The notes under the pieces are model-generated. The model saw nothing but the letters and a program-made list of their open reading frames with translations. It was not told where the DNA came from and ran no database searches. A DNA stretch of 64,000 nucleotides from Candidatus Sericytochromatia bacterium (lineage in GTDB: Bacteria; Cyanobacteriota; Sericytochromatia; UBA7694; JACMQJ01). Every line of letters begins with the position of its first letter. Positions within the stretch are counted from its first letter, which is position 1. The stretch spans positions 1-64,000 of the forward strand of contig BPII01000007.1 in the NCBI GenBank assembly GCA_026004035.1. The letters are read 5' to 3'. This document shows, piece by piece, positions 1-64,000 of this stretch. The position numbers and the translations under genes were made by a program.

Positions 1-1
1 T

Positions 2-1207
2 ATATCTGATGATATTACTTTAGTAAGTAGAAATAAAATTGAAAGTAGTAATTATAGTATAGTTGAAATAGATTATAAAAATGACTTTGATTTAGTAAAT
101 AAGTTTTATGCAAAACAAAAAAATGATTATTTTATGATTTTAAATTCTTATGAACAATTATCTGAAAATACAATAATAAATTTACCAAATATACTAAAAG
201 ATAATAAAGAAGATATTTTATATTCAAAAATTCAAAATATTAATATTGATGAAGCAAAAAATTTTTATACATTTAGAGAAGTTTTATTCAAAAATAAAAT
301 TTATTCAGATTTTAATTTATTTAGTAAAGATAAATCTTACAGAAAAATATTAATATACAATCTTGGATTCTTTTTTGAAGATTTTCAAAAAGAAATATTA
401 AATGAAACTTTATTTTTAGAAAATACATTTTATAAAAAAGATATTGCTAACTTAATTAATTATAAGAATATATCAGATAATTATAACTATTTTATAAATG
501 ATTACAATAAAGCAATGTTTTACTACAATAAGGCAATTGAATATTATTTAAAGAAAAACTTAGAAAATACAAGTAATTTTTATATAGAACTTTTACTAGG
601 ATTTATAAGAAGTAATATTTTAGTTGAAACTAATGATAATAATCTTTTCAAAATATTAAATGAAACAATTGATTTAGTCCCAAATATACCAGATGTAATT
701 TTTTATTTATCTAAATATAATGATGTTTTGGGTAATAATAAAAAAGCTATTGAAATATTGAAATATTTAGAGAACCTATTTGAAAGTAAGTCTAATATAA
801 ATATTTTAAAAGTAGCTTCATTTGAACAATCGATAAGAATACTTGTATTTTTAGAATTATCTAAATTATATAAAAAAGAGAAAAATGAGATTATATCAGA
901 AAATTATTTAGAAAAAGCTCTTGAACAAAGCCCAAATTCTATGTATGTAAATTTATGTTTATCCAAATTTTATCTGTTTGATAACAATCTAGAAAAATCA
1001 CTTAACTATTTAATAAATAGTAGATTTATAAATATTTCAGAAAAAGAAAAAATAGTACTAAAAACTTATTTAAATGAAGAGATTAATTCAGAAAATTATA
1101 ATGAGCTTTACAAATTTATTCTTTCAAGCTTATTAAAATATCCTTATTGGAATAAATATGAAAAATTAGAATTAAAAGATAAAGAATTTTTTATTTTGTA
1201 TAATTAA
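2..1207 (+). CDS. TPR-like repeat protein, 5'-truncated by window edge
   Basis: The reading frame is open from base 2 through the first internal ATG at 134 to the stop, so the gene starts before the window and only its C-terminal ~401 residues are seen. The visible part is helical, rich in Asn, Lys, Leu and Tyr. It has loosely repeated ~34-residue helix pairs (for example around the FYYNKAIEYY stretch and the EKALEQSPNS stretch), which look like degenerate tetratricopeptide repeats. No signal peptide or enzyme motif can be judged because the N-terminus is missing. TPR arrays usually mediate protein-protein contacts, and the specific role here is unknown. The next gene starts 64 bases downstream with its own ribosome site. 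Confidence 0.6.
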   Translation: MSDDITLVSRNKIESSNYSIVEIDYKNDFDLVNKFYAKQKNDYFMILNSYEQLSENTIINLPNILKDNKEDILYSKIQNINIDEAKNFYTFREVLFKNKIYSDFNLFSKDKSYRKILIYNLGFFFEDFQKEILNETLFLENTFYKKDIANLINYKNISDNYNYFINDYNKAMFYYNKAIEYYLKKNLENTSNFYIELLLGFIRSNILVETNDNNLFKILNETIDLVPNIPDVIFYLSKYNDVLGNNKKAIEILKYLENLFESKSNINILKVASFEQSIRILVFLELSKLYKKEKNEIISENYLEKALEQSPNSMYVNLCLSKFYLFDNNLEKSLNYLINSRFINISEKEKIVLKTYLNEEINSENYNELYKFILSSLLKYPYWNKYEKLELKDKEFFILYN

Positions 1208-1271
1208 AATATTACAAACTTTATATAATATTTTTCTTAAAATTGTTATTTTGTTTAAAGGAGTATTAAGA

Positions 1272-1953
1272 ATGCTAAAAATTTATGCACCATTAGGAGC
1301 ACCTTTAATTTCCTCAAGTGCAGGTAGATGTTTTTTATTGCTTGAAGAATTAGGAGTAAATTATGAACCAGTTTTTATAGATTTTAAAAAAGGAGAAAAT
1401 AAAACTGAAGAATACTTAAAACTGAATCCAAATGGTAAAATTCCTACTTTAATTGATACTGAAGAAAACTTTGTATTATGGGAATCTATGGCTATAAACA
1501 ATTACTTATGTGAAAAATATAAACCAGAACTATTAGGAGAAAATTTAAAAGAGAGAGCTATTATTAATCAATGGAATTATTGGATTATTTCAGAATATCA
1601 AGTTCCAATAGTTCAGGTTATTAATACAAATGAGATTTTTACCTGAAGAAAAAAGAGATTTAAAAACTATTGAAAATTGTTTTGAAAAAATTTCAAAATT
1701 AAACAAAATTTTAGATGAAAATTTAAGTAATAATGAATTTATTGCTGGAAGTAAAATATCAGTAGCTGATTTTAATATTGCACATGTTGCATCTACTTGT
1801 TTTATGGTTAAAGTAGATACTTCTAATTTAAAAGATTGGAATAGATGGATATCAAATATTACATCTAGAGAATCCTTTAAAAAAATTAATGAAATAATTA
1901 TTTCACTGGGCACTGAGCTAATGTTATTTTTTGATAAGATCAAAATACTTTAA
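1272..1953 (+). CDS. Glutathione S-transferase family protein, one frameshift
   Basis: The N-terminal ~80 residues form a thioredoxin-like GST domain: KIYAPLGAPLISSSAGR at the glutathione site, then NPNGKIPTL (cis-Pro) and WESMAINNYL. The C-terminal half (FLPEEKRD, then FIAGSKISVADFNIA) is the GST helical domain with its N-capping SVAD motif. The two halves lie in different frames. Removing one base in the AAA at 1628-1630 joins them into about 226 residues, the usual family length. I chose the ATG at 1272 because AAAGGAG lies 9 bases upstream; the TTG at 1251 has none. The last ~14 codons and the stop lie inside a 142-bp repeat, so the natural C-terminus has probably been replaced. The substrate is unknown. 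Confidence 0.75.
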
Positions 1954-2050
1954 TAGTAAGCATTTTAAAGATTTATATTAAAAATGTTTTAAATTTAGTA
2001 TTTATCAGCATTTCAAGGTAATTTTTTTTCTATAACTCAATCCCAGTGCC
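1909..2050 (+). repeat. 142-bp MITE-like repeat, copy A
   Basis: A 142-bp unit starts with GGCACTG and ends with CAGTGCC, a 7-bp perfect terminal inverted repeat. It matches a second unit at 3177-3318 in the same orientation along its whole length with scattered substitutions (shared blocks include GCTAATGTTATTTTTTGATA and TATAACTCAATCCCAGT). The left end lies inside the GST gene and supplies its last codons and stop. The unit has no coding capacity, so it resembles a non-autonomous miniature element. I see no clear target duplication. Confidence 0.75.
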
Positions 2051-2173
2051 AATAAATATCTTATTTGGTATAATCTTAGTTATTTATAAGCCTTATTAGA
2101 CAGATAAATAGAATTTTGGTATAAGATAAGTTTAAGTTATAATATTATTTAATATATTTATTTTTTAAATAAT

Positions 2174-3148
2174 ATGATAGAAAAACCATTTTACAGACCA
2201 AGAAGATTAAGAAAAAATCATATATTAAGGGATTTGGTAAAAGAAACATATCTTTCAAAAAATGATTTAATTTATCCTATATTCATAGCAGAAAAAGAAA
2301 ACATAAAAGAAGAAATAAATTCTATGCCAGAAATATATAGACAATCTATAGATTATGCAATGGAAGAAATTAATAATGCTAAAGAAAAAGGTATAAAATC
2401 TTTTTTATTATTTGGAATACCTAATAATAAAGATGATATAGCAAGTTCTGCTTATGATGATGAGGGGGTAATACAAAAATCATTAAGAAAAATAAAAAAA
2501 AATATAAAAGATATTGTATTAATAACAGATGTTTGTAATTGTGAATATACGAGTCATGGACATTGTGGAATCATAAAGAATAATGATGTAGATAATGATT
2601 CTACTTTAGATTTACTTGTTAAAACTTCTTTATCACATGCAAGAGCTGGTGCTGATATAATAGCGCCTTCTGACATGATGGATGGTAGGATTTTTAATAT
2701 TAGAAAAGCTTTGAATGAAAATGGTTTTGAAAATATTCCTATAATGTCATATTCAGCAAAATTTTCATCATTTTTTTATGGACCATTTAGAGAAGCTGCA
2801 CAGTCAAATCCTTCTTTTGGTGATAGAAAAACTTATCAAATAGACTATAGAAATTCCAATGAAGCTGTTTTTGAAAGTAAGCTTGATATAGAGGAAGGAG
2901 CTGATATAATAATGGTTAAGCCTGCACTTTCATATTGTGATATTATTTATAAAATAAAACAAGAATTAAAAAGACCTTTAGCAGCTTATAATGTATCAGG
3001 TGAATATTCAATGGTTAAAGCTGCTTCGTCTAAAGGTTGGGTAGATGAAAATAAATTAGTATTGGAAATTCTTTATTCTATAAAAAGAGCAGGAGCTGAC
3101 ATGATAATTACTTATCATGCTTATAAGATAGCTGACTATATTGAATAA
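2174..3148 (+). CDS. hemB: Delta-aminolevulinic acid dehydratase (porphobilinogen synthase)
   Basis: The enzyme condenses two 5-aminolevulinate molecules to porphobilinogen in cytosolic heme synthesis. Its 324 residues match the family length. Visible signatures are the N-terminal RPRRLRKN, the metal-binding cysteine loop VCNCEYTSHGHCG (the Cys-type, zinc-using form), the first Schiff-base lysine in SYSAKFSSFFYGPFREA, and the second in IIMVKPALSYCD. TATAAT at about 2139 lies 30-odd bases before the ATG and could be its -10 box. There is no clear ribosome site. The gene sits alone between two direct copies of a 142-bp repeat. Another heme gene, hemE, lies at the far end of the window, so the pathway is scattered. 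Confidence 0.97.
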   Translation: MIEKPFYRPRRLRKNHILRDLVKETYLSKNDLIYPIFIAEKENIKEEINSMPEIYRQSIDYAMEEINNAKEKGIKSFLLFGIPNNKDDIASSAYDDEGVIQKSLRKIKKNIKDIVLITDVCNCEYTSHGHCGIIKNNDVDNDSTLDLLVKTSLSHARAGADIIAPSDMMDGRIFNIRKALNENGFENIPIMSYSAKFSSFFYGPFREAAQSNPSFGDRKTYQIDYRNSNEAVFESKLDIEEGADIIMVKPALSYCDIIYKIKQELKRPLAAYNVSGEYSMVKAASSKGWVDENKLVLEILYSIKRAGADMIITYHAYKIADYIE

Positions 3149-3176
3149 AATGATTGTCTAAGTTATTTGTTTTTCT

Positions 3177-3318
3177 GGCACCTGCGCTAATGTTATTTTT
3201 TGATAAGCTTAAAATCCATTAATACTAAGCATTTTAAAGATTTATATTAAAATATACCTTAAATTCAGTATTTATAAGCTTTTGAAGGTAATTTTTTCTA
3301 TAACTCAATCCCAGTACC
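3177..3318 (+). repeat. 142-bp MITE-like repeat, copy B
   Basis: This second copy, in direct orientation 29 bases after the hemB stop, has the same length as copy A. Its ends (GGCACCTG and CAGTACC) are more diverged. The rest of the 385-bp gap up to mnmG (3319-3533) is AT-rich, with no open frame and no structure I can support. Confidence 0.75.
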
Positions 3319-3533
3319 ATAAATTAGTGTAAAATTATGAATATATATGTATGAATGTATATGTTTTTAAATACTCTCTTAAGTGCAATAGCTATACTAT
3401 AATTTTATAGTACAATATCTGTTATAAAAATTTTAAGATATTATTTATTTATCAAATTTATAGAAACTTTTTCTCTTAAAAATAACTAAATAAGATATAC
3501 TAATCATTATGTATTATTTATTAAAATAGAAAT

Positions 3534-5431
3534 ATGACTTATAGAACTTTATATCCTAAAGAATATGATGTTATTGTAATAGGTGCTGGTCATGCTGGCT
3601 GTGAAGCTGCTTTAGCTAGTGCTAGATTAGGTTGTAAAACATTAGTGGTAACTATTAATTTAGATACAATAGCTTGGATGCCTTGTAATCCTTCAATAGG
3701 AGGACCTGCAAAAGGTAATCTTGTAAGAGAAATAGATGCTTTAGGTGGTGAAATGGCTAAAATTACTGATAGAACATACTTACAAATAAGAATGTTAAAC
3801 TCTTCAAGAGGACCTGCTGTTCAATCTTTAAGAGCACAATGTGATAAAAAATTATATAGTATGTTTATGAGACAAGTTCTAGAAAATACCCCTAATTTAG
3901 AATTAAAACAAGTTTTAGTTGATGAAATTATAGTTGAAGATGGGCAAATAGCAGGTATAGTCAGTAATCTTGGGATGGAATATAGATGTAAAGCTTTGAT
4001 AATAGCAACAGGAACTTTTTTAAAAGGAAAATGTCATGTCGGTTTAAAATCATATTCAGCTGGACGAGCTGGTGAATTCTCAGCTGAAAAACTATCTGAT
4101 AGTCTAAGACAAAATGGTTTTATTTTAGGTAGATTAAAAACAGGGACACCTGCTAGAGTTGATAAAAGAACTTTAAATTTAATAAAATGAAAATTCAAGA
4201 AGGTGATAATCCAATACGATTTTTTTCTTTTGACTCACCTGGTATAGAAAAAGAACAAACTCCTTGTTGGCTTACTCATACAAATATAAAAACTCATAAA
4301 GTTATAATGGATAATTTAGATAAATCACCAATATACACAGGAATTATAGAAGGAATAGGTCCTCGTTATTGTCCTTCAATAGAAGATAAAGTTGTAAGAT
4401 TTCCTGATAGAGATCAACATCCTATTTTTATAGAACCTGAAAGCATATTTACTAACGAAATGTATGTTCAAGGTATGTCTTCAAGTTTGCCTGAAGATGT
4501 TCAACTTGCTATGTTAAGAACAATAGAAGGTATGGAAAATGTAGAAATGCTAAGACCAGCTTATGCTGTTGAATATGATTATTTACCAGCTACACAAGTT
4601 TATCCTTGGCTTGAAACAAAAGCTGTTAAAGGAATATTTACTGCAGGACAAATAAACGGAACAAGTGGTTATGAAGAAGCAGCAGCACAGGGTATTATAG
4701 CAGGAATAAATGCAGCAAGATTTATACATAATTTACCTTATATAGTTATGGAACGTTCCTTGTCTTATATTGGAACATTAATAGATGATTTGGTAACTAA
4801 AGAAATAAATGAACCTTATAGAATGCTTACATCAAGGTCAGAATACAGATTACTATTAAGACAAGATAATGCTGATTTAAGACTTACCCCATTAGGTAGA
4901 GAGATTGGACTTGTTGATAACTCAAGATATACTAAATTTACAGAAAAATCAAGACAAATAGAATTGGAATTAACAAGATTAGCAAGCACTTTTATAACAC
5001 CTACTGAAGAAATGAGAGAAAGAGTTAAAAGTATTACAGGTGAAGATTTTTATCAAAAAATATCATTATTAGAATTATTAAGGCGTCCATCTGTTAGTTA
5101 TTCTATGATAACTGAAATATTACCTACAAATGAAAAAATAAGTAAAGAAGTTGCTGAACAAATAGAAATTCAAGTAAAGTATGAAGGTTATATAGAAAGA
5201 CAAAATCAACAAATAAATAAATTTAAGAAAATGGAAAATATTTCTATACCAAGTAATATAGATTATTATAGTATAAAAGCTTTATCAAGAGAAGCTCAAG
5301 ATAAATTATCAAAAATAAAACCTCAATCAATAGGCCAAGCTTCAAGAGTTGGTGGTGTTACTCCAGCTGACATATCTGTATTAATTGTATATATAGATGC
5401 TTTAAGAAAAGCTAAAAGAGAAGCTGTATAA
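3534..5431 (+). CDS. mnmG: tRNA uridine-5-carboxymethylaminomethyl modification enzyme MnmG, split by a -1 frameshift
   Basis: MnmG, with MnmE, places carboxymethylaminomethyl on the wobble uridine of several tRNAs, using FAD and NADH. The first frame (3534-4190) carries the FAD-binding dinucleotide fold ([14 protein letters not shown]), [12 protein letters not shown] and [10 protein letters not shown]. The second frame (4187-5431) carries [18 protein letters not shown]-type residues, [17 protein letters not shown] and the C-terminal [11 protein letters not shown] helix bundle. Adding back one base near 4172-4186 gives 632 residues, the exact family size. As written, the first part ends in TGA overlapping the ATG of the second (ATGA), so coupled translation of two chains cannot be excluded, but consensus error is likelier. 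The Clp-like gene starts with its ATG overlapping the mnmG stop. Confidence 0.93.
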
Positions 5432-6846
5432 TGTTTGAAAAACTTTCTCAGGAATCAATAAAAATAGTAATGTTAGCTCAAGAAGAAGCTAAATTTCTTA
5501 ATAGTAGTGAAGTTGAACCTGAACATATATTATTAGGAATACTAAAAGAAAGTAATTCTTCAGCGTCTAAATTATTATATGAAAAAGGAATTTCCCATGA
5601 AAATTTATTAAAAAGACTTGAACAAAAACAAATAGAAAATAATAAATTTCCAAAATTTGGAATACAATTTTCACATAGTACAAACGAAGCAATAGAATTA
5701 GCACTTAATGAAGCAAATAAACTATCGTCAGAAATTATAACACCTGAACATTTATTACTTGGCATAATATCATTAGGCGAAGGACTAGTTATAACCATAC
5801 TAAAAGACTATGGTATAAATTTAAATAGAATAAGATGGGAATTATCAAGAATAAACAAAAAAGAAGACATATCAACACCAAATATATTATTACTAACTTC
5901 AGACATTACAAATAAAATTATAAATAATGAAATAAACACTGTAATCATAAGAGATAGATATGTTGAAGAAATTATCTATAATCTTAACTCATATAAAAAA
6001 ACTTATCCTATTATAATAGGCGAAAAAGGAGTTGGTAAAACATCTATAATATACTCTTTAGTTCAATGCTTACTTGATGGTAATATTTTCAAAGAACTTC
6101 AAAGTTTTAAAGTACTGTATTTCAGTTTTAATAATCTTTTATCAGAATACTTAAATTTTGTAGATATTAATAAATCTTTTAAACTACTAATCAATGAGTT
6201 AAAACAAGTAAAAGATTCTATTTTAGTAATAGAGGATTTAGACTTTATTTTTGATGAAAAATTAATAAACTCAAACATTATAAATATATTATTAGATACT
6301 TTAGAAAACCAGAAATTATATTTTATATTTTCTTCTTCTTTTGAAAATTATGAAAAAGAAATAAAAAAATCTAGAATAAACAAATATTTGAATGCAATAG
6401 AAATACATGAAGCTACAGAATTAGAAACTAAAATATTTTTAGAACATTGGAAAAATAAATTTACTGAATTTCATAATATAGATATTGATGATTTAGCTAT
6501 TGATAGTATTATAAAAAATGCAAAGAAAATATATCCACATGAAAAATTCCCAGAGATAGCATTTAAGATACTTGATATAGCTTGTTCAAAGAAAAAATAT
6601 TCAAAAGTTTTGGCTCAAAATAGAATAAAAGATATGGAGAGACATTTAAGGATATTAAGAAACAAGAGAGATGAGTATATAAAAAATAATAATTTGGAAT
6701 TATTAGAAGAAATAAAGAAAGAAGCTCAAGAATATGAGAATGAAATAATGATTTTAAAAAATAATATTTCATCTAGTCTAAGATTAACTCTTTCAGAAGC
6801 TGATATAAAATTATTAGTAGATGAATATATTAAACCTTTTACATAA
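5431..6846 (+). CDS. ClpC-like protein with N-domain and a single AAA module (D2 absent)
   Basis: Residues 1-145 are a double Clp N-terminal repeat (SQESIKIVMLAQEEA, then EVEPEHILLGIL and a second EIITPEHLLLGI), which binds adaptors or substrates. A AAA module follows, with Walker A GEKGVGKT at ~197-204 and a Walker-B-like ILVIEDLDFIF at ~265. A coiled segment (~390-455) resembles the ClpB/ClpC middle domain. The protein stops at DIKLLVDEYI, the place where ClpC has DIA..VS.WTGIP and enters its second AAA ring. No D2 sequence exists downstream in any frame, so the lack is real in this assembly. Full ClpC is over 800 residues; this has 471. Its ATG overlaps the mnmG stop, suggesting cotranscription. 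The role is unknown; it could be a regulator or chaperone without protease docking. Confidence 0.8.
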   Translation: MFEKLSQESIKIVMLAQEEAKFLNSSEVEPEHILLGILKESNSSASKLLYEKGISHENLLKRLEQKQIENNKFPKFGIQFSHSTNEAIELALNEANKLSSEIITPEHLLLGIISLGEGLVITILKDYGINLNRIRWELSRINKKEDISTPNILLLTSDITNKIINNEINTVIIRDRYVEEIIYNLNSYKKTYPIIIGEKGVGKTSIIYSLVQCLLDGNIFKELQSFKVLYFSFNNLLSEYLNFVDINKSFKLLINELKQVKDSILVIEDLDFIFDEKLINSNIINILLDTLENQKLYFIFSSSFENYEKEIKKSRINKYLNAIEIHEATELETKIFLEHWKNKFTEFHNIDIDDLAIDSIIKNAKKIYPHEKFPEIAFKILDIACSKKKYSKVLAQNRIKDMERHLRILRNKRDEYIKNNNLELLEEIKKEAQEYENEIMILKNNISSSLRLTLSEADIKLLVDEYIKPFT

Positions 6847-6984
6847 AATATTTATGATTGTAAATTAATTTATTTCAGAGTAAAAGATTAGATATTTTTC
6901 ATTATAAATTAAAAATCAAACATATATATTAGATTTGTTTTAACCTTTAAAATAAAGTTTTTTACAAAAATAGAAAATGGTTAT

Positions 6985-7120
6985 AGTATAATTTACAATA
7001 GTTTAGCAATATAGTGTTTTTTTTAATAAAAATTAATGCACTATCAATTTAATAAATTGATATTAGTTTAGTATAAAAACTAATTACTAGCATGCAACAA
7101 GTCTATTAAATAAGTTTAGA
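6985..7120 (+). mobile_element. Solo 3'-end relic of an IS630-like element
   Basis: The stretch ending at 7052 reads as the last codons INALSI plus stop, and the bases beyond it include GCATGCAACAAGTCTATTA. The same codons and a matching downstream segment occur at the 3' end of the transposase relic at 61275-61740. It therefore looks like a leftover end of the same element. A hairpin (ATTAGTTT...AAACTAAT, 7062-7084) lies within and could also end transcription from either side. The rest of the gap 6847-7105 shows nothing else. Confidence 0.45.
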
Positions 7121-8290
7121 ATCCAAATCTCTTTTTATAGTTTCTTTTAGCTTTATATCTCTTTTTAAAAGCTCTTTTACAAAAAGTTTTCCTGAAACAG
7201 CTTTTTCTAAACTTATAACACCTTTCTCAATTTTATTTTGAGCTATCATTATAGCTACTATACTAGCAGGAAAAGCTGTTGTTCTTTCCATTGCTGTAAA
7301 TCCTGTTTTATCATCAAAAAAATCTATTATCTCAAAAGTATATTCTGTTTTTCTATTATCTTTTAAGCCTTTACAAGTAGTTCTCAATACAACTAAATCT
7401 TTATCTTCAGGAAAATCTATTTTTGGAGCAACAACTTTGTGAAAAACATCTCTTGGAGAGACTTTAACATCATTTATAATTACAGGTTCTACATCCAATA
7501 ATCCTAAATCTAACATTGTTTTAAACTTACTATAGTGTCCTGGATATCTAACAGTTTTATATTCATAAGTTTTTATTTTACCTTCAAATGTCCAAGGGCA
7601 TGTGGATGTTCCCCCTGTTGTGGTAAAAGCTTCACATTTACCTATATAATCAAATTCTATTTCTTCAAGCTCTGTAAAAGTGTCAATTTCTGTTACTTTA
7701 TAATCTCTTAATATATATGCTTTGCCAAAATATTCATTGGTAAGACCACTAATACTAAAGACTAATTTATAATCTAAAGGTGGTTTAGGATTTTGAGGTA
7801 ATCCCCCACATCTTATTTGAACTTCTTCGCAAGAATCCAGTAATTCCATACCATAAACTGCCAAAGTATTTCCCATTCCAGGCATTAATCCACAATCAGG
7901 AACTATTGATATATTAGCTTCCTTAGCATAGGAGTTTAATTTAAGCTGTTCTTTTACTATATCAGTATTTCCTCCTAAGTCACACATAGAAGATTTAGCT
8001 TTTATAGCTATTTCTGAAATTTTAATATTAAATTGATATGGAACGGCACTTAGAAATGAATTTACACCTTGTAAAAATTCCAATACGCTATTTTCATCAT
8101 CCACAGAAACTTTATAAGGAAAAACAATCTCTTTTTCTAATAGTTTATTTACTCTATTAGCTGAAGATTTTGCTTTTTCAAAATCTATATCACCAATTTT
8201 TACTTTTTTAGCATCACCAAATTTTGCCATATCATATGCACAAGCAGTGCCTTGCATACCAGCACCTAAAACAGCATAAGTATAACTCAT
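7106..8290 (-). CDS. Saccharopine dehydrogenase / lysine dehydrogenase family oxidoreductase
   Basis: The N-terminus has a Rossmann NAD(P)-binding loop (AVLGAGMQGTACAYDMAK), followed by the family's SFLSAVPYQFN and DCGLMPGMGNTLA motifs and a long C-terminal substrate domain with TTGGTSTCPWTFEG. At 394 residues it is the size of bacterial saccharopine reductases, lysine 6-dehydrogenases and carboxynorspermidine synthases. It probably interconverts an amino acid or polyamine imine with NAD(P)H in the cytosol. No carboxynorspermidine decarboxylase is adjacent, so I do not assign that pathway. It is divergent from the PLP enzyme at 8430, with ~140 bp of shared promoter region, which suggests linked amino-acid metabolism. 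Confidence 0.85.
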   Translation of the reverse strand: MSYTYAVLGAGMQGTACAYDMAKFGDAKKVKIGDIDFEKAKSSANRVNKLLEKEIVFPYKVSVDDENSVLEFLQGVNSFLSAVPYQFNIKISEIAIKAKSSMCDLGGNTDIVKEQLKLNSYAKEANISIVPDCGLMPGMGNTLAVYGMELLDSCEEVQIRCGGLPQNPKPPLDYKLVFSISGLTNEYFGKAYILRDYKVTEIDTFTELEEIEFDYIGKCEAFTTTGGTSTCPWTFEGKIKTYEYKTVRYPGHYSKFKTMLDLGLLDVEPVIINDVKVSPRDVFHKVVAPKIDFPEDKDLVVLRTTCKGLKDNRKTEYTFEIIDFFDDKTGFTAMERTTAFPASIVAIMIAQNKIEKGVISLEKAVSGKLFVKELLKRDIKLKETIKRDLDSKLI

Positions 8291-8429
8291 AATAACTATT
8301 CTCCAAATAATTAATTCTTTAGTATGTCATTATAACAAAGATAAATATTATTTTTGTTTTTCTATTAAAATTAAAAATAAAAAAATTTATGTTAAAATTC
8401 TAATTAATTTTGAATTTATTTTTAATCAA

Positions 8430-9638
8430 ATGTTAGCTAATTTATCTTATTATACTTTAAGAGAATTATTAAAAAATTATTCTTTTCCATTAGCATTGAT
8501 AGATCTTGATGGTATTGATTATAATTTTGAGTTTTTTTCAACAAGAGTAAATACATATTCTAAAAAAATAAGAATAGCTACAAAATCAATAAGGGTCCCT
8601 TACATAATTAAATATATATATGAAAAAAATCCTTCTATTATTTCAGGTTTAATGTGTTATAGGATAAGAGAAGCTCAATATTTGTTTAATCAAGGATTTA
8701 ATAATATATTTATTGCTTATCCTGAAGTAAATAAAAATGATTTAAATATATTAATTAAAATGATAAAAAGTGGTTGTAATGTATCAATAACCGCTGATTT
8801 ACTTGAACATTTTAATATTTTAAATAAATTAGGAAAAGAAAATAATTGTGTAATTAATGTTGTTTTAGAATTAGACGGATCTTTGAAGATAACTAATAGT
8901 GTTAATTTAGGTGTTAGAAGAAGTTCTATACAGAGTATATCCGATTTGAAAAATAGATTGTCTTTTATTAGAAATATGAAAAATATTAACTTGTATGGAG
9001 TAATGTTATATGAAGCACAAATAGCAGGTGTAGCTGATAACTTACCAAATGATATAACTAAGCATATAAAAAGAAAAATAAAACAGATTAGTATAGAAAA
9101 AGTTAAAGATTTTAGAAATGATTGTTTAGAAGTAATATATGACCAAGGTTTTAAACCAGAAATAATAAATGGTGGTGGTTCAGGTAGTGTAGATACAACA
9201 ATAAAAGAAGAATGTATTACAGAAATAACAATTGGTTCAGGTTTTCTATGTTCTCATCTATTTAGTTATTATAATAATTTAGAATTGATACCATCAATTT
9301 TTTATGCAATAGAAATTGTTAGAAAATCAGATGAAAATTTTGTAACTTGTATGGGAGGAGGTTATATAGCTTCAGGTTCTTATGGTAAAGAAAAACAGCC
9401 TGAAATATTTTTACCAAAAGGAATTACATATACAAATATAGAAGGTTTTGGTGAAGTTCAGACCCCATTTAAAATTTTAGATAAAAAATTAGATTTAAAC
9501 TTAGGTGATCCAATAATATTAAGACATGCAAAAGCAGGAGAATTAGCTGAACATTTTAATAAATATTTGGTATTTAAAGATAATAAAATTATTTCTGAAA
9601 CTGAAACTTATAGAGGTCTTGGTTTAAGCTTTTTATAA
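8430..9638 (+). CDS. Alanine-racemase-fold PLP enzyme (D-threonine aldolase / D-serine dehydratase-like)
   Basis: The protein starts with LALIDLDGIDYNFEFF, then IATKSIRVPYI, where the lysine is the expected PLP Schiff-base residue of fold-III enzymes. A glycine-rich phosphate site follows at INGGGSGSVDTT. The C-terminal domain is of the D-Ser-dehydratase type, with CMGGGYIASGSYGKE and the metal-site-like RHAKAGELAEHFN. The 402 residues fit this group, which acts on D-hydroxy amino acids or as racemases. The exact substrate cannot be read from sequence. It lies 8 bases before queG and is probably cotranscribed. Its divergent neighbour is an amino-acid dehydrogenase. Confidence 0.82.
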   Translation: MLANLSYYTLRELLKNYSFPLALIDLDGIDYNFEFFSTRVNTYSKKIRIATKSIRVPYIIKYIYEKNPSIISGLMCYRIREAQYLFNQGFNNIFIAYPEVNKNDLNILIKMIKSGCNVSITADLLEHFNILNKLGKENNCVINVVLELDGSLKITNSVNLGVRRSSIQSISDLKNRLSFIRNMKNINLYGVMLYEAQIAGVADNLPNDITKHIKRKIKQISIEKVKDFRNDCLEVIYDQGFKPEIINGGGSGSVDTTIKEECITEITIGSGFLCSHLFSYYNNLELIPSIFYAIEIVRKSDENFVTCMGGGYIASGSYGKEKQPEIFLPKGITYTNIEGFGEVQTPFKILDKKLDLNLGDPIILRHAKAGELAEHFNKYLVFKDNKIISETETYRGLGLSFL

Positions 9639-9646
9639 CAATTTAG

Positions 9647-10570
9647 ATGAACAATATAGAAAAACTTACTAATCAAATAAAAAATTATGCTTTAGAAATA
9701 GGTTTTGATTTAGTAGGAATAACAAGTCCAGAAGAAATAGAAGAGTTTAAATATTTTAAAAATTCTTTAGATAATGGTTATTTATCGGGTATGGAATATT
9801 TATATAAATATCAAGATAAAAGAAAATATCCTAAGTTACTTTTTGAAGATACAAAATCAATAATAAGTTTAGGATTAAATTATTATACTGATTTTAAACA
9901 AAAAAATTTAAAAATCGCTAAATATGCTCTAGGTGATGATTATCATATTTTCATGAAAGAAAAAATAAATTTATTACTAGAATATATAAAAACTTTAAAA
10001 AATAATGTTGAAGGTAAAGTATATGTGGATACTGCACCTATTTTAGAAAGATCTTTGGCTAAAAGAGCTGGTTTAGGTTGGATTGGGAAAAATACTATGT
10101 TAATAAATCCAAAAATTGGATCTTACTTTTATATAGGTGAATTATTTTTAAACATTGAATTAAAATATGATAATCCTATAAAAAATTATTGTGGAACTTG
10201 TAATGAGTGCATTAAAAGTTGTCCAACCAATGCTATAGTAGAACCTTTTGTATTGAATTCAAATTTATGTATTTCATATCATACAATAGAATCTAAAGAT
10301 GAAAAAATACCTGATAACATTGATATAAAAGACAATTTATTTGGCTGTGATATATGCCAAGATGTCTGCCCTTGGAATAAAAAATTTGCTAAAGTTTCAA
10401 AATTAAATCAAGTTCAAGCAAGAAGTTTTTTTTCAAACTTGAAAGATATAATAACAAATCTAACTCAAGAAAAATTTTCTACTTTATTTAAAAATAGTGC
10501 CATAAAAAGAGCTAAATTTAAAGGTATTATGAGAAATTATAAGCATATACAGAAATTCAATAAAGATTAA
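9647..10570 (+). CDS. queG: Epoxyqueuosine reductase
   Basis: QueG carries out the last step of queuosine synthesis in tRNA, reducing epoxyqueuosine with a cobalamin cofactor and two 4Fe-4S clusters. Clear signatures are the N-terminal GFDLVGIT, the central family block YVDTAPILERSLAKRAGLGWIG with the catalytic Asp region, the first cluster CGTCNECIKSCP and the second CDICQDVCPWN. At 307 residues it is near the shorter end of QueG and lacks C-terminal HEAT repeats. The gene follows the PLP enzyme by 8 bases. A second tRNA wobble enzyme (MnmG) lies 4 kb away but in a separate unit. Confidence 0.95.
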   Translation: MNNIEKLTNQIKNYALEIGFDLVGITSPEEIEEFKYFKNSLDNGYLSGMEYLYKYQDKRKYPKLLFEDTKSIISLGLNYYTDFKQKNLKIAKYALGDDYHIFMKEKINLLLEYIKTLKNNVEGKVYVDTAPILERSLAKRAGLGWIGKNTMLINPKIGSYFYIGELFLNIELKYDNPIKNYCGTCNECIKSCPTNAIVEPFVLNSNLCISYHTIESKDEKIPDNIDIKDNLFGCDICQDVCPWNKKFAKVSKLNQVQARSFFSNLKDIITNLTQEKFSTLFKNSAIKRAKFKGIMRNYKHIQKFNKD

Positions 10571-10591
10571 TATTATTTTAAAATAATATTT

Positions 10592-11767
10592 TTAAATCTT
10601 ATTAGCAAATTCCGTTCTTTTAGAATATGTAATTAAAAATATACTACCACTTAAAACTATAAATAATCCTAAAATTATAAAAGTTATACCAAAAGAAACT
10701 TTTTCAGAAATACCATATAGCATACATGATAACATTATCATTATTTCAGAAATAAAATTCTTAACCGATAAAATTGTTGCTCTAATATTAGAATTTATTT
10801 GAGTATGTAGTTTTCCTTCAAAAATTACATCTAAAACACTAAATAGAAATAAGAAAAATAGTAATATTATCATACTTAGCGGTAACATTTTAAATATAAA
10901 GCCAACTAATATAAGAAATAATCCACCTGTTATATATAAAAAATTATATGTAATATCTGTATAATATTTAAAGTTACTTGCCATAAAGTTTGCTAAAGCT
11001 TGAAATAATGAGATAAAAGCTAAAAATAAACCTAAAGAATTCTTTTCTATTCCCAAAGTGTTAGCAAATATTGGGAAAAACTCATCTAAAGTTATTATAG
11101 TAGCTAAAACTGTGGAAGAAAAAATTATTGTCTTAAATAAATAAGTATTATATATCATTATTTTAAATCCTTGTTTTAAGTGTCCTATATAATTAATAGA
11201 TAGTTTTTCTTTTGAAAAGTACTTTTCTTCTTTAATTTTATAGATAAATATTATTGATATTATTAAATTTATTATTGACAATGTTAAAATAAACTTATAA
11301 CCATATTTGACAATATAATCAGCTACTAATGACGATAAAACTACGGCAAATAAAGAAACAAACTTTAATTTTCCATTAAAATTTATGTAATTATTTTGGT
11401 AGTTATTTTTTTTCATTATATCGTATATAAGAGCACTCAAAGAACTATTTGTAAATGATGACTTTATACCCCATAATATAACTCCTAATAAAAAGCCGTA
11501 GAAATTAGGAAAAAATATCCAAGAAGAATAGCCTAATATTCTAAGTAATTGTCCTATTATTATAAGAGATTTTCTTGAAAATTTGTCTGATAAAATACCA
11601 GATGGTATTTCCATTAATAAATTTGTCAAGGACCAAAAAGTAAATATTAACGATATTTCAAAAATACTTAATCCATTATCTTTAAACATTAAAGCATATA
11701 ATGGATAAATAAACATTAAATCATCAAAAAATTTAAACGCTAAAAATTTATTTAATACCGACCTCAT
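10592..11767 (-). CDS. MFS transporter
   Basis: The protein has 391 hydrophobic residues with about 12 membrane segments. Between TM2 and TM3 lies the MFS signature GILSDKFSRKSLIIIG (the G-x-L-S-D-R/K-x-G-R-R type loop). The pattern LMEIPSGILSD is common in drug- and sugar-efflux MFS proteins of this branch. The substrate is unknown. It stands alone, converging with queG (21 bases apart). A strong palindrome with TATAAT in both arms lies just upstream of its ATG (11775-11825) and probably controls it. Confidence 0.85.
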   Translation of the reverse strand: MRSVLNKFLAFKFFDDLMFIYPLYALMFKDNGLSIFEISLIFTFWSLTNLLMEIPSGILSDKFSRKSLIIIGQLLRILGYSSWIFFPNFYGFLLGVILWGIKSSFTNSSLSALIYDIMKKNNYQNNYINFNGKLKFVSLFAVVLSSLVADYIVKYGYKFILTLSIINLIISIIFIYKIKEEKYFSKEKLSINYIGHLKQGFKIMIYNTYLFKTIIFSSTVLATIITLDEFFPIFANTLGIEKNSLGLFLAFISLFQALANFMASNFKYYTDITYNFLYITGGLFLILVGFIFKMLPLSMIILLFFLFLFSVLDVIFEGKLHTQINSNIRATILSVKNFISEIMIMLSCMLYGISEKVSFGITFIILGLFIVLSGSIFLITYSKRTEFANKI

Positions 11768-11774
11768 AAGTAGC

Positions 11775-11825
11775 GTATTATAACTTTTTGTGTAAGTTAC
11801 AATAAAACTTACGAAGTTATAATAC
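11775..11825 (-). promoter_or_regulatory. Nested inverted repeat (operator or leader hairpin) upstream of the MFS gene
   Basis: A perfect 12-bp inverted repeat, GTATTATAACTT...AAGTTATAATAC, encloses a second one (GTAAGT...ACTTAC). It starts 8 bases before the MFS ATG. Each outer arm carries a TATAAT on the strand leading away from it. It could be a repressor operator over the -10 box, or an RNA hairpin covering the start codon. No Shine-Dalgarno sequence is visible next to the ATG. The remaining bases to 12060 show nothing I recognise. Confidence 0.5.
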
Positions 11826-12063
11826 TATAACCCCTTTCACCAAAATAAAATAATTGAAAATATAAGAAAAACTATTTGATTAAATTAAAACAGTAAGGTC
11901 AGCTGTATTCTTTGTGCTTTTTAAAAAAGCTAATCCAGTTATTTAGAATTTCTAGTTTTGACTTTAATTTCATAAACATAAATACCTTAAAAGCTAAAAA
12001 TTGGAACTTTTTAAGTTACAAAAATTTAGCTTATATTAATATAGTAGCATAAATTTTTAAAAA

Positions 12064-12096
12064 TTGACAATTATTTTTAAAAAATTATAGTATAAT
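12064..12096 (+). promoter_or_regulatory. Sigma-70-type promoter for fliR
   Basis: TTGACA (12064-12069) is a perfect -35 box. It is followed after 16 bases by TATAGT (12086-12091) and then by an overlapping TATAAT (12091-12096). The fliR ATG is about 30 bases further on. Confidence 0.5.
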
Positions 12097-12124
12097 TGAT
12101 TAAAATTTTTTTAATTAATTTTAT

Positions 12125-12988
12125 ATGGCTATAGAAAATATTGCTTCATCAGCAACTCCTGCAAGTGTAAGCGGTATTATTTATATACTACAAACAATAG
12201 AAAAATATATGCCTATATTTATCTTAGTTATTTCAAGAATATTTGGCATGTTTTTACAAGCACCTTTTTTTAATAATAAAGCACTACCTCCACAAGTTAG
12301 GGCTACAATTGTAGTTGCACTTGGAATGATGTATATGCTTACAGTTAAACCAAATCCTGCTGATTATGTTATACCAAGTAATATTTTTATGTTTAGTTTT
12401 GCAATGATTAGAGAATTACTAGTTGGAGTAATTTTTGGATTTTGTGCTTACATTACAGTAGCTGCAATTCAAGCAGCTGGTGAAGTAATTGATGTTCAAA
12501 TGGGATTAAGTATGGTTACATTATTTAATCCACAAACAAAATCTCAATCATCAGCTACAGGAAGACTTTTTTATCAAATAGAGAGCATGGTTTTTATAAT
12601 AGCTGGAGGACATTTATTATTGTTAAGTGTTTTCTTTTCTAGCTTTGAAATCTTACCTATTTTGAAATTCTCATTTAATCATCATATAGCATTAAATCAA
12701 TTTATACTCATAGCTGGTAAATTGTTTTATATAACAGCTAAGTTAGCCTTACCATTACTTGTTGTATTATTTATAATAGATTTTTCTTTAGGTATTACTA
12801 ATAAAGTATCACCTCAAATAAATGTTTTAGAGTTAATGACTGCAATGAAACCTACAACAGGAATGTTAATATTGCTAATACTTTGTTCTACACTAGTAAA
12901 TGTTATTGGTGATTATAAAATAGATATTATTAAAGATGCATATAGCATTATCAAAGCAATTGCAAAATCAGTTGAGCTTGCTAAATAA
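12125..12988 (+). CDS. fliR: Flagellar / type III export protein FliR
   Basis: FliR is an inner-membrane subunit of the flagellar type III export gate (FliPQR core). The protein has 287 residues and about six membrane helices. Family blocks are visible: RIFGMFLQAPFFNNKALPPQVR near the N-terminus, FAMIRELLVGVIFGFCAYI, and GEVIDVQMGLSMVTLFNPQ. The non-flagellar paralogue family (SctT) is an alternative, but the PPQVR and GEVIDVQMG blocks favour FliR. It is unusual in being alone: fliP, fliQ and flhB, its usual neighbours, are not in the window. A good promoter lies 55 bases upstream. Confidence 0.92.
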   Translation: MAIENIASSATPASVSGIIYILQTIEKYMPIFILVISRIFGMFLQAPFFNNKALPPQVRATIVVALGMMYMLTVKPNPADYVIPSNIFMFSFAMIRELLVGVIFGFCAYITVAAIQAAGEVIDVQMGLSMVTLFNPQTKSQSSATGRLFYQIESMVFIIAGGHLLLLSVFFSSFEILPILKFSFNHHIALNQFILIAGKLFYITAKLALPLLVVLFIIDFSLGITNKVSPQINVLELMTAMKPTTGMLILLILCSTLVNVIGDYKIDIIKDAYSIIKAIAKSVELAK

Positions 12989-13059
12989 TTTTTAACTTAT
13001 ATGCAAATCATAATCTTTAAAATATAATATATATTCATAATTTTATTTTTTTGTAAAAA

Positions 13060-13950
13060 ATGAGTAAAGGTAAAATAAAAAAAACTTTTTATATTATTTC
13101 TTTAATTTCTCTAATTTTGTATTTAAAAAATAAACTAGATATAAAAAAATCTCAAAAAGAATTTCCAAATTTAGGTAAATTCTGTTATATACAAGGTTCA
13201 AAAGTTCATTATTTAGAAGAAGGTAAAGGAAAAAATATAGTTTTTTTACATGATGATGGCGGTGATATTTATGATTTTTATCTATCTTCAATTTGGAATA
13301 ATTTAAAAGATAATTTTAAATTAGTAGCTATAGATAGACCTGGATTTGGTTATAGTGGTAGGTTAGAGTGGAAAGATTATGGCTATAAAAATCAAGCTCA
13401 AATAATAAGTGAAACATTAGAATATTTAAATATAGATAAATGTAAATTAGTTTGTTTAGGAAAAAGTGCTGGTATTGGATATACTCTTATTTCTGAAAAT
13501 GAAAAGATTTTTGAAAGTCTTATTATAATAGATGATAAATTAGAAATAGAAAAAAAATTAATGGATAAGATTTTAAATTTGCCTTATCTGAATAAATTTT
13601 TAGCATGGACAATATTACCTTTTATCTATAAAGGAGATCTAAAATTATCCTATTCTATTTCAGATGAACTAATAGATAAATATAAGTATCTTGATAATCA
13701 CCCTAATAAAATAATTTATAAACATCAAAATAAAAATTTTTATAAAATAAAAGAACTATTAAATGTTTTAGAAAAACATATTGATAATAAAATTAAAGTT
13801 CCAGTTAAAATTATTAGATTTGAAAATAAATCTTTATTTGAAGAATTGAATTTAGAAAAGTATTTTAAAAACTATGAATATTTAAAAATAAAATCTCTAA
13901 CAAATTTAGATGTATTAAATTCTCAGGAAATACTAAATTTATTAAACTAA
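13060..13950 (+). CDS. Membrane-anchored alpha/beta hydrolase
   Basis: A short hydrophobic N-terminal helix (residues ~7-24) is followed by an alpha/beta-hydrolase core: YLEEGKGKNIVFLHDDGG (oxyanion region in place of HG), VAIDRPGFGYSG and the nucleophile elbow LGKSAGIGY (G-K-S-A-G). The nucleophile is therefore probably Ser in GKSAG. The C-terminal part is poorly conserved and I cannot point to the catalytic His with confidence. It probably faces the periplasm, tethered by the N-terminal helix. The substrate is unknown. The 3' end overlaps the convergent beta-barrel gene by 4 bases. Confidence 0.75.
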   Translation: MSKGKIKKTFYIISLISLILYLKNKLDIKKSQKEFPNLGKFCYIQGSKVHYLEEGKGKNIVFLHDDGGDIYDFYLSSIWNNLKDNFKLVAIDRPGFGYSGRLEWKDYGYKNQAQIISETLEYLNIDKCKLVCLGKSAGIGYTLISENEKIFESLIIIDDKLEIEKKLMDKILNLPYLNKFLAWTILPFIYKGDLKLSYSISDELIDKYKYLDNHPNKIIYKHQNKNFYKIKELLNVLEKHIDNKIKVPVKIIRFENKSLFEELNLEKYFKNYEYLKIKSLTNLDVLNSQEILNLLN

Positions 13951-14528
13951 AAATTATATATCAAGGAAATTTGAGGAATTGGATATAATGAATAAAGAGA
14001 CATATTTCTAAAAGTAAATACAATTGGAACTTCTACTGCTAAAGTAAAACCAGGTGTGAATGTTCCTATTTCTGCTCCGATACCGCCACCTAAACTTAAA
14101 TAATTTTCAGGTTGATTATCTTCTTTTCTAGGTATGAATACATCTTCACCATAGTTATTGGAAACAGTAGGGGTCGGGTAATATGTAGTCCTTCTTGAAG
14201 AAAAGTTTGAAATTCCAGCTAAAAAATAAAACTTTGTATCCTTATTTTCAGACATTACATACATTCCTTGAAAACCAACAGACCAAAAACCTTGACTTTG
14301 GTCATAAAAACCTATACCTGTAGCTTTTACACCTATTTTTTCTGTCAAAAAAGTTCTGTAGCTTATTCCCATTGAACTAAGTAATCCTAAAGTAATACCT
14401 AAACCTTTGTAATTAGTTAATCTTTGAGGTATAAAATCATCATTTTCTTGATTTTCTTCAGCATTAGCTTTATAATTTAAAGAACTAATAATTAATAAAC
14501 TTGATAATAATATTTTTAAGCTTTTCAT
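13947..14528 (-). CDS. Outer-membrane beta-barrel-like protein
   Basis: The protein has 193 residues with a clear Sec signal peptide (MKSLKILLSSLLIISSLNYKANA, cut after KANA). The mature part alternates polar and aromatic/hydrophobic residues in short strands (GLGITLGLLSSMGISYRTF, then GVKATGIGFYDQS). It ends in ISLIYNF, whose terminal Phe is typical of BAM-assembled barrels. It lies one base after the lptB stop, so the two are probably cotranscribed, which fits an envelope role. I do not recognise a specific family. Confidence 0.65.
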   Translation of the reverse strand: MKSLKILLSSLLIISSLNYKANAEENQENDDFIPQRLTNYKGLGITLGLLSSMGISYRTFLTEKIGVKATGIGFYDQSQGFWSVGFQGMYVMSENKDTKFYFLAGISNFSSRRTTYYPTPTVSNNYGEDVFIPRKEDNQPENYLSLGGGIGAEIGTFTPGFTLAVEVPIVFTFRNMSLYSLYPIPQISLIYNF

Positions 14529-14529
14529 A

Positions 14530-15951
14530 TTAATTTAATGTGAAATCCTCTCCTAAATAATGTTTTCTAGCTATTTCGCTATTTGCTAAATGTTCTCTAC
14601 TACCTGATTCTATTACTCTACCATCACTTAATATATATCCTCTATCTATAATTTTTAAAGTTTCTCTAACATTATGGTCTGTAATTAAAACACCAATATT
14701 TCTATTTTTTAATAAAACAATCATTTCCTTTATACCTGCTACTGCTATTGGATCTATACCAGCAAAAGGCTCGTCTAGTAATAAAAATGAAGGTTTTACT
14801 GATACTGCTCTTGCTATTTCAACTCTTCTTCTTTCTCCTCCTGACAAATCTGAACCTTTTGAATACCTTATATGAGAAATATTAAACTCATCTAATATAT
14901 CTTCTAATTGAATAAACTTAGATTCTTTTGATGTCCAATTAATTATGGAAAGTATATCTTCTATTTCTTTATTTTTAAAATTATTTTCTAGCATAAAATC
15001 TTTTAAATCATTTTTTATATCACTTTTTTTAGAATTATTTAATTCTATAAACTTATCTTGATTAAGACACTTCTTTCTTATATTCCAATAATAATTTTCA
15101 AGGCTATTCAAATAGTCTATAAATTGATTAATATTAGAAAAACTTATATTATCTTCTTCTATTTTATTAAAAACTTCTGGATTTTCATAATCTAGAATAA
15201 AAGGTATTTTTTTTATAATATCTTTTTTATTATTTGATATTTTAATACTTTCAAATAATTCATCTCTTTTCTTTTTCCACAAAAGATTTAAAAATTCTTC
15301 TAGTTTCTTTTTTTTACCAAGTTTATAAAATTTATTAAAATCTATAAAAAAACTTTCTATTTCTTGAGTTAAGTTACTAACATTTAATTCTAAAAGTTCA
15401 ATTATTTTAAAAATAGAATATAAAATTTCTGTTGAATACTTTATATTAGAGTATTTATTTATTAAGTCATTATCAATGATACTTTTTATTTCTTCTTTTT
15501 GAACATTATTTAATTTATCTTCGTTTAAAATTAAATTATAGTAATTCTCAAATTTTGGTCTTCTCCACCAAGTCCTTTCTGATTTTCTAAAAATTAACTC
15601 TATTTTCTCTTTTATCGATAATTTTGGAGCTCCACCTCTTAATTGCCATATAGCTAATATATTTTCTTCTACTGTTAATTTTCTAAAAACAGATGCTTCT
15701 TGTGGTAGATAGCCTAATCCAAGTCTTGCTCTTTTATACATAGGTTCTTTTGAAATATTTTTATTATCTACTGTTATAATACCCTTATTTGGTTTTATTA
15801 AGCCTACAACCATGTAAAAAGTAGTTGTTTTACCAGCTCCGTTTGGACCTAATAAACCTACAACTTCACCTCTTTCAACATTAATAGTTACATCATTAAC
15901 GACTTTTCTTTTTCCATATATCTTAAGTAAATTTTTAGCTTCTATACTCAT
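14530..15951 (-). CDS. lptB: LPS export ABC ATPase LptB with a large in-frame insertion
   Basis: LptB powers LPS extraction by LptFG. The N-terminal part has Walker A GPNGAGKTTT (~35-44), the Q-loop region GLGYLPQEASVFRKLTVEENI and IWQLRG. The C-terminal part has LEDILDEFNISHIRYSKGSDLSGGERRR (signature ~369), Walker B FLLLDEPFAGIDP and the switch His in TDHNVRE. These match LptB closely. Between ~108 and ~345 lie about 230 extra residues, helical and rich in Lys, Asn and Glu. LptB is normally ~240 residues; this is 473. The insert is in frame, without stops, and sits in the helical subdomain that contacts LptF/G. One base separates it from a downstream barrel gene, and the UgpC-type ATPase ends just upstream. 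Confidence 0.9.
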   Translation of the reverse strand: MSIEAKNLLKIYGKRKVVNDVTINVERGEVVGLLGPNGAGKTTTFYMVVGLIKPNKGIITVDNKNISKEPMYKRARLGLGYLPQEASVFRKLTVEENILAIWQLRGGAPKLSIKEKIELIFRKSERTWWRRPKFENYYNLILNEDKLNNVQKEEIKSIIDNDLINKYSNIKYSTEILYSIFKIIELLELNVSNLTQEIESFFIDFNKFYKLGKKKKLEEFLNLLWKKKRDELFESIKISNNKKDIIKKIPFILDYENPEVFNKIEEDNISFSNINQFIDYLNSLENYYWNIRKKCLNQDKFIELNNSKKSDIKNDLKDFMLENNFKNKEIEDILSIINWTSKESKFIQLEDILDEFNISHIRYSKGSDLSGGERRRVEIARAVSVKPSFLLLDEPFAGIDPIAVAGIKEMIVLLKNRNIGVLITDHNVRETLKIIDRGYILSDGRVIESGSREHLANSEIARKHYLGEDFTLN

Positions 15952-17082
15952 TTATTTATCCAAAAATCTTTGAGTACTTAATATTACTTTTTCACTTATT
16001 GGATCTATTAAATGAAGTCTATTTACATCTACAGATAAACTTATATCTGTTCCTGATTTTAAATTTCCTATTAATGACGTGTCAATTTCTGCTACAATTT
16101 GATGTTTTTTTCCTATTGATAAATGTAAATAAGTTCTTGATCCTGAAGGTTCTATAACTTCAATCCATGCTTGTAATAAATTTTTTTGTTCATCATTATT
16201 TGCTAAAAATATATATTCTGGTCTTATACCTAATATCAATTCTTTTTCTTTATATGAACTTATATTAGTTATATTTTGGTTATAAGGTAATTTCAGTTGA
16301 AATCCATCAGATTTTACTGTTATCTCATTATTACTAATTTCAGTTAAATTTACTTTTAAAAAATTCATAGATGGACTACCAATAAAACCAGCAACAAATA
16401 AATTAGATGGATAATCATAAGCTTCTTTAGGAGTAGCTAATTGTTGTATTATTCCATCTTTCATAACTGCTATTCTATCACCCATAGTCATAGCTTCAAT
16501 TTGATCATGAGTTACATAAACTGTTGTAGTTTTTAATTTTTGATGTAATTTTTTTATTTCTGTTCTTGTTTGAGTTCTTAATTTTGCATCTAAATTACTA
16601 AGTGGCTCATCCATTAAAAAAACTTGCGCATCCCTTACTATTGCTCTACCTAATGCTACTCTTTGTCTTTGTCCTCCTGATAATTCTTTAGGTTTTCTAT
16701 GTAAATATTCCTTTAAAGATAACATTTCAGCAGCTTCATTTACTTTTTTCTTTATAATGCTAGGATTTACTTTTCTTAATTTTAATCCAAATGCTATATT
16801 ATCATAAACAGTCATATGTGGGTAAAGTGCATAATTTTGAAATACCATAGCTATATCTCTGTCTTTTGGTGGTAAATCATTAACTCTTTTATTTCCAATT
16901 ATTATATCACCACTATTACATGTCTCTAAACCAGCAATTAATCTTAATGTTGTAGATTTACCACAACCACTGCCACCAACTAAAACTAAAAACTCACCAT
17001 CATTTATTTCTAATGTTAAATTCTTTATTATTTCAACATTACCAAATTTTTTTATGATATTTTTTAGTTTTACTTCAGCCAA
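15952..17082 (-). CDS. ugpC: Carbohydrate ABC transporter ATPase (UgpC/MalK/MsmK type)
   Basis: This is a cytoplasmic ATPase of CUT1-family sugar or glycerol-phosphate importers. Walker A is GGSGCGKSTTLR, the Q-loop is MVFQNYALYPHMTVYDN, the signature is LSGGQRQRVALGRAIVR, Walker B is VFLMDEPLSNLDA and the switch is THDQIEAMTM. A C-terminal TOBE/OB region (~240-376) includes GIRPEYIFL, as in MalK and UgpC. The 376 residues are standard. No permease or binding protein is nearby, so it may serve several importers, as MsmK does. The symbol marks the family, not a proven substrate. The downstream lptB begins directly after its stop. Confidence 0.9.
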   Translation of the reverse strand: MAEVKLKNIIKKFGNVEIIKNLTLEINDGEFLVLVGGSGCGKSTTLRLIAGLETCNSGDIIIGNKRVNDLPPKDRDIAMVFQNYALYPHMTVYDNIAFGLKLRKVNPSIIKKKVNEAAEMLSLKEYLHRKPKELSGGQRQRVALGRAIVRDAQVFLMDEPLSNLDAKLRTQTRTEIKKLHQKLKTTTVYVTHDQIEAMTMGDRIAVMKDGIIQQLATPKEAYDYPSNLFVAGFIGSPSMNFLKVNLTEISNNEITVKSDGFQLKLPYNQNITNISSYKEKELILGIRPEYIFLANNDEQKNLLQAWIEVIEPSGSRTYLHLSIGKKHQIVAEIDTSLIGNLKSGTDISLSVDVNRLHLIDPISEKVILSTQRFLDK

Positions 17083-17326
17083 ATTTTTAACCTAAAAATA
17101 AAAGATAATTAATTTTAAAATATTTATCTGAAGTATGCAAGTTATAGTTAAAACTTTAAAACATGTTAGTATAATTTGTAGTTTATAAAAATATTGAATT
17201 TATAACTTTAATAATTAAATTAGTAATTAGTCCAAAATTATATCAAACTATTTAAACTATGGCACTATTTGTGATTAAATATATTCACAGTATTATTTAT
17301 TTAGAATATAAGCTAAAATATATTCT

Positions 17327-18082
17327 ATGTTGAAAAATTTATTAAAAAATATTCTACCTTATGGTGTTGTAATGAGAATTAAAACTAAAAGTTTAAGTTC
17401 AAAAGAGTTTAAAGAACAATTTGATAAATATTCTGAATCTTTAAAAGATAACAGATTTTTATGTAATTGGGAGGATATTAATCCTAGATTAAACGATAAT
17501 ACAAATTATACAAACTTTGATTCTCATTATTTATATCATCCTGCATGGGCTGCAAGAATATTAAAAAAAACAAATCCAAATTTACATATAGATATTTCTT
17601 CATCAGTTTATTTTGTATCATATATATCTGCATTTATAAATATTGATTTTTATGATTATAGACCTGCAAAAATCAAATTATCTGGATTAAATTGTAAAAA
17701 AGCTGATATAACAAAATTACACTTTGAAAATAATTCAATAGACTCAATTTCATGTATGCATGTTATAGAGCATGTAGGTTTGGGAAGATATGGTGATCCG
17801 ATTGATCCTAAAGGTGATATAAAATCTATAAATGAATTACAAAGAGTTACAAAAAAAGATGGAGATATTCTTTTTGTTGTACCTGTAGGTAAAATTTCTA
17901 AAATAGAATTTAATGCTCATAGAATATATTCTTTTGACCACATTATAAATTTATTTGACAAATGCAGACTTATAGAATTCGCTCTTGTTACTGATGATGG
18001 TAATTTTATTGAAAATGCAAGTAAAAAAGATTCTGATAATCAGAGTTTTGGATGTGGTTGTTTTTATTTCAAAAAAAATTAA
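17327..18082 (+). CDS. DUF268-like methyltransferase-fold protein
   Basis: The protein has 251 residues. The segment FDSHYLYHPAWAARIL and the central CMHVIEHVGLGRYGDPIDP followed by INELQRVTKKDGDILFVVPVG resemble DUF268 and the class-I SAM-methyltransferase late motifs (the HVIEH motif and post-motif). This group is often found with polysaccharide or sugar-modification genes. The SAM glycine loop is not typical (HIDISSSVYFVSYIS), so activity is uncertain. The gene stands alone, with 240 bp of AT-rich sequence upstream. A short dispersed repeat and IS relics follow it. Confidence 0.65.
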   Translation: MLKNLLKNILPYGVVMRIKTKSLSSKEFKEQFDKYSESLKDNRFLCNWEDINPRLNDNTNYTNFDSHYLYHPAWAARILKKTNPNLHIDISSSVYFVSYISAFINIDFYDYRPAKIKLSGLNCKKADITKLHFENNSIDSISCMHVIEHVGLGRYGDPIDPKGDIKSINELQRVTKKDGDILFVVPVGKISKIEFNAHRIYSFDHIINLFDKCRLIEFALVTDDGNFIENASKKDSDNQSFGCGCFYFKKN

Positions 18083-18093
18083 ATACTAATTTC

Positions 18094-18150
18094 TAATACC
18101 ATTTTTATAATGGATAATGTATAATTAAAAGTGAAAAATAAAGTATAAGT
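18094..18150 (+). repeat. Short dispersed repeat, copy 1
   Basis: A ~55-bp AT-rich unit (ATACCATTTTTATAATGG, then ATGTATAATTAA, then AAAAATAAAGTATA) recurs in similar form at 35508-35565 and, inverted, at 48052-48108. Here it sits between the DUF268 gene and the IS66 relic. Confidence 0.45.
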
Positions 18151-18156
18151 AATTAC

Positions 18157-18690
18157 TCAACCATATTGAAAGGAGAATTTTTCTGGTGTATTGAAAATTT
18201 TTAAAATAGAATTAAAAATACTTTGACCTTGCTTTTTACAAGTATCAATAAAACTTCTATAGTTTGCGTAAATATCTTTAAAAATATCACTTCTAAATCC
18301 ATTTGTTCTTTTCTAAAAATAACACTTTTTCTTAATGATTGTTCAGATATATTATTAGTTGGTTCAACATCATCATAATCTAAAAATGTGAAAAGATAAT
18401 TTTTCAAATTTCTAAACCTGTTTTTCAATTTATTTTATGAAGCTGTCTCTGTTTTAATTTCTAAATCTTATCTAACCTATTTATGTATTCTTCTTTTTTT
18501 TGCTTTTTTATAGTAATATCTTTATCTTTTTGTCTTATAGCTTCTTGAAAAAGTTCTTTTGATAAATTTGCAAACTCATTTTTTTCTAAATCTATCAAAT
18601 AATTACAATCTCTTATTTGATGTGCTAAACATATTTGCCATTTATTTATTCCTTTTTTTTGAGATGATGGAGATAGTAAAGCAGAAATAA
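18157..18690 (-). pseudogene. IS66-family transposase relic
   Basis: Read on the minus strand in several frames, this stretch gives KWQICLAHQIRDCNYLIDLE and then VEPTNNISEQSLRKSVIFRK, the conserved C-terminal DDE region of IS66 transposases (the NN..E..LR motif). A C-terminal tail ends at a TGA at 18157. Frameshifts and stops interrupt it, and the N-terminal two thirds are gone. The piece at 18201-18428 alone stays open but is not a gene in its own right. No intact terminal repeat is visible. Confidence 0.75.
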
Positions 18691-18909
18691 TATCAAAATT
18701 GAAATGTAAAGGGTTAAATTACTCTGACCAAGCAGTATGAGACAGTATAAGAAATATATGAGAGTATAAAAATAAAGATAAAAGATTTTAAATTAACAGA
18801 TTAGAAGATAAATACTTTTTTGTATACATAGATGCATACAATACAAATGTAAAAGATATAAAAGATGGTAGTGCCATAAGTTTTACAACACTTCAATTAT
18901 TTCTGTAAT
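18688..18909 (+). pseudogene. IS256 (Mutator-like) transposase fragment
   Basis: On the plus strand the bases read as KLKCKGLNYSDQAV, a stop, then SIRNIYESIKIKDFKL, a stop, then RLEDKYFFVYIDAYNTNVKD. This resembles the IS256 block in which a residue run ending in iDA(i/y) contains the first catalytic Asp. At least two in-frame stops and missing flanks show it is dead. It abuts the IS66 relic tail to tail, so one element may have inserted in or next to the other. The family call rests on a short match. Confidence 0.45.
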
Positions 18910-18947
18910 AAGTTAGGTTTTATACTATAATTTGTTAAAAAAAAGTC

Positions 18948-21735
18948 TTAATAAAAGAGCGGATGTATTAGTTCAAAAGTATTAATTTTATTATTGTAGT
19001 TAATTAAAACAATATGGAAAAATTCTTCTTTATCTATTCTAATAATAGACTTATACTTAGATAGTTTATCAAAAAAGCTAAATCCAGAAGATTTAGAATA
19101 TTTATTTAATATATCTATATCGCTAGGATAGAAATCTTGATTTGAAACAAAAAAAGCAATTTTTAAGGATTTATTTATTTTTTTTATAGATGTGACATCA
19201 TTTATAAAAGAGTCTATTTTACTACCATTTGAATCATAAAAATTAGAAACTGCTAAAATATTTTTATTTTTATCTTTAAAAACACAATCAAAATTATGTA
19301 TTTTATTATCTATACCTGAAAGTTCTTGAAATAAATTTAAATATTTTATATTATTTATAGCTTCATACATATATATGTAAGGTGATTTATCATCTTGATT
19401 ATGAATTAATATAAATAAATCTTTTATTATCCAATTTGATAGTGAGTAATATTTAGATTTTTCTATAAAATTTTTTATATCAAATTTATAATTTATAATA
19501 TCAACATTTACACTTTTTTCTATTTCAAACATTATATTATCACTTATTGCTTTTTTAATATCATCATTTATTTTACTATCTTTTTCAAAGATAGTATTTA
19601 AAACTATATTTATTGAATTTTTATATTTCTTTTCTAAATAAATATCTTTTACTATGCTTTTTATATTTATATTTAAAAAATCTACTCTCATTTTAAATAT
19701 ATTAAATGTAAAGTTATACTCTTTGGATAGATTTTTGAGTTCTTCATCAACTATACTTATAGAATTATCTTTATTTATTTTTATAGAGAAGACGTTATCA
19801 GCATTATTAAATGCAAAGTAAAAAATATCTTCTTCTATTCTTTTTATACTTTCTAATTTATCTTTAACACTATATTCTATAATATTACTTAATTCTTCAA
19901 AATATTTTGTATCAGGTCTTTTTATTTTATAATCTATAATTTGATTTCTTGAATTATTTTTTCTCATAACAGATATTGCAATATTAGGATCATTAGATGA
20001 AGTTGCTACTAATATAGGTGCTTCTTGATACTCTTTTATTACATCTATAAACTCTATAGAATTTTTATCTTTTATAAAAATATCTAAAAGTATAAAATCA
20101 AACTTTTTTTCTTTTATTAAATTTGATGCTATGTCTAGTGTGCTTGCATTAGTATAATTAACATTAAAATTTAGCTTTTTTATTAGATTACTTATAACTA
20201 TTTTATCCACTTCATCATCTTCTATATGTAAAAATTCAATTAATTTATTTTGTTCTTTATTTATTTTAGCTTCTACTATGCCACTAAAATTTTCATCTTT
20301 TGAGTACAGTTTTTCTATTAAAAAAGATATATCAGTATTTTTATCATCTAAATTTTTATATATTTCTAATCCTGAAGAAAGAATATTATATATTAAAATT
20401 GGATAATAAGAATTATTTCCTATCGTTGAAAAAATTTCAGCATTTTCAAAAGATTCTGGTAAAGCTTCTATTGCTTTATCACCTATTATTTTTTTGTTTT
20501 CAATATCTAATAATGATCCAATTATAAAACTATTATAAATAAATAAGTAGTATATGTTATCAAGAATACATATTCCACTGAAATTCCCAGTAATATTATT
20601 TTTTGCAGTTAAATTATTTATCAAGTCATTTGTTTTACCAAAATTTATTTTTCTTAACTCATTATTTTTAAATTTTAATAATTCTTTTATCCAAGCAAAT
20701 TCTTTTATATTTTCATTTATTATAGATATATTATTGAAACCTTCTTTATCTATAAATATCTTATCAGAAGTAGTATTAAAACTTTTACCTTTTATTATGA
20801 AAGTGGATGTTTTTTTTATATTATTAGAAAAGTGTTCTTGTTCTGAAGCAACTACAGACAAATCATAAGTTACATCTTCTAGAATATCATCATTTACAAA
20901 AGGTTTTAAATCTTTTTTTAATTCTTTCATATTTTGATATCTGTCTTGAGGATTTTTTTCTAAACATTTTTTTTACTATTGAATAAAAATTTATATTAAT
21001 TTCTGGATAATATATAGTTAAATCTTCTGGATTATTATAAAATATTTTATGAATTAAATCTTTTGTATCTTTTGAATTAGAAAAAGGTGGTTGCCCTGCA
21101 ATTAATTCATATATAGTTACACCTAAAGAATATATATCTGTTCTGAAATCAACATTTGTAGAGTTTTTTATTTGTTCAGGAGAAGAATATAATATACTTC
21201 CAACTAAATAATTATTTTCATCTATTTTACTGACTTGTTCATTAAATTTAGCTATACCAAAATCTGTTAACTTAACTAAACCTTTCCTTGAAAGAAGAAT
21301 ATTATCAGGTTTTACATCTCTATGAATAATATTATTTTCATGTGCATACTCTAGTGCTGATGCTGTTTGATAGAATATACTTGCTATTAATTTTAAAGGA
21401 ATTTTAGTTTTTACATTTTTTATTATTGTAGATAAACTTTTACCGTCTACATATTCCATTACAATATAGTAAAAATTATCACTTTCTCCAAAATCATATA
21501 TTCCAACTATGTTATGATGATTAAGTCTTGCTATAGCTTTAGCTTCAGATTTAAATCTATTAACAAACTCATCTTTTTCGTTAAGATTTACTTGAGTAAA
21601 ATTAAGAACTTTTATTGCAACATATCTTTCTAGTCTTTTATCAAGTGCGAGGTATATATCTCCCATACCTCCACTTCCAATTTTATTTTCTATTTTATAA
21701 TTTTCAGCTAACCTGAGTATTGCTTGAGAATTCAT
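18948..21735 (-). CDS. Ser/Thr protein kinase fused to a response-regulator receiver domain, one frameshift
   Basis: The N-terminal ~255 residues are a Hanks-type kinase: GSGGMGDIYLA (G-loop), YVAIKVL (Lys), IHRDVKPDNILL (catalytic loop), LTDFGIAKF (DFG) and SSPEQ. The kinase frame breaks in an eight-base A run (20967-20974). Removing one A gives the usual kinase end CLEKNPQDRYQNMKEL and continues into the next 660-residue frame, for 928 residues in total. After ~230 unassigned residues comes a receiver domain (~500-620) with the IEDDE acid pocket, phospho-acceptor Asp in ILLDIF, VATSS and the conserved Lys in DYKIKRP. The last ~300 residues are unassigned. No transmembrane helix is seen, so it is probably cytosolic. 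Its start ATG overlaps the stop of the CZB gene (ATGA), implying a common operon and function. Confidence 0.82.
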
Positions 21736-22194
21736 TTGTTATCAACCATTTCTACATAAAGTTGTAATAAAAGTTCTTTTACTTTATTTGAATAAATCGT
21801 ATAATTTCCTTCTTGTAATAATTTTAAAGCTTCATCTTTTTTTCCTTCAATTGATTTCTTTAATACTTCTCCAGCTTCTTTGTGAAAAGCTTGATGAGTA
21901 TTTTTTAACTCAAGTATTTTTTCTCCAAGAATTTTACTACCATCTCCATATATCCATTTACCTAAAACACATTTATTATCAACACAAATATCCTCAACCT
22001 TTAAATTTTCATTACTTTGACCATTTATAAAGTTTAGTAATCTCTCCTTCCATTTTAAGTGTGCATCTATTGCTCCCTTAAAATCTAAACCATTTAGTGA
22101 ATCTTCTTTTATTATTTGTTTCTCGTCTATACTAGATATTTCTTCATCTGAAATACCAAATAATTTTTTTTTTTAACCAATTAAATATACCCAT
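21732..22194 (-). CDS. CZB (chemoreceptor zinc-binding) domain protein, one frameshift
   Basis: The start MGIFNWLKKK is followed by an 11-base A run (22164-22174). With one A removed the frame continues LFGISDEEISS and then DFKGAIDAHLKWKERLLNFI, CVDNKCVLGKWIYGDG and HQAFHKEAGEVL. This is the CZB pattern: first His in AHLKW, the Cys in CVLGKW, and the two His of H..FH that bind zinc in chemoreceptors and the diguanylate cyclase DgcZ. The total is ~153 residues: the domain with a short N-terminal tail and no membrane helix. Its stop overlaps the kinase start by four bases, so it is probably the sensor or partner of that kinase. As written, the frame is broken near the N-terminus, which is why a simple ORF scan misses it. 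Confidence 0.8.
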
Positions 22195-22350
22195 ACTATA
22201 TTAAGTAACAATACACTATAATATATATTACATTGTTTATTTATGAAATAAGACTTATTTTAACAAAACTATGTAGATATAAAAATTATATAAAAATAAT
22301 GTGAATTTTACGTGAAAAATATCAAAATGAATCTTTTTAACAACAAGTTT

Positions 22351-22698
22351 TTATTTACTTATTATCTCGTATTTTTCTAATTCATTATTTAATTTTCCTG
22401 ATATAATAAAGTAAAACATTTTCCAATCAGAAATAAAAGATTTTATAGGATATTTAAAAGTAGCTGGTTTATTTTTCTCTACAAAAAAATGACCTATCCA
22501 AGCAAAAGCATAACCAAGTAAAAGTCCATATAATAAAAAAATTGGCTTTCTTTTAAGAATGGATGTTAATAAACATAATAGACCTAATCCTGTACCTATA
22601 AAATGCAATTTTCTATTAGTATCATTACTATGTTCTCCTAAATAAAATGGCCAAAATTCTTCTAAATTAGAGTATTCTTTTTCTTTTAAATCTTCCAT
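22351..22698 (-). CDS. Mpo1-like (DUF962) membrane protein
   Basis: This protein of ~115 residues has the Mpo1/YGL010w pattern: FWPFYLGEHSNDTNRKLHFIGTG with the first conserved His residues, two to three membrane helices, then WIGHFFVEKNKPATFKYP and SDWKMF. In yeast Mpo1 is an Fe(II) dioxygenase that removes one carbon from 2-hydroxy fatty acids; the bacterial members are mostly uncharacterised. I chose the ATG at 22698 because it overlaps the stop of the upstream esterase gene (TAATG), rather than the ATG at 22713. It is the last gene of a lipase-esterase-Mpo1 operon, which suggests lipid breakdown. Confidence 0.8.
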   Translation of the reverse strand: MEDLKEKEYSNLEEFWPFYLGEHSNDTNRKLHFIGTGLGLLCLLTSILKRKPIFLLYGLLLGYAFAWIGHFFVEKNKPATFKYPIKSFISDWKMFYFIISGKLNNELEKYEIISK

Positions 22699-23643
22699 TA
22701 TAAATTCCCCCATTCTTCTAATTTCATAAGTCTTTTTATTAAATCAAATTTTTTATTATTATCTTTTTCTTTTCCAAAGAAATGTATTAGTGGTCCATGA
22801 ACTCTTGTTGCCCAAGCTTCTTCATTATGTTCAGCATTTTCATGTATGTATTTTAATACATCATTAGATTTTACTTTTGATATATTGTCATAAATTAGAT
22901 TTATATTATCTATCATATTTTGTGGATTACTTCCTTCTCTTGTTCCTCCATCTAACCATATTTTAGAGTATGAAAAATTTATTTTTTCTTTTAAAGATTC
23001 TTTATTATTCCACCAAAACGAAGGAGACATAAACCCAGCTTTTCCAAAATAGTTACTATAATTGTTTATAATATAAAAAGATATTAGCCCACCAAGAGAA
23101 GAACCTAACAATGCCGTATTATCCCTATCTAATTTTGTTCTATAATTTTTATCTATAAATGGCTTTAAATCTTTTATAATAAACTCAGCATAATTCTTAC
23201 CATTTCCTCCACCATATTGTGAATCAGTGGTCCAGGTATATTCATTTATTCTTTCAGTAAGTCCATTATATATACCAACAACAATTATTTCTTCTATTAC
23301 ATTTTTTTTTTATCAAGTAATCCACTTTTTCATCAACATACCATTCTTTACCAAATGCACCAGTGTATTTATCAAAAATATTTTGACCATCATGCATATA
23401 TAAAACAGGATATCTTTTATTATTATTTGAATTATACGAAGGAGGTAGATAAATAACTATTTCTCTTTGCCCTGATTTTAACTTAGTTGTTTTTATAGTA
23501 TGATAACGAATATCACCAGTTGTAGTAGATTTATTATTTAATGATAAAACTTTAGTATTATTATTTAAATTTAAATTATTTTGTAAGTTAGAGCTACAAG
23601 AAACTAGTATTGATGATAATAATAAAGAAAAAAAATATTTCAT
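22698..23643 (-). CDS. Lipoprotein esterase of the enterochelin-esterase/esterase D type, one frameshift
   Basis: A lipoprotein signal peptide (MKYFFSLLLSSILVSC, lipobox LVSC) is followed by REIVIYLPPSYNSNN, RYPVLYMHDGQNIFD, the nucleophile elbow LGSSLGG and FMSPSFWWN, the layout of the COG2819/COG2382 esterases. A His in HNEEAWATR near the C-terminus fits the catalytic triad. The frame is broken in a ten-base A run (23302-23311). Removing one A reads VIEEIIVVGIYNG and restores 314 residues. It is probably tethered to a membrane facing the periplasm or outside. Its ATG overlaps the lipase stop (TAATG) and its stop overlaps the Mpo1-like start, so the three are translationally coupled. Confidence 0.82.
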
Positions 23644-24881
23644 TACAATGCTCCTAGAGTTTCTCTTATCTGTTTATAAGTCTCTTCTGACCATAGTATA
23701 AAGAAATGTCCAACATATTTTATATCTGGCATCATATTAGAACCTTGTAGTAAGGCACTTTCCGCAGGTATAACTATTTCATCAGTTTTTGTCCATATAG
23801 AAGTATATTTAACACCAGGCTTGATAAAATCACCTGAATTTAGTTTGTTTAAAAAATCACTTTTTGGTCTTATTTGTTTAGCTGCTTCTCCAATTCCAAG
23901 AAATGCTGTATATGTTCCATAATGAGGAGTAGCTATTGAAACATAGTTATTAATATTTTTATACCCGTTTAATTCTTGTATATAATATCTTCCTATTAGT
24001 CCCCCCATGCTATGAGCTACATAATCTATTTTTGAAACTTTTTGTTCTTCTTTTATTTGTTCAACCTTTTTTGCTATAATTCTTGCTTGTTCTCTTATAT
24101 CGTTTATATTTGGAAATAAATTAACAGGATATATATTATTCCAACCATTTTTCTTTAAATTTCTATATATACCATACATAAAATACCAACTTGGTTCTGC
24201 ATAGCCTTGTACTAGTATTATAGGTAATCTACCACTTCTATTAAAATCAGGTGCAACTCTATTATTTGTAATAAATTTTCTTTGTAAATCAAGAAAACTT
24301 GAATTTAATAGTGATGAAAAAGAATTAAAATTTAATTTTCCTCTATTTTTAGATAGTAATTTACTTGAAGATGTAAAATATTGAGAATCATTTAAAGCTG
24401 AAATATCTTCATTTAAGTTTAATTCATTATAACTTACATAGTTATCTTTATTTATATCCATAGAATCAAATAATTGTCTATAAAAATTATTTATCCATTT
24501 TGATTGTTGTCTAATACGATTTTGATCAATTGTTATTTCATTAAAAGTAAGCTTTTTATCATTATTTTTATCCATAGCTCTAAATGATTCTGGAGCTTCT
24601 CTTAGTTCTGATAATTCTATTATTCCGTTTCTATTATTATCATATTCTTCAAATATTAATCTATTTGTAGATATAATAAAGTTCTCAATAGAAACATTTT
24701 CTTTATTAATATCATAAACAATTTTAGTATTTATATTTTCAAAATTAGAATTATCTAGTATTACATTACTTATAGATGAATTATTATCTTGTATATGTTC
24801 ATTTGGTAAAAAGTTGGTATTTGTATTACAAGATGTAATTAATAAAAATGATAAATAATAAGCTATTCTTTTTAATCCCAT
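23643..24881 (-). CDS. Lipoprotein lipase with N-terminal EF-hand calcium sites
   Basis: The lipobox LITSC follows a hydrophobic N-terminus, so the protein is lipid-anchored. Residues ~75-165 contain EF-hand loops: YDNNRNGIIELSE, MDKNNDKKLTFNE and MDINKDNYVSYNE, each with the alternating Asp/Asn ligands and a final Glu. The lipase core follows: LPIILVQGYAEPSWYF (oxyanion region), DYVAHSMGGLIGRYY with the nucleophile Ser, and ATPHYGTY. This resembles extracellular triacylglycerol lipases (lipase class 2). The EF-hand and lipase fusion suggests calcium-dependent folding or activity outside the cytosol. It is the first gene of the three-gene operon with the esterase and the Mpo1-like protein. 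Confidence 0.85.
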   Translation of the reverse strand: MGLKRIAYYLSFLLITSCNTNTNFLPNEHIQDNNSSISNVILDNSNFENINTKIVYDINKENVSIENFIISTNRLIFEEYDNNRNGIIELSELREAPESFRAMDKNNDKKLTFNEITIDQNRIRQQSKWINNFYRQLFDSMDINKDNYVSYNELNLNEDISALNDSQYFTSSSKLLSKNRGKLNFNSFSSLLNSSFLDLQRKFITNNRVAPDFNRSGRLPIILVQGYAEPSWYFMYGIYRNLKKNGWNNIYPVNLFPNINDIREQARIIAKKVEQIKEEQKVSKIDYVAHSMGGLIGRYYIQELNGYKNINNYVSIATPHYGTYTAFLGIGEAAKQIRPKSDFLNKLNSGDFIKPGVKYTSIWTKTDEIVIPAESALLQGSNMMPDIKYVGHFFILWSEETYKQIRETLGAL

Positions 24882-24934
24882 ATAATTTTACCTAAACAAT
24901 TTTAAATATTTTTAGAAAAAAAATTTATAAAACT

Positions 24935-24943
24935 TGCTATAAT
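24935..24943 (+). promoter_or_regulatory. Extended -10 promoter for the methyltransferase gene
   Basis: TGCTATAAT is a perfect extended -10 element, 37 bases before the ATG at 24980. No clear -35 box is present, as is usual with this type. Confidence 0.45.
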
Positions 24944-24979
24944 TATAACAATAATTTAATTAAAAGTTAAGATTAATTT

Positions 24980-25726
24980 ATGCAAAAAGATTTAACTGAT
25001 TGGACTAAAACTTTTTTTGGTGATAATTACTTAAAGTTACATTTACCTATTTTAAGTGATGAATTAAATAAAGAAGAAGTAGATTTTATTATAAATATTT
25101 TAAAGCCACAAAAAGGTTCTAAATTTCTTGACATTCCTTGTGGTTATGGTAGGCATTCTAAATTATTGGTAGAAAAAGGTATGCAAGTAACAGGCATAGA
25201 TAATAATTCAACTTTTATAGAAATAGCAAAAGAGAATTGTAAAGATGCTAAATTTATATTAGAAGACATGAGAAAAATAAATTTTTATAATGATTTTGAT
25301 TTTATAATAAATTTGTTTACAAGTTTTGGTTATTTTTCTGATGAAGAAAATTTTGATGTAATAAAAAGATTTGCTAAAGCTTTAAAAAAAGGTGGAAAAC
25401 TCTTAATCGAAACTATAAATAGAGAATGGGCATTAAAACAAACTTCTACAAATGGCCTAACATGGCTACTTTATCCTTCGGGAATGGTTTTTCTTGCAAA
25501 TAATAAGTATGATATTATTACTGGTAGATGGACGTCAGAACAATATGTAGTTGATAATAACAAAATATCAGAACAAGAACAAAATGTAAGATTATACACA
25601 TATACAGAATATAAAATGATGTTTAGTCAAGTTGGATTAAAAATAATAGAAGTATATGGAGAAAAGGATTTAAGTCCTTATACTTGTAATTCAAATAAAA
25701 TAATATTAGTTGCTGAAAAGATATAA
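24980..25726 (+). CDS. Class I SAM-dependent methyltransferase
   Basis: The protein has 248 residues with a Rossmann methyltransferase core: SKFLDIPCGYGRHSKLL (motif I, the SAM-binding glycine loop), VTGIDNNSTFI (motif II acidic end), DFIINLFTSFGYF (motif IV) and FAKALKKGGKLLIET (motif VI). The substrate is unknown; this layout is common among small-molecule methyltransferases. rimP follows 17-32 bases later on the same strand, so they may share a transcript. Confidence 0.85.
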   Translation: MQKDLTDWTKTFFGDNYLKLHLPILSDELNKEEVDFIINILKPQKGSKFLDIPCGYGRHSKLLVEKGMQVTGIDNNSTFIEIAKENCKDAKFILEDMRKINFYNDFDFIINLFTSFGYFSDEENFDVIKRFAKALKKGGKLLIETINREWALKQTSTNGLTWLLYPSGMVFLANNKYDIITGRWTSEQYVVDNNKISEQEQNVRLYTYTEYKMMFSQVGLKIIEVYGEKDLSPYTCNSNKIILVAEKI

Positions 25727-25758
25727 AAATATAATTTTCTGTAATGGAGCTTTTAATT

Positions 25759-26232
25759 ATGAATGAAGTAATTTGTAAAATAAAAGATTTAATATTACCT
25801 ACTTTAGAAAGTAAAAATTTATATTTATATGATATTGAGTATAAAAATAATGTACTAAGAATTTTTATTGATAATCAAAAAAGAAATATAAGTTTAGATG
25901 ATTGTGCAGATATTAGTAGAGAAGTAGATAATTTATTAGAAAGAAATAACTATTTTAATATAAATATTGAAACTTTAGAGGTTTCTTCGCCTGGTCTAGA
26001 TAGACTATTAAAAACAGATGAAGATTTTTTATGGGCAAAGAATAAAACATTAAAAATTAAATTTTTAAATGATATTAATAAAAAAGAAATTATAGAAGGA
26101 AAACTTATTTCATTTGATAATGAAAAATTAGAGTTAGTTAGTAAAAAAAATAAAAAAATAGAAATTAAGAGAAATAATATTGAGTTTGCTAGAAGAGTTA
26201 TGATATTTTCTGAAATAAAACCTAATGATTAA
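25759..26232 (+). CDS. rimP: Ribosome maturation factor RimP
   Basis: RimP assists 30S subunit assembly. The ~157 residues show the family pattern: YDIEYKNNVLRIFIDNQ, the central LDDCADISREVDNLLE, and LEVSSPGLDRLLKTDEDF, the hallmark of the family, followed by an SH3-like C-terminal domain. I start at the ATG at 25759 because GGAG lies ten bases upstream; the ATG at 25744 has no site. In most bacteria rimP precedes nusA and infB. Here a convergent gene follows instead (4-base overlap), so that operon has been broken up. Confidence 0.93.
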   Translation: MNEVICKIKDLILPTLESKNLYLYDIEYKNNVLRIFIDNQKRNISLDDCADISREVDNLLERNNYFNINIETLEVSSPGLDRLLKTDEDFLWAKNKTLKIKFLNDINKKEIIEGKLISFDNEKLELVSKKNKKIEIKRNNIEFARRVMIFSEIKPND

Positions 26233-27083
26233 GTATCTAAATTATACTGATACTTTATTTGATAAAACCAATTAATTACTGATTCATTTTTACCACCATA
26301 GAAAAACTCTGATAATTTTCTTACAGGAAATACATAAATGTCTTCTTTTTTTCCATGAATAGTCAAAAGTAAATCTTCTATATCCTTACTATCATCTGGA
26401 AAATAAATATCAGTATCAAAATTTTTAATCATTAATTGTGTTACATAAACACCAGATAAATTTAAAATATATTTTGGAAAATAATCAAATTCATCATCAA
26501 ATAAATAATGATATTCATGGCAATCTCTTATATTCTTAACTAAATTATTCTCAAATGATTTTAAACTTGGATATACATTTGTATAGTTTAACTTTTCATT
26601 AAAAAATAAATTAAAAATTTCTATAAATTTATTAGAATAATACTCTATAAGAGTATTATCACTTATAATATTTTCCATGTTTTTAGAATATTTTATACAT
26701 TCATATTCAAAAAAAGAAACCAAATGGTTACTTGTAAAAAATTTTAAAATATCTGGTAATGGATAATCTGAAATAAAATAAAGTTTATTTTTATCATTGA
26801 ATTGAGAAAATGAATTTAATACTAAAGAAATTTTTTCATCATCTAAGTGACCATAACATAAAAATATGCTGTGCTTTACATTTTTTTCTTCTTCATAAAC
26901 ATTTAAAATTCTACAAAAGTCTTTTGAAGGAATAGTTTTATTTAGTAATTCGGGTATATGAACTTTTATTTTATTATCTTGAAATATTGATACAAGTTTA
27001 TCAAACTCTTTTTCTATACCATTTATACTATTTAATGATATATTTTTTAATAACCTATATATTCTATTTCCAATTTCTTCCAA
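26229..27083 (-). CDS. Hypothetical protein
   Basis: An open frame of 284 residues starts from a TTG that overlaps the end of the upstream 97-residue gene by about 20 bases. The protein is rich in Phe, Asn, Ser and Asp and seems soluble, without signal peptide or membrane helix. Patches such as HSIFLCYGHLDDEKISL and LYFISDYPLPDIL look like core beta strands of an alpha/beta fold. I recognise no family or catalytic motif. The long, clean frame and the tight overlap with its neighbour support a real gene, translationally coupled to it. Confidence 0.65.
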   Translation of the reverse strand: MEEIGNRIYRLLKNISLNSINGIEKEFDKLVSIFQDNKIKVHIPELLNKTIPSKDFCRILNVYEEEKNVKHSIFLCYGHLDDEKISLVLNSFSQFNDKNKLYFISDYPLPDILKFFTSNHLVSFFEYECIKYSKNMENIISDNTLIEYYSNKFIEIFNLFFNEKLNYTNVYPSLKSFENNLVKNIRDCHEYHYLFDDEFDYFPKYILNLSGVYVTQLMIKNFDTDIYFPDDSKDIEDLLLTIHGKKEDIYVFPVRKLSEFFYGGKNESVINWFYQIKYQYNLDT

Positions 27084-27357
27084 AGTATGCTTCTACTCTT
27101 GTAAATCCGTTAGCATCTATTTTTGGTTTTATTTCAAGAACTCTACCATCTTCTAAATAATATGTATGTTCTCTTATACTAGGATGTTCTTCTGAATGTA
27201 TAGGAACTATTTCACCATCTATACTTACTATATCAGTTGATTTATTTCTCATAAAGTGAGTTAAATTATTTATTTCATCACCAAAATAAGTATTACCTTT
27301 TGGAGTCTGAACACCAAATAAAACAACTTTTCCACATGTTGTAATAACTTTTTCCAT
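27064..27357 (-). CDS. Small hypothetical protein
   Basis: This 97-residue protein is predicted to be mostly beta: VITTCGKVVLFGVQTPKGN, TDIVSIDGEIVPIHSEEHP, then TYYLEDGRVLEIKPKI. It has no signal peptide. I do not recognise a family. It starts 51 bases from the divergent NUDIX gene and overlaps the next minus-strand gene, so the two form a small unit. Confidence 0.65.
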   Translation of the reverse strand: MEKVITTCGKVVLFGVQTPKGNTYFGDEINNLTHFMRNKSTDIVSIDGEIVPIHSEEHPSIREHTYYLEDGRVLEIKPKIDANGFTRVEAYFGRNWK

Positions 27358-27408
27358 AAAAAATATTATATCATTAAATTATTAAAAAATTATTTTGGTA
27401 ATAAAAAA

Positions 27409-27843
27409 ATGTTTGAGAATTTAAAAAAAACATATAGTTATGGTGGAGTTGTTCTTAATAAAGAGAATAAGGTACTTGTTGTAAGTCAGTATGGAACTTC
27501 ATGGTCATTACCAAAAGGTCATCAAGAAGAAAATGAATTACCATTGGAAACTGCAAAAAGAGAAATATTTGAGGAATCAGGAATTAGTGATTTAGAATAT
27601 TTAGCACACTTAGGAAGTTATGAAAGATACAAAATAGATGAGAAAGCTATTGAAGATTACTCTGAACTAAAAAATATTACAATATTTTTATTTAGAACAA
27701 AACAAGAAAAATTAAAACCTATAGATAAAGAAAATCCACAAGCAATTTGGTTATCAATAGAAGAGGTAGGTAATAAACTAACTCATTACAAAGATAAAGA
27801 ATTCTTTGAAAAAATAAAAGAAAAGATATTATTGTATATTTAA
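27409..27843 (+). CDS. NUDIX hydrolase
   Basis: NUDIX enzymes cleave nucleoside diphosphates linked to another moiety, using Mg2+. The full Nudix box is visible (residues ~39-61): G, HQEEN, E, LPLETAK, RE, I, F, EE, S, G, which fits GX5EX7REUXEEXGU. The 144 residues and the KGHQE start resemble Ap4A- or polyphosphate-type members, but the substrate cannot be assigned. Downstream a GTATTTTA...TAAAATAC palindrome (27857-27876) could form a terminator hairpin. Confidence 0.9.
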   Translation: MFENLKKTYSYGGVVLNKENKVLVVSQYGTSWSLPKGHQEENELPLETAKREIFEESGISDLEYLAHLGSYERYKIDEKAIEDYSELKNITIFLFRTKQEKLKPIDKENPQAIWLSIEEVGNKLTHYKDKEFFEKIKEKILLYI

Positions 27844-27959
27844 AATTAAGTTTTTTGTATTTTACTTATAAAATACTAATTTAATATAATTTTTAACTTA
27901 TAATAATCTTTTTGAGAAATATTTTAGACCATAATAATAAATAATTTTTCTAAAACTTA

Positions 27960-30900
27960 ATGGAAAATTTTAAAGTTTTAATAGTAGAAGACCAGAGTAT
28001 AATAGCAAAAGACATAAAGACAATACTTGAAAGATTAGGTTATACTATATGTGGTATTGCTCATGATACAAATTCAGCTTTAGATTTAGCTTTTAAAACA
28101 AAGCCAGACATAATAATAATGGATATTGTATTGAATAATAATGAAAGTGGTATAAATACATATGCTAAAATAAGTGAAAAAATTGATATTCCAGTAATAT
28201 ATTTAACAGCACATACTAATAAAGATTTAATAAATAAAGCAAAAAATACTAAACCTTATGCCTATATTTTAAAACCATTTGAAGAAAAAGAACTTGATAT
28301 AAATATTCAAATTGCTATCTACAAGCACATAGTAAATAAAGAATTAGAAGCTGAGAGATTATTTAGTAATAAAATAATAAATACCATTTCTCAAGGTATA
28401 ATAGTATTTTCAAATGATTTAGAAATTATAATGATAAATAATTATGCTAAAGATTATATAAACCTTTATAAAAATGATTTATTAGAAAAATCTATAAAAA
28501 TAGATGATATTTTTTTAGAAAATATATTGGATGATTTAGTTAAAAATAATAATAAAAATATTATACTTAATGAAAGCAGATTTTATTTTAAAAAAACTAA
28601 TAAGAAAATAATAGCAAATTCTTCAATATCTAGTATAAGTGATAATCTTTTTATATTAGTTTTTCAAGATATTACAGATATAAGAGAAGCAAAAAAAAAT
28701 AGTAAATTTCATAATAGAAGATACATCTATTTACATAGGACAAGATTTTTTTAATAAAATAGTAGAAGAACTTACAAAATTATTTGAAGTTGTAAAAGTC
28801 TCTATAGTAGAAAAAAATCAAGAAGAGTTAAATATTATTGCTACTTATTCAGATTTATCAAAGGATCCAAAAATTAAAAATGATTTTAATTTACTAATAG
28901 ATTTACATAATAATTTAGGATTTATTTTAATAGAAAATGATTCTGAAATAGATTACTCTATGATAAACAAATATAAAAATCTAATTAATTATATAAAACA
29001 AAGAACATCTGTTGAACTAGAAAGAAGAAAAATAGAGTTAGAACTAAAAAATAAAGAAAAATTATACAAAGATTTAGCTAATTCAACTCCTCAAATAATT
29101 GTTGAAATAGATAAACAAGGTAATATTTTATTTTTAAACGAACAAGGAATAAAAAATTTTAATTTAATTAATTACAAGGGTGAAAATATTTTTAAGTTTA
29201 TAGATAAAGAATACATAGAAAGATTCAAAGATGATATTAACTCTTTAAACAAAAAGTCTTTTATTAATCCTTGTGAATATAGGTTTATTAAAGAAAATGA
29301 TAAAAGCTTCCCCTGTATTTTACATATGAATAAAATAAGTAAAAGTATAATAAGGTGTTTTATTTCTGATATTTCAAAGTTAAGAACAACTGAAATTGCT
29401 TTAAAAGAAAGTGAAGAATTATACTCACTTACATTAAGAGGTATTAATGATGGATTTTGGGATTGGAATATAGAAAAAAATAAGATATTCTTTTCTCCAA
29501 GATGGAAAGAAATTCTAGGTTATGATGAAGATGATAATTTAGACTTAAACTTTTGGTTTTCAAGCATACATAAAGATGATATAGATTATTTTAAAAATAC
29601 TTTAGATTATTTTATAAATAAAACTGATTTAGACAAAATAGAGTTAGAATATAGAATAAAAAATAAAAGTGGCAATTATATATGGGTTGTTTGTAATATA
29701 AATTCTATCAGAGATAAGAATAATAAAGCAAAAAGAATAGCAGGCTATCATTCAGATATAACTATTCATAAATCAAAAGAGCAATTATTAGAAAACTTAT
29801 TATATAATGTTTCTCATGATTCTTTAACTGGCTTACCAAATAGGAATTTTTTTATAGAAAAATTAGAAAAAGCTTTTTTATTATCAAAAAATAAAGATGA
29901 AAAGTTATTTGCAGTTTTATTCATAGATATAAATAGATTTAAAATAATAAATGATAGCTTAGGACATTCAGCAGGTGATAATTTTCTTGTAAAAGTGGCA
30001 GAGAGACTTAAAACACTTGTAAATGAAAATGTTATACTATCTAGACTTGGTGGAGATGATTTTGCAATTTTGTTACAAAATATAAATGATGAAGATGAAG
30101 CTATAATTTTTTCAAAAAAAATCATACAAATAATTCAAGAACCTTTTATTATAAATGAAAAAGAAGTTTTTGCATCTGTAAGTATAGGTATTTCTGTAAG
30201 TAATAGAAATCATAATTATGCTGAAGAAATGTTAAGAAATGCTGATTTGGCAATGTATAAGGCAAAAAAAACAGGAAAAAATAATTTTGAAATATTTAAC
30301 CCCAAAATGCATAAAACAACTTTTGAAATTTTAGAACTTGAAACAGATTTAAGAAACGCTATAAAAAGAAAAGAATTTGCTTTATATTACCAGCCTATAA
30401 TTTCTCTAATATCAGGAAAGATAATAGGTTTTGAAGCATTATTAAGATGGTATCATTCTAAAAAAGGATTAATATCTTCTGATAAATTTATACCTATTGC
30501 TGAAGAAACAGGGTTAATAGTACCAATAGGTAATTGGGTTATAAAAAAATCTTGTAAGCAAATAAAAAAATGGCAAGAAAAATTTGGAAACTTAAGTATA
30601 AGTGTTAATTTATCAACAAAACAATTTTACTATGATGAACTAGTAGAAGATATAATAGATATTTTAAATATTACAAAAATAGATCCACATAGCTTGAAAC
30701 TTGAAATAACAGAAAGTTCAATAGTAGAAAACTTTGATAATGTTAAAGAAATTTTACTAAAGTTGAAAGAGTTAAATATACAAATACAAATAGATGATTT
30801 TGGAACTGGTTATTCTTCATTAAGTTATTTACATAGATTCCCTGTTAATACTATAAAAATAGATAAAAGCTTTATAAATACAATAAATCTAGATAAAGAA

Positions 30901-31098
30901 AAATTAGAAATTGTAAAAACTATAATAAATTTAGCAAAAAATCTTAATATGGATGTTATAGCTGAAGGCATAGAGAATAAAGAACAATTAAATATATTAA
31001 GAAGTTTAGATTGTAATTATGGTCAAGGTTATTTTTTCTCTAAACCATTAAGTAATGATATAATAGAAGAATTAATGTTATCTAATCCTAAATGGTAA
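27960..31098 (+). CDS. Response regulator with PAS domains and GGDEF-EAL output, one frameshift
   Basis: This protein makes or breaks cyclic di-GMP under phosphorelay control. Order: receiver domain (VLIVEDQSIIAKDIK, Asp in IIIMDIVLN, LTAHT, LKPF), a PAS-like region, a PAS at ~380 (NSTPQIIVEIDKQGN), a PAS/PAC at ~500 (GFWDWNIEKNKIFFSP), GGDEF at ~696 (LSRLGGDDFAILL) and EAL at ~822 (GFEALLRW, LEITESS, IDDFGTGYSS, IKIDKSF, AEGIEN). All EAL metal and catalytic residues I can check are kept, so phosphodiesterase activity is likely. The GGDDF active site is intact but there is no RxxD inhibitory site. The frame breaks in an A9 run (28691-28699). Removing one A joins both parts into 1,045 residues. 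gatC follows 15 bases after. Confidence 0.88.
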
Positions 31099-31113
31099 TG
31101 AAAGGAATTTTTT

Positions 31114-31392
31114 ATGATAAGTAAAGAAGAAGTTTTAAAAATTGCTAAACTTTCAAAACTAACATTATCTGATGAAGAAATAGAAAAATATTCATCTCAG
31201 ATAGGTGATATTTTAAATTATGTTGAACTTTTAAATCAATTAGACACATCTAATGTAGAACCTACAACAAGAATAATACCAGTAAATAATGTTTTTAGAG
31301 AAGATGAAATAAAAGAAGGATTAAGTATAGAAAAAGTGTTACTTAATGCACCAGATAAAAAAGATAATATGTTTAAAGTTCCAAAAATATAA
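31114..31392 (+). CDS. gatC: Glutamyl-tRNA(Gln)/aspartyl-tRNA(Asn) amidotransferase subunit C
   Basis: GatC stabilises the GatCAB complex, which amidates Glu-tRNA(Gln) or Asp-tRNA(Asn). The 92 residues carry the family pattern: VLKIAKLSKLTLSDEEIE, ILNYVELLNQLDTSNVEPT, and the C-terminal NAPDKKDNMFKVPKI. AAAGGAA precedes the ATG. gatA and gatB are not in the window. It sits between the GGDEF-EAL gene and the zinc-ribbon gene at close spacing, so it is probably read as part of that unit. Confidence 0.95.
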   Translation: MISKEEVLKIAKLSKLTLSDEEIEKYSSQIGDILNYVELLNQLDTSNVEPTTRIIPVNNVFREDEIKEGLSIEKVLLNAPDKKDNMFKVPKI

Positions 31393-31407
31393 TAGGAGTT
31401 TATAATT

Positions 31408-31881
31408 ATGGCTCAAATAAAATGTAGAGAGTGTGGATTTATTACTGAAGAAACAGAGACATATTGTTCTGAATGTGGAGCTATTTTTGTTAAACCATTT
31501 TTATACGTTGATGAAGAAAAAAAAATAGCTGAACAATTAGCTAAATCAGAAAACAAAGTTGATACTAATTCACCTGAATATAAACTTAAAATGTTAGATG
31601 AAAAATGTATGGATATAAGAGATGAACTAGTAAAATTAAGACATTTACTAAATGAAAAAGCAAATGAATGTCAAAGATGTTTTACAGCAGCAGGTATAGC
31701 AAGAGCAAACAATTTTGATGATGATATTGCTAATATTCTTTACAAAAGAAAAGAAAATCTTGAAGATGTAGACGTATTACTTATGGAGTATAGAAAAATA
31801 TTAAATGATTTAGATAAAAAATATATTGAATTAGAAAAAGCAAAAGAAGAACTAGAAACTTTCAAAAAGTCAATAAAATAA
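31408..31881 (+). CDS. Zinc-ribbon and coiled-coil protein
   Basis: An N-terminal zinc ribbon (CRECGF, 11 residues, CSECGA) is followed by a helical region with long heptad-like stretches (DIRDELVKLRHLLNEKANE and LDKKYIELEKAKEELETFKK). A second Cys pair occurs at NECQRCF. The 157 residues have no membrane segment. Zinc-ribbon plus coiled-coil proteins often bind nucleic acids or act as adaptors, but the role here is unknown. A good GGAG site lies 11 bases before the ATG. The gene lies between gatC and the CorC-type gene, all closely spaced. Confidence 0.7.
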   Translation: MAQIKCRECGFITEETETYCSECGAIFVKPFLYVDEEKKIAEQLAKSENKVDTNSPEYKLKMLDEKCMDIRDELVKLRHLLNEKANECQRCFTAAGIARANNFDDDIANILYKRKENLEDVDVLLMEYRKILNDLDKKYIELEKAKEELETFKKSIK

Positions 31882-31895
31882 AATTAAATTAATAT

Positions 31896-33185
31896 ATGGA
31901 AGCCACTATACCCAATATAAGTTTTGATTTACCAACATCTATATTTATAATAATTATTTCTATAGTTATGGTTGCTTTACTTGCAGGTTCTGAAGCAGGA
32001 ATATTATCTGTAAATAAAATAAAAGTAAAAAATCTTGAGAATAATGGAGATAAAAGATCGCAAGCCATATCTGAATTATTAAGAAATCATGATAAATTGT
32101 TTGCAACAATATTGACAGTTGAAAATGCTTTTATAATACTTGCATCTTCAATAAGTGCAACTTTAGCTCATAAAATGTTTGGAGAAATTGGAACATTAGT
32201 AACCTCTTTTATTATGACTATAATAATAGTTATTTTTGGTGAAATAACACCAAAAACTTTTGCAGCTCAAAACTCTGAATTAATAGCTTTACTTGTAGCA
32301 AGACCAATAAGATTGCTTGTAAAAGTATTAAATTATCCTATATTAATATTAACAACTTCAACAAAAGGAATAATTTTTATATTAAATAAACTTGGTTTTG
32401 GAACAAAGGGGACAGATGAATTTTCTATCACAGAAGGTGAAATAAGAATGATGATTGATGAAGGAGAATTACAACAAGATGATAAAGAATTATTAAAAAA
32501 TGTTTTTGATTTTAAAGATTCGGTAGCATCAGATGTTATGGTTCCAAGAACAATGATTAATGCAGTACCTAAAAATTATACTGTTAGGGAAACTTTACTA
32601 GAAATGGTTACATACAGACACTCAAAAATGCCAATATATGATGAAACAATTGACAATATTTTAGGTATTGTAAATTTGAAAGATTTAGTAGCACAAATAA
32701 TAGAAAATGAAGCTGTAAATGATGAAAAAATAGAAAAATTTATAATTCCTGTTTTATTCATACCAGAAAGCAAAAAAGTAAAAGATGTACTAGAGTTAAT
32801 GCAACAAAAAAAAATTCAAATGTGTGTTGTTACAGATGAGTTCGGAGGAACTGAAGGAATAATAACAATTCAGGATTTAATGGAAGTTATAATAGATGAT
32901 ATAGAAGATTCTGACTCAAACAACAAAGAAAATGGAAACTTTGAGACAATAGATGAAAACACATTTGTATTACATGGGACTTCATATATAGAAGATATAA
33001 ATGAAGAATTAAAAGTAAATATACCTGAAGGTAATTATCAAACAATAGCTGGTTTTATACTTAATAAACTTGGTAAAATACCAAGTGTAGGTGAAAAGTT
33101 TTTTCATGAAAACTTGGAAATAATAATAAATGAAGTTGTTGGTCCAAAAATCGTAAAAGTTACAATTATAAATCATAAAAAATAA
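31896..33185 (+). CDS. CNNM/CorC-HlyC family membrane protein with CBS pair
   Basis: An N-terminal DUF21 domain has about four membrane helices (SEAGILSVNKIKVKNLE and FGEITPKTFAAQN). Two CBS domains follow: DVMVPRTMINAVPKN, TYRHSKMPIYDETIDNILGI, then ESKKVKDVLELMQ with VTDEFGGTEGIITIQDLME. The protein ends in a CorC_HlyC transporter-associated domain. The family contains Mg2+/Co2+ exporters and the TlyC/hemolysin-C group. The CBS pair probably senses an adenine nucleotide and Mg2+. The 429 residues are typical of the family. Confidence 0.92.
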   Translation: MEATIPNISFDLPTSIFIIIISIVMVALLAGSEAGILSVNKIKVKNLENNGDKRSQAISELLRNHDKLFATILTVENAFIILASSISATLAHKMFGEIGTLVTSFIMTIIIVIFGEITPKTFAAQNSELIALLVARPIRLLVKVLNYPILILTTSTKGIIFILNKLGFGTKGTDEFSITEGEIRMMIDEGELQQDDKELLKNVFDFKDSVASDVMVPRTMINAVPKNYTVRETLLEMVTYRHSKMPIYDETIDNILGIVNLKDLVAQIIENEAVNDEKIEKFIIPVLFIPESKKVKDVLELMQQKKIQMCVVTDEFGGTEGIITIQDLMEVIIDDIEDSDSNNKENGNFETIDENTFVLHGTSYIEDINEELKVNIPEGNYQTIAGFILNKLGKIPSVGEKFFHENLEIIINEVVGPKIVKVTIINHKK

Positions 33186-33204
33186 TACCTTTATTATTCA
33201 AGAT

Positions 33205-34432
33205 ATGAAAAATAAAATAATAGTATCTTATCTAATATTAAGTTGCCTATACGCTTTAACTTTAGCATTTAACAAAACAACTTTTGTCTTATTTTTATAC
33301 GATAAAGGCTTTAATAAATTTGAAACTAATTTAATATTTTCTGTATTTAATTTTTTCAACTTTAATATTTGAACCTTTATCAGCTCCTATATCAGAAATA
33401 TTTAGTAAAAAATTATCTTTTATAATAGGATGTGTTTTAAAAATAATTACTGCAATAATTTTTTATATTAGGAAACAATGTTTATTATATGATAATTGCT
33501 GAAATTTTCTCTGGATTAGCAGCAGCTTTCATTTCTGGTACTTTGGTATCATGGTTAGTAGAAAAAATTAAAAAGTATTGATGAATGGAAAGAAGGATAT
33601 AAAATAATTAATTTTACAGGAAGATATAAAACATTATTTACAATAATAGGAGGATTAATTGGTGCTTATCTAGGAGAAAGAAACTTAACGTTACCATGGT
33701 TAGCTAATTTAATTTTCTTTATATTATTAACTATAATTGCTTACTATATTATGGATATTAGTAATTATGAAAAGAATTTCAAAGATTTTTCAAATACCAT
33801 TATAAATAAAGATTTGCTTAAAGAAAAAGTTTTAATAGGATATAAATTTACAATAAATGATAAAAATAATATTTTTGATAATATTGTCATCATTTATATC
33901 AGAATTTTCATTAACATCTTTTATATATGTTTTAGATTACCAATGATAAAAGATTCTTTCAATATTTCTCAAGTTACATTAGGTTATCTATGGGTAATTA
34001 TAGAGTTTGCTAAAATAATTGGTAGTTTCTTTGTTGTTTCATACTATGAGAAATTTAATAACAAATTAAAAGGACTTATTATACTACCTATTTTTTCATC
34101 ATTAATATTAATTGGAGCAAAATTTTATAGTGGAACAATTTTAATGTTAGTTTTATTTTTTATATTTGAATTTTTAGAACCTTTTTATAATTCTTTAAAA
34201 AAATGATATTTTAAATACTAGAATAGAAAATATAGGAAGAGTAACTATTTTATCCTTTGAAAACATTGTAAGTAAGATAGGTAATAGTTTAGGTCTTATT
34301 TTCATTGGTTATTTAGCTAATATAATATCTCTTAGTTTTGCTTGGTATTTCGCAAGTATAATATTTATTTTTACTTCTATAATATATTATTTTCTTTATT
34401 TGAAAAACATTGAAATTAAATTAAATATTTAA
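33205..34432 (+). pseudogene. MFS transporter interrupted by four single-base frameshifts
   Basis: The frame starts MKNKIIVSYLILSCLYALTL and continues through about 12 membrane segments to the end LKNIEIKLNI, but it changes phase four times. The changes are in a T6 run (33351-33356), another T6 (33459-33464), an A5 (33570-33574) and an A7 (34197-34203), each a one-base gain. Removing them gives 407 residues with no internal stop: FEPLSAPISEIFSKKLSF, then AEIFSGLAAAFISGTLVSW, then a loop with DEWKEGYKIINFTGR. The last motif (EGYK...GRYK) is common in one branch of MFS sugar/drug transporters. It is broken as written. Since the same kind of error hits many genes here, it may be intact in the cell. 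Confidence 0.7.
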
Positions 34433-34434
34433 AT

Positions 34435-34597
34435 TTAGTAAGCTAACTCTTTATTATTGTAATTAAAATCTAATATATTATCTTTCTTCTGATTAATTGC
34501 AGTATTTTTTTCATCTTTATTTTTTTTAGTATTATTTTTTTTATCAAGAAATCTTAAAAAAATTTGCAGTTGATTGATAAACTATATTTTTTTTCAT
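34435..34597 (-). CDS. Small basic hypothetical protein, one frameshift
   Basis: A strong ribosome site (AAGGAGAC) precedes ATG. The frame MKKNIVYQSTANF meets a T7 run on the coding strand (plus 34556-34562). With one base removed it continues LRFLDKKNNTKKNKDEKN and ends NNKELAY, 53 residues in all. It is very rich in Lys and Asn and has no signal peptide or membrane helix. The good ribosome site and the restored frame make it a likely gene. It converges on the MFS gene, with two bases between the stops. No function is recognised. Confidence 0.45.
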
Positions 34598-35030
34598 TTT
34601 TTGTCTCCTTATAATTAATATTTTAACACTAAATTAACTAATTTCATATTAATTTTTTATTAAAATTATTTGTTATCAACAATTTTAATAATCTTGTATA
34701 TAAATTAATTGTATAAATGATAATAGCTAAACTATCATTACATTTTGTTTAAAAAATATATTTTTAATTTAAATTTATTTTTTAATTAAAAATTTAAAAA
34801 ATATTGTATTAATTTGCTTATATTGGTAAATAAAATCATTTTTAATACAAAAAATCATTATATTATCATTTTAATAAATTTATATATATAAATCTTGTTT
34901 TTTTAATAATAAAATTTTTGAATAACTGAAAAATATTATATTTTTTTGAGAAAAAATTGAAAAAAAACTTGAAAAATTTGTATTTTAGGTATAGACATAT
35001 TTATAAAAGTGCTTTAAAATAAATGACTAT

Positions 35031-35093
35031 AAAGCCTTGGTGTGCTAAAAGTAGCTTATAATAAGAAAAATGACTTTTACATAGCAAGGTTTT
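35031..35093 (+). promoter_or_regulatory. Leader hairpin upstream of the HU gene
   Basis: The arms AAAGCCTTGGTGTGCTAAAAGT and ACTTTTACATAGCAAGGTTTT pair imperfectly over ~18 positions around a ~22-base AT-rich loop. The hairpin ends ~20 bases before the HU ribosome site. It could be an RNA leader that governs HU mRNA stability or translation, or a protein-binding palindrome. The AT-rich 34598-35030 region before it has a single DnaA-like TTATCAACA (near 34673) but nothing else I can support. Confidence 0.45.
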
Positions 35094-35124
35094 AATATTA
35101 TTGTTAGTATTGAAAGGAGTTTGT

Positions 35125-35439
35125 ATGAACAAAGAACAATTGGTTAGTGCAATTGCTAAAGAAGCAGGAATGACTAAAAAAGATGTAGCATTAGCTTTAG
35201 ATGCAACTTTAAAATGTGTAACTGAAGCTTTAAAAAATCAAGACAAAGTTACATTAGTAGGTTTTGGAACATTTCAAGTAAAAGAAAGAGCAGCAAGAGA
35301 TGGTAGAAATCCAAAAACTGGTGAAGTTATAAAAATACCTGCTAAGAAAGTTCCTGTTTTCTCTGCTGGAAAAGGTCTAAGAGATGCAGTATCTCCAGCA
35401 ACACCTGCTAAAAAGAAAGCTACTTCAAAAAAGAAATAA
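35125..35439 (+). CDS. hup: DNA-binding protein HU
   Basis: HU is a small histone-like dimer that bends and compacts DNA. The protein starts [20 protein letters not shown] and continues [21 protein letters not shown], the HU/IHF signature with the DNA-grasping arm, and [14 protein letters not shown]. The ~90-residue core is followed by a Lys/Thr/Pro tail ([14 protein letters not shown]), an extra basic extension seen in some lineages. I chose the ATG at 35125 because AAAGGAG lies 8 bases upstream; the TTG at 35101 lacks a site. A rho-independent terminator follows. Confidence 0.96.
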
Positions 35440-35464
35440 ATTAAAGTTTTAATTTTTCTTATCT

Positions 35465-35498
35465 AAAAAAAAGTTAGCCTTTTTGCTAGCTTTTTTTA
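35465..35498 (+). terminator. Rho-independent terminator of the HU gene
   Basis: AAAAAAAGTTAGC, a short CTTTTT loop and GCTAGCTTTTTTT form a stem of about 12 pairs ending in a T7 tract, 26 bases after the HU stop. Confidence 0.8.
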
Positions 35499-35507
35499 GT
35501 TTATACT

Positions 35508-35565
35508 TAACCAATTTTTATAATAAGTGGTGCATAATTAATATTTAAAAATAAAGTATAAAAAA
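35508..35565 (+). repeat. Short dispersed repeat, copy 2
   Basis: The unit AACCAATTTTTATAATAAG, TGGTGCATAATTAA, AAAAATAAAGTATA matches the copy at 18094 and, inverted, that at 48052. It follows the HU terminator. The rest of the gap to 35723 shows nothing further. Confidence 0.45.
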
Positions 35566-35723
35566 TAAAAAAAACTATAAGTTTTTAATAAATTACTTGA
35601 AATATAAGAATTTTAGTATAATTATACAAAATTGTAACTATTACTCAATGTTTGTGTTTTAAAAATTTCTAATTCTTTCAATTTATGTTAAAATAATATT
35701 TGTGATTTAAGAGGTAAAATATT

Positions 35724-37266
35724 ATGAATACCTTTACTATAAAGAATCCTTCATTATCTCAAGAATTATACTCTTTACAAGAAGAAAATAATATTGAAGA
35801 TATATTCAAAATAGCTAGTAATAGTTTTTTTGAAACTTCTAAAATGACAATAGAAGAAAGATTATCGTATATAGACAAAGTTCAAAAATATATACTAAAA
35901 AATAAAGAATACATTATAGATAAAATTATTGCTGAAACAGGAAAGGCAAGGTTCGATGCTCTCACATCTGAAATATTTGGGGTTTTAGACTTAATAGAGT
36001 ATTTAAAGAAAGATGCTAAAAATCTTTTAAGTGATAAAATAATACATACTCCTAGTGCATTAATGGGTAAAAAATCCAAAATATTTTATGAACCATTAGG
36101 TATAGTTCTTGTTATTTCTCCTTGGAATTATCCTTTTTATCTTACATTAGTTCCTGCTTTAACAGCTTTTACAGCAGGTAATTCTGTTATAATAAAGCCT
36201 TCGGAAATAACGCCTTTAAAAGGACTATTAGAAAAAATTTTTCAAAATTGTTCAATGAAAAATTTTATACAAGTAGTATATGGTGGAAAAGAAACAGGAG
36301 AAAAACTTATAGAACAAAGGCCAGATAAAATATTCTTTACAGGTAGTGTTAAAAACAGGTAGAAAAATTATGGAAAAAGCATCTAAATATTTAATACCAC
36401 TTGAATTAGAACTTGGTGGAAAAGATGCTATGATAGTTTTTGAAGATGTGAATATAGAAAGAACTGTTAATGGTGCATTATGGGGTGCATTAACAAATGC
36501 TGGTCAATCTTGTACATCTGTAGAAAGATTATATGTTCAAGAAGAAATATATTCAAGATTTATAAATAAATTGGAAGAAAAAATAAGTAAATTAAACTTA
36601 CCTACAGATAATCAAGATAAATTTAATAATTTTGATATGGGATATATGACAGCAGAGTTTCAGATAAAAATTGTTGAAGAGCATATAAAAGATGCCTTAG
36701 AAAAAGGAGCTAAAATAATCACTGGTGGAAAAAGACAAGAAAACTCAATGTTTTTTCCACCAACAATAATAACTAATGTTAATAATTCTATGAAAATACT
36801 TAATGAAGAAACCTTTGGTCCTGTAATTCCAATAATAAAATTTTCAACAGAAGAAGAAGTAATAAAACTGGCTAATGAAACTGAATATGGTCTTAGTGCT
36901 AGTGTTTGGACAAAAGATATTGCAAGAGCTGAAAGAGTAGCAAGAAAATTAAAAGTTGGTAATGTATCAATAAATAATGTAATGCTAACTGAAGCTAATC
37001 CATATTTACCTTTTGGTGGTTATAAATATAGTGGATTTGGAAAAACAAAAGGTCAAGAAGGATTATATGCTTTTTGTAATATAAAATCAATTATGATAGA
37101 CTCACAAAGTAATAAAATAGAAGCTAATTGGTATCCATATACAAATAATAAATACAAGTATTTTTCAAAACTTACAGACTCTCTTTTTTCTGGTGGAATT
37201 AAATTACTAAAAATGGCTATACCTGGTTTAAAGTTAGAAAATATAGCAAATAAGGAAAGATTATGA
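35724..37266 (+). CDS. Aldehyde dehydrogenase, one frameshift
   Basis: This NAD(P)-dependent enzyme oxidises an aldehyde to the acid. Visible motifs: VISPWNYPFYLTLVPAL (cofactor binding), IIKPSEITP, FFTGSV, then LELGGKDAMIVFEDV with the general-base Glu, and NAGQSCTSVERLYV with the catalytic Cys. The break is at an A5 run (36351-36355). Removing one A gives FFTGSVKTGRKIMEKASK and 513 residues. A C-terminal hydrophobic segment (FSGGIKLLKMAIPGL) may associate with the membrane, as in fatty-aldehyde or coniferyl-aldehyde types. Its last codons overlap the GMC oxidoreductase start (ATGA), which suggests alcohol-to-acid oxidation in one operon. Confidence 0.88.
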
Positions 37267-38655
37267 TAGAAAAATTTTATGACTTTATAATAGTTGGTTC
37301 AGGTGCTGCTGGTGGAGTATTAGCATATAATCTTAACAAAAGTAGAGCTAAAGTTTTATTAATAGAAGCAGGTAAATTTTTCAGAAAAGATACATTCCCA
37401 AGAACTGAATTTGAATATACAACTCAACTTTTTTGGGGAGGAGGACTAGAATTTGATAAAAATGGAAAAATGGCTTATCTTAGAGGTAAATGTGTAGGTG
37501 GAACTACAATAGTTAATCAATGCTTACTAGATAGATTTGATGAAGTAGCTTTCTCAGAGTGGCGATTAATATCAGGAATAGATTTTTTTTCTGAAAATAA
37601 GATGAAAAAATATTATGATAAAATAGAGAAAAAACTTGTCTTACAAGAAATACCTGAAAAATTTTATAATAAAAATACAAAAATTTTTATAGAAGGTTGC
37701 AATAAAAACTCTTACGGATGGGCTCCGCTAAGAAGAGGGCAATCCGATTGTAATTTAGAAAATGGTAATGATTGTATAGGTTGTCTTGGAGGTTGTCATA
37801 GAGATTCTAAACAAAGCACATTAGTAGCATTTATACAAAAAGCTGAAAAGGAAAATTTAGAAATTCTATCAGAATTCTTTGTAGAAGATTTTGAACACTT
37901 TAAAGATTATGTTCTTGTTAATGGTATAAAAAAATAATGAAAAAATAACTTTAAAAACAAAAAAGTTAATATTAGCAGCTGGTTGTTTTGGAACAACAAA
38001 TATAATGCTAAAATCTGATAAAAATAAAAAAATAAAATATCTTGGAAAAGGTTTTTCTTCACATCCTCAATATATGAATTTTGGAATTTTTGATGATTAT
38101 ATAGATGCACATAAAGGAGCATTTCAAGGTGTTAAGTCAAAAGATGATAACTTTAGAAAACAAGGTTTTAAGCTGGAAAATGTTTTTGGTCCTCCTGTTT
38201 CAATAAGTATGCTTTACCCTGCCATTGGAAAAGAAAATCAAGAATTTATGAAAAATTATCGTAAATTAGCATGTATTGAAGTTGCTATAAGAGATGAAGC
38301 TGTTGGTGAGTTATATTTAGATAATAAAGGAAAATTTACTATAAAAAAAGACTTAACTGCTCAAGATAAAAAAAGAAGAGATAAAGGATTAGAAGCTGTT
38401 GAGAATATTTTTTCATCTCTTGGTGCAAAAAAAATTATTAAATCACCTTATTATTTTGGACTTCATTTAATGGGTGGTTGTCATATAGGTATAAATCCAA
38501 ATAAGTCAGTTATTAATGAAAAGTTTCAAGTTCATGAATATCCTAATGTTTATATATGTGATTCAAGTATATTTCCAAGTGCTCCTGGTATAAATCCTGC
38601 TTTAACAATTATGACATTAGCACAAAAGTTAAGTGAGGAATTGATAAAATCATGA
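37263..38655 (+). CDS. GMC-family FAD alcohol oxidoreductase, one frameshift
   Basis: An N-terminal FAD-binding loop (DFIIVGSGAAGGVLAYNL) and the family GMC box (LRGKCVGGTTIVNQ) are clear. The C-terminal GMC_oxred_C domain is present with HLMGGCHIG and VYICDSSIFPSAPGINPALTIM, including the His and Asn positions of the catalytic pair. A Cys-rich stretch (CNLENGNDCIGCLGGCHRD) resembles members in which Cys residues replace the usual substrate loop. An A7 run (37928-37934) breaks the frame. With one A removed the total is 463 residues. It overlaps the ALDH stop before it and the small-subunit ATG after it, so the three genes are coupled. Confidence 0.86.
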
Positions 38656-39053
38656 ACAATATATCAAAATTTCTTAACGAAAATCAAATAAGAGCTTTAG
38701 AGAAAATAGGAGACATAATAGTTCCTGAGTCAGAGTATTTTCCTTCTTTTTCAAAAGTAGGTTGTATAGAACATATAGATAGTATTTTAGAATTTACACC
38801 TGAAGCTGAATTAAATGATTTAAAACTATTGTTGAATGTATTAGATAAAATGCCTATTAAGGTTGTAGAAAGTATTCTAAATTTAACTTATAATGCAGAT
38901 TTTTTCCCTCAAATAATAGCATCTAATCTTAGACTGATTAGTATTGCATTAAGAGGCATAATATTTACATTATACTATTCTGGAAAAGTTGGTAAAAATT
39001 ACCAAGGTATAAATCCACTTGAAATAATAGGATTTCAAATAAATAGAAATTAA
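38652..39053 (+). CDS. Gluconate 2-dehydrogenase subunit 3-like small protein
   Basis: The 133-residue protein begins FLNENQIRALEKIGDIIVPE, which resembles the gluconate-2-dehydrogenase subunit 3 start (L...q...l..l.d.iiP). It has helical segments and no signal peptide. In known cases this subunit pairs with a GMC-type large subunit and aids its export or assembly. Here it directly overlaps the end of a GMC gene (ATGA), which supports the pairing. The family resemblance is weak over the C-terminal half. A twin-arginine signal, usual for this subunit, is missing, so the complex may stay cytosolic. Confidence 0.6.
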   Translation: MNNISKFLNENQIRALEKIGDIIVPESEYFPSFSKVGCIEHIDSILEFTPEAELNDLKLLLNVLDKMPIKVVESILNLTYNADFFPQIIASNLRLISIALRGIIFTLYYSGKVGKNYQGINPLEIIGFQINRN

Positions 39054-39128
39054 TTTTTATTAACTATTGCAATTAATTTTCTTTTATATATATAATTTAC
39101 TTGTATTTCGTTTTAAGGAATTTTATAA

Positions 39129-39863
39129 ATGTTAAAAAAAGCTTTTATAAGTATAGTAGCTTTAGTTTCAATATCATATCAAGCATTAGCAAAGTCAAAT
39201 GATACATATATTTTAATGGACTCTCAAGTAAATAATAATGGACAAAAAATAAACTTTAAAACTTTAGTTTGGTATAGCGAAGATAAAGTAAGAATGGAAA
39301 ATGATTTACAAAATGCATCTGAATTAAATATACCTCAAAATATGTCAAAATCTGTATTTCTTTATGATTTGAAAAATAAAAACATGTTTGTTATGATGCC
39401 AAATAATAAAACTGCTATTAAAATAGACAATAATACAGCAAAACAAATGGGCAATAATTTTGGTTCTCCAATGCCTTCTAATTTAAATACAGATTTCTTA
39501 TATGATAAGGATAAAATTAGAGATGAAATAAAAAAAATGGGTGGTAAAATGACAGGTTCTGAAACGGTACTAGGTCAATTATGTGATATATGGGAATATA
39601 GTAATAGTATAACAAACCCACAAACTCAAGAAAAAGATATTTTTTACTCTAAATTATGGATTTCCAATAAATTAAATATTCCACTAAAAATAGAAATAAC
39701 ATCAGCTTCAAAAGGTAAAATTATAGTTGTAAAAGCAAAAGAAATTAAAACAAATCAAGATTTTAAAGAAGATATTTTTAATGTACCTAAAGATTATCAA
39801 ATAACAGATATGCAAAAAATGATGAAAGATATTTTACAAATTCAACAAAATAAATCTAAATAA
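39129..39863 (+). CDS. Secreted DUF4412-like / LolA-fold protein
   Basis: A Sec signal (MLKKAFISIVALVSISYQALA) is followed by a beta-rich protein of ~224 residues: TLVWYSEDKVRMENDLQ, SVFLYDLKNKNMFVMMPNNKTAIKI, and CDIWEYSNS ... WISNKLNIPLKIEI. The pattern of a strand-rich half-barrel reporting on a modified cofactor or lipid is typical of DUF4412 and of the LolA/LolB superfamily. It is probably periplasmic. Its role is unknown. A GH3 gene follows 9 bases later. Confidence 0.7.
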   Translation: MLKKAFISIVALVSISYQALAKSNDTYILMDSQVNNNGQKINFKTLVWYSEDKVRMENDLQNASELNIPQNMSKSVFLYDLKNKNMFVMMPNNKTAIKIDNNTAKQMGNNFGSPMPSNLNTDFLYDKDKIRDEIKKMGGKMTGSETVLGQLCDIWEYSNSITNPQTQEKDIFYSKLWISNKLNIPLKIEITSASKGKIIVVKAKEIKTNQDFKEDIFNVPKDYQITDMQKMMKDILQIQQNKSK

Positions 39864-39872
39864 AAAATTCTA

Positions 39873-41342
39873 ATGGATTTAAAAAATAAAATTTCACAAC
39901 TTATATTTCCAGAAATAAGATTAAATAATCTTAATGAGGAATATAAAAAAACTATAATAAAAGATTTACAAAAATACAAATGGGGTGGTTATATACTATT
40001 TGATGGTGAAGCAAATCAAGCTATTGAATTAGTTGATGAACTTCAAAAAAAATTCTGAATTACCATTATTTATATCAGCTGATTTGGAGAGAGGTACAGG
40101 ACAACATTTTAAAGGTGCTACATCATTTGTGTATAACATGGGTATAGGAGAAAGCAATAATTTAGATAATGCTTTTAAAGTAGGAAAAATAACAGCTGAA
40201 GAATGTTCACAAATAGGAATTAACATGATATATTCACCAGTATTAGATATAAATAATAATTACAGAAATCCAATAATAAATATTCGTTCATATAGTGATA
40301 AACCTGATATTGTTATTGATATGTCTGAAGCATTTATAAATGGTGTTTATTCATACGGAGTTTTGCCTGTTGGAAAACACTTTCCAGGTCATGGTAATAC
40401 TGATAAAGATTCACATTTAGAATTACCTATTTTAAAGAAAAAGTTTAAAAGTATAGAAAAATTAGAATTATTACCTTATAAAAAATTAATTGAAAAAAAT
40501 TTATTAAAAGCAATAATGGTTGGTCATATATCCATACCTGATATTGAAGAAGATAATAAAATTATACCAGCTACATTATCTAAAAATGTTATAGAATATT
40601 TGAGAAAAAATTTAAAATTTGAAGGATTGCTGATAACTGATGCTTTGAATATGAGTGCATTATCAAGCTTTGAAAATAATATTTTTACTGAAATTTTGAA
40701 ATCAGGTTTAGATATTCTATTAATGCCTAAAAATCCTATATTAGCTTTAGAACAAATATTTTCAAATAAAAATGATAAAGAATTACTTGAAAATATAAAT
40801 ATTTCTTTTGAAAGATTACAAAGATTTAAAAAAGATTTTGCATTTAAACCTAAAAAAAATGTCAATTATATTAATAGTATAAAAAATCAAAAATTCTCTG
40901 AAAAATTAGCTTATGATTCTTTAAAAATACTTAAGAGTAATATTAAATTTCCTCTTGATTACAAAAAAAGTAAAATAATTAACTTAATTATTGATTTAGA
41001 TAATAATGAATATAATTGGCTTGATTATAAAAATGAATTACTTAAGTATGACATAGAAACTTATTTATTAGACATAAATAATAACTACAATAATTATGAT
41101 TTTATAATAATTTCATTTTTTTCTAAAATATTAGCTTGGAAAAAAAACATATTTCCTGATAATAAAACTATAAAATTTTTAGAAGAATTGAATAATAAAA
41201 AAAATACTATATATATAAATTTTTTTAAATCCTTATCTTATAAAAAAGGTTAAAAATATAAAAAATTATATCTGTACTTATTCAGATTCTTTTTATAGTA
41301 AAAAAAGCTGTTATTAATTATATTTTTAGTACAAACTTTTAA
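39873..41342 (+). CDS. Glycoside hydrolase family 3 beta-N-acetylhexosaminidase (NagZ type), three frameshifts
   Basis: NagZ-type enzymes remove GlcNAc from peptidoglycan turnover fragments. Visible motifs: FISADLERGTGQHF, VGKHFPGHGNTDKDSHLELP (the catalytic His/Asp acid-base loop) and LLITDALNMSAL (the nucleophile Asp). Three one-base gains, in A8 (40045-40052), A6 (41242-41247) and A7 (41300-41306), break the frame. Removing them gives 488 residues ending ICTYSDSFYSKKAVINYIFS, as in longer GH3 hexosaminidases. No signal peptide is seen, so it is cytosolic, as NagZ usually is. The three gains look like consensus errors because the motifs are intact. Confidence 0.85.
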
Positions 41343-41719
41343 AAAATATTTCTAATATCTTTAGCTAAATCTTTTGAAACATCACTTAACCTATTGCTAG
41401 CAATTTCTGTATTTTGTGAAACTTCTTGTATAGTATTTTGAGCTTGAGAAACAATCTTTTCTACTTTTTTACCTTTTTCTGATAATTGGTAATTTGTTAC
41501 AAATTTATTATCTATTTCTTTTTTATCATTTCTTTCTTTGATTGCTTTTGCAATATCTTCCATGCTTAAATCAGAAGAAACAGAGTAAGAAAAACTTTTA
41601 TTAGCTTCTCGAACTGTATCTTTATTTATTATTCCTTGGCTTATTGCTAATCTATTAGCTCTACTTTTAGCTGCTTGTTCAAATGCTTTATTTATAATTG
41701 AATTAAAATCAACACTCAT
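41339..41719 (-). CDS. Helical hypothetical protein
   Basis: The protein has 126 residues with a good ribosome site (GAGG 8 bases before ATG). It is polar and helical, with AFEQAAKSRANRLAISQGI near the start and a C-terminal coiled stretch (QAQNTIQEVSQNTEIASNRL). No signal peptide or family is recognised. It converges on the GH3 gene and overlaps its reconstructed stop by a few bases. Confidence 0.6.
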   Translation of the reverse strand: MSVDFNSIINKAFEQAAKSRANRLAISQGIINKDTVREANKSFSYSVSSDLSMEDIAKAIKERNDKKEIDNKFVTNYQLSEKGKKVEKIVSQAQNTIQEVSQNTEIASNRLSDVSKDLAKDIRNIF

Positions 41720-41884
41720 TACTTACCTCATAGTAATTATAATAAAATTATAGTATTTAATATTGTTTTTTATCTACTCTATAAAAGAATTTTAATTCAA
41801 AATAAATATTTTTTTTAAGTTTATTAATTTATATCTGTTTAACTAAAGGATTATTTAAAAAATGTGCTAATATTTTTTTATTTT

Positions 41885-42631
41885 ATGAAAATAACCAAAA
41901 CATTTATTATTATTTTATTATTTATTGTTTTTAATATAAAATATTCATATTCTCAAGAAAAAAATAGAGAATTAAGAGTAAATTTTTCTAATTTTGTTAG
42001 TATAGGAATTAATACAATTGATATTAAAAATTTTGACAAAATTTTAATAAAGAATAATTATTTACCTTTTTCAGAAAATACATTTTTTATAGGCACTGGA
42101 AATAGGGGTGTTGTGGATAAATTAATATTAGGTGGTGAAGGAAATTTTTCAATAGAAAAAAAAAATATAAATAATTTTAATAATCATATAAATTATTTAA
42201 CATCAAGTACTAATATTATAGGTAATATAGGTTATATTTTCTATGAAAAAAATAATTTAGCAATATATCCTCTTTTAGGTATAGGTTTATCTAGATTATC
42301 TTTTGATTTCATAAAAAATGAATCAATAGGAAAAATTGATAATATTTTAAAAAATCCTGATAGAGGTTCAAGAATTGAAAATTACGGATTAATATTAGAT
42401 ATTGGTTTAGAAGGTGGTTACTTAATACCAATAGGAAAATCAGAAAATAAAAAAGGTGGTATAGCTATAGGTTCAAGATTTGGATATATTTTGACTTTAT
42501 ACCAAACAGGTTTAAGGTTTAGAGACTTTAATATAGAAGAAGTTCCTGATATAAGTTTTAATGGTTTTTATATAAAGTTTTTAGCTGGATTTACTGGTTC
42601 TATAATACCAACTTTAATAGATTTGCTTTAG
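41885..42631 (+). CDS. Exported outer-membrane beta-barrel-like protein
   Basis: I start at the ATG 41885, which gives a clean Sec signal (MKITKTFIIILLFIVFNIKYSYS); the alternative GTG at 41864 adds seven hydrophobic residues. The mature protein (~225 residues) has alternating strands rich in Gly, Ile and Tyr, for example NLAIYPLLGIGLSRLSF and GLEGGYLIPIGKSENKKGG, typical of small outer-membrane barrels. It does not end with the classic aromatic residue. No family is recognised. Confidence 0.6.
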   Translation: MKITKTFIIILLFIVFNIKYSYSQEKNRELRVNFSNFVSIGINTIDIKNFDKILIKNNYLPFSENTFFIGTGNRGVVDKLILGGEGNFSIEKKNINNFNNHINYLTSSTNIIGNIGYIFYEKNNLAIYPLLGIGLSRLSFDFIKNESIGKIDNILKNPDRGSRIENYGLILDIGLEGGYLIPIGKSENKKGGIAIGSRFGYILTLYQTGLRFRDFNIEEVPDISFNGFYIKFLAGFTGSIIPTLIDLL

Positions 42632-42697
42632 TAACCAATTGTCTTTTGTTTAAATAGATTATAATATAAAAAATATGTTTTAATAAAAGGTAAAGTT

Positions 42698-43879
42698 ATG
42701 AATAGTGTTACAGAAGAAAAAAATGATTCTATACTATCACATAAACCAAAAACTATATGGTCAGAAAGTTGGAAAAGATTAAAAAAAGATAATTTGGCTA
42801 TTTTAGGTGGAAGTATTATTATATTAATGATTTTAGTAGCTATTTTTGCAAAGTTTATTTCTCCTTATGATCCAAATTATCAGTTTAACAATGGTACGAC
42901 ATCTTATGGAATGCCATTTCCACCGAATACTTATTCAAAAAAAATTATAGCTAAAAGAATAAATACAGAAAAAGAATTTACAATAAAAGCAAGTACTTTA
43001 TTTAAATCCGGTGAGTATATTTTTAGAACAGTTGGAAACACTAAAGTAAAAAAAGGTATGTCTGAAGTCTCTTTTGAAGTAGCGCCATTAAATTTAAAGC
43101 ACATAAAAGCAGGTAGTGGTATCAATATAACTACAGATGACAAAATTAAAAATGAATTTATATCAATGACATTAGAAAATGATAAATATTTTTTATTAGG
43201 AACAGATGCTAGTGGTAGGGATTCACTTAGTAGGTTAATTTGGGGGGCTCAAGTATCATTGCAAGTAGGTATTTTAGCAATTGGTTTAGCTACCATAATA
43301 GGAGTTATTTTAGGTCTTATTTCAGGATATTTTGGAAAATGGATTGATTTAATAATAATGAGATTAACAGATATAATGATGTCAATGCCTGATTTATTAC
43401 TTGTAATGGCTCTAGTTTCAGTTTTACCATCTCAAGATGACAAATCTAGTCAAGGAGTAGGTATAATTATATTTTCAATAGGTATAGTTAGTTGGACTGG
43501 TATAGCAAGAATGGTAAGAAGTCAAGTTCTAACTGTAAAAGAAATGGAATTTATAGAAGCATCCAAAGCTAGTGGTTCAAGTAATTTTACAATACTTTTT
43601 AAACACTTACTACCTAATGTTATAGCTCCTATAATAGTAATATCTACTATGAGCATAGCAGGTGCAATAATGACTGAAGCTGCATTAAGCTTTTTAGGTT
43701 TTGGTGTAAAATCACCAACGGCAAGCTGGGGAAGTATGGTAAATGAAGGACTCGGATTTTTTAGAGATGCTCCTTGGGTACCTATAATACCTGGTATTGC
43801 TATTGCAGTATCAGTATTTTCTTTTAATTTATTTGGTGATGGAATAAGAGATGCCCTTGATCCAAAGTTAAAAAAATAA
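42698..43879 (+). CDS. Peptide/nickel ABC transporter permease (DppC/OppC type) with a long periplasmic insert
   Basis: The protein is an inner-membrane permease of di/oligopeptide importers. The N-terminal OppC_N helix (LAILGGSIIILMILVAIF) is followed by a ~100-residue non-membrane region (~65-165), then TDASGRDSLSRLIWGAQ and the permease core with the EAA loop EFIEASKASGSSNF and the C-terminal ALSFLGFGVKSPTASWG. Normal DppC is ~290 residues; this has 393, and the insert accounts for the difference. DppB, the ATPases and the binding protein are not in the window. FabH follows 24 bases later, so they may share a transcript. Confidence 0.9.
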   Translation: MNSVTEEKNDSILSHKPKTIWSESWKRLKKDNLAILGGSIIILMILVAIFAKFISPYDPNYQFNNGTTSYGMPFPPNTYSKKIIAKRINTEKEFTIKASTLFKSGEYIFRTVGNTKVKKGMSEVSFEVAPLNLKHIKAGSGINITTDDKIKNEFISMTLENDKYFLLGTDASGRDSLSRLIWGAQVSLQVGILAIGLATIIGVILGLISGYFGKWIDLIIMRLTDIMMSMPDLLLVMALVSVLPSQDDKSSQGVGIIIFSIGIVSWTGIARMVRSQVLTVKEMEFIEASKASGSSNFTILFKHLLPNVIAPIIVISTMSIAGAIMTEAALSFLGFGVKSPTASWGSMVNEGLGFFRDAPWVPIIPGIAIAVSVFSFNLFGDGIRDALDPKLKK

Positions 43880-43903
43880 GGAGTAATAATAAAGGAGAAT
43901 TGT

Positions 43904-44893
43904 ATGAATAAAGTAAGAATTATTGGAACTGGTAAATATTTACCAAAAAGAGTTGTTTTATCTGAAGAAATAGAAGAGAGAATGGGAATTGAGAAAGGGT
44001 GGTCATTAGCTAAATCTGGTGTAGCTAAAAGACATTTTGTAGAGGATGAAACATGTGCTTACATGGGTGCTAGAGCTTTAGAACAAGCTCTTGAAAATGC
44101 AAATTTAAAATATGAAGACTTAGATGCTATAATTGGAGCTTCAGGTTCTTACGACTATCCAATACCTTACAATTCTTGTCTTATACAGAGGGAATTAGGG
44201 AAAATAGATTCAGGGACACCTTGCTGGGATATTGATTCTACTTGCTTAAGTTTTGTTACTGCTCTTGATGTAGTAAGTTATCTTATAGAAGCTGGAAAAT
44301 ACAATACTGTTGCTATTGTAACAAGTGAAATATCTTCTAAATCATTAAATTACAAAGAAAGAGAAAGTGCAACACTATTAGGTGATGGTGCTGCTGCTGT
44401 TATAGTAAGAAAATCTAAAGAAGATGAGGAATCAAAAATTATAGCATCTGATATGGAAACTTACTCAAAAGGAGCACTATTAACTGTTGTAAAAGGTGGT
44501 GGTAATTTTCTTCATCCTAATGATCCAAATTCAAAACCTGAAGATTTTACTTTTCATATGGAAGGAAGAGAAATTCTAGGAATCGCATTTGAAAAATTAC
44601 CAAATTTTTTTGAAAAATTATTTAAAAAAGCTGGCTTTCCTGTAAAAGATATAGACCTTATGATACCTCACCAAGCAAGTAAAGTAGGACTAGAAATGGC
44701 AAAACAATATTTAGGATTATCTGACAAACAATTTATGGTCAATATAGAAACACATGGTAATTGTATTGCTGCTTCTATACCTATGGCATTACATGATGCA
44801 ATAGAACAAAAAAGAATGAAAAGAGGAGATAAAATTTGTTTAATAGGAACAGCTGCTGGTTTATCAATAGGAGGACTTATATTTATATATTAG
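43904..44893 (+). CDS. 3-oxoacyl-[ACP] synthase III family protein
   Basis: The thiolase-fold enzyme has the full KASIII triad: Cys114 in DSTCLSFVTALD, His256 in MIPHQASKV and Asn286 in THGNCIAA. The 329 residues match FabH. It probably starts fatty-acid chains or condenses an acyl starter. The GYDYPIPYNSC-like loop and the sequence TGKYLPKRVV differ slightly from housekeeping FabH, so a FabH-like synthase for a branched or special starter is possible. A good AAAGGAGA ribosome site lies 7 bases before the ATG. A hairpin follows the stop. Confidence 0.9.
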   Translation: MNKVRIIGTGKYLPKRVVLSEEIEERMGIEKGWSLAKSGVAKRHFVEDETCAYMGARALEQALENANLKYEDLDAIIGASGSYDYPIPYNSCLIQRELGKIDSGTPCWDIDSTCLSFVTALDVVSYLIEAGKYNTVAIVTSEISSKSLNYKERESATLLGDGAAAVIVRKSKEDEESKIIASDMETYSKGALLTVVKGGGNFLHPNDPNSKPEDFTFHMEGREILGIAFEKLPNFFEKLFKKAGFPVKDIDLMIPHQASKVGLEMAKQYLGLSDKQFMVNIETHGNCIAASIPMALHDAIEQKRMKRGDKICLIGTAAGLSIGGLIFIY

Positions 44894-44903
44894 TTATTTA
44901 CTA

Positions 44904-44940
44904 AAACTAATTTTCTTATAAGAAAGTTAGTTTAAAATTT
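44904..44940 (+). terminator. Putative terminator hairpin after the FabH-like gene
   Basis: AAACTAA TTTTCTTATAAGAAAG TTAGTTT is a nearly perfect 13-pair stem with one mismatch, followed by an AT-rich tract (AAAATTTTT). It begins 11 bases after the stop. The tail is not a pure T run, so it is a moderate candidate. Confidence 0.5.
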
Positions 44941-44979
44941 TTATATAAAAGTTATGTATTGTTATATAAATATAAAAAA

Positions 44980-46302
44980 ATGGAAGTAAATAAAATTAAT
45001 TTAAATACTAGTGTTAATTTAGAGGATAATAAAAATAATACATCTAAAAATAAATTAATACCATTAATAAATATAGATTGTTTTAATAAAGATAATATCA
45101 ATATATCTACAAATAGAAATAAATCAATTAATTTTACAAATTTAATAGAAACTAAATTTTTTGTTGGTGATATTAAAGGTAATAAACTAGGTTATATTAG
45201 TGAAAAGGACTTTATAAATGCAATTAAAGAATTAAATGAAACAAATATAAATAAAGACTTTGTAGTTATCTCAAAAGATAATAAATTTTTTATATATGAA
45301 TTAAAAAATAATAAATTCTTTAATGATGATTTAGATAATTATTCTGAACTTAGAATTTCACCAGAAAAAATACAGATACCTGAAAATACTAAATTAGTAG
45401 CAATATCTTCAAATAAAAGATCTTTTAGATTTTTTTACAATGATAAAACAGATAAAAATGTTTATGAAAAAATAGAAAATCCTTTACCAGATGAAAGTTT
45501 AGAATCTCTTAGTAAAAAGCTTAATTTGGTATTAAACAGATTAGACAAAATGGAAAAAACATTAACAGCTTCAAAAGATCATAAGGGATTATTTGTTTCA
45601 ATGTATAAAGTTATAACAAATAGAGCATTAAAAGAAATGCAAGGTTATATCAAGGAAGGTAAAAATAAAGAAGCTGAATTTGTAGTAAAATTAGCAATAA
45701 ATTTTGCTAATAAATATTTTGATGCTTATGATAATTTAGTTAATGGTGATATTGAAAAAATACCTGAAGCTTGGCGTTATGCTTTTGATTCAGGTAGAAT
45801 TTCTAAAGTAGATAACTATCCTAGAGAATCTTTAATAGAAATTCTAGCTTTATCAATGAATGCACATATCCTACATGATTTACCATTTACTCTCAAGGAA
45901 ATAGGTTTTAATCCAAAAGACAAGGTTATTAATGATACTTTTGATCACTTTAATAAAGCTTTGTATGAAGAAAAAGATAATATAATAAAAGCTATTACTA
46001 AAAATTATGGTAATAAATTAGAAAATTTTGATGAATTTACATCAAAAATAGACTTTGTACTAAGTGGATTTTCTATAAAGAAGCGAGAACCAATTACACA
46101 GAATTTATTTACATCTATGAGAACAATTGCTAAAAAATCATCTCAAAATATGGATGATAAAGAAATAAAGGATTTTTCTACAAAAACAGCTAATAGTATT
46201 ATATCTCTTATACCAGGTGGCAATTATGAAACTATTAGTATAAAAGATAATTTATCAATTTTTTTTAATAAAAATGTTCAAAATTTATTTAAAAAAAGAT
46301 AA
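44980..46302 (+). CDS. Large hypothetical protein
   Basis: I take the ATG at 44980 rather than the TTG at 44959. The ~440-residue protein is rich in Asn and Lys, with no signal peptide or membrane helix, so it is probably cytosolic. The N-terminal third looks unstructured (KINLNTSVNLEDNKNN). The rest is helical: NRLDKMEKTLTASK, RALKEMQGYIKEGKNKEA and EFVVKLAINFANKYFDAYD. I recognise no family. The preceding FabH-like gene ends ~90 bases upstream after a hairpin. Confidence 0.6.
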   Translation: MEVNKINLNTSVNLEDNKNNTSKNKLIPLINIDCFNKDNINISTNRNKSINFTNLIETKFFVGDIKGNKLGYISEKDFINAIKELNETNINKDFVVISKDNKFFIYELKNNKFFNDDLDNYSELRISPEKIQIPENTKLVAISSNKRSFRFFYNDKTDKNVYEKIENPLPDESLESLSKKLNLVLNRLDKMEKTLTASKDHKGLFVSMYKVITNRALKEMQGYIKEGKNKEAEFVVKLAINFANKYFDAYDNLVNGDIEKIPEAWRYAFDSGRISKVDNYPRESLIEILALSMNAHILHDLPFTLKEIGFNPKDKVINDTFDHFNKALYEEKDNIIKAITKNYGNKLENFDEFTSKIDFVLSGFSIKKREPITQNLFTSMRTIAKKSSQNMDDKEIKDFSTKTANSIISLIPGGNYETISIKDNLSIFFNKNVQNLFKKR

Positions 46303-46379
46303 ATAGAAAAACTTATTAAATGTTATAATACCAACAAGATATCTAATATTTTTTATATTTCTGTTTAAAACATTGATTA

Positions 46380-47145
46380 ATGAAAAAGTTATTAACATTA
46401 TTTTTAGTATTTTTAATATTAATAAATACAAATTGTGCAAGAACAGCTACTTCTGTAAATGCTAATAAAGTTATGCAATTTATATTTAGAACAAAAGCTG
46501 ATTTAGTATTAAATAGAAGTGATATTACATACTATGTAATATTTTATGCTCCTGAATCTACAATTCCTAATCAAACTTTAGATCCTAATGTTGGTCCAAG
46601 AGTAAATGCACCTGATATAACTAGAGGTATTGAATTTTTAGAGGGAAGACTTCCTTTTATTGGTCAATTACCTGGTGATATAAAATCAGAATGGACTGAT
46701 TTTTTTTTACATTACATCTTTAAATGGAAAAACTATAGTTGGTAGAGGTAGAAAAGACAATTTAGGGAATCCTATTATATACGATAGAAATTATGCTAAT
46801 CAAAATACAAAACCAATACCTTCACAAAATGGTTTAAACAATGGTTTTCAAATAGAATTCTTTCTTTCTGATTTAAATAATGGAAGAAATAATACAGCAA
46901 ATATAACAGCAAACATTGCTGTAAGTGATAGTATTGAAAATGGAAGTGGAAAAGTATATGATTACTGGCTAGGAAATATTCCTTTCAGTATATCCTTAAA
47001 TTCTACAGCACAGCAATCCAGACAAGATAATACGAATAATTTGATTTTAAGAAAAGTACCCAATAGACCTGAGCCAACTATACCATCAGGAGTAAATCCA
47101 GATAGTTTAAATATAATAGAATATGTAGCTAGAGTAACTCAATAA
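46380..47145 (+). CDS. Exported lipoprotein-like protein, one frameshift
   Basis: An N-terminal signal (MKKLLTLFLVFLILINTNC) looks like a lipoprotein signal, but the -3 to -1 residues NTN are not a classic lipobox. The frame breaks in a T9 run (46700-46708). With one T removed it continues FFYITSLNGKTIVGRGRKDNLGNPIIYDRN and ends at 47145, giving 254 residues. The mature part is soluble and beta-rich, with Pro/Asn-rich loops. No function is recognised. It converges on dcd, with 6 bases between the stops. Confidence 0.65.
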
Positions 47146-47151
47146 GTCTAT

Positions 47152-47716
47152 TTATAATTTAGGTAATGTTATTCCTGTTTGTGATTGATATTTTCCTTTT
47201 TTATCAGCATAACTTAATTCACATTCTTCATCAGCTTCAAAAAATAAATACCTGTGCTATACCTTCATTTGAATATATTTTGGCAGGTAATGGGGTTGTG
47301 TTACTTATTTCTATTGTAACGATTCCTTCCCATTCAGGTTCAAATGGAGTAACATTTACAATAATACCACATCTAGCATAAGTACTTTTTCCTAAACAAA
47401 TAGTGAGTATGTTCCTAGGTATTCTAAAATACTCTACTGATTTTGCTAAAGCAAAACTATTTGGTGGAATAATACAATATTCACCTTTGAAGTCTATGAA
47501 AGATTTAGGTTCAAATTTTTTTGGATCAACTACAACATTATTTATATTTGTAAAAATTTTATATTCATCTGATACTCTTAAGTCATAGCCATAAGAAGAT
47601 ACACCATAACTTATAACATTATTTCTAACTTGTTTTTCTTCAAAAGGAGTTATCATTCCCTCTAAAGCCATCTTTCTTATCCACTTGTCATTTTTTATTG
47701 TCATAACTTCTTCCAT
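47152..47716 (-). CDS. dcd: dCTP deaminase, one frameshift
   Basis: dCTP deaminase makes dUTP on the way to dTTP. Visible motifs: [35 protein letters not shown], then [23 protein letters not shown] with the conserved catalytic Glu region, and [20 protein letters not shown]. The sequence matches the family throughout. An extra base in the AAA at 47246-47248 (plus strand) cuts the C-terminus. Removing it gives [23 protein letters not shown], the usual Dcd tail, for 187 residues. It is a housekeeping gene, so a consensus error is likely. Confidence 0.93.
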
Positions 47717-47873
47717 TAAAATAAAAAATTTAAAGATAAAATATTACAATATAACTTAGTTTTTTGGATATTTTTTTTAATATTTTATTATTTGAAAAAT
47801 ATTTATTTTTTTAATAAAAATTTTTGACAATAGTAAATTTAGAAATTTAACTAGTATTCTTTTAACTGAAACA

Positions 47874-48020
47874 TTATTTTGATTTTGGAGTTTTTGTTGG
47901 TTTTGGGTGTGGATGTGGACAAGAACCTCCATGGTCATGATCATGATTATTACTTGTAAATGCAAAAACAGGATTAACTAAAATTGAAGATACTAAAAAA
48001 GTTAAAACATACTTTTTCAT
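47874..48020 (-). CDS. Small secreted histidine/proline-rich peptide
   Basis: A 48-residue frame has a ribosome site (GGAGA) 5-9 bases before the ATG. Residues 1-20 form a Sec signal (KKYVLTFLVSSILVNPVFA, cut after VFA). The mature 28 residues are NNHDHDHGGSCPHPHPKPTK plus flanks, with five His, one Cys and a basic Pro/Lys tail. The His/Asp cluster could bind Zn, Cu or Ni. It resembles secreted metal-binding or host-interaction peptides but matches no family I know. It is separate from dcd (157 bases away). A larger frame of another phase over the same bases (47777-47965) is a shadow. Confidence 0.65.
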   Translation of the reverse strand: MKKYVLTFLVSSILVNPVFAFTSNNHDHDHGGSCPHPHPKPTKTPKSK

Positions 48021-48051
48021 TAAATTCTCCTTTAAAAAATAAAAATCTTAT

Positions 48052-48108
48052 ACCAATCTTTTTTAACTATTATATTATGCATTATTTATTATAAAAATTG
48101 GTACTATT
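48052..48108 (-). repeat. Short dispersed repeat, copy 3, with terminal inverted repeats
   Basis: TACCAAT...ATTGGTA form the ends of a ~56-bp AT-rich unit. Its inverse (CAATTTTTATAATAAATAATGCATAAT) matches the copies at 18094 and 35508. It lies just upstream of the His-rich peptide gene. Confidence 0.4.
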
Positions 48109-48608
48109 AATTAAGTATATTAATCTTTTATTCTAATTCAATAATATTACATTTAGGTTTAATAAAAATTTATGATTATTTTAAATTAAAAATAATAAAC
48201 CTTGATAATGAAATTTATTAGAGTAGTATTCATAATATTTAAGAGTTACATTAGACTTCTTGCATTAATTTATAAATATTAAACTATATCAATAATGTAA
48301 TTATTGTAATTACTAATTTACATGAGTTTAGAGTTTTAATAGTCTTAACAAAATATAGAATTTTAGTATTCTTTAAATATCCTACCAAATCTTGGCTTTG
48401 CTACCACTTTATAAAATATATTTGATTTTTATAAAATATATTTGATTTTATACTCAAACTTCTGAATTTTGCATTTTTTTAAAAACTGAAATATTGAATA
48501 GTAGAGCTTTATAGAAATTAAAAAAGTGCAAAGCAATTTTAGTTTAGTATAATATTAACATATAATAATGTGTTAAAATAGATTTTTATCTGGTGTTTAT
48601 TGTTTTAA
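48109..48608. other. Gene-free AT-rich interval
   Basis: A ~500-bp interval holds no frame I can support on either strand. Its only structure is a tandem pair of a 20-base unit (TTATAAAATATATTTGATTT) at 48409-48450. The end of the interval must contain the promoter of the gene at 48624: TATAAT near 48549 is a candidate -10 box, and GGAGG is at 48614. Confidence 0.5.
48409..48450 (+). repeat. Tandem 20-bp duplication
   Basis: Two consecutive, nearly identical copies of TTATAAAATATATTTGATTT lie in non-coding sequence. Confidence 0.7.
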
Positions 48609-48623
48609 TTTTTGGAGGAAATT

Positions 48624-49074
48624 ATGGCTAAAAAAAAACAAAAATCAAAGTAATAATAGTTTAAATAATGAAGAAATTAAATTAGAAACTGAAGTTTTGA
48701 CTGAAGTAGAAGCATTGGAAGAACAAAAAGAAAATTTAGAAGTTTCATTTGAACAAGATGATTTAAAAAAAGTTGAAGAAGTTAAAAGTGATACTACTGA
48801 AGAATTGAAAGAAAATAACAAGACAGAAGATATAAAAGATAAAAATGAAAACAAAGTTAAAATAATAGATATTTCAAAGAAAAAAGAAGAAAATAAAAAA
48901 CAAGATTTATATTATAAATTAGAAGGTTTTACATCAAATTTAGGTTTTTCAGATTCTGAACAATTAGTAGAAAAAGTTTTTGACTCACTAATATTTTTAG
49001 GTGGTGGATTTTTAGCTTCTACTACATTAGCTACAAAAACAATATCTTCTCTAGCAGAAAAAATATTAAAGTAA
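48624..49074 (+). CDS. Acidic, coiled-coil-rich protein with a C-terminal hydrophobic segment, one frameshift
   Basis: A strong GGAGG ribosome site precedes the ATG. An A9 run right after the second codon (48630-48638) shifts the frame. With one A removed it reads MAKKNKNQSNNSLNNEEIKLETEVL and joins the long frame, 149 residues in total. The middle is strongly charged (Glu/Lys) and probably unstructured or coiled. The C-terminal ~40 residues include DSLIFLGGGFLASTTLATKTI, a likely membrane segment. No family is recognised. It ends 3 bases before the SLH-porin ATG, so it may work with it at the envelope. Confidence 0.6.
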
Positions 49075-49077
49075 ATA

Positions 49078-50524
49078 ATGAAAAAAAAAAACATTATATA
49101 TTTAGTTTTAATAATAAATTTATTTTCATTTTCCTATATTTCATTTTCACAAGAGAATAAATATTTTGATTTAAAAAAATTAAAAGATATTAAATTAAAT
49201 CATTGGTCGTATAAATCTTTGCAAAGAATAGTAGAAGATCTAGGTATAATGTCTCCTAAAGAAAATAATTTGTTTAAAGGAGATGATTTAGCAACAAGAT
49301 ATGAAGTAGCTGAAGCATTTTATAGAGCTGCTAGAACAATGGAAATAGCATCCAATCTTGACTTAAGATTAAAAGATATTATAAAAAGTATAGATATAGT
49401 AGATTTAGATGATAAATATAAAGATTTAGTAAATATTCTTATAAATGAATATGGTTTAATGTTAGTTTTGGAAGGAAATAAATTTTATGGAAAAAGAAAA
49501 ATAACAAGATATGAATTAGCTTATGAATTAAATAACTATTTAAATTTGCTACAAAGAGTTGTAAAGAGTAAAGATAAAAACCCTATAAATAAAGCTGAAC
49601 AATTCATTGATTTAAAAAATGATCATTGGGCATCAGAAGCAGTAAAAAATATTGTAAATAAATATCAATTAATGAAAGGTTATCCTGATAATACATTTAA
49701 AGGAGATAATACATTAACAAGATATGAGTTAGCTAGTGTTTTATATAAGTTCATAGAATATGTTATAAATATTTAATACCTATACCTAAATATGTTCCAT
49801 TTTCCATAAAAACCCCATCACCTACTCCTGTTCCAACACCAACACCTACACAAAAACCTACTCCTTTACCTACACCAACTCAAAATGAAGAAAGAAGTTT
49901 ATTACCAAGTAATGATATAAGAGGTGGATTAACCATAAAATCAGCTTATAGTGGTCCTAGTACTAATAATGAAATTGATTTTATATATGGTGCAAATCTT
50001 CAGTATTATAATTGGTTTCCAAAATTTAATGAATACTAGATTTGGTTTAAACATTGATAGTAATTTTTTAGGTTATGGTAAGTATACTAACTCAATATCA
50101 TAAAGTATCTAACCTGAGAAGAAATGCTGTAGATATTACAGTTACATTGGAGAATTCTAGGTAACGATTACATAGATGAATTAGCATTTTCTGTTGGAGC
50201 AGGGTTATGGCTTATTTCAGTGGAGTGGAACAAGTTATAGCTATACAGGTCATGGACCTAAATTAAAAGCATACTTAGAAATTCCTATTTTTCCTTATCT
50301 TAGCGTATTAGTTGAAAATTCCTTTTTAATAAGTGTTGCTCAAAATAATCGCTTTTCTTGAGCAATTAAAATGGAGTAATGAAGCTACTATCGGATTTAA
50401 ATTTTCCAGCAACAACTCAGATTTAGTGGTAGTTACAGCTTATAAAGATACTAGATTCAGTCTTGGAAAACCTGAAATATATGGAGATATTGGAGGAATA
50501 GCTTTACTAAGATATAGATTCTAA
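49078..50524 (+). pseudogene. SLH-domain porin-like outer-membrane protein, six frameshifts
   Basis: A signal peptide (NIIYLVLIINLFSFSYISFS) is followed by two SLH domains: LKLNHWSYKSLQRIVEDLG (~40-90) and DHWASEAVKNIVNKYQLMKGYPDNTFKGD (~180-230). A Pro/Thr linker (PTPVPTPTPTQKPTPLPTPT) follows, then ~200 beta-rich residues ending GGIALLRYRF, as in outer-membrane barrels. This is the arrangement of cyanobacterial SLH-porins. The first 232 residues are intact; after that six indels occur (one loss near 49774; gains near 50026, 50075, 50149, 50222 and 50344). Undoing them gives a 480-residue protein with no stop. Two gains are in GG pairs, unlike the A/T runs elsewhere, so part of the damage may be real. 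Confidence 0.75.
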
Positions 50525-51750
50525 TTATTTATACTAAATGATTTTTTATTTGATATAAAAATAATCCAAGCTATGAAAACAAAAATAGATGCTATTATCG
50601 TAGGCATTTTTATATTTAATGATACTACTATACCAGCTAATATTGGGGGTATTGCTTGAGCTAGAGCTTGCATTGATTGATTAATTCCTAAAGCTTCACC
50701 TTGAGAATCATTGCTTGATAGATTAGAAATTAAAGCTGTTATATTCGGATAACTTATACCTTGCATTATAGCAATCAAAGGCATTGTTATATAAAGATAA
50801 AATGATTTTTTAGGAAAAAACCACTATTAATATTGTTAAAGACATAAGTATCAATGAATATTTTAATATTTTTTCTGGAGTATATTTTTTTGATAATTGT
50901 CTTACAATACCACCTTGAGTTAAAACTGACCATATTCCAAAAAAAGCATATAATCTGCCAATATTTGCTTGTGTATAATTAAATTCTTTTATAAGAAAAA
51001 CTTGAAAAAATTGAGAAAACATTGTAAACCCTAAAGTAGTAAAAAAAGAAATTATAAATAAAATCCTTAAATTTTTTAAATCAAATATTTTAATTAAATT
51101 CTTAAAACCTTTAAAAAATTCTAAATTTGTGTCTTTTGTTTTATCTAAAGTTTCAGTGAATTTAAATAATACAAATAATAAATTAATTACAGACAAAATT
51201 CCTGCAAATATAAATGGTGTAGAATAGTTAAACCAACTAACAATTTCTGAATTTGAAAGCTCACCACCGATAAATGGACCAAAAATAAATCCTAGACCAA
51301 AAGCTGCTCCAACAAGACCAAAATTTTTAGCTTTTGTTTTTTCATCACTTATATCAGCTAATGAAGAATATATTACAGAAACATTACCACCTGATAAACC
51401 ATCAATTATTCTACCTAAAAATAACATATATATATTTTTTTCTAATATACCAAAAGAAAAAATAAAATATCCAATAGCTGAACCAATTATTGAGTATATT
51501 AAAGCTTTCTTTCTTCCAATTCTATCAGATAAAGAGCCTAGTATAGGAGCACCAAAAAATTGAAAAATAGGAAAAGATGATATTAAAAAACCTAATATTA
51601 TTGTTTTTTATTTGAAAAAGAAAAATTATTTGGTAATATGTCAGAATTTATTATTACTGGTGCTACAACAGGTATAATTATACCTATTCCTAGCATATCT
51701 AAAAAAACTGTTAAAAATATTGTAAATATTGAAATATTTTTGTTAGACAT
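50521..51750 (-). CDS. MFS transporter (TetA/Bmr-like), two frameshifts
   Basis: The reconstructed ~409-residue protein has about 12 membrane segments: the N-terminal LTVFLDMLGIGIIIPVVAPV, then FGAPILGSLSDRIGRKKAL (the MFS loop), GRIIDGLSGGNVSVIYSSLADIS, GAAFGLGFIFGPFIGG and MPLIAIMQGISYPN. These patterns fit the tetracycline-resistance / multidrug efflux branch (TetA, Bmr). One base loss near 51604-51609 and one gain near 50815-50820 split the frame into three pieces. It overlaps the 3' end of the SLH-porin gene by 4 bases on the opposite strand. The substrate is unknown. Confidence 0.8.
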
Positions 51751-51944
51751 ACTCAAAAAAATTACAAAATAAATATAAATTTTAAAAACATAAAAAATAA
51801 AATATTACTTTTATAAATAAAAGTTATTAAATTTATTTAATACTTAAAATTTTAGAGAACCTTCAATATTAAGATATTTTTTTTGAAAAAAGTAAAAGAA
51901 TTACTTTTTAATGTAAATTAATAAAATTAGAATATAATTATAAT

Positions 51945-52469
51945 ATGTTCGATTTTATAGAAATTGAAAATGATAATAAATTAAATTTACATAATCAAAT
52001 TAATAATATAATAGATATACCTGAACATCAGTATATAAATTTATTTGATTTAAAAAATATAGAACCTGATAAAAATTTATTAAAGCTTATAAATAAATCA
52101 ATTATAAAAAAATATAATATTATTCCATTATTTATATTAGAAAATAATCAGAAAGCAAATTTACCTAGACACTTAGAAAGTAAATATTGGGGTATTTGTT
52201 ATAATAAAAATAATAGTAAGTTTATGTATATTGCACTAGAAAAAAATCTTGATAATATTATATTAAATTTTTTACAAAATATTACTAATTATTCCATTAT
52301 AGCAATTCCTATAAAAAAAGAAACTGTTATAGATTACTATAAAATAGAATTAGAAGAAAAGAAAGAAAATGTATATGATATTAAATTTTTTGTAAAAGAA
52401 AATTTATTATATATAGTATTTTTTTTCTTTATAGTATCATTATTAATTTCGCTTAAAATATATATATAG
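51945..52469 (+). CDS. MshEN-like domain protein with a C-terminal membrane anchor
   Basis: The protein has 174 residues. The stretch KLINKSIIKKYNIIPLFILENN, then MYIALEKNLDNIILNFLQ resembles the MshEN/GspE N-terminal domain (l..iP..la.ky.iiP......l.va....). The MshEN domain in GspE and MshE binds cyclic di-GMP or connects to the secretion platform. Here it stands alone and ends with a single strong membrane helix (LLYIVFFFFIVSLLISLKIYI). The resemblance is moderate and the classic cyclic di-GMP motif (RLGxx..GL) is not clear. A 5'-nucleotidase gene follows 12 bases later. Confidence 0.5.
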   Translation: MFDFIEIENDNKLNLHNQINNIIDIPEHQYINLFDLKNIEPDKNLLKLINKSIIKKYNIIPLFILENNQKANLPRHLESKYWGICYNKNNSKFMYIALEKNLDNIILNFLQNITNYSIIAIPIKKETVIDYYKIELEEKKENVYDIKFFVKENLLYIVFFFFIVSLLISLKIYI

Positions 52470-52481
52470 CAAAAGGATAAG

Positions 52482-54011
52482 ATGGAACAAATAATAAGAA
52501 ATCTTATATCATATAATCCACAAAAATTCAAATTATTAACAGAATTAATAGAAGATGATGCTGAATCATCAAGAGGTATCTTTGTTAATAGAACTCTTAA
52601 AATGGATGAAATAAAATATATAGGTTTCGATATGGATTATACTTTAGCTATATATAATAAAAAAGAAATAGAAGAATTAGCATTTAATCTTAGTATTGAT
52701 TCATTAATAAAAAATAAAAATTATCCTGAAATAATAAAAGAAATAGTCTATGATCCTTATTACGTTATAAGAGGATTGGTTATAGATAAAGTAAACGGAA
52801 ATATTTTGAAGTTGGATAGACATAAATATGTTAGAAGAGCAGAGCATGGGAAAAAAAAATTAACAAACAAGGAGATAAGAGATTACTACCCAACAGGAAA
52901 AATAAAACAATCAGATGAACAATTTATTTCAGTAGATACCTTGTTTTCTTTACCTGAAGCACATATGTTCTGTTGTTTTGTTGATTTAAAAGATAAAGGT
53001 CTTTTAGAAGGTGATTACTCAAAATTATTTGATGATATAAAAGAATGTATTGATACTGTTCATAGAGATAATAGTTTAAAAAGTATTGTCTCTAGTGATT
53101 TAAAAAAATATGTTTATAAAGATTTAAGACTACCTTTGGTTTTAGATAAATTTAGAGAAAAAGGTAAAAAATTGTTTTTACTAACTAATTCAGAATGGAC
53201 ATATACAAATACAATAATGACATATCTATTAGAAAATACTATTTTAGAATACAAATCTTGGACAGATTTTTTTGATATTATTATATGTCAAGCAAAAAAG
53301 CCTGATTTTTTTGTAAAAAAAAATCCTTTTTATGAAATTGATATAAATACTGGTGATAAAATAAGAGAGGTAAATAACTTTGAGAAAAATAAAATTTATG
53401 CTAATGGAAATTATAATCAGTTTGAAGAAATAATAGGCTCTTTAGGTGATCAAGTTTTATACATAGGTGATCATATATACGGAGATATATTAAGGTCAAA
53501 TAAAGATTCTGGGTGGAGAACAGTTCTTGTAATAGAAGAATTAGAAGAAGAGTTAGAAAAATTACAATATGTTTCACAAGATTTAAAAAATATAAAGAAA
53601 AAAAGAGAAAAAAAAGATAAGGTAGAATATGAATTAAAAATGTACATGAATAAGTTAAAAAAACTAGAAACATTAAAAAATAGTGCTCAATTAACAGAGA
53701 AAGAAATAGAGTTAGTTGATAAAGCAATTGAAGTTTTTAATAATGAATTGAAAATGTTAGAGGAAAAAATAGAAAAATTAGCAAGACAAATTGACATTAT
53801 AAGTAATAAAATTGATTCAACTTTTCATCATAAATGGGGACAAATTTTTCAAGAATCTTATGAAATAAGTAGGTTTGGTGATCAAGTAAAGGATTATGCT
53901 TGTATATATACAAGTAGATTAAGTAATTTTTTCTTTTATCCTGTGAATAATTATTTCAAATCTCAGAAAGATATTATGCCTCATGAAGTTCAATATCAGA
54001 AATATTCTTAA
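52482..54011 (+). CDS. HAD-IG family 5'-nucleotidase
   Basis: The N-terminal motif IGFDMDYTLAIY (DMDYT, with the nucleophile Asp and acid-base Asp) and the later LLTNSEWTYTNTIM (motif II) and YIGDHIYGDI (motif IV) mark the cytosolic purine 5'-nucleotidase group of the HAD superfamily (5_nucleotid). It probably hydrolyses IMP or GMP. The C-terminal half has a long coiled segment (KKREKKDKVEYELKMYMNKL). The 509 residues agree with the family. It follows the MshEN-like gene closely. Confidence 0.92.
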   Translation: MEQIIRNLISYNPQKFKLLTELIEDDAESSRGIFVNRTLKMDEIKYIGFDMDYTLAIYNKKEIEELAFNLSIDSLIKNKNYPEIIKEIVYDPYYVIRGLVIDKVNGNILKLDRHKYVRRAEHGKKKLTNKEIRDYYPTGKIKQSDEQFISVDTLFSLPEAHMFCCFVDLKDKGLLEGDYSKLFDDIKECIDTVHRDNSLKSIVSSDLKKYVYKDLRLPLVLDKFREKGKKLFLLTNSEWTYTNTIMTYLLENTILEYKSWTDFFDIIICQAKKPDFFVKKNPFYEIDINTGDKIREVNNFEKNKIYANGNYNQFEEIIGSLGDQVLYIGDHIYGDILRSNKDSGWRTVLVIEELEEELEKLQYVSQDLKNIKKKREKKDKVEYELKMYMNKLKKLETLKNSAQLTEKEIELVDKAIEVFNNELKMLEEKIEKLARQIDIISNKIDSTFHHKWGQIFQESYEISRFGDQVKDYACIYTSRLSNFFFYPVNNYFKSQKDIMPHEVQYQKYS

Positions 54012-54013
54012 AA

Positions 54014-55348
54014 TTAGATTTTAGAAATGTTTTGGTAACTTGTCTTTAAATTCTCTGTAGTTAAATAATACCAAATAGTTAGAATTATTCCTTTTAAAGA
54101 TGTTGTTAAGCCTATTGCTACCCATATACCATTAGCACCATAAAAATTTGACAAATAGTAAGCAATAGGAATTCTTAGTATATTTAAAGGTAATCCTATA
54201 ATAATAGGAGGTAATGTATTACCTTTTCCTGAAAATATACCTTCCATAACAATTTCCATAGCTAAAAATACTTCAGTAAAAGCTATTACTTTTAAGTAAT
54301 TTGTAGCATAATTTAAAACTTCTTTCTCTTTTGTAAAAATAGATGCTATTTTTTCATTAAATAAAAATAATATTAAACAATAAAAGAGTGTGAAAGTACA
54401 TGAATAGTACAATATATTAATTGCTATTTTATGAGCTCTATAATAATCTTTAGCACCTATATTTTGACCTACTAGTGTAGTAGCTGCTATAGAAAAACCT
54501 AAAGAAAATGTATAAGCTATAGATTCAGTATTATGACCTATCCCAAGAGCTGCTATTGGATAATGACCAAAAGTTGATATTATTCTTGTCAAAAATAAAT
54601 AAACTATACAAAATATAACTCCATTAGCTGCTATAGGTATTCCTATAAATGAGATACTTTTAAATACTTTAAAATCAAAAAAGTTTTTAAATTTAGTGTT
54701 TATAATATTTCTATTTTTCAAAATATATATACAAGCTGTTATATCAAATAATTGTGATATAAAATTTGCTATAGCTATTCCAGAAACTCCAAAATTAAAG
54801 TAAAAAATAAAAATAGGATCCAGTAAAGCATTTAAAGTTAAATAGAATGAAGCTATTTTTAAAGGAGTTTTTGTATCACCTATTCCTCTAAATATAGAAT
54901 GACAAGTTGATGAAATTATATAAAGTGGTAATATACATATAAAAGGTATTAAATATGTTAAGGCGACACTTGTAACATCTTTATTTAATTTCACAATATA
55001 TAAAAATATGTTTTCTAAATTTGGTAAAAATAATAATCCTACTATTAAAGATATAATTAAACCTAATCTAATCCCATAAAAGCTTACTTTATTTAGATTT
55101 TCATTATCTTTTGCTCCATAATATCTAGCTACTAATGAATTAACCCCTACTTCTGTAATTGAAACAATTGAAAATATCATCCATATAATAAAACTTGAAC
55201 TAGTAACTCCTGCTAAACTAAATGAACCTAACAAACCAACCCATATAGTATTTATTATATGATAAGAAGTACCTAATAACATTTGTATCATTGTTGGAAA
55301 AGCAATATTATAAACAGCTCTAAATATGCTGTCTTTATTATCATTCAT
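54014..55348 (-). CDS. MATE family efflux transporter
   Basis: The protein is an inner-membrane antiporter of ~12 helices. Typical MATE features are the N-terminal IAFPTMIQMLLGTSYHIINTIWVGLLG, the repeat of the same pattern in the second half (FIGIPIAANGVIFCIVYLF), and AATTLVGQNIGAKDY. The 444 residues are usual. It probably exports cationic drugs or metabolites with Na+ or H+. It converges on the 5'-nucleotidase (2 bases apart) and lies 28 bases from the ferredoxin-type gene upstream on the same strand. Confidence 0.93.
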   Translation of the reverse strand: MNDNKDSIFRAVYNIAFPTMIQMLLGTSYHIINTIWVGLLGSFSLAGVTSSSFIIWMIFSIVSITEVGVNSLVARYYGAKDNENLNKVSFYGIRLGLIISLIVGLLFLPNLENIFLYIVKLNKDVTSVALTYLIPFICILPLYIISSTCHSIFRGIGDTKTPLKIASFYLTLNALLDPIFIFYFNFGVSGIAIANFISQLFDITACIYILKNRNIINTKFKNFFDFKVFKSISFIGIPIAANGVIFCIVYLFLTRIISTFGHYPIAALGIGHNTESIAYTFSLGFSIAATTLVGQNIGAKDYYRAHKIAINILYYSCTFTLFYCLILFLFNEKIASIFTKEKEVLNYATNYLKVIAFTEVFLAMEIVMEGIFSGKGNTLPPIIIGLPLNILRIPIAYYLSNFYGANGIWVAIGLTTSLKGIILTIWYYLTTENLKTSYQNISKI

Positions 55349-55376
55349 AAAATTAGGTTTAATTAGTTAGTTTTTT

Positions 55377-56921
55377 TTATTGTAGCTTGTTGATAGCACT
55401 TACAGGACAACCTGCCATAGCTTCATCACATTGAGCTATTTCGGCATCAGTTGTAGGTTGATTATAAAGAAATGCGTGACCATTTTCTATTTTGAAAAAG
55501 TTAGGTGCCGTTGTTACACATGCGTCACATTCTATACACTTTTCATCAACATAGAATAAACCTGGTACATTTTCAGGAAAAACTTTAGAACCATCAGGAC
55601 TTGTAGCTGGTAATTGTCCTTTTTTAACTTCATTAACTTCAGCTTTAACTTCTTCCTTAATTTCTTCTTTTGGTATTTCTTTTTTTGTATCTTCTAAATC
55701 TTTTAACAATTCTTTTATTTGATTTAACTTATCAATAGGTGCTTTTTCTATTAATGACTTTAATAACTGAATTTCTTCTTCTTTATTAATAGCTAGATCT
55801 TCTTTCTTTTCTTCTATTTTTTTAACTTCTTCTTTTTTTTCTTCTTTTGTTTTAGGTTTTTCTGAAACTTGTGAATTAGATAAATTCATCATTATATCTC
55901 CATCATTTCCTATAGCACCTACAGGACAGCCTGCTAGAGCTTTATTACACAATTCTATTTCTTCAGGAGTTGTTGGTTGATTATAAACATAAGCATGTTG
56001 TTCATTTAGTTTGAAAAATTTAGGTGCTGTAGCTGCACAAGCATCACAAACAATACATTTTTCATCAACGTAAAATTTACCAGGTTTATTTAAAGGAAAT
56101 CTTTTTGACCAATCAGCTTTTTCTCCGCTTCCTTCTTTTTTATGTTCTTTAGTGTCTGGTTTTTTAGTAAGAGCTATTCTTTCATCTACTTCTTTTAATA
56201 TTGCTTCTAATATTACATAATTTGGTATTTCAGAAGTGTATCTATTACCTTCTTTATAATATTCAGATATTTTAGCTTCTATTAAGTCTATAAACATTTG
56301 CCACCTATCTTGAAATTCTCCCGGTTTATAAACAGAATTAAGAAATTTTAATGCTATATCTTTCTCAACATTTTCTATGAGATTCTTTATTTCTTTTGCA
56401 TCTGGGATTTTTAGTTCATTATATGAACTAGTATATTTTAATTGTCCAACTTTTACTCTTAAACCTGAAAATATAGCAAAAACATAAGCTCTAAAATAAT
56501 TTGCTGCTTCTCTTTTTGTATAAAAGATTAAACTTGAGTTAGCACCTTTGACAATTAAACTCATTACGTCAGAAACGAAAATATCAAAAATATTTTTATC
56601 TTCTATAGTTACAATTTCTTTTAACTTTTCTTCTTCTTCCTTATAATTTATATAAAAAAATTTTCTCTTTTTAACATCAAAAAATTGTTTAGATCTAAGT
56701 CTTAATCTGTCATAATATTCTTTATGTTTATTTAGAGCTTCCAATTTATTACTAGCATATTCAACTAATACATCTTTTTCACCATCATTAATAACAATAC
56801 AATAATTAAATTTATTTAAATCATAAAAAAGACTATCTAATGGGCTAAACTCCATAGGGTAGGTATCTATTTTTACATTTAAATATCTATCTTCTTTTAT
56901 AGGATTTTTCAATATTTTCAT
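55377..56921 (-). CDS. Protein with unassigned N-terminal domain and two 4Fe-4S ferredoxin modules
   Basis: Residues ~1-230 form an unassigned, mixed domain (charged, rich in Lys/Glu/Tyr). Two closely related ferredoxin modules follow: CIVCDACAATAPKFFKL (~288) and CIECDACVTTAPNFFKI (~460). Each has the C-x2-C-x2-AC-type pattern, an F in the APxFF block, and a distant CP in ALAGCPVGAIG or AMAGCPVSAIN, typical of single-cluster [4Fe-4S] ferredoxins. A ~110-residue Lys/Glu-rich linker separates them. The cytosolic 514-residue protein could pass electrons between two partners. I do not recognise the N-terminal domain. Confidence 0.8.
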   Translation of the reverse strand: MKILKNPIKEDRYLNVKIDTYPMEFSPLDSLFYDLNKFNYCIVINDGEKDVLVEYASNKLEALNKHKEYYDRLRLRSKQFFDVKKRKFFYINYKEEEEKLKEIVTIEDKNIFDIFVSDVMSLIVKGANSSLIFYTKREAANYFRAYVFAIFSGLRVKVGQLKYTSSYNELKIPDAKEIKNLIENVEKDIALKFLNSVYKPGEFQDRWQMFIDLIEAKISEYYKEGNRYTSEIPNYVILEAILKEVDERIALTKKPDTKEHKKEGSGEKADWSKRFPLNKPGKFYVDEKCIVCDACAATAPKFFKLNEQHAYVYNQPTTPEEIELCNKALAGCPVGAIGNDGDIMMNLSNSQVSEKPKTKEEKKEEVKKIEEKKEDLAINKEEEIQLLKSLIEKAPIDKLNQIKELLKDLEDTKKEIPKEEIKEEVKAEVNEVKKGQLPATSPDGSKVFPENVPGLFYVDEKCIECDACVTTAPNFFKIENGHAFLYNQPTTDAEIAQCDEAMAGCPVSAINKLQ

Positions 56922-57063
56922 AATTTAAAAAATTTCCTTTTATCTTATACAAATATAAAGTTTAGCATATAAAAATATTTGTTAAGTTAAATATTTTAAA
57001 ATAGTTTTAAATAATTACTTTATATAATATACTTTTAATGTATTACAAGGGTAAGATAAAAAG

Positions 57064-57651
57064 TTGGATAGTAAAAAGTTTCATATAACGGTTTTAATAA
57101 CATATTTTTGTGCTGGATTAGCTTTTTTTCTAGACTATATAACTAAAGAAATGGTTAAAAGTCATTTTCCTAATATAGGTGATTATAAGGTAATATTTGA
57201 TTGGCTTTGGTTTACTCATGTTGTTAATTATGGAGCTGCTTTTAGTTCATTTTATGGTCAAAGACTTTTGCTTTCAATTTTTGCTTCAGTTATATCTATA
57301 GGAATAATAGTTTATGAAAGAAAAACATATAAGACAAGAACAAAATTATTGTCAGCAAGCTTAGGTTTTTTATTAGGTGGTGCATTGGGAAATCTTTATG
57401 ATAGAATTTTGTATGGAAAAGTTACAGATTTTCTTGATTTAAGATGGGCATGGGATGATTTATCACCAATAGTTTTATTTGGAAAAACTATTTTTTCAGG
57501 AGTTAAAAAAGGTGATAATATATGGGCAATATTTAATGTTGCTGATATATGTATAAATATAGGTATAGGGCTTTTAATTTTATACTTTATATTTCAGGAA
57601 GGTAAAGAAAACAAAAAAGTAAATAAAAAAGAAAATGAAGTTAAAATATAA
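57064..57651 (+). CDS. lspA: Lipoprotein signal peptidase (prolipoprotein signal peptidase II)
   Basis: LspA cleaves lipoprotein signals ahead of the lipid-modified Cys. Motifs: FFLDYITKEMVKSHF, HVVNYGAAFSSFYG, GGALGNLYDRILYGKVTDFLDL with the first catalytic Asp, and IFNVADICINIGI with the second. It has four membrane helices. The 195 residues slightly exceed E. coli LspA because of a loop before the second Asp and a charged tail. I accept the TTG start at 57064, about 12 bases after AAGGG. Many lipobox proteins in this window are its likely substrates. Confidence 0.93.
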   Translation: MDSKKFHITVLITYFCAGLAFFLDYITKEMVKSHFPNIGDYKVIFDWLWFTHVVNYGAAFSSFYGQRLLLSIFASVISIGIIVYERKTYKTRTKLLSASLGFLLGGALGNLYDRILYGKVTDFLDLRWAWDDLSPIVLFGKTIFSGVKKGDNIWAIFNVADICINIGIGLLILYFIFQEGKENKKVNKKENEVKI

Positions 57652-57693
57652 AAAAAACATTTATTTTAAATAAAACATTTAGAAAACTAAATC

Positions 57694-59670
57694 ATGTATA
57701 AAAACGATAATAATAAAAAAATATTATTTCTAGCTTTAACTTCTTTAGGAGTAGTTTATGGAGATATTGGAACTAGTTCTTTATATGCTATAAAAGAATG
57801 TTTCAATGGTATTCATGCTATTTCTTTAAATGAATTAAATGTTTTAGGTATTTTATCTTTAGCTTTTTGGTCATTAACAATAATAATATCTTTAAAGTAT
57901 ATTACTTTTGTAACAAAAGCTGACAATCATGGTGAAGGTGGAATGTTTGCATTACTTGCATTAATACCTATAAGTAAAGCAAAACTTGGTAATTTAAAAA
58001 GTAGGTTTATAATATTTTGTGGTCTTCTAGGTGCATCGTTATTATATGGTGACGGAGTAATTACACCTACAATATCTGTATTGTCAGCAATAGAAGGATT
58101 AGAAATTGCAACTGAAACAGCAAAAGATTTCACTGTTATACTTACATGCTTAATACTATTTACATTATTTTATTTTCAAAAGCAAGGTACAACTAAAATA
58201 GGAAAAGTTTTCTCACCTATAATGTTTTTATGGTTTTCTACATTATTTATAATAGGTTTAATAAATTTAATTAATAATCCATTAGTTTTAAATGCAATAA
58301 ATCCTTATTATGCAATACTATTTTTTATAAATAATACTTTTTCAGGATTTATAATTCTTGGTTCAGTTGTTTTATGTATTACAGGAGGAGAAGCTTTATA
58401 TGCTGATATGGGACATTTTGGACGTAAGCCCATAAAACTGTCATGGTTTAGTTTTGTTTATCCTTCTCTTATATTAAATTATTTTGGACAAGGTGCTTTG
58501 ATTTTAAAAGATTCTAGCACGGTAAATAATCCTTTTTATAATATGGTTCCAAAAAGTTTTGTAATACCAATGGTTATATTATCAACAATGGCTACCATAA
58601 TAGCATCTCAAGCTCTTATATCAGGGATTTTTTCAATAACTAGACAAGCAATACAACTAGGTTATTTACCGAGATTAAATATAGTTCACACATCAGAAGA
58701 AACGGAAGGACAAATATATATACCATTTGTTAATAAATTAATGATGATAGCTTGCATACTAGTGGTCTTAACATTTAAAGAGTCAAGTAAATTAGCTGCT
58801 GCATATGGAATGGCTGTAACAACTGATATGGTATTAACATCCATTTTATTCTTTTTTGTTTTGTATAAAACATGGAAATGGAATATATACAAATCTATTT
58901 TATTAGTTTCATTTTTCTTAATTTTTGATTTATCATATTTTTTAGCAAATATTTTAAAATTTTTTGATGGAGGATGGTTTCCTTTAACTATTGCTTTAAC
59001 AATTTTATTTATAATGCAAACTTGGCGAGAAGGTAGAGAAATATTAGGTAAGAGAATAAAAGCTCTAAAATTACACAGCATACCTACAACTAATTTATCA
59101 GCACTTTCAACTCAAATAAAAGGAACAGGCCCATTAACAGAATCTCTTGTAAATAATGAAAGTATTGGATTACCAATAGAAGAATTAGTAAAACAATTAA
59201 CTTATAATATAGTTACAAGAGTTTATGGGAATGCAGTCTTTATGACTGTTTCACTTAAAGGAATACCACCTGTTTTGTTACATCATATAAAACATAATCA
59301 AGTTTTACACGAAAGAGTAATTTTAATGTCTATAAAATCTGTTGATATACCTTATGTAAAAGAAAATAGGTTAGAAATAAGAGATATAGGTTGTGGTTTT
59401 TATCAGTTAATAGCTTTATATGGATTTATGGAAACACCTAATGTAATAGATATATTAAAAAGTGCTAATGAATTAGGATTTAATATTGATATAGAAGAAA
59501 CTACCTTTTATTTGGGTAGAGAAAGTATTATAGATACAGGTAAAATTAAATTATCTAAAATTAAAAAAGAATTATTCATATTTATGTCAAGGAATGCTCA
59601 AAGTGCAACTGCCTATTTTTCAATACCACCAAGTAGAGTTGTAGAAATAGGTATGCAAATAGAAATTTAA
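57694..59670 (+). CDS. kup: Low-affinity potassium transporter Kup
   Basis: The protein imports K+ with H+. It starts LFLALTSLGVVYGDIGTSSLYAIKE, the Kup signature, and contains NHGEGGMFALLALIP, GASLLYGDGVITPTISVLSA, GEALYADMGHFG, QALISGIFSITRQAIQLG and a C-terminal soluble domain (~460-658). The 658 residues and ~12 membrane segments are typical. It follows lspA by 42 bases. No potassium-sensing riboswitch is visible upstream. Confidence 0.96.
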   Translation: MYKNDNNKKILFLALTSLGVVYGDIGTSSLYAIKECFNGIHAISLNELNVLGILSLAFWSLTIIISLKYITFVTKADNHGEGGMFALLALIPISKAKLGNLKSRFIIFCGLLGASLLYGDGVITPTISVLSAIEGLEIATETAKDFTVILTCLILFTLFYFQKQGTTKIGKVFSPIMFLWFSTLFIIGLINLINNPLVLNAINPYYAILFFINNTFSGFIILGSVVLCITGGEALYADMGHFGRKPIKLSWFSFVYPSLILNYFGQGALILKDSSTVNNPFYNMVPKSFVIPMVILSTMATIIASQALISGIFSITRQAIQLGYLPRLNIVHTSEETEGQIYIPFVNKLMMIACILVVLTFKESSKLAAAYGMAVTTDMVLTSILFFFVLYKTWKWNIYKSILLVSFFLIFDLSYFLANILKFFDGGWFPLTIALTILFIMQTWREGREILGKRIKALKLHSIPTTNLSALSTQIKGTGPLTESLVNNESIGLPIEELVKQLTYNIVTRVYGNAVFMTVSLKGIPPVLLHHIKHNQVLHERVILMSIKSVDIPYVKENRLEIRDIGCGFYQLIALYGFMETPNVIDILKSANELGFNIDIEETTFYLGRESIIDTGKIKLSKIKKELFIFMSRNAQSATAYFSIPPSRVVEIGMQIEI

Positions 59671-60005
59671 CTTGCTCTAAACATTGTTATGATTTGTCCA
59701 TCACTTCTTTTTAATTGCATTGATGAAGAATCAGAAGAAACTATACCTTGATATGTAACATTACCTGAATAAGCTTTTCTAACTTGTAAAATTATTTGAT
59801 TACCGCTTATTTGACCTATGACTTGACCTTCTAATTGTCCTTGGTAATAGGCTAATCCGACAACTTGATTACCGTTTTGTTGTAATCTCATTTGTGCTTC
59901 ACCAATGCCTGATATTATCCAAACTCCAGTTACTTCTGGACCAAATATATTACTACATGCAAATATTAATATACTTGTAAGTAAAATTAATACTTTTTTT
60001 TTCAT
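59667..60005 (-). CDS. Small lipoprotein of unknown function
   Basis: A lipoprotein signal (MKKKVLILLTSILIFAC, lipobox LIFAC-type) leads to a ~95-residue beta-rich mature part. It has repeated GQ/GQI stretches (EGQVIGQISGNQIILQV) and alternating hydrophobic residues, like small beta-barrel or lipocalin-like domains. It overlaps the kup stop by 4 bases and lies 46 bases from tRNA-Thr. No family is recognised. Confidence 0.65.
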   Translation of the reverse strand: MKKKVLILLTSILIFACSNIFGPEVTGVWIISGIGEAQMRLQQNGNQVVGLAYYQGQLEGQVIGQISGNQIILQVRKAYSGNVTYQGIVSSDSSSMQLKRSDGQIITMFRAS

Positions 60006-60051
60006 ATAAATAATTATAACTCAAGAAAATTCATAGCTTGATAAACTTTAG

Positions 60052-60123
60052 TGCCAATGAGGAGATTTGAACTCCTGACCTGCTGTTTACGAGACAGCTG
60101 CTCTACCTCTAAGCTACATTGGC
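60052..60123 (-). tRNA. tRNA-Thr (anticodon CGT)
   Basis: The minus strand forms a full cloverleaf of 72 bases. The acceptor stem GCCAATG pairs with CATTGGC, the anticodon stem GCTGT/ACAGC has loop CTCGTAA (anticodon CGT, reading ACG), and the TpsiC arm has GTTCAAATC. CCA is not encoded. The acceptor and the TAGCTTAGAGGTAGAGC D-arm look like other tRNA-Thr sequences. An open frame on the plus strand here (60051-60284) is antisense to it. Confidence 0.95.
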
Positions 60124-60225
60124 ACAGAAGTTATTATAACATAGGTAATAAAATAAAAGTTATGTTTAAGTATAGTTCAAGAATTTTAATAAGATTAAAT
60201 TTGTTACAAAAAAAATTATTAATAA

Positions 60226-60732
60226 TCATTTGTAAGAAAATAGTTCTGTATATACTGCTCCTTGTTGTGTTAATTCAGATTTAAAAAGCTTAATATTATT
60301 AATACAAATCTTGATTTTATCTTTGTAATTAAATAATGGTATGATATTTTTTACTCTAGCAATAGTTATATGTGGTAAAAATTTTTTGTCTCTTTTAAAA
60401 CCTAAATTATATATTTCTTTATCATACTCATTTATAATTTCATCTAAAAAATTATTTGTTTCAAATTTTAGAGCTATTACAGAAACTTTTTTTGGATTTG
60501 GTAAGTAAATAATTTTTGTTCCGTATAATTCTATATCTTGAAATTTTATTTTTTTAATTATTTCTATAATAAGTTTTATTTTTTCTTCTTCTATATTACC
60601 AAAAAAGAATAATGTTAAGTGAATATTATCTTTTTTAACTAAATTTACATTTAGATGTTTTATTAATTCCTGAATTTTAGTAACTTTACTTAATGACTCA
60701 TTTTTTAATGTAAATGCTATAAATGTTCTCAT
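60226..60732 (-). CDS. thpR: RNA 2',3'-cyclic phosphodiesterase (2H family)
   Basis: The two His-x-Thr motifs of the 2H phosphoesterases are visible: HLTLFFFGNIEE (~residue 58) and HITIARVKN (~residue 124). They flank a two-lobed fold of 168 residues, the usual length. The enzyme opens 2',3'-cyclic phosphates at RNA ends. Its ATG overlaps the reconstructed stop of the small membrane protein gene (ATGA), so the two form an operon. Confidence 0.9.
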   Translation of the reverse strand: MRTFIAFTLKNESLSKVTKIQELIKHLNVNLVKKDNIHLTLFFFGNIEEEKIKLIIEIIKKIKFQDIELYGTKIIYLPNPKKVSVIALKFETNNFLDEIINEYDKEIYNLGFKRDKKFLPHITIARVKNIIPLFNYKDKIKICINNIKLFKSELTQQGAVYTELFSYK

Positions 60733-61002
60733 TTTTCTAATTTTTTATATAAAGATTTTGTTTCATTTATTTCTAAAAATTCACCTATTGATAGTAATAA
60801 GAGGAAAAAAACCAATAAACCACATAAAAATATCATGTGTTCTACCACTATTTATAAATAAATAACAAGAAAGTAGCAAAAAAGTAATCATCTTAAAATT
60901 TGCATTTACTAATTTATATTTTATTATTAAGTAAATTTTTTCATTTATTTTATTTTCTAAATTAGATATTTCTTGTTTTATAGTTTCTTCTATTTCATTC
61001 AT
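60729..61002 (-). CDS. Small membrane protein, one frameshift
   Basis: A charged N-terminal coiled part (EETIKQEISNLENKINEKIY) leads to two membrane segments (MITFLLLSCYLFINSG and IFMWFIGFF). A run of seven T on the coding strand (plus 60805-60811) shifts the frame. With one base removed it continues LLLLSIGEFLEINETKSLYKKLEK and stops exactly on the thpR start (ATGA). The total is 90 residues. This overlap supports the corrected frame. No family is recognised. Confidence 0.6.
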
Positions 61003-61119
61003 AAATATTTACTTTAAACATCAAAAGTTTTTAAAATAATAGTATATAAGAGTTTATAAAAAAAATAATCTTATAGTAATCTTAATAAAAATTTATTTTG
61101 AATGATATAATTTTTCACT

Positions 61120-61240
61120 CGAATGCAACACTTATCAATTTTAGAAAGTAGATATGATAATTGTTTTAGCCATGCAGTGAAATATTTACATTACTTTACA
61201 TATCAGTACTTCACTAAAATGCAACACTTTTTTAGAATTA
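61120..61240 (+). repeat. Short direct repeats near an IS relic
   Basis: TTCACT(CG/AA)AATGCAACACTT occurs at ~61124 and ~61209, 85 bases apart, in otherwise non-coding sequence. They may be ends of the neighbouring element. Confidence 0.4.
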
Positions 61241-61274
61241 ATTAGAATGAATGTTTATGCTATATAAGATAGTC

Positions 61275-61740
61275 TAAAACCGACTGTTGAAAAAGTATTT
61301 GTTCTAATATATACGAAGTTTAATGAAAATAATCCTGAATTGAAAATATTAATAAAAGTAATTTTTATAGATTTATAGATAAAATTTTAAAAGAATTTTT
61401 AGATAGCTATAACATAATAATTACAGACAATATCAGAAAACATTATTTTAAAGAGAGTATCCTAGTAATGTAGCCTTTATAAATACTATTCCATATACAC
61501 CAGAATTAAATCCAGAAAAAAAATATTTGGAAGTATTTAATTAAAATAATGATTTAGGATATAAAAATTTTAATAATATTGAATAATTAAAATTATTGAT
61601 TTTTAAAAAATTAGTAAGTATTTCTCATAGTAGATATAAAAGTTTAACTAGCTATAAATATATATCAAAAGCTATTAATGCATTATCAATTTAATAAACT
61701 TGGTATAAGCATACAAAAGTCTATTATCTATTATATGCAT
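61275..61740 (+). pseudogene. IS630-like transposase relic
   Basis: The plus strand read in several phases gives KPTVEKVFVLIYTKFNENNP, LDSYNIIITDNIRKHYFKES, NVAFINTIPYTPELNPE and SHSRYKSLTSYKYISKAINALSI. The D-N and PYTPELNP(E) blocks are those of IS630/Tc1-type DDE transposases. Several stops and frame changes show it is inactive, and the N-terminus is missing. The 3' end (INALSI and beyond) reappears near 7036-7115. The rest of the 61003-61916 gap holds nothing else I can support. Confidence 0.6.
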
Positions 61741-61916
61741 TTATTAATTTTCTTGTTTTAATACTTTATTAACTTATTTATTTCTTATTATTTATCTTAT
61801 TATTTATGTTATTTGGTTATATATCTAGTACAATAAGTCTATTGTTAAAATCCTTAAATTAATTTAAGTCAAAAAGTCTATTATGATTAATAGTTTTAGA
61901 TAATAAATTAAATTTA

Positions 61917-63587
61917 TTAAAAAACTCTTTGTTTTTTTTTCATATCAGTTTTTATCTCTAATATAGTTGTATTTTTACTTTTGAAAAAATATTCAATACT
62001 TTTTTCTAATTCTAGCATAGAGCTAACAGAAAAATATTCAAATCCAAAAGCTAAGAATTCAATTGGATAATTTTGTGGAGTATTAAAGTATTTAATTTTA
62101 TTTTCAAATTTTGAAGGTCCTTCTATCATATCAAATATACCACCACCATTATTATTTAAAATAATAATTTTTAAATTAGAAATTTTTTTTGAAAGCTTAT
62201 TATTTACATAATTATTTATTATTCCATTGTAATCATAGATAAAAGATAGATCACCAAGAATAACAATATTTAGTCTATCTGAAACAAGAGAATGTCCAAC
62301 AGCTGTACTTAAAACACCATCTATGCCACTTGTTCCTCTATTAGAAAAGATTTTTATATTTTTAGATAATAAAAATCTTATAGATAAAAGACTAAAATAT
62401 CTTATTACCATACTATTTCCTATATGTAAATTTATTTTATTTGGTAAATAATCTATTATTTTTTTTATTACTAAAAATTCATTAAAATCTTTTTCATTAT
62501 CAAAAAAATTATTTATTTTAAAAAATACTGATTCATCTACACTTTTCCAATATCTTACAAATTGATTATCTTCTTTTGAAATTTTTAGAGAATTAAAGAA
62601 ATCTGCTATGTCAGAATTTACAATTTCTGTTAGTGAATTATATAAATCTCCATAAATAGATAAATCACTTCTTATATGCCAATGTTCTTTTGGTTTAAAT
62701 TTTTTTAAAATATTTTTTGTAGATTTTGAAACTATTGATGTTCCTATTGTTATTAATAATTCAGGTATTAAATTCTCCACTTTTTTAGAATTAAATATAA
62801 AATCATGATTATATACATTTAAACATTTTTCTTTTGATGAGAGAATATCACCAATTATTACACAAGAATTTGTTTCTTTTAATTTTTTCAAAGTATTTTC
62901 TAACTTTAAGTTAAAATTATCCATTCCACATAAAATCATTCTTTTTTTATATTTATTCCATTTTTCTTTAAAGTATTTAATATTATCTATTTTATATTTA
63001 CATTTTTCTTGATTTATTATTTTTATTTTTTTATCATAAATAAATTCTTCATTGTCTTTTGGATACAAAGGTTCTCTTAATGGTATATTTATATGAACTG
63101 GTCCTTTTACAGGAAATAAACACTTGTTTAATGCTTCATTTACTATTCTATTTGAATAATTTAAGTTATCTTCTTCTTTTGGTTCAATAGGTAAATTATA
63201 ACTTGCTAATATATAATTATTGTATATATTATTTTGTCTAATAGTTTGGTTATCGTATTGATCTATATTTTCAATAGGTCTGTCAGCAGTGAGAATTAAT
63301 AAAGGTATTCTTTTATAATAAGCTTCAGAAATTGCTGGTGCATAATTCAAAACAGCAGTACCAGAAGTACATATTAAAGCTACTATTGAATTAGTTTCTT
63401 CAGCAATTCCTAAAGCTATATATGCAGCACTTCTTTCATCTAATATTATAAAATCCTTAAATTTATGATATTTTGCAAATGCTAAAGTTATTGGTGCTGA
63501 CCTAGAACCTGGAGAAATTACTAAATATCTTATACCTTTTCTATAACAGATTTCTACTAAATCTAATATATGTTTTTTAAATATCAT
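61917..63587 (-). CDS. menD: 2-succinyl-5-enolpyruvyl-6-hydroxy-3-cyclohexene-1-carboxylate synthase
   Basis: MenD is a thiamine-diphosphate enzyme of menaquinone synthesis that joins 2-oxoglutarate to isochorismate. The 556 residues show the characteristic start ISPGSRSAPITLAFA, ICTSGTAVLNYAPAISEAYY, LTADRPIENIDQYDNQTIRQN (substrate site) and the ThDP/Mg motif LGDLSFIYDYNGI ... NNGGGIFDMI. No other men genes are in the window. It follows hemE by one base and appears to be read as one unit. The organism therefore probably makes menaquinone and heme and can respire. Confidence 0.94.
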   Translation of the reverse strand: MIFKKHILDLVEICYRKGIRYLVISPGSRSAPITLAFAKYHKFKDFIILDERSAAYIALGIAEETNSIVALICTSGTAVLNYAPAISEAYYKRIPLLILTADRPIENIDQYDNQTIRQNNIYNNYILASYNLPIEPKEEDNLNYSNRIVNEALNKCLFPVKGPVHINIPLREPLYPKDNEEFIYDKKIKIINQEKCKYKIDNIKYFKEKWNKYKKRMILCGMDNFNLKLENTLKKLKETNSCVIIGDILSSKEKCLNVYNHDFIFNSKKVENLIPELLITIGTSIVSKSTKNILKKFKPKEHWHIRSDLSIYGDLYNSLTEIVNSDIADFFNSLKISKEDNQFVRYWKSVDESVFFKINNFFDNEKDFNEFLVIKKIIDYLPNKINLHIGNSMVIRYFSLLSIRFLLSKNIKIFSNRGTSGIDGVLSTAVGHSLVSDRLNIVILGDLSFIYDYNGIINNYVNNKLSKKISNLKIIILNNNGGGIFDMIEGPSKFENKIKYFNTPQNYPIEFLAFGFEYFSVSSMLELEKSIEYFFKSKNTTILEIKTDMKKKQRVF

Positions 63588-64000
63588 TTAATACTTTTTA
63601 ACTGTTTCAACCATTGTTTTTACATTTTCAACAGGTATATCAGGTAAAATTCCATGACCAAGATTGAAAATATAACCTGTTTCTTTTCCAAATTTATTAA
63701 TTGTTTCTATAACTTTATTTTTTACAAATTCTCTGTTACCATAAAGATAACAAGGGTCCATATTACCTTGTAATGATACTTTATCACCTACTTTTGACTT
63801 TGCATAAGCCAAATCAGTCATCCAATCTATACTAAGAGCATCAGCTCCCGTTTCAACCATTTTTTCTAAAATATTTCCTGACCCATTTATATATAAAATT
63901 ATTGGTATATCATATTTAGATTTAATACTAGATATTATCTTTTTTTGATAGTAAAAAGCATATTTTTCATAATCATTAGGTGCTAAAACACCTGCCCAAG
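63588..64000 (-). CDS. hemE: Uroporphyrinogen III decarboxylase, C-terminal part (cut by window edge)
   Basis: HemE removes four carboxyl groups from uroporphyrinogen III. The frame stays open to the last base of the window, so the first ~200 residues lie outside. The visible part reads WAGVLAPNDYEKYAFYYQKK, GADALSIDWMTDLAYA, VSLQGNMDPCYLYG, and FNLGHGILPDIPVENVKTMVETVK, all hallmark blocks of the family C-terminal half. It is followed by menD. Confidence 0.93.
   Translation of the reverse strand, partial: WAGVLAPNDYEKYAFYYQKKIISSIKSKYDIPIILYINGSGNILEKMVETGADALSIDWMTDLAYAKSKVGDKVSLQGNMDPCYLYGNREFVKNKVIETINKFGKETGYIFNLGHGILPDIPVENVKTMVETVKKY

Follow-up and report, generated by a model that had tools for sequence, protein, structure and literature searches.

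Does this locus encode a single signalling module, in which a free-standing zinc-binding CZB protein is tied to a Hanks-type Ser/Thr kinase that also carries a phosphorelay receiver (REC), or do a hybrid kinase and a CZB gene simply lie side by side? The window (the whole stretch of 64,000 nucleotides analysed here, with a GC content of 23%) lies at the beginning of contig C7, in a 2.64 Mb assembly of 46 contigs that is rated 75% complete (genome label G000). The bacterium is a relative of cyanobacteria, and its small class, represented by 18 genomes in the comparison set, is probably Sericytochromatia of the Cyanobacteriota. The coordinates given by the initial annotation are correct, and every feature that it named is present there:

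21732–22194, minus strand: gene for the free-standing CZB protein (open frame 22172..21735, stop codon 21732-21734; likely start codon ATG 22194-22192, in the other frame)
22164–22174, minus strand: A11 run at which the CZB frame changes, from frame inspection
21732–21735, minus strand: ATGA, the 4-base overlap of kinase start and CZB stop
20905–21699, minus strand: Hanks-type Ser/Thr kinase domain (PF00069, E=5.5e-58; gene start at 21735)
20967–20974, minus strand: A8 run at which the kinase frame changes; relatives pass the same place without interruption
18948–20930, minus strand: 660-aa open frame that takes in the end of the kinase, the middle region, REC and DUF7527
20237–20747, minus strand: middle region: one whole conserved domain and the opening half of the next (FSGIVEAKI...), from alignment with REC-less orthologues
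19896–20246, minus strand: receiver, inserted within the second middle domain (PF00072, E=4.6e-08; Asp codon 20082-20084)
18987–19553, minus strand: DUF7527 domain (PF24371, E=4.3e-16; 4.4e-17 in the own-genome search)

Domains of the two proteins

The overlap of the CZB gene with the kinase start is as first described. Taken with the ~160 bp that lie free upstream of the pair and a downstream gene that is convergent, it defines a unit of these two genes only. A promoter scan was uninformative in DNA as AT-rich as that of the window, returning 48 candidates against 38.9 expected.

The CZB protein matches its profile (PF13682) at E=1.2e-13, with 51.6 bits against a cut-off of 29.4, and an own-genome profile search places the domain at 21861-22061. 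Its three His and one Cys zinc ligands (in the order H, C, H, H) all align with those of E. coli DgcZ (3t9o), and the four are invariant in our CZB alignment (A3). An AF2 model built from 7 sequences is all-helical (pLDDT 86), with the CZB domain of DgcZ (3t9o) as its best PDB match in Foldseek, at a probability of 1.00 but with E=0.066 and a TM-score of 0.49-0.58. No ATG, GTG or TTG start codon lies near the beginning of the open frame; the ATG at 22194 opens MGIFNWLKKK... in a different frame, ahead of the A11 run. The initial annotation had allowed for one repair at this locus, and the frame change at the A8 run of the kinase gene bears this out; the CZB gene also needs one, at its A11 run, making two in total.

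In the repaired second gene, the Hanks-type kinase is confirmed at 196.9 bits, with the catalytic motifs all in place: GSGGMG (P-loop), VAIK, HRDVKPDN, DFG and SPE. Its best relatives in the PDB are bacterial kinases of the PknB/PrkC type (E down to 4.7e-46); matches returned by PADLOC were generic kinase matches and were rejected. The receiver, too, stands above its profile cut-off (33.6 bits against 30.2) and matches PDB 5lwk at E=4.2e-07, with which its acidic pair (EDD), phospho-acceptor Asp (in ILLDIF), T/S (ATS) and Lys (near DYKIK) align; the alpha4-beta5 region of the domain is unusual. Thus described, the catalytic, zinc-ligand and receiver residues expected of the two proteins are all kept.

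The remainder of the chain departs further from its first description. The ~230-residue middle region, at first left unassigned, matches no Pfam family at E up to 10; it falls into two parts that are conserved throughout the order, with the receiver inside the second part and not after it. The C-terminal ~300 residues, previously left unassigned, contain DUF7527 (59.6 bits against a cut-off of 27), a profile that matches all 12 family members when searched at E up to 10. We found no paper on DUF7527; the profile also matches in the Haloferax volcanii control genome, so that the domain is common to this bacterial class and haloarchaea. An AlphaFold model of the 660-aa frame, run on the single sequence without an alignment, reached a pLDDT of 34 and was set aside.

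A receiver nested in an order-wide kinase family

A search of the 59 genomes nearest to this one, with the 660-aa frame as query, revealed kinase-middle-DUF7527 proteins to be an order-wide family, most members of which are unbroken and carry no REC. The REC-less orthologues, from the same taxonomic order as the window bacterium, run in one uninterrupted frame of 796-811 aa from kinase to DUF7527; REC-less members with kinase, middle region and DUF7527 are G001:C344, G002:C74, G003:C202 and G004:C50. Where such relatives read continuously (for example, FTGYVACHARQNIFYYGFENGQQIFAV), the window protein reads FSGIVEAKINKEQ, then the receiver, then EEDIFYFAFNNADNVFSIKI, and the receiver is therefore ‘nested’ inside the second middle domain.

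The sole other genome of the window bacterium’s family in the comparison set, G001, belongs to a related genus and has an orthologue (G001:C721) whose kinase is 51% identical, and whose middle region is 37% identical, to that of the window. Here, a receiver start (NILHVEDDKIAQV) is found at the same insertion point and the frame is unbroken from kinase to receiver; the protein reads ...EDFTGYIVCSSKSLKKSKTYNILHVEDDKIAQV and the contig then ends, such that only the first ~13 REC residues are visible. As the REC-less orthologues are uninterrupted and this protein enters its receiver start without a break, the kinase-REC hybrid truly exists as a reading frame and did not arise from the repair.

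A third, diverged protein of the family, G001:C475 (L055 1-1914), has an insert at the same point that looks receiver-like by eye; the acidic pair is lost and there is no Pfam receiver match, and from its sequence we take this to be, probably, a decayed receiver. The same protein gives a weak match to DUF6036 (2e-4). In a tree computed with the inserts removed, the window protein, C721 and C475 split from 11 REC-less rows at 92/98 support, with the placement of C475 unsure on account of its long branch. Within these sequences, then, a receiver inside the second middle domain is confined to the window bacterium’s family (the window protein, C721 and, with its probably decayed insert, C475), and it was apparently gained once, in one family, whilst REC-less orthologues persisted.

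Frame changes at A/T runs

Both genes change frame at a run of A, and breaks also hit unrelated genes of the window at A/T runs. An esterase gene (PF00756; 22698-23643, minus strand) is broken near 23302, at a T10 run, and so occupies two frames; at 27960-31098 (plus strand), a receiver-PAS frame gives way to a PAS-GGDEF-EAL frame, with the break near an A9 run at 28691 and the two frames probably making up one protein; and at 37254-38652 (plus strand), two adjacent oxidoreductase-like frames are probably split at an A7 run near 37928. Beyond the window, the same genome has a REC-less kinase-DUF7527 paralogue on contig C11 (L026 2453-4857), which is broken twice and so lies in three frames. 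Counting within the window’s open frames of 200 aa or more, we found 67 A/T runs intact at length 7, 21 at length 8, 4 at length 9 and 1 at length 10; with so few intact long runs, the share of runs that are broken rises with run length. We sought rpoB as a gauge of homopolymer breaks, and it was not found in the 75% complete assembly. A further feature of the window is an LptB-like ABC ATPase gene (14530-15951, minus strand), with a large lysine/asparagine-rich insertion between the Walker A and signature parts.

Since the breaks recur at A/T runs across the genome, they look like sequencing error, and homopolymer error is their simplest account. That both genes are instead decaying pseudogenes, truly broken at their A runs, would fit the frame changes as sequenced; we consider this improbable, given that the catalytic, zinc and receiver residues are kept along with ~640 residues past the kinase break, and that like breaks in unrelated window genes and in the C11 paralogue concentrate in long A/T runs, as homopolymer errors would. 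AT-rich bacteria are known to show slippage at long runs of A, and with a GC content as low as that of this DNA the runs might be programmed sites that yield both a truncated kinase and the full kinase-REC protein. This is a highly improbable reading, given that unrelated genes of this bacterium are broken at A/T runs as well and that the orthologues in G001 and across the order have no such break; sequencing error stays the simplest account of both frame changes.

The CZB gene and proposed control of the kinase

Of the two halves of the finding, the hybrid kinase stands more firmly than its link to CZB. Few genomes of the phylum have a CZB (8 of 386), and none was found in G001, an 87% complete assembly that has the kinase-REC orthologue; there, the neighbour of C721 is a divergent PilJ-HAMP gene, and in 4 genomes it is a DUF547 gene that follows the REC-less orthologue. 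At 11 distinct CZB loci outside the window (13 locus records), no match to the window kinase appears in the examined flanks, which extend ~6 kb in most cases and are shorter on one side at contig ends; at two of the records (L069 and L071), the CZB itself falls under the BLAST cut-off used, though the Pfam profile places one there. A GTDB-wide scan with two strict peptide patterns, which samples CZB loci rather than giving a full list, returned 6, of which 2, to judge from their sequence and the length of their contigs, are the G009 and G014 loci again. Conservation of the pair in relatives was the initial annotation’s own yardstick; the pair is absent from all relatives examined, so that by this measure the joint module fails whilst the hybrid kinase survives.

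The origin of the CZB gene may be a separate one. Among the sequences found, betaproteobacterial tandem-CZB proteins come nearest to it (50% and 46% identity), as against 31-40% for CZBs of the window’s own class, and the betaproteobacterial CZB-only proteins share an MGIxDWxK-like N-terminus with it; the closeness of these relatives and their common start suggest acquisition by horizontal transfer. Two such loci (L049 4094-4900 and L050 5914-6729, both betaproteobacterial) encode two CZB repeats and nothing else detected.

With these findings in mind, we tentatively propose, with somewhat less than even confidence, that the overlapping genes make up a two-gene operon for a cytosolic signalling unit in which the kinase would be set by its nested receiver and, in trans, by the CZB protein. 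The two genes would be co-translated, and the kinase would phosphorylate Ser/Thr substrates. A cellular histidine kinase would phosphorylate the receiver Asp, shifting the accessory region and thereby setting kinase activity; the 21 HATPase_c matches in the genome indicate that phosphodonor kinases exist. The CZB protein, for its part, would bind zinc through its three His and one Cys, and loss of zinc or oxidation of the Cys might alter a CZB-kinase contact to provide a second input. On the most likely reading, a histidine kinase provides input to the Hanks kinase by way of the nested receiver, and zinc or oxidants, with less certainty, do so by way of CZB; that CZB and kinase touch, and which way each control runs, is our own inference.

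There is precedent for both kinds of control. In other proteins, output domains come under the control of a CZB by way of zinc and cysteine oxidation; for DgcZ, control by the release of zinc as the cysteine is oxidised has been reported, and for TlpD oxidation of the cysteine (PMC8262984). In the REC-phosphatase PA3346 of Pseudomonas aeruginosa, phosphorylation of the receiver stimulates a Ser/Thr phosphatase in the same chain (PMC12189002). PA3346 thus resembles the window protein in joining, in one chain, a receiver to a Ser/Thr-signalling output under its control, and differs in having a phosphatase as output and an N-terminal receiver, whereas the receiver of the window protein is nested in an accessory domain.

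Two further readings have to be set against this proposal. The CZB protein could be a bystander, probably acquired horizontally and sensing zinc or redox state with some other partner, so that kinase-REC works without it. CZB-only proteins are common, making up 27.1% of CZB sequences (PMC8262984), and other CZB-only genes adjoin unrelated genes such as mfd; the closer match to betaproteobacterial proteins than to those of its own class, and the retention of the kinase in G001 without any CZB, point the same way. The 4-base stop-start overlap and the two-gene unit, however, argue for joint expression, and we regard a bystander role as quite possible, if doubtful. The inserted receiver, meanwhile, might be structural or degenerate, never phosphorylated and serving as a scaffold or dimerisation element of the accessory region. 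Its modest profile match, its unusual alpha4-beta5 region and the state of the insert in its likely relative C475 are consistent with such a role, but the window copy keeps EDD, Asp, T/S and Lys, and we consider it unlikely. Of the two parts of the proposal, the CZB link has behind it a single overlapping pair of genes, from one genome; that zinc or redox state controls the kinase is plausible.

Every part of the two proteins belongs to a known family, and the arrangement is a real, lineage-specific variant. DgcZ of E. coli and TlpD of H. pylori have the same 3His/1Cys CZB site as the window protein, but in both the CZB shares a chain with its output (GGDEF or MCP), whereas the window encodes it as a protein of its own, with a Hanks kinase as the neighbouring output. 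A survey of CZB proteins describes seven architecture groups, none with a Ser/Thr kinase (PMC8262984). The CZB-only proteins of our own comparison (L049-L052, L068, L070 and L071) are free-standing like that of the window, with identities of 46-50% for the betaproteobacterial ones; L049 and L050 differ from it in their two CZB repeats and in having no kinase nearby. The order’s kinase-middle-DUF7527 proteins hold the same parts in a single chain, and differ in having no receiver and an adjoining DUF547 gene. Kinases of the PknB/PrkC type share the kinase domain; the window protein has a REC and DUF7527 accessory region and no PASTA repeats. No matching case of a prokaryotic kinase-receiver fusion like this one was found in the open-access literature.

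Finally, the nested receiver, set against the REC-less orthologues, offers a natural ‘before-and-after’ pair for asking how Asp phosphorylation might come to regulate a Hanks kinase. We judge it rather unlikely that the gating of one such kinase is shared between a detachable zinc- or redox-sensing CZB subunit and a nested two-component receiver; if true, this would give CZB an output beyond the seven described groups, and zinc, His-Asp and Ser/Thr signalling would meet directly. The CZB architectures described so far act mainly on chemotaxis and c-di-GMP, and a kinase output would widen the reach of zinc and oxidant sensing.
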